Below, piece by piece: positions 1 to 23,474 of a DNA stretch of 23,474 nt. A program made the translations under genes and the position numbers. Each line of letters begins with the position of its first letter. The first letter of the stretch is position 1. The DNA comes from a virus. The notes beneath the pieces are model-generated. The model ran no database searches. It saw nothing but the letters and a program-made list of their open reading frames with translations, and was not told the origin of the DNA. The stretch spans positions 1-23,474 of the IMG/VR virus record IMGVR_UViG_3300044701_002647; one strand, written 5' to 3'.

Positions 1-1
1 G

Positions 2-592
2 CAGCCCAGCTACGACCCAGCGACGCATCAGGTGACGGAGGTGCAGCCGGTGCTGATCGATGGCGTTTGGCGGCAAACCTGGGAGCTGGTGGAACTGACC
101 GACGCCGAGAAGGAGGCCTACTACCGCGCCACGCACCCGCCCCAGTGGCAGGCGTTCGGTGGTGCCGTGTGGTCTTTGGTTCCGGTAAACCAGCTCCTGG
201 CGACCGCTCTGCAATCAGCTCCCGCGCTGGCGATGGCGCTGCCGGTGGGGCTGGGACAGGCCGCACAGGGCGACCAAGCCACGTTCGTCAATGCCTGGCA
301 GGCGGCTCGCAGCGCCGGCTTGGTGGCGGATGAGCTGGTGGCGGCGCTGCAGAGTCTGGCGGTGGCTCATGACCTGCCGCCGGAGTTCGTGGCCGCGCTC
401 GGTGCGGTGGGAAATCCGGGCTGGGAATGGCCCGAGGCACCGTCGCGAGGAGATGAGTGGACGGCACCAGATGGGTCGGTGTGGACGTGGGACCAGCCGC
501 GTGCCGCTGATGGCACCTACCTGGCGGATGATCCGGCAACCGAGGCGGTGGAGTCGGCGTTGCAGTGGCTGCCGGTGGGAGGTGGGGCGTGA
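2..592 (+). CDS. tail-associated protein, 5' end cut off by window
   Basis: The reading frame is open to the left edge. The residues before the first in-window GTG (position 32) read QPSYDPATHQ and continue naturally into EVQPVLIDGVWRQTWELVEL, so the true start is upstream of the window. The wording (a YDPATHQV...W..TWELVELT opening) resembles the N-terminal part of small proteins found next to tail fibres in many siphophages. The C-terminal half is rich in Trp, Pro and acidic residues (PDGSVWTWDQPR). It overlaps the next gene by four bases (GTGA), which indicates translational coupling and a shared late operon. No enzymatic motif is visible. A virion or tail-assembly role is inferred from position. 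Confidence 0.75.
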   Translation, partial: QPSYDPATHQVTEVQPVLIDGVWRQTWELVELTDAEKEAYYRATHPPQWQAFGGAVWSLVPVNQLLATALQSAPALAMALPVGLGQAAQGDQATFVNAWQAARSAGLVADELVAALQSLAVAHDLPPEFVAALGAVGNPGWEWPEAPSRGDEWTAPDGSVWTWDQPRAADGTYLADDPATEAVESALQWLPVGGGA

Positions 593-1419
593 GCGTCTTC
601 AGCTTCAGCGATCTGGCGTTTATGGGGGCGGTGACCGTTGCCGGCAGTTATGACCCTGATGCCCAGTCCTACATCACTGCGGTTGAAACTGCTGATGGGC
701 AGGCGCTGGAAACGGGCGTACGCGATGCAATCAATGCTTTTGTCGTTGGCTGCAAAGCTGATGGCATCTGGACTGCCATCAAGGCCTCCTGCATCATGGC
801 CGGTGCCCGCACGCTGGCTGGTGCGCTGGTGCCGCTGGTGGGGACGGCGCCGACGAACTTTAACTTCGTGAGCGAGGATTACAACAGGAAGACGGGGTTG
901 TTGGGGAATGAGGCAAGTAAATACCTTGACTCAAATTATACATTATTAACATCACTCCAAAACAACCGGCACGCTTCCGCTTATGTCACGCAGCCGCAGA
1001 TGTCGTCAGGAGGCACGATTTTTTATTTTGGAACTGGAAGCACAACAGATCTTGCGTCAACGCAGTTGGGTTTTGTGCAAAGCACTCCGAACGATTTGAT
1101 AACTCGATGCTCAAATACTGCCAGCTCCCAAGTTAGCGCGTCTCTAAATGGTGCCGGACTAGCTGGGGTAGCTCGCGGCTCAAGCACTGCTTACACGGTG
1201 CGCGGAAACGGGCAAACAGTAACCCAGACTGTTAGTTCAGCAGAAGTCAGTGAAAGATCACTAATAGTTTTTGCTAGAAGGTTTAGCAATGCTCTTGGCA
1301 TACAGAGTCACACCAACGCCCGCCTAGCCTCCTACTCCATCGGCGAATCCCTGGACCTCGCCCTGCTGGATGCCCGCGTCACTGCGCTGATCAATGCTTA
1401 CGCGGCGGCTATTTCCTGA
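589..1419 (+). CDS. tail fibre / receptor-binding-like structural protein
   Basis: A 276-residue protein starting at GTG 589, which overlaps the upstream stop as GTGA and has GGGAGG seven bases before it. The N-terminal ~95 residues (VSVFSFSDLAFMGAVTVAGS, then a stretch ending LVPLVGTAPTNFNF) are of a kind I recall from phage structural proteins with laminin-G/concanavalin-like folds that carry fibres. The C-terminal tail (LALLDARVTALINAYAAAIS) returns to the GC-rich style. The middle, about 885-1315, is clearly AT-richer and rich in Ser/Thr/Asn, as expected for an exchanged receptor-binding segment. It is the last structural gene before the lysis block. The exact role (fibre, tip or decoration) is inferred; the structural class is likely. 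Confidence 0.65.
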   Translation: MSVFSFSDLAFMGAVTVAGSYDPDAQSYITAVETADGQALETGVRDAINAFVVGCKADGIWTAIKASCIMAGARTLAGALVPLVGTAPTNFNFVSEDYNRKTGLLGNEASKYLDSNYTLLTSLQNNRHASAYVTQPQMSSGGTIFYFGTGSTTDLASTQLGFVQSTPNDLITRCSNTASSQVSASLNGAGLAGVARGSSTAYTVRGNGQTVTQTVSSAEVSERSLIVFARRFSNALGIQSHTNARLASYSIGESLDLALLDARVTALINAYAAAIS

Positions 1420-1422
1420 CTC

Positions 1423-1719
1423 ATGCGCTACCTCCTCGACGCCGCCCTGGTCTTCCTCACCCTCGGCCTGACCGAAGCCGTCATCAAGCCCCTGGCCAAG
1501 CGCTTCGTACAGCGCCGCCTGCTGGCTGCTGCCCCCGCAATCCTGCGCGAGGTGGACCGCCGCCTGCCCGAGCTGCTGACCCTGCCGACCGGCGAAGCGC
1601 TGGAGGCCCGTGTGCGCGAGCTGGCGGAGCAGGCCACGGGGGAGAGCTGGACTGATGACGACTTGGGGCCGCTGTTTGAGCTGTTTGATCTCAGGCGGGC
1701 GGTGAGGGCGGAAAGCTAG
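1423..1719 (+). CDS. small membrane-associated protein of unknown function
   Basis: A 98-residue protein starting three bases after the previous stop. The first ~20 residues (MRYLLDAALVFLTLGLTEAV) form one hydrophobic segment. After it come basic residues (KPLAKRFVQRRLL), then an acidic amphipathic helical region ending LFELFDLRRAV. This gives a single-pass or membrane-anchored protein with a charged soluble tail. It lies between the fibre-like protein and the holin-like pair, so a part in lysis or virion assembly is possible. I do not recognise the family. Confidence 0.65.
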   Translation: MRYLLDAALVFLTLGLTEAVIKPLAKRFVQRRLLAAAPAILREVDRRLPELLTLPTGEALEARVRELAEQATGESWTDDDLGPLFELFDLRRAVRAES

Positions 1720-1742
1720 GACAGTCAGGCGCCGATGTCTCA

Positions 1743-2132
1743 GTGGACCAGCCAGAGGTCAGCCTTTTAACCCTGGTGGATCGCCTCGCGCGCATGGAAG
1801 GCCTCCTGGTGGGCCTGCAGAACTCCATCATTCAGGGCCAGTCGCAGACCTCCGCCTTCATGGCCCGCGTCGAGCGGCTGGAGCAGCGGCAGGTGGAACT
1901 GGAAACCCGGCAGGTCACCAAGGAAGACCTGCGCGACCTCTCCACCAAGGTTGACAACCTCATCAAGGCCGAAGCCCGTCACTCAGGCGGCGTTGGTGTC
2001 GCCACATGGAGCATCTCGACGGTGGCTGGGTGGGCTGCCGTGCTCATCGCTCTGCTGGCCCTGGTCGGCGTCGGGATGAATCGCGAGCGGATCCAGCAGC
2101 AGACCACACCACCTCAGCATCGGACCCCATGA
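1743..2132 (+). CDS. XhlA-like lysis accessory: coiled coil plus C-terminal membrane segment
   Basis: A 129-residue protein with a GTG start. Residues ~5-80 are a heptad-rich coiled coil (LVDRLARMEGLLVGLQNSII, later RVERLEQRQVELETRQV). A single membrane helix follows at about 90-110 (STVAGWAAVLIALLALVGVG), then a short charged tail. This topology, and the position just before a two-helix membrane protein and the endolysin, match XhlA/holin-associated proteins. The stop overlaps the start of the next gene as ATGA. The call rests on topology and context; sequence similarity to XhlA was not tested. Confidence 0.6.
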   Translation: MDQPEVSLLTLVDRLARMEGLLVGLQNSIIQGQSQTSAFMARVERLEQRQVELETRQVTKEDLRDLSTKVDNLIKAEARHSGGVGVATWSISTVAGWAAVLIALLALVGVGMNRERIQQQTTPPQHRTP

Positions 2133-2410
2133 AGCCCTCTGCACTCGTCGGCGCTCTCGGCGCTGGCGCCAAGATCCTCGGCACCGCTTCGACCATGCTG
2201 GCGGTCGTCGCTGGCCTCTACCTGGTGGACTGCCGCCGCCAGGCCAGCGGCATGGATCAGATCGACCGCTGCTACCTGTTCGCGCTCAACTCGATCCTCG
2301 GCGCTGGCGGTGGAGCCGGCGTCGGCTGGCTGGCCGGCTTCAACACCTACAACCCAGCCCTGCGCAAGGAAGACGAGCCCCGCGGCATCCTCGGCCGTCG
2401 TCAGCCCTGA
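2129..2410 (+). CDS. putative holin
   Basis: A 93-residue protein starting at ATG 2129, inside an ATGA overlap with the preceding gene. Two hydrophobic segments are visible: about 4-30 (LVGALGAGAKILGTASTMLA and onward) and about 53-72 (LNSILGAGGGAGVGWLAGFN). A short charged loop with Cys and Arg separates them and the tail is charged. Small two-helix proteins upstream of an endolysin are typically holins that permeabilise the inner membrane and time lysis. Its last ten bases overlap the 3' end of the oppositely oriented gene at 2401-2697. The holin role is inferred from size, topology and position. Confidence 0.6.
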   Translation: MKPSALVGALGAGAKILGTASTMLAVVAGLYLVDCRRQASGMDQIDRCYLFALNSILGAGGGAGVGWLAGFNTYNPALRKEDEPRGILGRRQP

Positions 2411-2697
2411 GCCTGCCGCTGCCGGTACGCCTCCACGATGTCGTCCTGATAGCCCTCCAGCTCCCGCGTCTCGGTGCCGCGTGCGCCGATGATCAGCAAC
2501 GGCGTGCCCTCGCGGATGAAGCAGTGCCTCTCATCCGTTGGCTCCGCCTCCACGCCGATCACACCAGCCAGCAGCGATCCCGCAGCGAACATCGTGCCGG
2601 CCGGCAGTAGCTCAAACTCACGGCCGAACACATGCCCTGGTGGACCAGGCAGTCGGTAGAGGGTCTGATTCCCCCAAGCCAGCACTGGTGCAGTCAT
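2401..2697 (-). CDS. conserved-looking hypothetical protein in reverse orientation inside the lysis block
   Basis: A 98-residue protein starting at ATG 2697. The frame extends further upstream, but residues before this Met are Arg/Ser/Pro-rich shadow sequence of the endolysin gene, so I start here. The protein (MTAPVLAWGNQTLYRLPGPP, later FAAGSLLAGVIGVEAEPTDE, then LLIIGARGTETRELEGYQDD) has alternating hydrophobic and polar stretches like a small soluble beta-rich protein. I see no known motif. It is transcribed against the lysis genes, between holin and endolysin. A seven-base inverted repeat lies just upstream of its start (2719-2742). Function unknown; an independently expressed accessory (moron-like) gene is one option. 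Confidence 0.6.
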   Translation of the reverse strand: MTAPVLAWGNQTLYRLPGPPGHVFGREFELLPAGTMFAAGSLLAGVIGVEAEPTDERHCFIREGTPLLIIGARGTETRELEGYQDDIVEAYRQRQAQG

Positions 2698-2718
2698 CAG
2701 CCTGCAGCGGCTGACTGA

Positions 2719-2742
2719 GGTTGCCGGAAACCTGAGGCAACC
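2719..2742. promoter_or_regulatory. inverted repeat upstream of reverse gene 2401-2697
   Basis: GGTTGCC at 2719-2725 is repeated inverted as GGCAACC at 2736-2742 with a ten-base loop. It sits between the start of the minus-strand gene (2697) and the start of the plus-strand endolysin (2754), so it could be an operator or a hairpin for either. The half-site GGTTGCCG recurs upstream of the other reverse gene, near 4353. Confidence 0.4.
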
Positions 2743-2753
2743 GCCCTCCCACC

Positions 2754-3815
2754 GTGGCTGACATCCGGCTGGCGAATGCCGCCAAGGCCTACAAGGGACT
2801 GAGCCACCAGACCGCCGCGTTGAACTGGCTGCAGGAGCAGATCCCGTCCGCCACCCTCGCGCAGTTCGCGGATCTTTACCGCGCCGATCCGCCCGCCAAG
2901 CCTGAGGCGTCACCATCGCCCGGCATCGACTGGCTGACGCCATGCCTGCCGCTGGTCAAGGAGTTTGAGGGCTGCCGGCTGGATGCCTACCTGTGCCCGG
3001 CTGGCGTCTGGACGATCGGCTGGGGGCACACGGGCCCGGAGGTGAAGCAAGGCTTGCGGTGGACGCAGCAGCAGGCTGACGCCGCGCTGGCGGCTGATCT
3101 CCACGAAGCGCATGCCGGCATGTTGCAGGCGCTGCCGATGGCTCGCAGCTACTCGGGGCCACGCCAGGCGGCGCTGACCTCGTGGGTGTTCAACATCGGC
3201 GCCAGTGCAGCGGCAGACTCCACCCTGCGGCGGCGGCTGGCCGCTGGCGAGGATCCGGCCACGGTCGTGCGTGAGGAGCTCCCGCGCTGGAACAAGGGCG
3301 GCAGTGGCGTCCTGCCCGGCCTGGTGCGGCGTCGTGCTGCGGAGGTAGCGCTGTTCGCCGGTGGCCCTGCTGGTGCGGCGACGGCTCCGCAGGTGGGGAA
3401 GGTGCGGCCATCTGATCCGTTTAGCACCAGGCTGACGCCACACATCACGTTGGGTGAGTTCGCGCTGGGTCAGGAGGTCCGGCGGTTCCAGCAGCAGCAT
3501 CAGGTCGACACCGCCGCCGAGCTGGCAGCCTTCCTTGAGCGGGTCCGCTCACGGTTTGGCAAGCCGGTGATCATCACCAGTGGGTATCGACCGCCGGCGA
3601 TCAATGCGTCCGTTGGTGGTGCCAGCGGCAGTGAACACCTGTACAACGCGCCTGGGGTCGGCGCCGTTGACTTCTACGTTGACGGTGCGTCAATCCAGGT
3701 CGTACAGGATTGGTGCGACAAGGAGTGGCCGTACTCGCTCGGCTACGGGGCGCTCAAGGGCTTTGTGCATCTCGGCATCAGGCAGGGCCGGCCGCGGGTG
3801 AGGTGGGACTACTGA
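2754..3815 (+). CDS. two-domain endolysin: GH24 lysozyme plus M15 metallopeptidase
   Basis: A 353-residue protein starting with GTG. Residues ~5-45 form a helical N-terminal region (ALNWLQEQIPSATLAQFADL) that may be a targeting or binding module. Residues ~58-200 are a GH24 lysozyme: catalytic Glu72 (KEFEG), Cys81 and Thr87 (GVWTIGWGHT) fit the E-8-D/C-5-T pattern of P21/P22-type lysozymes, with Cys in place of Asp. After a Pro/Ala/Gly linker, residues ~225-353 are an M15-type peptidase (TSGYRPPAINASVGGASGSE) with presumptive zinc ligands His295, Asp306 and His339. The enzyme should cut both glycan strands and peptide stems of peptidoglycan. No signal peptide is seen, so export would depend on the holin. 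Confidence 0.9.
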   Translation: MADIRLANAAKAYKGLSHQTAALNWLQEQIPSATLAQFADLYRADPPAKPEASPSPGIDWLTPCLPLVKEFEGCRLDAYLCPAGVWTIGWGHTGPEVKQGLRWTQQQADAALAADLHEAHAGMLQALPMARSYSGPRQAALTSWVFNIGASAAADSTLRRRLAAGEDPATVVREELPRWNKGGSGVLPGLVRRRAAEVALFAGGPAGAATAPQVGKVRPSDPFSTRLTPHITLGEFALGQEVRRFQQQHQVDTAAELAAFLERVRSRFGKPVIITSGYRPPAINASVGGASGSEHLYNAPGVGAVDFYVDGASIQVVQDWCDKEWPYSLGYGALKGFVHLGIRQGRPRVRWDY

Positions 3816-3819
3816 CGCC

Positions 3820-4125
3820 GTGACCGTGAGCCACCGCATCGAGGGGGCGGAGCTGGTGACGAAGCGTGAAGGCAAGGCCCGCCTCAGGCGCGGGATCTTC
3901 GATGCCTGGGGCCATGGCTGCGCCTACTGCGGCGCCGCGGCGGACACGCTCGACCACGTCCGGCCCGTGGCCCGCGGAGGCCTCACGGTGCCGGGCAATC
4001 TGGTGCCGGCCTGCTCACCATGCAATCTCCGCAAGGGCCACGCCGATGCGCTCGACTGGTTCCGTGCTCACCACGGATGGAGCTCTGACCGCGAGCAGCG
4101 CCTGCTGGACTGGATCGCCGCCTAG
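3820..4125 (+). CDS. HNH endonuclease-like protein
   Basis: A 101-residue protein starting four bases after the endolysin stop (GTG; a second GTG lies two codons later). The HNH core spans about 33-73: Cys34-x2-Cys37 (CAYC), Asp45-His46 (LDHVRPVARGG), Asn60 (PGNLVPAC) and Cys65-x2-Cys68-Asn69 (CSPCNLRKG). These are the metal-binding and catalytic positions of the beta-beta-alpha-metal fold. In phages such small HNH proteins assist packaging terminases or act as homing nucleases. Here it is next to lysis and integrase genes, so the role is open. Its stop overlaps that of the opposite-strand gene 4122-4331. Confidence 0.85.
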   Translation: MTVSHRIEGAELVTKREGKARLRRGIFDAWGHGCAYCGAAADTLDHVRPVARGGLTVPGNLVPACSPCNLRKGHADALDWFRAHHGWSSDREQRLLDWIAA

Positions 4126-4331
4126 ACGCCCGGTTCGTCCGACTCGCTGGGGCCACGCCGCGGTGGCTCGCCGGCTGGCTCCAGCCCCATCGACACGCAC
4201 AGGGCCTCAAGCTCCGCCTGGGCCCTGACGCCACTGCCGGTCTCAATGCAGATGCCCTGCCCGCACACCCGCCACACCGGCTGACCATCGCGGATCACCA
4301 TCTCGCGGGTCGGCAGGCTGCGGGCGTCCAT
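4122..4331 (-). CDS. small hypothetical protein, convergent with the HNH gene
   Basis: A 69-residue protein from ATG 4331. Its TAG stop (4122-4124) overlaps the TAG of the HNH gene (4123-4125) on the other strand, a fully compact tail-to-tail junction. The sequence begins MDARSLPTREMVIRDGQPVW and continues RVCGQGICIETGSGVRAQAE, with two Cys close together, then a Pro/Arg/acidic tail. The regular soluble profile and snug junction argue for a real gene. I do not recognise a family. It is the second reverse-oriented small gene within the plus-strand late block. Confidence 0.55.
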   Translation of the reverse strand: MDARSLPTREMVIRDGQPVWRVCGQGICIETGSGVRAQAELEALCVSMGLEPAGEPPRRGPSESDEPGV

Positions 4332-4490
4332 AGCGGCCGTGCTGGTGGGATAGGTTGCCGTCTCAGCGGCTGAGATCGCCTGCGGGGCAGTGGTTCCGGC
4401 CGATTGCCTCAGATCTGCGCTTTAACGACTGTATCTAATGAGAAGGTGCTCATAGCGCAGGCTAGTCTCCGCAGGCTTTCTCGGCACTCT
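4332..4490. promoter_or_regulatory. intergenic region before the integrase, with inverted repeat; possible control or attachment region
   Basis: A 159-base non-coding gap. At 4361-4375 there is a perfect seven-base inverted repeat around one base (TCTCAGC-G-GCTGAGA). The part from about 4418 to 4440 is AT-rich (CTTTAACGACTGTATCTAAT) and probably contains a promoter, though no convincing -35/-10 pair with 17-base spacing stands out. GCAGGCT occurs twice at about 4457-4477. Serine integrases commonly have attP next to the gene, so this gap is the best place to look, but no core was identified. Confidence 0.4.
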
Positions 4491-5825
4491 ATGGCGCCCT
4501 TGGTCATCGGCTACGCCCGCGTCTCCACCGAGGAGCAGGCCGATGCCCTGCCGCCGCAGGTGTCCCGCCTCCATGCCGCCGGCTGCGATCGGGTGATCAG
4601 CGACGTGGAGAGCGGCCGCAGCAACGACCGCGATGGCCTGCTGGAGCTCATGGCCCTGGTGCGGGCTGGTGACGTGCGTGAGGTCGTCGTGGATCGCCTC
4701 GACCGACTGGGTCGCGATGCCGCCTATGCCGATACGCTGCTCGCCGAATGCGGCGCCAGAGGCGTCACCGTGCGCGCGCTGGTGGGCGGCGTGATCGAAA
4801 CCACCACGCCGCAGGGTTTCCTGATGGCTCGCCTGCAGACCGGCCTGGCGGAGATGGAATCCAGGATGCTCAGCCTGCGGATCCGCCGGCAGTTCACCGT
4901 CTACCGGGCCGAGGGCCGCCACCTGCGCCGGCGTAAGCCGTTCGGCTACCAGGGCGGACCTGATCACCACCTGGCGCCACATCCTGAGCAGTGGCCGCAG
5001 GCGCTGCGGATCATTGATGAGCTGCGGATGATCGGCAGCTTCTCCGGTGTCGCGTCACGGATGCCGGAATGGTGCGACTGGAAGCCGGCGCCGACGAACC
5101 TGCAGGGATGGTTCTGCAACCCAGTCATCCGCGGGCACATCGGCCACCTGTACGACAAGCGGAGCGGTAAGGGCTGGCGGCAGCACTGGCAGCACATCCA
5201 GTACGACCAGCACCCAGCGCTGATCAGCGAGGCGGACTGGCGTGATCTGGCGGAGATGCTGCGCCGACCTCGTAACCGCTTTCTTGGTGGCGGCACCACC
5301 GACACAAAGCACGGCCTGACCGGCCTGTTGCGTTGTGCATCCTGCGGCCACCTCATGCGAAGGAACAGCTCAGCTGGCGTCGCCTGGTGGCGCTGCAGGC
5401 ATCACCTCTGCCAGGAACGCGGTGGGGCCAGGGAGGAACGGATCCTGCCGGTGGTGATCGCGGCATGCGTCGCGCAAGCTCACCACCTGGCGCAGATCGC
5501 AACCGAGCAGCCGGGGCCGGATCCGGCGATTGCGGCGATGGCGGATGAGCTGCAGCTGATGGAGCGGATGGCAGCACGCAACCCAGGCAACCGGGCAATG
5601 GCGGCAGCGGTTGAGGAGCAGCGGCAGCGGATCGAAGCGCTGCAGCGAGTGGATCAGCCGGTGATTGATCCGGGCACGCTACAGGCGCTGCAGGATCCGC
5701 ACTTCTTCAGTGCTGCGACAGCAGAGCAGCAACGGGCGTTGTTTGCCGCGGTGCTGCAGTCGGTGCTGATTGGGGTACATGGCGACCCGATCGCACCTCA
5801 GCCGCGTAGGTCTCCAGCCGGCTGA
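4491..5825 (+). CDS. large serine recombinase, probable phage integrase
   Basis: A 444-residue protein. I start at ATG 4491 because the resolvase fold begins there; the longer TTG 4404 start adds non-homologous sequence. The resolvase domain is ~5-140 with nucleophile Ser12 (IGYARVSTEEQ) and catalytic-region Arg10, Arg69 and Arg72 (VVVDRLDRLGRD). The recombinase domain is ~150-265. A zinc ribbon follows with Cys282, Cys285, Cys302 and Cys307, then a long helical/coiled region (~320-420). The size fits large serine recombinases, which join attP and attB without a long homology. The resolvase part recalls cyanobacterial XisF-type element recombinases. No Shine-Dalgarno is seen. It converges with the early operon; its 3' end overlaps 5707-5859 on the other strand. 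Confidence 0.9.
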   Translation: MAPLVIGYARVSTEEQADALPPQVSRLHAAGCDRVISDVESGRSNDRDGLLELMALVRAGDVREVVVDRLDRLGRDAAYADTLLAECGARGVTVRALVGGVIETTTPQGFLMARLQTGLAEMESRMLSLRIRRQFTVYRAEGRHLRRRKPFGYQGGPDHHLAPHPEQWPQALRIIDELRMIGSFSGVASRMPEWCDWKPAPTNLQGWFCNPVIRGHIGHLYDKRSGKGWRQHWQHIQYDQHPALISEADWRDLAEMLRRPRNRFLGGGTTDTKHGLTGLLRCASCGHLMRRNSSAGVAWWRCRHHLCQERGGAREERILPVVIAACVAQAHHLAQIATEQPGPDPAIAAMADELQLMERMAARNPGNRAMAAAVEEQRQRIEALQRVDQPVIDPGTLQALQDPHFFSAATAEQQRALFAAVLQSVLIGVHGDPIAPQPRRSPAG

Positions 5826-5859
5826 TGAGCGCCTCACGCAGGGTCAGCGGTTTGCTCAC
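5707..5859 (-). CDS. 50-residue hypothetical protein, last gene of the early operon
   Basis: Starts at GTG 5859, overlapping the stop of 5856-6293 as GTGA, with GGGGAGG eight bases upstream in mRNA sense. The protein starts MSKPLTLREALISRLETYAA with an amphipathic helix and ends in a Pro/Thr/Ala-rich tail (PTAAPRQTTPVAALLSQH). It lies almost wholly on the strand opposite the integrase 3' end. The good ribosome site and four-base overlap are the reasons for accepting it. Function unknown. Confidence 0.5.
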   Translation of the reverse strand: MSKPLTLREALISRLETYAAEVRSGRHVPQSAPTAAPRQTTPVAALLSQH

Positions 5860-6293
5860 TCCACCCTCCCCTTGAAGCTGGCGCACCAGCGGGCGAACAC
5901 GATGCCCTCGTCCTGCGGGTCCGGGTGGCCCAGGTCGCAGCGCTCGGCGTCCCAGTGGATGCACTGCTCACAGGTCGGTGGCTCCGCCTCCAGGTCCGGG
6001 ATCTCCATCACCTCGGTGACGTTCAGCTCCTTCTCCAGGTGCTGCCGCAGGGTCGCCATCGCATGCTCCAGCGCCTGGAAGCGATCCAGTAGCTTCGCTG
6101 CCCTGGTGGCCGCCACTGCATCCACTCGCGCGGTGATCTGGTCGTAGCGCAGCTCGTAGGTGGTGAACCTCTCACTGCAGCTCGAGCAGACGCACCGACG
6201 CCGGACGCGATCCATCAGCCGGCGGGACTCGAGCACCTGACGGGCGGTGGCGCCACAGCTGGGGCAGGTAATGCCGTCGATGGTGGTGGTCAT
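5856..6293 (-). CDS. NrdR-type zinc-ribbon protein with a C-terminal cysteine module
   Basis: A 145-residue protein; start ATG 6293 overlaps the upstream stop as ATGA. Residues 10-48 match the NrdR N-terminal zinc ribbon: Cys10-x2-Cys13, then VLESRR, then Cys36-x2-Cys39 followed by ERFTTYE. The ATP-cone domain of true NrdR repressors is absent. The middle (~50-95) is helical and probably coiled coil (RFQALEHAMATLRQHLEKEL). The C-terminus has a second compact module: Cys108, Cys111, His113-Trp114, Cys119, the GHPDP motif and Trp136-Cys137. The same N- and C-terminal modules occur in 21566-22015. A nucleic-acid-binding regulatory role is inferred. It sits directly after the dCTP deaminase-like gene. 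Confidence 0.75.
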   Translation of the reverse strand: MTTTIDGITCPSCGATARQVLESRRLMDRVRRRCVCSSCSERFTTYELRYDQITARVDAVAATRAAKLLDRFQALEHAMATLRQHLEKELNVTEVMEIPDLEAEPPTCEQCIHWDAERCDLGHPDPQDEGIVFARWCASFKGRVE

Positions 6294-6802
6294 CCCAGCG
6301 ACCCCATCACCGTGCCGTGGCCGTTGTAGCGGCCGGTCGCCCGGTAGCTGCGGCGTGGCGGCACGGCTAGGCGCTGCCAGACCATCTGGCCGATCCGCAT
6401 GCCGGGCCATAGCGGGATGTTGTGCAGCTGGCGGCTGTTGTGCAGCTCCAGCGTCAGCACCGATCCGTGCCAGCCGGGATCGCAGTAGCCGGCCAGTAGA
6501 TGCTCCAGGCCTTCGCGGGCACGGCTGGACTTCAGGACGAACTGCGCGGCGATCGTGTCCGGCAGGTTGAAGGTCTCGACCGTCTGCGCCAGCGCGAACT
6601 GCCCGGGCTTCATCCAGTACGGGTCCGCTTCGTCGTGGTGGTGCAACGGATACGGCACCAGAGCGGGTGACTCCGCGGATTCGATCAGGATCGTGTCACC
6701 CAGCCGCACGTCGAGGCTGGCCGGATTGAGCAGCGCCGGGTCGTATGGGCTCACCATGCCGGCGCGGCAAAGCTCATCAATCTGATGGTCAACGAGGATC
6801 AC
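6290..6802 (-). CDS. dcd: dCTP deaminase / dUTPase-fold enzyme
   Basis: A 170-residue protein from GTG 6802, which overlaps the upstream stop as GTGA. It carries the Dcd/DUT trimer signature: LNPASLDVRLGD at ~25-36, KSSRAREGLEHLLAGY at 91-106 with Ser93, Arg94 and Arg96, DPGWHG at 108-113, and TLELHN at 117-122 with Glu119 in the position of the Dcd catalytic glutamate. The C-terminus (RYNGHGTVMGSLG) resembles the lid that closes on the nucleotide. Likely reaction: dCTP to dUTP plus ammonia, feeding dUMP to ThyX in the same operon. The family also includes dUTPases and bifunctional enzymes, which cannot be separated by eye. Confidence 0.85.
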   Translation of the reverse strand: MILVDHQIDELCRAGMVSPYDPALLNPASLDVRLGDTILIESAESPALVPYPLHHHDEADPYWMKPGQFALAQTVETFNLPDTIAAQFVLKSSRAREGLEHLLAGYCDPGWHGSVLTLELHNSRQLHNIPLWPGMRIGQMVWQRLAVPPRRSYRATGRYNGHGTVMGSLG

Positions 6803-7059
6803 TTGCCCAGCTCCGCGAATGGTGACGGCAGGTTGCCGGTGAGCGTGTCGAGTGCCACCAGCTCGCGGAAGTAGCGGCGGCGGGCATCGTGCGCATGCCA
6901 GGCCAGCAGCAGCGCCCGCAGTTGATCCTCGGTGCAGTCGTCGATGGTGGCCGGCAGCGGCCCGGGGGCCAGCGCATCGGCTTGCTTCTCCAGGATCACC
7001 CAGTCGGCGCCGTAGAGATGCGCACGCTCCTGCGCGCAGCGGATGTTGTCGGGAATCAT
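6799..7059 (-). CDS. small hypothetical protein between the dcd-like and HTH genes
   Basis: An 86-residue protein from ATG 7059, linked by four-base overlaps on both sides (ATGA at 7056-7059, GTGA at 6799-6802). It looks all-alpha and soluble: MIPDNIRCAQERAHLYGADW, then TIDDCTEDQLRALLLAWHAH, then RRRYFRELVALDTLTG. No metal site or catalytic motif is seen. The tight coupling says it is made with the nucleotide enzymes. I do not recognise the family. Confidence 0.65.
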   Translation of the reverse strand: MIPDNIRCAQERAHLYGADWVILEKQADALAPGPLPATIDDCTEDQLRALLLAWHAHDARRRYFRELVALDTLTGNLPSPFAELGK

Positions 7060-7649
7060 GCGTGGGTCCAGTGAAGACCGGCGGCGGTGCCACCGGTGCG
7101 GATTGCGTGCTGAATGGCCTGGCGGCAGATGCTGAACCGTGCTGCTGCCGCGCGGACCGAGGGGTAGCTCCAGCCGGTCTCGACAGCGCGGACGGGCCGG
7201 GGCTCCATGGCGCGACGCGGGAAGCGGGCGGCGATGCTGTCGGCCAGCTCCCGGTCTTCGAGCAGCAGGAACAGCCGATCGGCGGGGATACCGCCGAAGG
7301 TTTCCGGCTTCTCGCGTGCCGCTTGGCGGAGATCACTGCGGCGGAAGAATCGGGCATTGCGCCCACCGCGGTGATGCGGGATGCCGCGACGGTTGGTCCA
7401 TCGCTGCGTGGTGTCGATCCCGATGCCGAGCGTCGCGCAGACGTAGCCGCTGCTCACCCAGTCGCCCTCAGCTCTGGCGGAGATGCCGGCGCGGCTCAGG
7501 CGGGTCAGGATCGCGCCGTGGGTGCGGGCGGTGAAGCCCTGCCGCTTGGCCCAGTTGTTGTAGCTGTGGATGAGCCGATCAGGTGGCTGATCGCCAGCCA
7601 TCTGCTCCAGCATCTCCATCTCGCGGGCGGTCCATCTGGCGGGCTTCAC
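7056..7649 (-). CDS. multi-helix-turn-helix DNA-binding protein
   Basis: A 197-residue protein. I start at GTG 7649: it overlaps the upstream stop as GTGA and has GGAGG five bases before it; a GTG four codons earlier has no such support. Three DNA-binding-like units are visible: a SANT/Myb-like helical unit at ~5-58 (WTAREMEMLEQMAG, later RTHGAILTRLSRAG), a winged or excisionase-like HTH at ~60-110 (GYVCATLGIGIDTTQRW, then NARFFRRSDLRQAA), and a C-terminal HTH at ~155-190 (SYPSVRAAAARFSICRQAIQ). It probably regulates phage transcription or organises replication DNA. Similar multi-HTH proteins occur in other phages, as I recall. Its DNA target is unknown. Confidence 0.7.
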   Translation of the reverse strand: MKPARWTAREMEMLEQMAGDQPPDRLIHSYNNWAKRQGFTARTHGAILTRLSRAGISARAEGDWVSSGYVCATLGIGIDTTQRWTNRRGIPHHRGGRNARFFRRSDLRQAAREKPETFGGIPADRLFLLLEDRELADSIAARFPRRAMEPRPVRAVETGWSYPSVRAAAARFSICRQAIQHAIRTGGTAAGLHWTHA

Positions 7650-7912
7650 GGCACCCTCCACACCTGCTTGGCAATGCCGGGATGCTGCAGCTCACCAGCC
7701 CGGTAGAGGTCGGTCAGGGCACCGCTGAGTGTGTGCCGCCAGCGCAGGCGACCGTTGGAGCAGATCGGCTGGGTGTCGCCGGGCAGCAGCGGGATTGCGC
7801 CACTGCCGGCCCAGCGGAACACGTCGCGGCTGTGGAACAGATGGCCACGAGCCTTGGTCTTGAGCCAGGCCCGCAGGATGGTGCGCCAGCTGGCGCGGTC
7901 GCGGTGGGTCAT
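7646..7912 (-). CDS. 88-residue protein, possible DNA-binding domain
   Basis: Starts at ATG 7912 in an ATGA overlap and ends in the GTGA overlap with the HTH gene. The sequence (WRTILRAWLKTKARGHLFHS, later LRWRHTLSGALTDLYRAGEL, ending QHPGIAKQVWRVP) is basic and Trp-rich. The segment around 63-88 resembles a winged-helix: helix, turn, helix, then a short hydrophobic strand. It may work with the larger HTH protein downstream. No family is recognised with confidence. Confidence 0.6.
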   Translation of the reverse strand: MTHRDRASWRTILRAWLKTKARGHLFHSRDVFRWAGSGAIPLLPGDTQPICSNGRLRWRHTLSGALTDLYRAGELQHPGIAKQVWRVP

Positions 7913-8061
7913 GGCTTGCGCTCCTGCCGCTGCTGCTCCAGCAGGAACCGCGCCCAGCCGATGTGGGTCATCAGGGCGTGAGGGCCGGGTGGAGTCGGGT
8001 AGGACTGCTGCCACCAGGTGCGGAAGAGGACTTCGAGCTCGGAGTCGGTGGGGTTGGTCAT
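7909..8061 (-). CDS. 50-residue hypothetical protein
   Basis: Starts at ATG 8061, overlapping the thyX stop as ATGA, and ends in an ATGA overlap with the next gene. The sequence is short and helical with many aromatics (SELEVLFRTWWQQSYPTPPG, then THIGWARFLLEQQRQERK). The perfect overlaps at both ends are the main reason to accept it. Function unknown. Confidence 0.6.
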   Translation of the reverse strand: MTNPTDSELEVLFRTWWQQSYPTPPGPHALMTHIGWARFLLEQQRQERKP

Positions 8062-8786
8062 GGCGCAAGCCTCGCTTTGTGAAGTCGGTTTGTCTGATAC
8101 CAGCCGGCGATCTCCGGCGCCCATGCCTGCAGGTGAGGCCAGAGCAGATCGCACAGCCAGCGGATCTCCTGCTGTGCATCGAGCTTTGCGCGGAGATCCA
8201 GGAAGTGGAGCAGGGCCCGGAGTGAGAAGCTGACGACGAAGTGTTGACGAACGTCGAAAGCGAGCAGTCCGCGGGCGTGTTCTTCGGCGAAGCCGTGCGT
8301 GTCAACACAATGCAAGTAGTGGTCGGCAATGGTTCTCAGCATGTAGAGGTCATCGCCGCGCATGGCGTTGGTGTACTCGTACCGCTTGCCCTGGCGATCG
8401 CTGTAGCTGCCGACGGGCCGCAGGTAGAACACATCCTCCAAGTGCAGCTCACCTCGCGCAGCAGCGCAGACACGAGCGCCCGTGTACCGCAGACTCTGCA
8501 CATCAAAGCTGCAGCCAATGCGATGCGTCCGCGCCTGCTGCATCACCGAATGCGGAAAGTAGCCGACGTTGAACACGATCTGAGCGTGCTCCAGTGGCCC
8601 GTAATGGCCTCGCTCACCGGCGAGCAAGCGGCGGACGGCGATCTCACCGGCCTGGCGCTCAGTGGGCCAGCCATCACGATCGTGGCAGACGTAGCCCTCG
8701 CTGTAGTCCTGGTGCATCCCGACCCAGCAGGCGGTCTGCGGGTTTGGCGTGGCGGTCACCACGTCAACGCGGAATAGTGGATCCAT
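8058..8786 (-). CDS. thyX: flavin-dependent thymidylate synthase ThyX
   Basis: A 242-residue protein from ATG 8786, whose first base overlaps the upstream TAA and which has AGGAGGA eight bases before it. The ThyX signature is present as RTHRIGCSFDVQSLRYTG at 86-103. The first Arg of the usual RHR is shifted (Arg86-Thr87-His88-Arg89) and one extra residue lies before Ser98, a variant I recall from cyanobacteria and their phages. The C-terminal LRALLHFLDLRAKLDAQQEI is the conserved substrate/FAD region. The enzyme makes dTMP from dUMP with methylene-tetrahydrofolate and FAD. With the dcd-like gene it gives the phage its own dCTP-to-dTMP route. Confidence 0.93.
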   Translation of the reverse strand: MDPLFRVDVVTATPNPQTACWVGMHQDYSEGYVCHDRDGWPTERQAGEIAVRRLLAGERGHYGPLEHAQIVFNVGYFPHSVMQQARTHRIGCSFDVQSLRYTGARVCAAARGELHLEDVFYLRPVGSYSDRQGKRYEYTNAMRGDDLYMLRTIADHYLHCVDTHGFAEEHARGLLAFDVRQHFVVSFSLRALLHFLDLRAKLDAQQEIRWLCDLLWPHLQAWAPEIAGWYQTNRLHKARLAP

Positions 8787-9028
8787 TAGGAGTCCTCCTC
8801 CACCAGCTGCACCAGCACGGCATTCGGGTGCCGGTTCTGGCAGAACTCCACCGCCTGCCTAGCGCTGTAGGCCCTCACGCGGCTGGCCATCGGTGGGGCG
8901 CCGCGCATGTAGACATTGACCCAGAAGTAATCGGCCTCGGGGTCAGAGCAGCGGGTGATGCCTTCGCCATTCTGGTGGCCCTGCTCATAGCTGTCTCTCC
9001 AGACTCCCTTGGGAACTGTTGTCGTCAT
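8786..9028 (-). CDS. 80-residue hypothetical protein upstream of thyX
   Basis: Starts at ATG 9028 and ends in a one-base TAA/ATG overlap with thyX. It is a small soluble alpha/beta protein: RDSYEQGHQNGEGITRCSDP, then YFWVNVYMRGAPPMASRVRA, then AVEFCQNRHPNAVLVQLVEE. The pattern strand, loop, strand, helix, strand is like small phage proteins of unknown function. No catalytic motif. Its start lies inside the 3' end of the small Cys-rich gene 8985-9161. No Shine-Dalgarno is visible, so coupling is likely. Confidence 0.6.
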   Translation of the reverse strand: MTTTVPKGVWRDSYEQGHQNGEGITRCSDPEADYFWVNVYMRGAPPMASRVRAYSARQAVEFCQNRHPNAVLVQLVEEDS

Positions 9029-9161
9029 CAGGTGAGTTGCGTGGGGTCCATTCGATGCACCAGTTGCTGTCATGCACGGTCGGGAACGGCGGCATTGCCC
9101 ATAGGCAGACCAGCCGGCCACGCTGGCGGCGGGCATAACCGCAACTGGCGCAGGTGGTCAT
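8985..9161 (-). CDS. 58-residue cysteine-containing mini-protein
   Basis: Found by reading the junction: ATG 9161 overlaps the TGA of the upstream gene (TGATG), and the frame runs to TGA at 8985-8987, overlapping the next gene by 44 bases. The protein starts MTTCASCGYARRQRGRLVCL, continues WAMPPFPTVHDSNWCIEWTP and ends in an acidic Asp/Asn/Ser tail. Cys4-x2-Cys7, Cys19 and Cys35 could bind one zinc ion. Similar very small zinc-ribbon proteins occur elsewhere in this window. It is supported by overlap geometry and the Cys pattern only. Confidence 0.5.
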   Translation of the reverse strand: MTTCASCGYARRQRGRLVCLWAMPPFPTVHDSNWCIEWTPRNSPDDDNSSQGSLERQL

Positions 9162-9289
9162 CACCGCTGCTGTTGCAGCAGTTGACGTTCACGGGGTGCT
9201 AGCTGCTGCTCCTGGTTCATGGCGATGCCGGCCATGAACACCGTCGCCGCGGTAAATGCCATCAGCACCAATGTGCCGAGGATGCTCAC
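9161..9289 (-). CDS. 42-residue single-pass membrane protein
   Basis: I start at GTG 9289, which overlaps the stop of the mini-gene 9286-9405 as GTGA. The longer frame to 9517 has no ribosome site and overlaps other genes. Residues ~2-24 (SILGTLVLMAFTAATVFMAG) are one membrane helix, followed by a Gln/Glu/Arg-rich cytoplasmic or external tail (NQEQQLAPRERQLLQQQ). Function unknown. With the preceding 39-residue membrane protein it makes a tandem pair of tiny membrane proteins in the early operon. Confidence 0.5.
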   Translation of the reverse strand: MSILGTLVLMAFTAATVFMAGIAMNQEQQLAPRERQLLQQQR

Positions 9290-9405
9290 TCCGCGACCGG
9301 CATCGGACGGGGTAGCAGTCGTAGTCCAGTGCTTGAGGGGCGGCGTCGGATCCCAGCCTTGGATGCGACCACGAGCACCAGCAGGCCGATCAGCGGAGCG
9401 TGCAT
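9286..9405 (-). CDS. 39-residue membrane mini-protein
   Basis: ATG 9405 lies 16 bases inside the end of the upstream gene and the frame closes at TGA 9286-9288, giving a GTGA overlap with the next start. The sequence opens MHAPLIGLLVLVVASKAGIR: one short hydrophobic segment (~5-14), then a strongly basic Arg/Pro tail. Nothing identifies its function. Acceptance rests on the exact four-base overlap at its stop, the commonest junction in this operon. Confidence 0.4.
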   Translation of the reverse strand: MHAPLIGLLVLVVASKAGIRRRPSSTGLRLLPRPMPVAE

Positions 9406-9560
9406 GGCGCATCGAGACGAAGGGTGGCAAGGACAGTGGCGCCGGGGTGGCGGCTCTTGAAGCAGCTGACGACCCTTTCAACGGTGAAGTTGCTGGGGCA
9501 GATCCATTCGAGTTCATGGCGTTCTCCGAGGGTGTTCTTGTAGGCGATGCGGACGACCAT
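9390..9560 (-). CDS. 56-residue hypothetical protein
   Basis: ATG 9560 follows the TAA of 9561-9926 with no gap (TAAATG), and the frame ends at TGA 9390-9392. The protein starts MVVRIAYKNTLGERHELEWI, continues CPSNFTVERVVSCFKSRHPG and ends ATVLATLRLDAPCTLR. The two-strand, helix, strand profile looks like a genuine small folded domain. I do not recognise a family. Confidence 0.6.
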   Translation of the reverse strand: MVVRIAYKNTLGERHELEWICPSNFTVERVVSCFKSRHPGATVLATLRLDAPCTLR

Positions 9561-9926
9561 TTAGACCAGCTCCTTCCCTGACATGGACGGCAGGCTGTAG
9601 TCGTAAGCAGCAGGCGGATCGTTCGCGCCTTCGATGACCTCCTTGATGGTCTGAAGCTGCTCGGTGATGCCTTTGATCAGGCTGCGATCCAGGGGTGCCA
9701 GGTCGTCCCAGGCGTTGTCGTTGATGGCGCGGGCCGTGGACTCTGTTGCATCCAGCAGACCCAGCAGCAGCGGCAGCAGGGGGCGCTGCTTTTCGGGCAG
9801 GGCCTCGATGGCCTTGCGGTCGGCAAACCAGCGGCCCGGATCGGCAGGCATGGAGTCGCGGGCGGCGGTCAGGATCTGATCGCTGATGGCGCCGTCGCAC
9901 TGAAGCTCGTTGATGGTGGTGGCCAT
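9561..9926 (-). CDS. 121-residue helical protein, first gene of the long early chain
   Basis: Starts at ATG 9926, one base after an exact copy of the CCACCACACCACC leader box (9928-9940). It is all-alpha: MATTINELQCDGAISDQILT, then a long amphipathic middle (PLLPLLLGLLDATESTARAI) and a helix near the end (ITEQLQTIKEVIEGANDPPA). No catalytic or metal motif. It is the first of about fourteen closely spaced or overlapping genes reaching to 5707. A strong hairpin (9962-9983) separates it from the Gp157-like gene. Function unknown. Confidence 0.7.
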   Translation of the reverse strand: MATTINELQCDGAISDQILTAARDSMPADPGRWFADRKAIEALPEKQRPLLPLLLGLLDATESTARAINDNAWDDLAPLDRSLIKGITEQLQTIKEVIEGANDPPAAYDYSLPSMSGKELV

Positions 9927-9927
9927 G

Positions 9928-9940
9928 GGTGGTGTGGTGG
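9928..9940 (-). promoter_or_regulatory. leader box copy 1 (CCACCACACCACC in mRNA sense)
   Basis: Exact 13-base box ending one base before ATG 9926. No Shine-Dalgarno lies between it and the start. The same 13-mer occurs before five other minus-strand genes. Confidence 0.7.
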
Positions 9941-9961
9941 CGAGAGTGTTGGGATCATGGC

Positions 9962-9983
9962 GCCCCGGTTGCGATACCGGGGC
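9962..9983 (-). terminator. GC-rich hairpin after the Gp157-like gene
   Basis: Perfect eight-base stem GCCCCGGT/ACCGGGGC with a six-base loop, 12 bases after the TAA of 9995-10543. There is no U-tract, so termination may be partial, or the hairpin may act as an RNA-stability or processing element between two genes. Confidence 0.55.
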
Positions 9984-9994
9984 AGCTTGTGGCG

Positions 9995-10543
9995 TTACTT
10001 GATGGTCCAGGAGCGGCGCTCCACCAGCTGCGCACCGGGCACGGTGGTGCCGGCCTGGATGGCAGCCTTGATGGCGGTCTTGTCGGCGCTGTAGCTGGTC
10101 TTGACCCGGTAGAGACCGTCGGGCAGGTCCACCGGTGCGATGTCCGGGTCCACCTCGACGGTGGTGACGCGGCGGCTGCTGAGCTTGTGCTCGGGCAGTG
10201 CCCAGCTGGTGCGCTCAGGGTCGATCCGCTCCAGTGCCGCGGTCAGGCGGTCCTGCAGCACCTCGGCGCGGTGCTCGGCTTCGCTGGCCAGCTCGGCCAG
10301 GCGGCGGGCATGCTCGCGTTGGTTGACGGCCTGAGCCCGCAGGTGGTCGATCAGCCAGCACCAGGCATCGGCCTTGGCTTCCAGTGCCTTGCGGTTGTCG
10401 GCCTCGCTGGCGATCAGTGCCTCCAGGTCAGCGGTGGCGGTCGCCACCTCCTGCGGGTCGTCGGAGAACAGGAGCTCCGCAGCGTGGTCAATACGGGACT
10501 GGACTAGCAGCGCCTCGGAGGTGAGGGCGTAGAGGGATGTCAT
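9995..10543 (-). CDS. Siphovirus Gp157-like protein
   Basis: A 182-residue protein from ATG 10543, two bases after an exact leader box. Residues ~1-45 are helical (MTSLYALTSEALLVQSRIDH), ~45-110 form a long coiled coil (ALEAKADAWCWLIDHLRAQA onward), and the C-terminal part has the family ending: VDLPDGLYRVKTSYSADKTA, then IKAAIQAGTTVPGAQLVERR. In Gp157 proteins a DKxAIKxAIKxG-xxVPGA motif closes a beta-rich end domain; the match is good. Gp157 was linked to phage resistance in a Streptococcus phage, and the genes usually lie near SSB and recombination genes. A strong promoter (10588-10616) precedes it. Confidence 0.8.
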   Translation of the reverse strand: MTSLYALTSEALLVQSRIDHAAELLFSDDPQEVATATADLEALIASEADNRKALEAKADAWCWLIDHLRAQAVNQREHARRLAELASEAEHRAEVLQDRLTAALERIDPERTSWALPEHKLSSRRVTTVEVDPDIAPVDLPDGLYRVKTSYSADKTAIKAAIQAGTTVPGAQLVERRSWTIK

Positions 10544-10545
10544 CG

Positions 10546-10558
10546 GGTGGTGTGGTGG
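10546..10558 (-). promoter_or_regulatory. leader box copy 2
   Basis: Exact CCACCACACCACC in mRNA sense, two bases before ATG 10543. It lies in the leader of the transcript expected from the promoter at 10588-10616. Confidence 0.7.
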
Positions 10559-10587
10559 TGAATGGTGTGGGCTGCTGCCCTGCCGGG

Positions 10588-10616
10588 AGCATAGCGCAAC
10601 GCTACCGGGGCAGCAA
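10588..10616 (-). promoter_or_regulatory. sigma70-type promoter with operator-like palindrome, for the Gp157-like gene
   Basis: In mRNA sense TTGCTG (10616-10611), a 17-base spacer, and TATGCT (10593-10588). The spacer contains TAGCG-CAA-CGCTA (plus 10592-10604), a perfect five-base palindrome touching the -10 box. The same arrangement appears at 17533-17561 and 21534-21562. Confidence 0.65.
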
Positions 10617-10654
10617 GGTTTGCAACGGTGGGCAGGCTGCAGCGGTGGGAACCG

Positions 10655-10683
10655 GGCCCCGGCGCAGCGGCCGGAGCCTTTTT
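10655..10683 (+). terminator. hairpin plus T-tract, oriented for plus-strand transcripts
   Basis: Stem GGCCCCGGC/GCCGGAGCC (one G-T pair), six-base loop, followed by TTTTT on the plus strand at 10679-10683. In minus sense the run is AAAAA before the hairpin, six bases after the TGA of 10689-11138. It could stop the minus gene weakly and antisense transcription efficiently. Confidence 0.55.
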
Positions 10684-10688
10684 CTCGC

Positions 10689-11138
10689 TCAGGCCTTGGC
10701 GTAGGCCAGCTGCAGCAGCTCGCGCTTCGACAGCCGGCGCCGCACACCGAGCAGCTCGCGTAGCTGGCGATTGCTGAGGGCCTCCAGCGACGCGGTGCGC
10801 ACCGGTTCCGGTGCCGTAGCGGGCACCAGCAGCGCGGCATAGCGGCGGCCCAGGGCCTCGCTCCAGATCGGCAGCGCATCCCAGAGGCGCCGGGCATGTC
10901 GGCCGGCCTTGTGGGTCAGCTCCGCGGCGACGTAGAGCACGGCGGCGATCGTCACCAGCGCGGCGCGGATGCGGGCCCGGTGCTCGTAGGCGATGGCGGC
11001 CAGCAGAGCGATGCCAGCGGCCAGCAGCTGAGCAGCGAGCCAGCAGGCGCGGAAGCCGGCGGCGGTGCGTGTGGCGTAGTCGGCCCAGGGAAGGGCCTGC
11101 AGGCGAGCCAGGGCGGCCCGGATGGTCGTGGTGGTCAT
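10689..11138 (-). CDS. two-pass membrane protein with a C-terminal helical domain
   Basis: A 149-residue protein from ATG 11138. Two hydrophobic segments are visible at ~33-50 (WLAAQLLAAGIALLAAIAYE) and ~56-72 (IRAALVTIAAVLYVAAELTH), separated by a short basic turn (HRAR). The C-terminal ~35 residues (SLEALSNRQLRELLGVRRRL, then SKRELLQLAYAKA) look like a SAP/HeH-type helix-extended-helix that binds nucleic acid, or a small helical hairpin. One idea is anchoring of phage DNA or a protein at the membrane; this is inference only. Its leader does not carry the exact box. Confidence 0.65.
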   Translation of the reverse strand: MTTTTIRAALARLQALPWADYATRTAAGFRACWLAAQLLAAGIALLAAIAYEHRARIRAALVTIAAVLYVAAELTHKAGRHARRLWDALPIWSEALGRRYAALLVPATAPEPVRTASLEALSNRQLRELLGVRRRLSKRELLQLAYAKA

Positions 11139-11300
11139 TGTCGGAATGCTGTGGGGTGATCAGCCGGGGCGAACTCAGCGCCTCACCGGTTGATGTGGTC
11201 AGTGTACCGTGGATCTGCCGGGCGGGGTGGTTCCCGCCGGCTGCATCGGGTCCGTCCCGGTGTGGTGGTGGGGAGGCTCTCGGGCCTCCCCTGCACCGCC
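11139..11300. other. non-coding spacer with hairpin and weak promoter
   Basis: No gene is seen here. It contains the terminator-like hairpin at 11270-11291, a second hairpin GGCGGG/CCCGCC at 11221-11238, and a TACACT -10-like hexamer (plus AGTGTA, 11201-11206) without a good -35 at 17 bases. The latter may drive 10689-11138. Confidence 0.45.
11270..11291 (-). terminator. perfect hairpin after gene 11301-11486
   Basis: Eight-base perfect stem GGGGAGGC/GCCTCCCC with a six-base loop, nine bases after the stop. No U-tract follows in mRNA sense. Confidence 0.5.
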
Positions 11301-11486
11301 TCAGGCTGCGAGCCAGGCGCGGGCCTCGGCCTCGGTCATGTCGCCGGTGACAGGCCAGCTGTCGACCTGCAGGCAGGTGACGCGCTCCCAGCTGTAGCCG
11401 GTCCAGGTGCCGCTGATCCGGTCGAGTCGGATCGAGCTGCCGGAGGGCTTGAGCGGGTTGGTGGAGATGACGTGGGTGGAGCTCAT
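11301..11486 (-). CDS. 61-residue hypothetical protein
   Basis: Starts at ATG 11486, eleven bases after an exact leader box, under its own promoter (11536-11564). The sequence MSSTHVISTNPLKPSGSSIR, then LDRISGTWTGYSWERVTCLQ, then VDSWPVTGDMTEAEARAWLA gives a small beta-rich domain closed by a short helix. No motif is recognised. The complete set of promoter, hairpin, box and own terminator around so small a gene supports that it is expressed. Confidence 0.65.
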   Translation of the reverse strand: MSSTHVISTNPLKPSGSSIRLDRISGTWTGYSWERVTCLQVDSWPVTGDMTEAEARAWLAA

Positions 11487-11497
11487 CGGTCAGCTGC

Positions 11498-11527
11498 GGT
11501 GGTGTGGTGGTTCGGGATCGCTCCCGA
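11498..11527 (-). promoter_or_regulatory. leader hairpin (11512-11527) plus box copy 3 (11498-11510)
   Basis: The hairpin has six-base arms (TCGGGA/TCCCGA) and a four-base loop. It lies directly before the exact 13-base box, between the -10 hexamer and the ATG, so it belongs to the mRNA leader rather than being a terminator. Confidence 0.6.
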
Positions 11528-11535
11528 TGCAATGC

Positions 11536-11564
11536 AGTGTAGCCCATAGCGTGACAGTTGGCAG
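11536..11564 (-). promoter_or_regulatory. family A promoter for gene 11301-11486
   Basis: CTGCCA, 17-base spacer, TACACT in mRNA sense. The spacer and -10 contain the core GTCACGCTATGGGCTACACT, almost identical to those at 12209-12231, 12902-12930 and 13448-13476. Confidence 0.6.
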
Positions 11565-11565
11565 G

Positions 11566-11584
11566 GGCCCGGGCTGACCGGGCC
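11566..11584 (-). terminator. hairpin after gene 11593-11841
   Basis: Seven-base stem GGCCCGG/CCGGGCC with a five-base loop, just after the stop of 11593-11841 and just before the promoter of the next gene. No U-tract. Confidence 0.5.
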
Positions 11585-11592
11585 GCACCGCC

Positions 11593-11841
11593 TCAGTACC
11601 GAGCGGCCAAGGCGCCGGCCAGGTGCTGCAGGAAGTGGTGCACGTCGCCGTTGCGGAAGTCGATCTGGCGCAGGATGCCGGCGATCTGCTCCTGTTCGTG
11701 CGCCGGCGCGGACTGGATGGCTTCGATCACGCAGCCGGTCGGGATCATGTGCGGCGTGCCATCGGGAGCGGTCACGTCGTAGATGCGCTCGGCGAGATCC
11801 TTCTCGGCGAAGAAGCGGGACAGGTAGGTGGCGGTGGTCAT
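11593..11841 (-). CDS. 82-residue hypothetical protein
   Basis: Starts at ATG 11841, eleven bases after an exact leader box. It reads MTTATYLSRFFAEKDLAERI, then YDVTAPDGTPHMIPTGCVIE, then AIQSAPAHEQEQIAGILRQI, ending HHFLQHLAGALAARY: an alpha/beta start followed by two amphipathic helices. No metal or catalytic motif. It follows 11899-12162 by 57 bases with a conserved hairpin between, so the two may share the promoter at 12209. Function unknown. Confidence 0.65.
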   Translation of the reverse strand: MTTATYLSRFFAEKDLAERIYDVTAPDGTPHMIPTGCVIEAIQSAPAHEQEQIAGILRQIDFRNGDVHHFLQHLAGALAARY

Positions 11842-11852
11842 GGGTCGGTTGC

Positions 11853-11884
11853 GGTGGTGTGGTGGGCCGGGATGGGCTCCCGGC
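11853..11884 (-). promoter_or_regulatory. leader hairpin (11866-11884) plus box copy 4 (11853-11865)
   Basis: Seven-base stem GCCGGGA/TCCCGGC with loop GCCCA in mRNA sense, immediately followed by the exact 13-base box and ATG 11841. The hairpin matches those at 12635-12651, 13193-13209 and 21518-21533. Confidence 0.6.
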
Positions 11885-11898
11885 GGGCCGTGGGGTGG

Positions 11899-12162
11899 TC
11901 AGTTGTGGTAGGTCAGCTCCGGGGCCTGGTCGACCGGCTTGTATCCGCCTTCAAGGCAGCGCTTGTAGTGGCGGCGAGCCTGCTCCAGGGTGTACGTGGT
12001 GAAAGCGCTCCAGCTGCGGGGGCCGCCGAAAAGGATCACGCCTTCACCGTTGGCACTGGTGCTCATGGCGGTGACCTTGGATCCTTTGACGGAAAAGCTC
12101 ACCACGTTGATGTAATCCTCTCCAGAGTTTCCGGTCCAGTTGAGCTGCAGGGTGTGGGTCAT
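11899..12162 (-). CDS. 87-residue hypothetical protein
   Basis: Starts at ATG 12162, nine bases after an exact box. The first half is beta-rich (MTHTLQLNWTGNSGEDYINV, then VSFSVKGSKVTAMSTSANGE), followed by a helix (YTLEQARRHYKRCLEGGYKP). This resembles a small beta-sheet domain with a C-terminal helix, but no family is recognised. It has its own family A promoter at 12209. Confidence 0.65.
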   Translation of the reverse strand: MTHTLQLNWTGNSGEDYINVVSFSVKGSKVTAMSTSANGEGVILFGGPRSWSAFTTYTLEQARRHYKRCLEGGYKPVDQAPELTYHN

Positions 12163-12171
12163 GGTCTATCG

Positions 12172-12201
12172 GGTGGTGTGGTGGCCCGGCTCTCTCGCCG
12201 G
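12172..12201 (-). promoter_or_regulatory. leader hairpin (12186-12201) plus box copy 5 (12172-12184)
   Basis: Five-base stem CCGGC/GCCGG with a six-base purine loop (GAGAGA), then the exact 13-base box. The loop differs from the main hairpin family, but position and spacing are the same. Confidence 0.55.
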
Positions 12202-12208
12202 TCCCCAT

Positions 12209-12231
12209 AGTGTAGCCCATGATGTGACGCA
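12209..12231 (-). promoter_or_regulatory. family A promoter core for gene 11899-12162
   Basis: CGTCACATCATGGGCTACACT in mRNA sense contains the same core and -10 TACACT as the other three family A sites. The -35 is poor, so this copy may depend on a factor binding the conserved core. Confidence 0.5.
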
Positions 12232-12251
12232 CCGTGGGCACCGCTGTCGCA

Positions 12252-12467
12252 TCACGTCACACGCCGCCTGGCTCGGTAGGCCGCGATCCGCTGGCGCTGC
12301 CACTCCTTACCCTCTGGTGATCGCCTCCAGCAGTCGCGGCACAGCAGCCCATACCGGCCGCTCCGGCCCTTGCCGCAGGCGCATAGCAGCGGCTCAGCCG
12401 GTGGCAGCTCGCCACGTAGGCGGGCGCGGCGGCGGCGTTGGCGTTCGGCGGCAGAGTCCGGGCTCAC
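12252..12467 (-). CDS. 71-residue basic zinc-knuckle-like protein
   Basis: Starts at GTG 12467: it overlaps the upstream stop as GTGA and has AGGAGG seven bases before. The protein is very basic (SAAERQRRRRARLRGELPPA at the start, RIAAYRARRRVT at the end). A central CACGKGRSGRYGLLCRDCWR gives Cys-x-Cys and Cys-x2-Cys, a likely zinc-binding knuckle. A nucleic-acid-binding role is plausible from charge and cysteines. Unlike the box genes it uses a normal Shine-Dalgarno. Confidence 0.65.
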   Translation of the reverse strand: MSPDSAAERQRRRRARLRGELPPAEPLLCACGKGRSGRYGLLCRDCWRRSPEGKEWQRQRIAAYRARRRVT

Positions 12468-12610
12468 CAGTCGCCCTCCTGCTCGATGCGGACCCAGCCG
12501 GGGCACAGCTCGCGGGCGGCGAGGGTGGCCCGCTCCCGGCTGGTGGCGAGCAGGCTCTGGTGGCTACCGTCGGGGAAGACGACGCGCCAGGGGCGGAGGT
12601 GGTGGGGCAT
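12464..12610 (-). CDS. 48-residue hypothetical protein
   Basis: Starts at ATG 12610 and overlaps the next start by four bases (GTGA). The sequence MPHHLRPWRVVFPDGSHQSL continues with a helix (ATSRERATLAARELCPGW) and a final strand (VRIEQEGDW). The pattern strand, loop, helix, strand is that of a tiny alpha/beta domain. The leader holds the conserved hairpin and a diverged box. Function unknown. Confidence 0.6.
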   Translation of the reverse strand: MPHHLRPWRVVFPDGSHQSLLATSRERATLAARELCPGWVRIEQEGDW

Positions 12611-12634
12611 TGCGTCCGGTGCGGTGGGATGGGT

Positions 12635-12651
12635 GCCGGATGGGCTCCGGC
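12635..12651 (-). promoter_or_regulatory. leader hairpin before gene 12464-12610
   Basis: Six-base stem GCCGGA/TCCGGC with loop GCCCA in mRNA sense. Compared with 11866-11884 one base pair is missing from the stem while the loop is identical. It is followed by a diverged box (CCCATCCCACCGCACC). Confidence 0.55.
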
Positions 12652-12663
12652 GGGCCGTGGTGA

Positions 12664-12876
12664 TCAGGCGGCCTGGCAGAGCTCCCAGGTGGTATCTGAG
12701 ATCAGCTGATAGGTGCCAGGGCCGAGCACGGCGTCCAGAGCGTTGCTGATGGGGATGCCGGATTCGGTCAGGGTCAGGACGACCATCGAGATGGCTTGCT
12801 CCTTGGTGCAGCCGGTCTGGGTCAGGCAGTAGTTGAGGGCTTTGGTGATCTCGGGGCGACGGGTGGCGGTGGTCAT
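12664..12876 (-). CDS. 70-residue helical hypothetical protein
   Basis: Starts at ATG 12876, four bases after an exact box. The sequence MTTATRRPEITKALNYCLTQ, then TGCTKEQAISMVVLTLTESG, then IPISNALDAVLGPGTYQLIS gives three helices. A small helix-turn-helix or protein-binding bundle is possible, but no clear recognition helix is seen. It has its own near-consensus family A promoter. Confidence 0.65.
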   Translation of the reverse strand: MTTATRRPEITKALNYCLTQTGCTKEQAISMVVLTLTESGIPISNALDAVLGPGTYQLISDTTWELCQAA

Positions 12877-12880
12877 GGTC

Positions 12881-12893
12881 GGTGGTGTGGTGG
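12881..12893 (-). promoter_or_regulatory. leader box copy 6
   Basis: Exact CCACCACACCACC in mRNA sense, four bases (GACC) before ATG 12876 and only eight bases after the -10 hexamer. The leader here is very short, so the box must start almost at the RNA 5' end. Confidence 0.65.
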
Positions 12894-12901
12894 TTGTTCA
12901 G

Positions 12902-12930
12902 ACTGTAGCCCATGGCGTGACGCCTGGCAA
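12902..12930 (-). promoter_or_regulatory. family A promoter for gene 12664-12876
   Basis: TTGCCA, 17-base spacer, TACAGT in mRNA sense: the best -35/-10 pair in the window. It contains the conserved core GTCACGCCATGGGCTACAGT. Confidence 0.65.
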
Positions 12931-12933
12931 GGG

Positions 12934-13167
12934 TCAGGCGGTGAGCACAGCCGCGAACACGTCGTTGCGCAGGTTGGCCACGTGCTCGCGCTGGAAGGCA
13001 ACGTCCTGAGACTTGAACCAGGCGACGAAGGCGGCGATGCCGTCAGCCTCGGTCGCGTAGATGCCGACCTTGATGCTGGTGGGCACGGTGCCGGCGAAGG
13101 AGAACCCACCATCACCGCTGATCAGGTGGGTGCCGAAGGTGCCGGCGGAGAGAAGGGGAGCGGTCAT
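12934..13167 (-). CDS. 77-residue hypothetical protein
   Basis: Starts at ATG 13167 behind a variant box. The first half is Gly/Ser/Thr-rich and beta-like (LLSAGTFGTHLISGDGGFSF, then AGTVPTSIKVGIYATEADGI). A helix follows (AAFVAWFKSQDVAFQREHVA). It looks like a small beta-sandwich or hairpin with a helical end. No known motif. It follows 13224-13397 by 56 bases with the conserved hairpin in between. Confidence 0.6.
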   Translation of the reverse strand: MTAPLLSAGTFGTHLISGDGGFSFAGTVPTSIKVGIYATEADGIAAFVAWFKSQDVAFQREHVANLRNDVFAAVLTA

Positions 13168-13174
13168 GGCTGGC

Positions 13175-13209
13175 GGTGCGGTGTGGTGGTGGCCCGAATG
13201 CGCTCCGGG
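13175..13209 (-). promoter_or_regulatory. leader hairpin (13193-13209) plus variant box (13175-13192)
   Basis: In mRNA sense the stem is CCCGGA/TTCGGG with one G-U pair and loop GCGCA, then a variant box CCACCACCACACCGCACC. Stem bases change relative to the other copies while pairing is kept. Confidence 0.55.
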
Positions 13210-13223
13210 CGGGCGGTGAGCAG

Positions 13224-13397
13224 TCAGGCCAGGGACGCACTACAGGTGCTGATCCAGTGCTGCAGTTCCTCAAAACGGCGACGCAGCTCCAGGTAGCGGC
13301 CGGCGTCGCTGTGCGGCTTGAAGCTTCGCAGCTCAGCTGCGACTGTCTCCGCTTCGGCGGTGAACTGGTCGATTAGGGCCAGGGTCTGAGCCTGCAT
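13224..13397 (-). CDS. 57-residue coiled-coil mini-protein
   Basis: Read directly from the gap: ATG 13397 to TGA 13224-13226. The protein starts MQAQTLALIDQFTAEAETVA, continues AELRSFKPHSDAGRYLELRR and ends RFEELQHWISTCSASLA, a helical hairpin with heptad-like spacing. It sits under a family A promoter (13448-13476). A hairpin just before the start (13405-13420) encloses the only GGAGG, so translation may be controlled. Function unknown. Confidence 0.6.
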   Translation of the reverse strand: MQAQTLALIDQFTAEAETVAAELRSFKPHSDAGRYLELRRRFEELQHWISTCSASLA

Positions 13398-13404
13398 GTT
13401 CTGC

Positions 13405-13420
13405 GCAGCCTCCGGGCTGC
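13405..13420 (-). promoter_or_regulatory. start-proximal hairpin holding the ribosome site of 13224-13397
   Basis: Perfect six-base stem GCAGCC/GGCTGC with a CGGA tetraloop in mRNA sense, seven bases before ATG 13397. The loop and 3' arm contain GGAGG, so the putative Shine-Dalgarno is sequestered. Confidence 0.5.
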
Positions 13421-13447
13421 CGTGTGGGGTTGCCCCCTGTTCCCAGA

Positions 13448-13476
13448 ACTGTAGCCCATAGCGTGACTCGGCGCAA
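13448..13476 (-). promoter_or_regulatory. family A promoter for gene 13224-13397
   Basis: TTGCGC, 17-base spacer, TACAGT in mRNA sense, with the core GTCACGCTATGGGCTACAGT. It lies just after the stop of 13490-13714. Confidence 0.6.
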
Positions 13477-13489
13477 CCCTGCGGGCCGG

Positions 13490-13714
13490 TCAGCTCACCA
13501 CTTCGCCCGATCCGCCCAGAACGCCGCGCTCATCCGGCCCTTCGCATTGCCGAGCGCCGCGGCACCTCCGCACCCCCAGCACCTCCACGCCCGGATGCAG
13601 CTGCCGGAACAGCCAGCCGGCCGCGTACTGACTGCGGGCCTGGATCAGCTCATCACGGGTGCGGCAGGCATCGAGGCGGATGCAGACCCAGTAGGGGCGG
13701 AGGTCACGGTGCAT
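13490..13714 (-). CDS. 74-residue hypothetical protein, end of the recT-ssb-dnaN operon
   Basis: Starts at ATG 13714 with GGAAGG about eight bases upstream and an 11-base overlap with the preceding gene. The first half (MHRDLRPYWVCIRLDACRTR, then DELIQARSQYAAGWLFRQLH) looks folded: strand, helix, helix. The second half is Gly/Arg-rich with scattered Cys and may be a disordered tail. Function unknown. Confidence 0.55.
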   Translation of the reverse strand: MHRDLRPYWVCIRLDACRTRDELIQARSQYAAGWLFRQLHPGVEVLGVRRCRGARQCEGPDERGVLGGSGEVVS

Positions 13715-13907
13715 CGGTCAGCCCTTCCAGGGTCCACTTCGCATCTCGCACCGGAGCGCCACAGCTGGGGCAGAAGTTGACGCGGGGAGCACCGGGCACC
13801 GGCTGACCGATCACCGGACAGACCAGCTCGCCATCAGGTGGGCCGATCTGAAACCATCCGAGCAGCGGCCGGATTCTTGGCCACCAGTCGCAGCAGGGCT
13901 CAGCCAT
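13704..13907 (-). CDS. 67-residue zinc-ribbon-like protein
   Basis: Starts at ATG 13907, eight bases inside the end of the upstream gene, with GGAGG three bases before. The start (MAEPCCDWWPRIRPLLGWFQ) is aromatic-rich. The end has VCPVIGQPVPGAPRVNFCPS followed by CGAP, where the FCPSCG knuckle is a classic half of a zinc ribbon. Only part of a four-Cys site is clear. Probably a small nucleic-acid- or protein-binding factor; function unknown. Confidence 0.6.
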   Translation of the reverse strand: MAEPCCDWWPRIRPLLGWFQIGPPDGELVCPVIGQPVPGAPRVNFCPSCGAPVRDAKWTLEGLTDAP

Positions 13908-14124
13908 GCCCCTCCAGCTCCTCCGCCAGGTTGCGCAGCTCCCGGCGGGTGCGGTCGTCGGGGCTCCAGTGGTCGAGCGGGCCGTCGGTGGCCGTGACGT
14001 GCTGGTGATCGGCGAGGGCGCGGAGGATCCAGCGGGCCAGCGTGGCGCCACTGGGTTGGTCCTCGTAGAACCTGACCTTGGTGGCATCAAGCACCGCCTG
14101 CGCCGCTGGCGACAGCTCAGCCAT
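13900..14124 (-). CDS. 74-residue helical hypothetical protein
   Basis: Starts at ATG 14124 with GGAGG four bases upstream; the GTG one codon before is too close to that site. It overlaps its neighbours by eight bases at each end. The sequence (MAELSPAAQAVLDATKVRFY, then ATLARWILRALADHQHV, then DDRTRRELRNLAEELEGHG) is alpha-helical and acidic at the end. No motif is recognised. Confidence 0.6.
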   Translation of the reverse strand: MAELSPAAQAVLDATKVRFYEDQPSGATLARWILRALADHQHVTATDGPLDHWSPDDRTRRELRNLAEELEGHG

Positions 14125-14374
14125 CACCCCTCCCCCGCATCGCCGCCTGCGCGTAGCCGGCCACGTCCTCCCAGTGCTGCGGGTCGTGAGGGTCGGCGCC
14201 AGACAGGATCCGCGCCATCTTGTGGGCGATCATGTCGAGCGCCTCGCGGTGGCCATGACTGAGCCGGGTCCAGTTGCGGCCCAGCCGGAGCTGCAGCTTG
14301 AGGTTCTGCGACACCTCGCCCACGGCCTCCATGCCGCCGTGCTGGTGGTCGCGGTTGGGGGTGTCAGTCGTCAT
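14117..14374 (-). CDS. DUF6378-like phage protein
   Basis: An 85-residue protein. ATG 14374 has GGAGG nine bases upstream; a GTG two codons earlier is possible. The segment LSHGHREALDMIAHKMARIL, SGADPHDPQHWEDVAGYAQ matches the family I recall as DUF6378, common in phage early regions: REALDMIAHKxARIL, then HWDDIAGYA. The conserved His, Asp and Trp positions suggest a helical domain of unknown biochemical role. The family name is from memory. It lies in the replication/recombination operon, as these genes often do. Confidence 0.7.
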   Translation of the reverse strand: MTTDTPNRDHQHGGMEAVGEVSQNLKLQLRLGRNWTRLSHGHREALDMIAHKMARILSGADPHDPQHWEDVAGYAQAAMRGRGDG

Positions 14375-14648
14375 CGCCACCGTCCTCCCTGGCGTTGCAG
14401 CAGTCGATCCAGCCCTGCAGGTAGGCCCGCCGGTAGTCGGCGGCCTGCTCTGGTGCCACCCAGTCCGGCAGCTCGATTCGGCTCTCGGCTGGGCCCGGGT
14501 GGATGTAGCTCAGGCAGTAGCCGCCGGGCTCCCGCAGAGAAAACGCCATGTTGCTGTGGCCAGTGTTGCGCTCTATCCACCGCCGGCACCGCTCGCGGGA
14601 CTGGCAGCTGGCGTCGTGGCAGCGGGTGATGTCGTGGGCGAGTGCCAT
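14364..14648 (-). CDS. 94-residue cysteine-rich phage protein
   Basis: Starts at ATG 14648, one base into the upstream stop (TGATG), with GGAGG four bases before. The N-terminus has DITRCHDASCQSRERCRRW, a C-x5-C-x5-C-x-x-W pattern I have seen in small phage proteins. A further Cys (GGYCLSYIH) and Cys-Cys near the end follow. The C-terminus is very acidic (AREDGGDDD). The Cys pattern suggests metal binding. Function unknown. Confidence 0.65.
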   Translation of the reverse strand: MALAHDITRCHDASCQSRERCRRWIERNTGHSNMAFSLREPGGYCLSYIHPGPAESRIELPDWVAPEQAADYRRAYLQGWIDCCNAREDGGDDD

Positions 14649-14998
14649 CACGCCTCCACCCCCATGGTGAGCTGCCCGTTCCGCTCCCACTCGCGCTGCT
14701 GCAGGACGAACCGCATCTCTGGCGTGAGAACAGCGCGGAACTCATCCACGTCGTCGGTGCTGGTGCCATCTGGTAGCACCAGCCACTCATTGCCGGGTTT
14801 GATGGCGTCTAGCTCGGTGAAATCGGCCGGGTGAGATGTGACGTTTGTGTAGTCGACGCCATTGATCACGCAGTCCAGATCCACTTCGTCCCTGCCCATC
14901 TGCATGGCCTGGTTCCGGCTCTCGGCCCAGACCATCGCTTCCCCGGTGGTCTCTTGGGTGCGCGTGACCCGCACGCGCCACAGCTGCAGGTCCGCCAT
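14648..14998 (-). CDS. 116-residue hypothetical protein downstream of dnaN
   Basis: Starts at ATG 14998, overlapping the dnaN stop by one base (TGATG). It is a soluble alpha/beta protein: LQLWRVRVTRTQETTGEAMV, then WAESRNQAMQMGRDEVDLDC, then PEMRFVLQQREWERNGQLTM. The WRV+VT...A.VWAESRNQAM start has the look of a small beta-alpha-beta domain found in phage early proteins. No motif points to a reaction. Its overlap with dnaN suggests co-translation. Confidence 0.65.
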   Translation of the reverse strand: MADLQLWRVRVTRTQETTGEAMVWAESRNQAMQMGRDEVDLDCVINGVDYTNVTSHPADFTELDAIKPGNEWLVLPDGTSTDDVDEFRAVLTPEMRFVLQQREWERNGQLTMGVEA

Positions 14999-16119
14999 CA
15001 CGCCCTCACCTGCACCGGCATCACCAGATAGGTGAAGCCCTCGTCGTCGCCCACCGGCTCCAGCACCACGGGCGTGGTCGGAGCGTTGCACTGCAGCACC
15101 ACCTGCCCGCAGGCCATCGCCTTCAGGCCATCGAGCAGATAGCGGACGTTGAACGCGATGGTGATCTCACCGCCGGTGATCGCCGCCTTCAGCGTCTCCG
15201 AGGCCTTGCCCAGATCCTGCGCATCGGCCCGAATGGTGACCTGATCGGCGTCGGGATCCGCCAGCAGCTTGACCACGTTGGTGTGGCTGTCGGCCAGCAC
15301 GCTCACCCGCTCCAGGGCCGCCATCAGCGCCCGGCGGTCCACCACGATGCTGCGCTGGAAGCCGGATGGCAGCAGCGAGCGGTAGGCGGGATACGTGCCT
15401 TCGAGGATCCGGGTGGTGAGGATCCGATCGGCGCTGCTCAGCACCGCCTGCCCCTTCCCGGTGTGCAGCTCCAGCTGGACGCCCTGGTCATGACCGATCA
15501 GGCGGTCCAGCTCCTTCAGGCTGCGAGCCGGGATCGTCAGCGCGAAGTGATCGTCGCTGGCGTCGTGGTCCAGGGTCAACACCGCCAGCCGGTGGCCGTC
15601 GGTTGCGGCGCACTCCAGGCCGCTGTCGTCGAGCTTGAGATGCACGCCGGTCAGCAGCTGCTTGCTCTCGTCGGTGCTGCTGGCGAACAGCGTCGAGCGC
15701 AGGCCCTGGAGCAGGGCACCGGCGTCGATGGTGACCGGGGCGCCAGACTGCTCCAGAGGCAGGTCGGGGTAGTCGTCGGCCGGCAGGCCTTGGAGCTCAT
15801 AGCTGCCGCTCAAGCTGGTGATGGTCACCGTTTCACCGGTGGCCGCCAGGGTCAGCGGCACGCCTTCGGTCAGGCGGCTGGCGATGTCCGACAGCAGCCG
15901 GGCCGGCAGGGTGATGGCGCCGGACTGCTCGACTGCCGCGGGGATGGTGGTCTGGATGCCCAGCGACAGGTCGAAGCCCGTCAGGCTCAGGCAGCCGGTG
16001 GCCTTGTCGGCCGCCAGCAGGACATTGGCCAGGACCGGATGGGATGGCCTGGCGGAGACAGCGCGGCTGACCAGCTGCAGAGCAGCGGCCAGCTCGGTCT
16101 GGGAACAGGTGAGGTTCAT
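14998..16119 (-). CDS. dnaN: DNA polymerase III beta sliding clamp
   Basis: A full-length 373-residue clamp with three repeats. Landmarks: MNLTCSQTELAAALQLVSRA at the start, ARPSHPVLANVLLAADK, TDGHRLAVL at ~174-182, EGTYPAYRSLLPSGF at ~242-256, FNVRYLLDGLKAM and the terminal TYLVMPVQVR. The wording of domain I is very like picocyanobacterial host DnaN, as I recall it, which suggests capture from a host. The clamp encircles DNA and tethers polymerase and repair proteins. It lies eight bases after ssb. No phage polymerase is present in the window, so it may serve host Pol III or a phage polymerase encoded elsewhere. Confidence 0.95.
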   Translation of the reverse strand: MNLTCSQTELAAALQLVSRAVSARPSHPVLANVLLAADKATGCLSLTGFDLSLGIQTTIPAAVEQSGAITLPARLLSDIASRLTEGVPLTLAATGETVTITSLSGSYELQGLPADDYPDLPLEQSGAPVTIDAGALLQGLRSTLFASSTDESKQLLTGVHLKLDDSGLECAATDGHRLAVLTLDHDASDDHFALTIPARSLKELDRLIGHDQGVQLELHTGKGQAVLSSADRILTTRILEGTYPAYRSLLPSGFQRSIVVDRRALMAALERVSVLADSHTNVVKLLADPDADQVTIRADAQDLGKASETLKAAITGGEITIAFNVRYLLDGLKAMACGQVVLQCNAPTTPVVLEPVGDDEGFTYLVMPVQVRA

Positions 16120-16127
16120 GGGGTGGG

Positions 16128-16613
16128 TCAGAACGGGATGCTGTCTTCGTCAAAGCCATCGCTGGCTGCGTTGCTCTGGAACACCGGCGGCGCTGCGGCC
16201 TGGGCCTGCTGCGGTGCCGCAGCCGGAGCAGCAGCAGGCGGCGGCGTACCGGCAGGTTGCCCGGCCTGACGCAGCACGCGCCAGGTGTCGGGCTTGATCA
16301 CCAGCGACACCCTCGACTCGCCATCACGGCTGGTGTAGCGCTCGGTCTTGATGCGGCCGATCACCTCCACCAAGTCGCCCTTGTGGGCGCCATCGGCAAA
16401 GGCCTGGGCCTCCTCGTTCCAGATCTCGATCTTGAACCAGTCGGTCTTGTCCTTTTCGTCGCGCTTGGCATCCGGCCAGTTGATCGCCATGCGGGTATTG
16501 GCGACAGCGCTGCCGGACTGGAAGTAGCGCACCTCAGGCTCGGCACCGAGCCGACCGACGAAGCGGTGCGACTCGGCTCGGGCGATGGTGCTCAGGATCT
16601 CAGCGGTGTTCAT
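16128..16613 (-). CDS. ssb: single-stranded DNA-binding protein
   Basis: A 161-residue SSB. The OB fold spans ~10-112: FVGRLGAEPEVRYFQSGSAV, ANTRMAINWPDA, TDWFKIEIWNEEAQAFAD, KGDLVEVIGRIKTERY. A Pro/Ala/Gln linker (~118-145) follows, then an acidic tip ending DEDSIPF, the usual docking site for SSB partners. It protects ssDNA during phage replication and recombination. Upstream is the RecT-like gene (26-base gap) and downstream the beta clamp, a typical ssDNA-annealing/replication cluster. The leader has a weak box variant (AACCACACCCC) and no Shine-Dalgarno. Confidence 0.95.
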   Translation of the reverse strand: MNTAEILSTIARAESHRFVGRLGAEPEVRYFQSGSAVANTRMAINWPDAKRDEKDKTDWFKIEIWNEEAQAFADGAHKGDLVEVIGRIKTERYTSRDGESRVSLVIKPDTWRVLRQAGQPAGTPPPAAAPAAAPQQAQAAAPPVFQSNAASDGFDEDSIPF

Positions 16614-16639
16614 TGACGGGGTGTGGTTGAGGTGAGTGG

Positions 16640-17506
16640 TCAGGCAGCGTCAGGCTCCGCCCAGGTCATCGGCGGGTCGTCGTCGACCGCCTCCGGCTCG
16701 GGCTCGGCATTCCACCGCTCGATCGTCTCGGGCGATGCGCCGGCCCGAGCCAGGCGGCCCAGCACTTCGTCGGGCAGCTGCCCCAGGCTGTTGACCTGGA
16801 ACTGATCCAGCATGGCGGTCATGCCGGTGGCGGTGATGCCGCCATCCTTCAGCCGGCGGATGGCCTGCGCCTGCAGCTGGTCGCGACTGGGAGCCTCAGA
16901 GACCTGCGCGACGACGACGCCATTCTCGTCGATCGGACCCGTGGCGCCCAGCTCCTCCGGCGTGTAGGCACCCATGCCGCCCAGCGCATCGGGGCAATGG
17001 GTGCGCATGCCGGCGGTGAGGCAGCGCGCGAACAGCATCGCCTCCGGGTACTGGGCCCACGGGCCGGAGGTCTTCACCAGGCCGGCACGCTTCGCCATCT
17101 CCATGGTGAAGGTCTCCACGCCCAGCTCCTCCTTGCCGGCGAGGAACTTGATGCGGCAGATCGTGTCGGTCTTCTCCAGCACCCGGTAGTCATAGAGCGG
17201 GTGCCGCTTGATCGCCTGCGCCAGCAGGTTGGCGCCGAAGCCGGGCTTGCCGTTGATGACGGTGACGCCGGAGTGCGAGGCGAACGGGCCGAAGCCGGCC
17301 TCTGCACCGGCGAGGATCTTGATCGCGCACTCGGCCATGTGCTGCTCGGCGTTGCCGGAGCGGCCGAACAGACCGGAGGCGGAGAACAGACGGGCGAGCC
17401 GCTGCAGGTCTTCAATGCCAGAGAGCTGCAGGCTGAAGCTGGCGCCGGGTGCAGCAGCCAGGCTGCTGCCATTGGTGAGGGCGAGCGCGCCGGATGGGGG
17501 GCTCAT
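16640..17506 (-). CDS. RecT-like ssDNA-annealing recombinase (probable)
   Basis: A 288-residue protein from ATG 17506, four bases after a variant box. The conserved core runs about 35-190: LARLFSASGLFGRSGNAEQH, AIKILAGAEAGFGPFASHSG, GKPGFGANLLAQAIKR, ETFTMEMAKRAGLVKTSGPW, YPEAMLFARCLTAGMRTHCP and YTPEELGA. This is the pattern of a large phage family usually placed with RecT/Bet-type annealing proteins. The C-terminal ~90 residues are less conserved and acidic. Position directly before ssb supports annealing-based recombination. The RecT relation is by recall; the exact subfamily is uncertain. Confidence 0.75.
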   Translation of the reverse strand: MSPPSGALALTNGSSLAAAPGASFSLQLSGIEDLQRLARLFSASGLFGRSGNAEQHMAECAIKILAGAEAGFGPFASHSGVTVINGKPGFGANLLAQAIKRHPLYDYRVLEKTDTICRIKFLAGKEELGVETFTMEMAKRAGLVKTSGPWAQYPEAMLFARCLTAGMRTHCPDALGGMGAYTPEELGATGPIDENGVVVAQVSEAPSRDQLQAQAIRRLKDGGITATGMTAMLDQFQVNSLGQLPDEVLGRLARAGASPETIERWNAEPEPEAVDDDPPMTWAEPDAA

Positions 17507-17510
17507 GGTC

Positions 17511-17525
17511 GGTGGGGTGTGGTGG
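17511..17525 (-). promoter_or_regulatory. variant leader box before the RecT-like gene
   Basis: CCACCACACCCCACC in mRNA sense, four bases (GACC) before ATG 17506. It equals the 13-base box with two extra C residues. The GACC spacer is the same as before gene 12664-12876. Confidence 0.55.
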
Positions 17526-17532
17526 CTCCGGC

Positions 17533-17561
17533 ATCGTAGCGCACCGGAACCGTAGCGGTAC
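17533..17561 (-). promoter_or_regulatory. promoter and operator-like palindrome for recT-ssb-dnaN
   Basis: The -10 is TACGAT (17538-17533) with a weak -35 GTACCG 17 bases upstream. TAGCG-CAC-CGGAA (plus 17537-17549) overlaps the -10 exactly as at 10588 and 21534. A further CGTAGCGG lies at 17551-17558. Confidence 0.5.
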
Positions 17562-17639
17562 AGTTGCGGTGCCGCAGGACTGCGGCGGCAGTACAGGTGT
17601 ACGCCTATCCTGCTTGAAAGACCACCACGCCATAGCTCG

Positions 17640-17864
17640 ATGATCCGCATTCACTGCTCCACCACTGAAGAAGCCGACGCCACCTGGCAGCTGCTGGCTA
17701 CCGGCGACATCGGCCATTCATGCGAGCTGCACCTCGATGGCGCTGGCCTGCAGGCGGTGCTCTGGCGTGATGAGGCTAGTCGTCGCCTCCGTTTCCGCCG
17801 GACTGCTTGCGGTTCAATGTCAATTCCGAATACAGCTCCACAGGCCCATAGTCCCGCGCACTGA
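17640..17864 (+). CDS. small hypothetical protein, lone plus-strand gene in the early region
   Basis: A 74-residue reading frame from ATG 17640, divergent from the RecT-like gene and overlapping the 3' end of 17776-18594 on the other strand by 89 bases. The first ~45 residues look like a folded domain (MIRIHCSTTEEADATWQLLA, then HSCELHLDGAGLQAVLW). The rest, in the overlap, is basic and Ser/Pro-rich and may be only the shadow of the other gene. ACCACCACGCC, similar to the leader box, lies 10-20 bases upstream on its own strand. No family is recognised. A divergent gene beside an operator-bearing promoter could be regulatory, but that is speculation. Confidence 0.45.
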   Translation: MIRIHCSTTEEADATWQLLATGDIGHSCELHLDGAGLQAVLWRDEASRRLRFRRTACGSMSIPNTAPQAHSPAH

Positions 17865-18594
17865 GCCCGCGCAGGTGGCGGACGATCTGGCTCAGGCTGT
17901 AGAGCTCCGCCTCGAAGTCCTCCGCCGAGTAGCTGGTGATCCCCATCAGCACTGACCCCAGCCGCTCGCGGCGGTCCGTGTCGCTCACCGGGTAGGCCTT
18001 GAGGATGCGGCGCAGCTTGTCCCGTGTCGGCAGGTCCGGCTTCACCAGGCTCAGCAGCAGCTGGCTCAGCTCTTCGCTGATCTGCGGGCCCTCGTTCGGT
18101 GCCAGCACCGGCGACTGCACGTAGTCGAGCTCCAGGTGGCCGGCGGCGATCTCAAACCAGTCCGCGGGCGTCAGTGCTTCGTTTTCGTACTCCGGATGCG
18201 GCAGCCAGTGGGCAGCAGCCAGCCAGTCGCGCTTGACCTTGTAGGTCTCGGGCAGGCCCAGCTTCGCGATCGTCGCATCCTCGCCCTTCACCTGCCACAG
18301 CCAGATCGCTTGGTTGGCGGCACCCAGTGCATCGCAGTAGCTGGTGGACAGCGGCCGGCTGAAGCGGTTGCGACGCAGCTCGGCGATCTTGCTGTCTGCC
18401 AGCCAGCCGCGTTCATCCATCCCCCAGTCGGCGATGCGGCTCAGCTGGCGGGTGGTGAGGTTCGAGCGGCCCAGCCAGTAGTTGATCGCGTGGCCCAGGT
18501 GGGCGCGGCCGTGATTGTGGCGATCGGTTGCAGGCAGCAGCGGATGGGTGAGCGGCGGCGGTGGAGTGATCGGCTCCTCGGGTGCGTTGCTCAT
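17776..18594 (-). CDS. helix-turn-helix protein, possible phage regulator
   Basis: A 272-residue protein. I start at ATG 18594 because a box-like CCACCACCCCGACC leader precedes it; ATG 18633 is an alternative. After a Pro-rich start, residues ~33-80 resemble an XRE-like HTH: HLGHAINYWLGRSNLTTRQL, SRIADWGMDERGWLADSKIA, ELRRNRFSR. The middle (~85-150) is helical with many Trp. The rest (LRRILKAYPVSDTDRRERLG, then YSAEDFEAELYSLSQIVRHL) is helical. I recall similar proteins, unnamed, in picocyanobacterial genomes and prophages. An operator-like palindrome (18650-18662) lies in front of the gene, consistent with autoregulation; that is inference. Confidence 0.6.
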   Translation of the reverse strand: MSNAPEEPITPPPPLTHPLLPATDRHNHGRAHLGHAINYWLGRSNLTTRQLSRIADWGMDERGWLADSKIAELRRNRFSRPLSTSYCDALGAANQAIWLWQVKGEDATIAKLGLPETYKVKRDWLAAAHWLPHPEYENEALTPADWFEIAAGHLELDYVQSPVLAPNEGPQISEELSQLLLSLVKPDLPTRDKLRRILKAYPVSDTDRRERLGSVLMGITSYSAEDFEAELYSLSQIVRHLRGLSARDYGPVELYSELTLNRKQSGGNGGDD

Positions 18595-18631
18595 GGGGCC
18601 GAGGTCGGGGTGGTGGGAGATGTGGAGTCTC

Positions 18632-18675
18632 ATTGTCCCACCGTAGGCGTAGCGTCCCGCTACCGGACCGCTACG
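18632..18675 (-). promoter_or_regulatory. control region of the HTH gene with perfect TAGCG palindrome
   Basis: GACAAT (-10-like, 18637-18632 in mRNA sense) lies 12 bases downstream of a perfect six-base palindrome GTAGCG-TCC-CGCTAC (plus 18649-18663). Another CCGCTACG follows at 18668-18675. The palindrome overlaps the stop codon of the VRR-NUC gene. Confidence 0.5.
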
Positions 18676-19004
18676 ATGCGCTCCGCCTCCTCAATGCTGC
18701 GTGCGATTCCCGCCCTGCCGCCGGCTTGACGGATGTGCTCAATGAACGCGGTCTGCTGCGGTGTGGGGCGGCCGGTGGGGCTTTTGACCTCCACGGCGGT
18801 GAACACGGCGACGGTCTGGCCCACCATGTCGGGGGTGATGGTGACCGAGTGGTAGCCGATCAGGTCGGCGCTGCCCTCGCACAGGCCGAAGCGCACCGGG
18901 CGGCCTTGCTGGTCGCGGAGCATGCCGGTGTTGTTGCGCCAGAGGCGGGTGGCGCCCTTGGACAGGGCCAGGCGGATCTGCTGCTGGGTGGTTTGCTCGG
19001 TCAA
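18660..19004 (-). CDS. VRR-NUC domain nuclease
   Basis: A 114-residue stand-alone VRR-NUC. The start is TTG 19004, overlapping the upstream stop as TTGA, with GGAG about nine bases before; this is the only rare start codon in a key gene here. Motifs: RLWRNNTGMLRD at ~20-31, GSADLIGY at 44-51 with catalytic Asp47, VEVKSPTGRPTPQQTAFIEH at 71-90 with Glu72, Lys74 and Gln83, then AGGRAGIARS. This PD-(D/E)xK nuclease family cuts branched DNA and is often next to SF2 helicases in phages. Here a recombinase-like gene separates the two. Probable role: resolving replication or recombination intermediates. Confidence 0.9.
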   Translation of the reverse strand: MTEQTTQQQIRLALSKGATRLWRNNTGMLRDQQGRPVRFGLCEGSADLIGYHSVTITPDMVGQTVAVFTAVEVKSPTGRPTPQQTAFIEHIRQAGGRAGIARSIEEAERIVAVR

Positions 19005-19915
19005 AATGGAGGCTCCGTTGTAAGCAGCTCAACCGAGAGGCCTTGCGACATCAGAAACAGATTGTCACGTTCCTCGATCCATGGCAGGTACTGGTCGATG
19101 TGCCGCGAAACATCAACACCCAGCATCTTGGCGCCGAGAGTCGGCGACATTCCAGACGCAATGGAGCGAACCGCCCAGGCATGACGAAGGTCAAGAGGCG
19201 TCAGCGGCAAGCCGTATCGTCGAAACTGCTCTGAGGTTCTTTGCCCGATCTGCTTAAGGGTTGTTTTAGTCAGACAAGTTTGCACCGATGGAAGAGCGCG
19301 GCAGTCTTCGCCCAGCGCCATAACGTCAAAGGCTGAAAGCCAGTCAACAGGACACGGCAGCGCAATCCTTTCCCCCGACTGTTGGATTTCTTTTACGATC
19401 AGATGGAATCCACTGCTTTCGTTTAGGCCAGCAAAATCACAGAAAAAAGCCTCATAGTTTCTAAGGCCATAGATTGCCATCAGCCCGTAAACCCTCTTCC
19501 ATGCTGGATTCTTGATTTTCTCGGCACAATCAAAAATGAGCTGATCGGAAGGTACGGCTTGACCGTGTTTGGACTGTGCGATGTAGCCAGATGAGGCTTT
19601 GTCCCAGTCTGGTGATAGCTGAATACCAGCCGAGCGGGCAAGCATCCCGAGAACTGATCCGCACATCTGGCGGCTCCTGGTGTTTTCCGGGTAGGAGTGC
19701 AGTACGCGAATCAGGATCTCGGCGTCTAAAGGGCGATCGCTAGCCAGCGACTGCAGTTTCCTTAGATAAGGCAGATACGCACCCGACCAAGTGCTAGACC
19801 TGCTTGATTTGGTTTCTAGCTGGGGTAAATAAGCCGAAAATGCTTTTTCAAGCCTCTGGATTGCCTGAGCTGCGTTCATGTTTGTCAGTGGTGATTGCGT
19901 GCATTGATGTGTCAT
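19001..19915 (-). CDS. degenerate tyrosine-recombinase-like protein
   Basis: A 304-residue protein with four-base overlaps on both sides (ATGA with the helicase, TTGA with VRR-NUC); ATG 19879 is an alternative start. The N-terminal ~120 residues are a helical core-binding-like domain. The catalytic-like domain has Arg152 (YGLRNYEAFF), Lys175 and the box LDLRHAWAVRSIASGMSPTL with Arg244-His245, then MLGVDVSRHIDQYLPW with Tyr276. The His before the second Arg is Leu, and the usual LGH reads LGV, so the active site is altered. GC content is visibly lower than in its neighbours, suggesting recent acquisition. It may be inactive, or bind DNA without strand exchange. Confidence 0.7.
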   Translation of the reverse strand: MTHQCTQSPLTNMNAAQAIQRLEKAFSAYLPQLETKSSRSSTWSGAYLPYLRKLQSLASDRPLDAEILIRVLHSYPENTRSRQMCGSVLGMLARSAGIQLSPDWDKASSGYIAQSKHGQAVPSDQLIFDCAEKIKNPAWKRVYGLMAIYGLRNYEAFFCDFAGLNESSGFHLIVKEIQQSGERIALPCPVDWLSAFDVMALGEDCRALPSVQTCLTKTTLKQIGQRTSEQFRRYGLPLTPLDLRHAWAVRSIASGMSPTLGAKMLGVDVSRHIDQYLPWIEERDNLFLMSQGLSVELLTTEPPF

Positions 19916-21309
19916 GCGGGCACCCTCTGCCCCCTGGCCTCCCTTGCCGCCAACACATGCCGGGCCCAGCCTCTCGGGTTCTTCATCCCCCGCTGGTGAC
20001 CCAGCGCCACCAGCTGCTCCAGCGTCTGCGCCTGGCCTTGCTCGCGGCGCTGCTCACGGTGGGCGGCCTGGCGTTGCAGCTCCTGCAGCTCGCCATCAAC
20101 GTGCTGCAGCTCCCTCCGCTCCGGCGCGAACGTGTGCCCGCACTCCGGGCAGGTCTGCAGGCGGCTGGAGATGGCCGAGAAGCAGGCCGGGCAGACCTTG
20201 ACGCTCGGCGATGCCTCCCTGGTGCGCTTGCTGATGCCCTCCAGGCTCCATTCCCTCGGGTCCGTCGGCAGCCCGTGCCGGTGGGCATTGCCGGCATGGT
20301 CGAGGATCACCGCGGTCTTCCCCTCCTGAGGCCGCAGCGCACGGCCCACCATCTGCAGGTAGAGCGCCAGGCTCATCGTCGGCCGCAGCAGGATCGCGCC
20401 GGCAACGCTCGGCACGTCGATCCCCTCGCCAATCAACGCGCAGCTGGTGAGCACCTTCAGCGCCCCGGTGCCCAGGTCCGCCAGCAGCCGCGCACGCTCC
20501 GCGCCGCTCATGCTCCCGTCGATACTCGCCGCGGCGATCCCACGCGATCGGAACGACTCCGCCACCGCTTCGGCATGGGCCAGGCTGCAGCAGAACGCGA
20601 TCGCGGTCTGGCCCGCCAGGTGCTGTCGGTAGTGGCTGACGGCATCACCCATCAGCGCACTGCCCAGCCGCTGCTCGGCCTCGCGCATGTCGAACTCACC
20701 CATCCGGCGGTGGATGCCGCCGGCATCGAAGCCAGGCGGTGCCAGCACACGGGCCGGTGCCAGGTAGCCATTGGCGGTCAGCCACTCGGCGCTGGGGCCC
20801 AGCACCAGCTTGGTGAAGTAGCCGCCCTGCCCTTCGCCAAGGCCACGGCCATCGAGCCGCAGCGGTGTGGCGGTCTTGCCGATCAGGAACGCCCGCGGCC
20901 AGGCATCGATCACCTTGCCCCAGGTGTTGCCCTGGATCAGGTGGTGCGCCTCGTCCTGGATGATCAGCGACGGCGCCGGGATCTTGTGCAGCCGCCGCAC
21001 GATCGTCTGCACGCTGGCCACCTGCGTCGGCAGCGACAGGTCCATGCTTCGGCCCGCGGCGATGACGCCATGACGGATCCCGAGGGCGCTGATCCGGGCG
21101 GACAGGTCGTTCACCAGCTCGGACCGATGAACCAGGATCAAGCTCCGGTGGCCCTTGGCGGCTGCGGTGCGCACCATCTCGGCGATCGTGCAACCCTTGC
21201 CGGCGCCGGTCGGCATCACGGCGAGGATCCGGCGGTGGCCCTCGACGCGCATCGCGGCGCGGATGTCGGCCAGCAGCTGCTGCTGGTACGGGCGGAGGGT
21301 GACGGTCAT
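19912..21309 (-). CDS. SF2 DEAH-box helicase with C-terminal zinc ribbon
   Basis: A 465-residue protein from ATG 21309, overlapping the leader peptide stop as ATGA. Motifs in order: Q-like RPYQ at 6-9, Walker A PTGAGKG at 33-39, DEAH at 119-122, TATP at 146-149, VLTSCALIGEGIDVP at 286-300 and QMVGRALRP at 319-327. A zinc ribbon follows with Cys373, Cys376, Cys387 and Cys390, then a Gln/Arg-rich helical tail. It belongs with ResIII/RadD-type phage helicases that unwind or remodel DNA during replication and recombination. The operon also holds VRR-NUC, the usual partner nuclease. Confidence 0.92.
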   Translation of the reverse strand: MTVTLRPYQQQLLADIRAAMRVEGHRRILAVMPTGAGKGCTIAEMVRTAAAKGHRSLILVHRSELVNDLSARISALGIRHGVIAAGRSMDLSLPTQVASVQTIVRRLHKIPAPSLIIQDEAHHLIQGNTWGKVIDAWPRAFLIGKTATPLRLDGRGLGEGQGGYFTKLVLGPSAEWLTANGYLAPARVLAPPGFDAGGIHRRMGEFDMREAEQRLGSALMGDAVSHYRQHLAGQTAIAFCCSLAHAEAVAESFRSRGIAAASIDGSMSGAERARLLADLGTGALKVLTSCALIGEGIDVPSVAGAILLRPTMSLALYLQMVGRALRPQEGKTAVILDHAGNAHRHGLPTDPREWSLEGISKRTREASPSVKVCPACFSAISSRLQTCPECGHTFAPERRELQHVDGELQELQRQAAHREQRREQGQAQTLEQLVALGHQRGMKNPRGWARHVLAAREARGQRVPA

Positions 21310-21356
21310 CCGGGGCGCTCCGGTGACGGTGCCGGGGCAGCGTGGGTCGTTGGCAT
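21306..21356 (-). CDS. 16-residue leader peptide coupled to the helicase
   Basis: ATG 21356 directly follows a CCACCACACC box with no spacer. The frame encodes MPTTHAAPAPSPERPG and stops at TGA 21306-21308, overlapping the helicase start as ATGA. The helicase itself has no good ribosome site, so ribosomes may reach it by translating this peptide. It is rich in Pro and Ala. A regulatory leader is more likely than a functional protein. Confidence 0.45.
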   Translation of the reverse strand: MPTTHAAPAPSPERPG

Positions 21357-21368
21357 GGTGTGGTGGTG
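21357..21368 (-). promoter_or_regulatory. shortened leader box before the leader peptide
   Basis: CACCACCACACC in mRNA sense, immediately adjacent to ATG 21356. It is the 13-base box lacking its last bases and shifted to zero spacing. Confidence 0.5.
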
Positions 21369-21517
21369 AATAGTTGCCATCCGCCCTGCTTGCTGCCGGC
21401 CCAGAGCCCATGCAGGGGCGGAACCGCCGGCAGTCCTCAACGGGACCGGATCAGGCCGGAGGCCGAGACACCCACCGCCTGGCCCGGGCAGTGGTCGGCG
21501 TGGCCATGGAGCAGGGC
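21369..21517 (-). other. long untranslated leader of the helicase operon
   Basis: About 150 bases without a convincing gene between the hairpin at 21518 and the leader peptide. Only very short frames exist (e.g. an 18-codon frame from the ATG near 21506). GC-rich inverted segments suggest RNA structure, but no single strong fold was identified by eye. Confidence 0.4.
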
Positions 21518-21562
21518 ACCGGATGGCTCCGGTAGCGTAGCGCAGCGGTAGCGGTAGCAGGG
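21518..21562 (-). promoter_or_regulatory. promoter, operator-like repeats and leader hairpin of the helicase operon
   Basis: The -10 is TACGCT (21539-21534) with a weak -35. TAGCG-CAG-CGGTA (plus 21538-21550) overlaps it, and GTAGCG is repeated at 21532-21537 and 21548-21553. Directly downstream is a hairpin with stem ACCGGA/TCCGGT and a four-base loop (21518-21533), matching the hairpin family of the 11-13 kb genes. Confidence 0.5.
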
Positions 21563-21565
21563 TGC

Positions 21566-22015
21566 TCAGCGAGTTTCGTAGTCGTTGCACCAGCTGGCCG
21601 CCTGCAGGCCATCCTCATCAGGATCCGGCCAGCCCATCCCGCAGCGGCCGGTCCAGTGCTGGCACTGCAGGCAGCTCAACGTCTGCCGCCTGGGCAGCTC
21701 CGGGCACCAGTCGGCATAGCGCTCGCCGCTCACCACAGCCGCCACAGTGGGGATGCTGCGGCCTACCTGCCGGGCGATCTGCCTGAGGCTGCCATCTGCC
21801 TGCAGGATCCGCCGCACCTCCTCGGGCACCAGTCGCCGGTAGCTGCTGCCAGTGCCAGGTCGGCGACCGCCGCGATGGCCTGGTGGTTCACCATCGTGTG
21901 TCGTCCAGCGATGGCGGCAGCTGCTGCACTGGTGCCGGCGGCGCTTGGAGCCGTTGCTGCAGCGGGACACCTTGAGCACCTCGCTGGCGCAGTGGCATTC
22001 AGGGCAGGGGAGCAT
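21566..22015 (-). CDS. zinc-ribbon / HTH protein with the same end modules as 5856-6293
   Basis: A 149-residue protein. I choose ATG 22015; GTG 22039 would add eight residues. The N-terminal NrdR-like ribbon has Cys4-x2-Cys7, Cys30-x2-Cys33 and HRWTTHD. Residues ~64-102 form an HTH (VPEEVRRILQADGSLRQIAR, then QVGRSIPTVAAVVSGERYAD). The C-terminal module has Cys115, Cys118, His120-Trp121, Cys125, GWPDP, Trp142 and Cys143, aligned closely with the end of 5856-6293. The shared ends with different middles suggest related regulators, one with its own HTH. DNA binding is likely; the target is unknown. It ends just before the operator-bearing helicase promoter. Confidence 0.75.
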   Translation of the reverse strand: MLPCPECHCASEVLKVSRCSNGSKRRRHQCSSCRHRWTTHDGEPPGHRGGRRPGTGSSYRRLVPEEVRRILQADGSLRQIARQVGRSIPTVAAVVSGERYADWCPELPRRQTLSCLQCQHWTGRCGMGWPDPDEDGLQAASWCNDYETR

Positions 22016-22193
22016 CTTCCATCGCGGCAAGGTGCTCACGGGTCAGCCTCAGGACGCCATCGAAGTGCGCACGGTTCAGCTCGCCCTCATGCCGGCCCAT
22101 CCGGTAGGCCAGCTCACGGGCAGCCTTACATTCGGCTAGGTGGATGCCCAGCTTCCACTCGAACGTGCTGCACAGGCAGTAGGGGTCAGGCAT
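21999..22193 (-). CDS. 64-residue hypothetical protein
   Basis: Starts at ATG 22193, eight bases inside the previous gene, and overlaps the next gene by 17 bases. The sequence starts MPDPYCLCSTFEWKLGIHLA and continues as one long helical stretch (ECKAARELAYRMGRHEGELN, then GVLRLTREHLAAMEDA). Three Cys lie in the first 22 residues, so metal binding is possible. Function unknown. Confidence 0.6.
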   Translation of the reverse strand: MPDPYCLCSTFEWKLGIHLAECKAARELAYRMGRHEGELNRAHFDGVLRLTREHLAAMEDAPLP

Positions 22194-22446
22194 GGGGCAA
22201 CGCGCAGTCTTCCCACTGCACGGCTCCGGCGATCTGCTCGCAGCCGACGACTTCACAGCCATCGGTGAGCCAGTCCTCGCAAAGAAGAGAACGGATCCTG
22301 CGGCGTTGCTCGGGCTCGCCCCAGTGGTCCAGGTCAAAGCCGCGCAGCCGCTGGTCATCCAGCGAGAAGCCGATGCAGTAGCGGTTGATGGTCATCTCGT
22401 ACGTCGGGTGGATGACGGATACGAGGAGATGGACGTAGGAGGTCAT
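22186..22446 (-). CDS. 86-residue hypothetical protein
   Basis: Starts at ATG 22446 in an ATGA overlap and ends eight bases inside the next gene. It opens MTSYVHLLVSVIHPTYEMTI with beta-like hydrophobics, then NRYCIGFSLDDQRLRGFDLD, then a Cys-containing end (LLCEDWLTDGCEVVGCEQIA). Four Cys lie in the second half but without a regular CxxC pair. No family is recognised. Confidence 0.6.
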   Translation of the reverse strand: MTSYVHLLVSVIHPTYEMTINRYCIGFSLDDQRLRGFDLDHWGEPEQRRRIRSLLCEDWLTDGCEVVGCEQIAGAVQWEDCALPHA

Positions 22447-22649
22447 GGTTGAGGTGGGTTGACATTGAACGCCGCTCTGGCCTGCCAGCGCAGCCATTCC
22501 ACGGTCTGGCCCGATAGCCCTTCGTGCTCAATGGCGTCGGCCACCAGGTGGAGCATGGTGGCCGATTGCTCGTCGGTTGCCATCAGGCAGTAGAGACTCG
22601 GGTGCAGCTGCAGCTGACGATGCAGCGGCATGTTGGCGGTGCTGGCCAT
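22443..22649 (-). CDS. 68-residue helical hypothetical protein
   Basis: Starts at ATG 22649 with AAAGGA about eight bases before, inside the end of the upstream gene. It ends in an ATGA overlap. The sequence (PLHRQLQLHPSLYCLMATDE, then QSATMLHLVADAIEHEGLSG, then QTVEWLRWQARAAFNVN) is alpha-helical and could be a small helical bundle. No motif. Confidence 0.6.
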   Translation of the reverse strand: MASTANMPLHRQLQLHPSLYCLMATDEQSATMLHLVADAIEHEGLSGQTVEWLRWQARAAFNVNPPQP

Positions 22650-22653
22650 GGGG

Positions 22654-22854
22654 TTAGTCCTTTCCACTAGGGCTGGGGTGGACGACAGGAATGACGTCGA
22701 TTGTGACGCCGCTGATGTCGGCACCCCTTGGCATTTCACCGTGCCTTGCATGAGCGAGAGCTTCGCGCTCTGCGTCCTCGAAGGAACCGGCTTTGGTTGT
22801 AAAGGTCCATTGATACGTGATTGTCCTGGAGATCAGGAATGTGAACTCGGTCAT
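22654..22854 (-). CDS. 66-residue hypothetical protein
   Basis: Starts at ATG 22854; a TTG six codons earlier is possible but would lie inside the upstream gene. The sequence starts MTEFTFLISRTITYQWTFTT, then a helix (SFEDAEREALAHARHG) and an end strand (ISGVTIDVIPVVH). Two strands, helix, strand is a common small alpha/beta fold in phage proteins. Function unknown. Confidence 0.6.
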   Translation of the reverse strand: MTEFTFLISRTITYQWTFTTKAGSFEDAEREALAHARHGEMPRGADISGVTIDVIPVVHPSPSGKD

Positions 22855-22858
22855 GGTG

Positions 22859-23071
22859 TTAGTCGCTTTCAATAGGGGGTTCGTCGCTCATTAGGGCATA
22901 GGCGTCATCTTCGGCGCTGCAGCTTATAGATCCTCTCAAGCCGCAGTTTGGACAGCGTACTATCTCGCCATCAATAACCCAGGCTGGCCTTGGGTCACTG
23001 CTGAATACTTCTAACTCATAGCCACATTCGTCGCATTCCTCGGGCCACGGCTTCCATTTGTATTCAGCCAT
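22859..23071 (-). CDS. 70-residue zinc-ribbon protein
   Basis: Starts at ATG 23071, eight bases inside the preceding gene. A clear zinc ribbon is formed by Cys13-x2-Cys16 (EECDECGYELEVF) and Cys40-x2-Cys43 (VRCPNCGLRG), with an acidic C-terminal tail (AEDDAYALMSDEPPIESD). Likely a small protein- or nucleic-acid-binding adaptor. It is one of several separate small zinc-binding proteins in the window. Function unknown. Confidence 0.7.
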   Translation of the reverse strand: MAEYKWKPWPEECDECGYELEVFSSDPRPAWVIDGEIVRCPNCGLRGSISCSAEDDAYALMSDEPPIESD

Positions 23072-23474
23072 GGTCGATGACGTTCTCACTACGAGCGGGC
23101 AGCGGCAGGACGTGGGCGGGGAGCCAGTGGGACGTGTAGAAGCAATCAACCATGACGCCGGGGCTACTATCCACCGGCACCCAGATCATTGCGCCGCCTG
23201 GCTGAGCGCCCTGGATCGAGTGCAGTCGCCACTGTGGATAGTCGTCTTCCACGGTGAGCAGCCAACACCTCCCCTCCGCATCGCAATCCCCCGACCCCGG
23301 CAGCCGCTCACTCACCGGCACCGGTTGCAGCGCCGGCGGCGGCGCGGGGCGGCCCCAGCGGGCCAGGACGGCGCGGAGGCCCCGCAGGTGGATCTCATCG
23401 GCAGTGCCACCCTCACCCCGGCAGGCGGAATAGAACACCTCCAGCATGTCCCGGTCGGCTCCGGTGTGCTCGGG
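23064..23474 (-). CDS. hypothetical phage protein, 5' end probably beyond the window
   Basis: The frame is open to the right edge; a Met at 23447 is the first in view, but the residues before it (PEHTGADRD) read as part of the same protein. The second half has PVPVSERLPGSGDCDAEGRC, WLLTVEDDYPQWRLHSI and a final SHWLPAHVLPLPAR. The P.SERLP...D....W+L...W...S/THWLPAHVLPLP pattern recalls DUF551-type phage proteins of unknown function. The N-terminal part looks helical and may be a separate domain. Partial gene. Confidence 0.65.
   Translation of the reverse strand, partial: PEHTGADRDMLEVFYSACRGEGGTADEIHLRGLRAVLARWGRPAPPPALQPVPVSERLPGSGDCDAEGRCWLLTVEDDYPQWRLHSIQGAQPGGAMIWVPVDSSPGVMVDCFYTSHWLPAHVLPLPARSENVIDHG

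Follow-up and report, generated by a model that had tools for sequence, protein, structure and literature searches.

The 13-base box CCACCACACCACC is probably a sequence-conserved leader in the 5′ UTR that replaces the Shine-Dalgarno (SD) sequence and forms part of a modular start cassette of related temperate phages. Many small genes carry it directly upstream of the start codon, where it seems to take over the role of a conventional ribosome-binding site. From our sequence analyses, this reading is supported by the position of the box, the absence of an SD, the predicted accessibility of the start region, the promoter spacing, a hairpin with variable stems and conservation in diverged phages. 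The window analysed here is the entire virus record of 23,474 bp, and its genes encode a serine integrase, RecT, SSB, a sliding clamp, a helicase, ThyX and a Gp157-family protein. A near-DNA search of phages with the window gave no match. Based on protein matches to the Synechococcus phage S-LBS1 (RecT 54%, the 121-aa gene product 39%, Gp157 58%, helicase 53%), we infer a freshwater Synechococcus or Cyanobium host, and the phage group would comprise temperate phages of freshwater picocyanobacteria. The window also encodes two NrdR-type zinc-ribbon proteins, which are candidate regulators (5856–6410 and 21566–22039, both on the minus strand; Pfam Zn_ribbon_NrdR, the second match below the cut-off, with a possible helix-turn-helix).

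The preliminary description had reported six identical 13-mers before start codons, and all six were recovered, on the minus strand only, with gaps between box and ATG of 1, 2, 4, 9, 11 and 11 nt. They lie at 9928–9940 (1 nt before the ATG of a 121-aa gene, 9561–9926), 10546–10558 (2 nt before that of the Gp157-family gene, 9995–10543), 11498–11510 (11 nt, 61-aa gene, 11301–11486), 11853–11865 (11 nt, 82-aa gene of phrog_6004, 11593–11841), 12172–12184 (9 nt, 87-aa gene, 11899–12162) and 12881–12893 (4 nt, 70-aa gene, 12664–12876), the last being predicted almost at the 5′ end of its mRNA. The box-led genes are presumably early genes, as they had been labelled. Between 0.002 (mononucleotide) and 0.013 (third-order Markov) exact copies are expected in the window, and at up to two mismatches there are 15 matches versus 1.24 in shuffles. 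Only 5.1% of the positions in the window lie 1–11 nt upstream of the ATG of an ORF of ≥60 aa, and the chance of all six copies falling before ORF starts is approximately 2 × 10⁻⁸.

Three of the four variants claimed previously are real and likewise lie on the minus strand: CCACCACCACACCGCACC (13175–13192) precedes the ATG of a 77-aa gene (12934–13167), CCACCACACCCCACC (17511–17525) precedes the recT start (17506), and the partial box CCACCACACC (21357–21366) lies directly before the ATG of a 16-codon ORF. The fourth, at 18603, is a loose C/A-rich resemblance only. The promoter and hairpin that precede the box had been missed, and so had a further C/A-rich variant, which is found at 11259–11276 on the minus strand, behind the hairpin GGGGAGGCCCGAGAGCCTCCCC and 12 nt before the ATG of a 15-codon ORF. 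Between the 61-aa and 149-aa genes lies a very short ORF that might also be box-led, but its region resembles another promoter as well, and we base nothing on it.

The contrast drawn earlier between box-led starts without an SD and the other starts was borne out, with a mean anti-SD energy of −1.0 kcal/mol for 10 box-led starts versus −6.6 kcal/mol for 23 others (P = 0.0006). For comparison beyond single genes, we used 42 distinct start-associated boxes, collected by the box itself at no more than one mismatch; near-duplicates were removed, as were, by judgement, four matches that seemed to lie within coding sequence. An anti-SD energy below −4 kcal/mol is found in none of the 42. Their start regions are predicted to be more unpaired than random positions (0.66 versus 0.41, P = 5 × 10⁻¹⁹), and within the window the same holds for box-led versus other starts (0.72 versus 0.50, P = 0.0005), the GGAGG starts, mostly of overlapping genes, being more structured than the box-led ones. 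Position, SD absence, accessibility and conservation thus lend good support, at the level of sequence, to the proposal that the box is a translation-start element.

Putative promoters are found upstream of the box at two preferred distances. TANNNT −10 hexamers lie 7–9 nt upstream in 11 of the 42 boxes (0.2 expected) and 21–30 nt upstream in 18 (0.6 expected); none lies at 0–6 or 10–20 nt, and two isolated matches are found at 34 and 40 nt. When a filter is placed on the bases preceding TANNNT, the counts become 11 short-spacer and 17 long-spacer cases. In the short-spacer class the box invariably follows an A or a G, at which the transcript is expected to start. In each of the 17 long-spacer cases analysed, a GC stem lies at most 10 nt from the box, mostly at 0–2 nt, with many different stem sequences and a loop that is often of the GNRA type. 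Because the stems were not brought into register when the hairpins were aligned with MAFFT, we compared them with shuffles and with random windows drawn from the same genomes, giving combined P values of 6 × 10⁻¹⁴ and 7 × 10⁻¹², respectively, for the 17 cases; folds of single natural leaders were modestly better than shuffles (z −0.65 to −2.8). From the −10 spacing and the hairpins, the predicted mRNA therefore begins with a hairpin or nothing, followed by the box, 0 to 16 nt and the AUG, which places the box in the 5′ UTR. The preliminary description had allowed for transcription starting downstream of the box, and this is contradicted by the predicted −10 positions.

The predicted module A promoter TCACGCTATGGGCTACA has four copies in the window versus 0.04 expected, all on the minus strand. 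TCACGCTATGGGCTACACT (11536–11554; −10 TACACT at 11536–11541) lies 25 nt before the box at 11510, and TCACATCATGGGCTACACT (12209–12227) lies 24 nt before the box at 12184; the 5′-UTR hairpins TCGGGA-GCGA-TCCCGA (11512–11527) and CCGGC-GAGAGA-GCCGG (12186–12201), also on the minus strand, adjoin these two boxes. TCACGCCATGGGCTACAGT (12902–12920) lies 8 nt before the box at 12893, without a hairpin. The fourth copy, TCACGCTATGGGCTACAGT (13448–13466), precedes the 57-aa gene starting at 13397, the only window gene with this promoter but without a box, and this gene carries an SD (GGAGG). Two further −10-like hexamers on the same strand are TATGCT (10588–10593), 29 nt before the box at 10558, and TACGAT (17533–17538), 7 nt before the recT variant box. 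A weak minus-strand hairpin, GGGC-AGCA-GCCC (10569–10580), lies 10 nt before the box at 10558, where the natural-leader fold pairs differently. A shared control point, which had been proposed to act through an RNA-binding protein, is likelier to reside in the promoter part of the module (TCACGCTATGGGCTACA).

A type II class has no visible promoter and an intercistronic hairpin, GGCCCGCCGGGAGCC...ATCCCGGC, before the box. In the window this hairpin is GCCGGGA-GCCCA-TCCCGGC (11866–11884, minus strand), which abuts the box at 11865, and in the related phage sequence L364 the stem differs in sequence and keeps its pairing. Hairpins between small genes with a conserved GGCCCGCCGGGAGCC arm and no T-run are present in the window (11866–11890), L252, L364, L260 and L385, and may be processing, stability or attenuation elements. 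In addition, a dyad-like GCGGTTTCACAACCGC-type sequence is found just before a GCGCTAYGAT −10 in L269, L272, L301/L372 and L373, upstream of recT and Gp157, and is a candidate operator common to several promoters of the group.

Related IMG/VR phages were found by RecT searches; scans of viral and genome collections for the box plus ATG were abandoned as a route to relatives, the matches listed being apparently unrelated single ones. The 13-mer does occur in related phages: an exact box before an ATG is present in eight of 47 whole records, including G042, which looks like a coding coincidence and was dropped. The reversed pattern was, with one exception, never found in the 47 records. The box is mirror-symmetric and reads the same backwards, so that a reversed-pattern control is uninformative for the bare 13-mer. 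In the 66-kb relative G007, nine copies with no more than one mismatch lie on one strand within 8.4 kb (46.4–54.8 kb). A composite search with the module A −10 region plus the box gave 16 stretches, several with two copies. No copy at 0–1 mismatch was found in S-LBS1, the nearest cultured phage found.

Box-led orthologues at 45–60% protein identity, pairs that were ascertained by the box, keep 12–13 of the 13 box bases, with changed promoter and hairpin. This includes the orthologues of the 121-aa gene (46–49% identity, 12–13 of 13 bases). The 61-aa gene, which in the window has its box behind a promoter and hairpin, is 77% identical in L252, where the box is kept with a type II hairpin and no promoter. 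In a list unbiased by the box, many operon-embedded orthologues have no box, which is thus not needed for those genes, and promoter-proximal orthologues usually have a C/A leader. For recT, most close relatives show a −10, 7–9 nt, GCCACC plus a C/A-rich leader and the ATG; across related phages most recT orthologues have a C/A leader and several the exact 13-mer, and several distant relatives of lower GC have purine-rich, SD-like starts. Since the recT leader drifts in sequence and stays C/A-rich, conservation of the box may in part reflect composition only.

In the mechanism that we propose, a TANNNT promoter would start the mRNA either with the purine that immediately precedes the box or at the base of the abutting short GC hairpin, and the 13 C/A-only bases would provide a single-stranded landing site for the 30S subunit before the AUG, without anti-SD pairing. 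The hairpin probably protects the 5′ end and prevents folding of the leader, and may stabilise the mRNA; the box would raise translation. With gaps to the ATG ranging over 0–16 nt, the box is unlikely to make a rigid contact with the ribosome. The box is best read either as such an unstructured C/A landing site or as a site for a specific factor, for which ribosomal protein bS1, another host or phage protein, or an RNA may be considered. A more far-reaching version, in which the 13-mer is a dedicated sequence-specific initiation signal in place of the SD, recognised by a particular factor of host or phage origin (protein, sRNA or rRNA segment) and enabling the phage to control or favour the translation of its early mRNAs as a set, is conceivable and we advance it tentatively.

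The earlier statement that no element of this form had been described holds for the sequence, the exact 13-mer returning only unrelated papers in a literature search, but not for the arrangement, which is known from cluster K mycobacteriophages (PMC3203893, PMC11373665). Their SAS elements are 13-bp asymmetric boxes before many non-structural gene starts, with an unproven role (Pope et al. 2011, PMC3203893), and a subset, ESAS, has an inverted repeat and a putative promoter upstream; these repeats have a common sequence and are not regarded as RNA hairpins (PMC3203893, PMC11373665). The box shares with SAS its position (0–16 nt upstream of many starts, in coding-strand orientation) and its restriction to a non-structural region (9.9–12.9 kb in the window, 46.4–54.8 kb in G007), and its −10 spacing and hairpins match the ESAS arrangement of inverted repeat and SigA-like promoter. 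However, CCACCACACCACC does not conform to the SAS consensus GGGATAGGAGCCC, even with up to two deviations, and GGGATAGGAGCCC contains the SD core, whereas the box cannot pair with the anti-SD (0/42 below −4 kcal/mol). Unlike in ESAS, the stems vary in sequence, keep their pairing and lie downstream of the −10, and the inferred picocyanobacterial hosts differ from those of cluster K mycobacteriophages. By analogy, the box would work like SAS/ESAS without being a member.

The mechanism is most likely supplied, again by analogy, by CA-rich enhancers and SD-less open starts. ACA- or CA-rich leaders enhance translation of the enteric mRNAs yifK, dppA and gltI (PMC3879156). The box resembles them in being C/A-rich, containing ACA and lying near the start codon at a loose spacing, but yifK and dppA are individual host genes that bear an SD in addition (PMC3879156), whereas the box has no SD and recurs as one exact 13-mer in different genes and phages. 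An unpaired region is required at SD-less starts, in cyanobacteria as well (PMC3121790, PMC6847405). Box-led starts combine the absence of anti-SD pairing with low structure around the AUG, although SD-independent starts have been described without a conserved sequence motif and the box-led ones have one. The T7 gene 10 leader combines a 5′ stem-loop with an unstructured enhancer leader, which the box-led leaders share, but it is U/A-rich, SD-bearing and found at a single gene. About half of cyanobacterial genes have no SD (PMC3121790), and how cyanobacterial ribosomes find such starts is an open question. One short natural leader, present in many copies with and without a 5′ hairpin in related phages, makes this question directly testable. 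The box is also an SD-less parallel to the unexplained mycobacteriophage SAS elements, and its leader is a candidate expression part for picocyanobacteria.

We consider it unlikely that the box is instead a regulatory switch, bound by a G/U-rich sRNA or RNA-binding protein so as to raise or lower the output of many phage mRNAs in concert (cf. GcvB on CA-rich leaders), although a protein target giving one control point, as first proposed, is possible. The exact box sequence goes beyond composition, and CA-rich enhancers are sRNA targets in enterics (PMC3879156). Internal substitutions are nearly all A to G, mainly at positions 6, 8 and 11, with the Cs fixed, a pattern that fits sequence recognition but also GC mutation bias in a 66% GC genome. 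Moreover, the window has no G/U-rich complement closer than two mismatches, the two at that distance lying in coding sequence, an Rfam search gave no match, and no candidate for such a regulator was identified.

Still less probable is a DNA operator, a stoperator-like asymmetric 13-bp site at which a phage repressor silences many promoters or elongation in the lysogen. The phage encodes a serine integrase, the box closely follows promoters, in a single orientation, and cluster A stoperators are likewise 13 bp long (PMC3203893). Yet the box is tied to the ATG even where no promoter is visible (type II), and a DNA site would not be expected to show the C/A-only drift at recT or to coincide with SD absence and an open RNA structure; as an operator, the separate dyad upstream of the −10 is the better candidate.

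It is very improbable that the boxes are recombination linkers, i.e. short repeats that gene conversion or RecT-mediated annealing keeps homogeneous and that allow small genes to be shuffled. RecT is encoded and orthologues carry different upstream modules, but the box is fixed to start codons rather than gene ends, L269 and L301, for each of which the record or fragment searched contains a single exact copy, retain that copy upstream of recT, and several box-led genes have the same order in the window and L252, as judged from coordinates. Equally improbable is an origin in composition or recent duplication only, with generic C/A-rich leaders of SD-less genes and six young duplicates: degenerate C/A leaders do occur at many SD-less starts of these phages, but exact copies are >200-fold above composition (six of eight C/A-only runs at window starts versus 0.008 expected, and 13 of 42 such runs in related phages versus 0.054), and the identical box is set in unrelated flanking sequence, both at the six copies and at their orthologues.

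Two of the small genes deserve separate mention. The 16-codon ORF MPTTHAAPAPSPERPG that follows the partial box (21309–21366, minus strand) has a stop codon overlapping the helicase ATG (ATGA), which suggests translational coupling; no counterpart of the same form was found in the relatives listed. The product of the 82-aa box-led gene (11593–11841, minus strand; phrog_6004) has 35–59% matches in mycobacteriophages, an Escherichia phage and Methylophilales phages, and is a widely shared small protein of early type.
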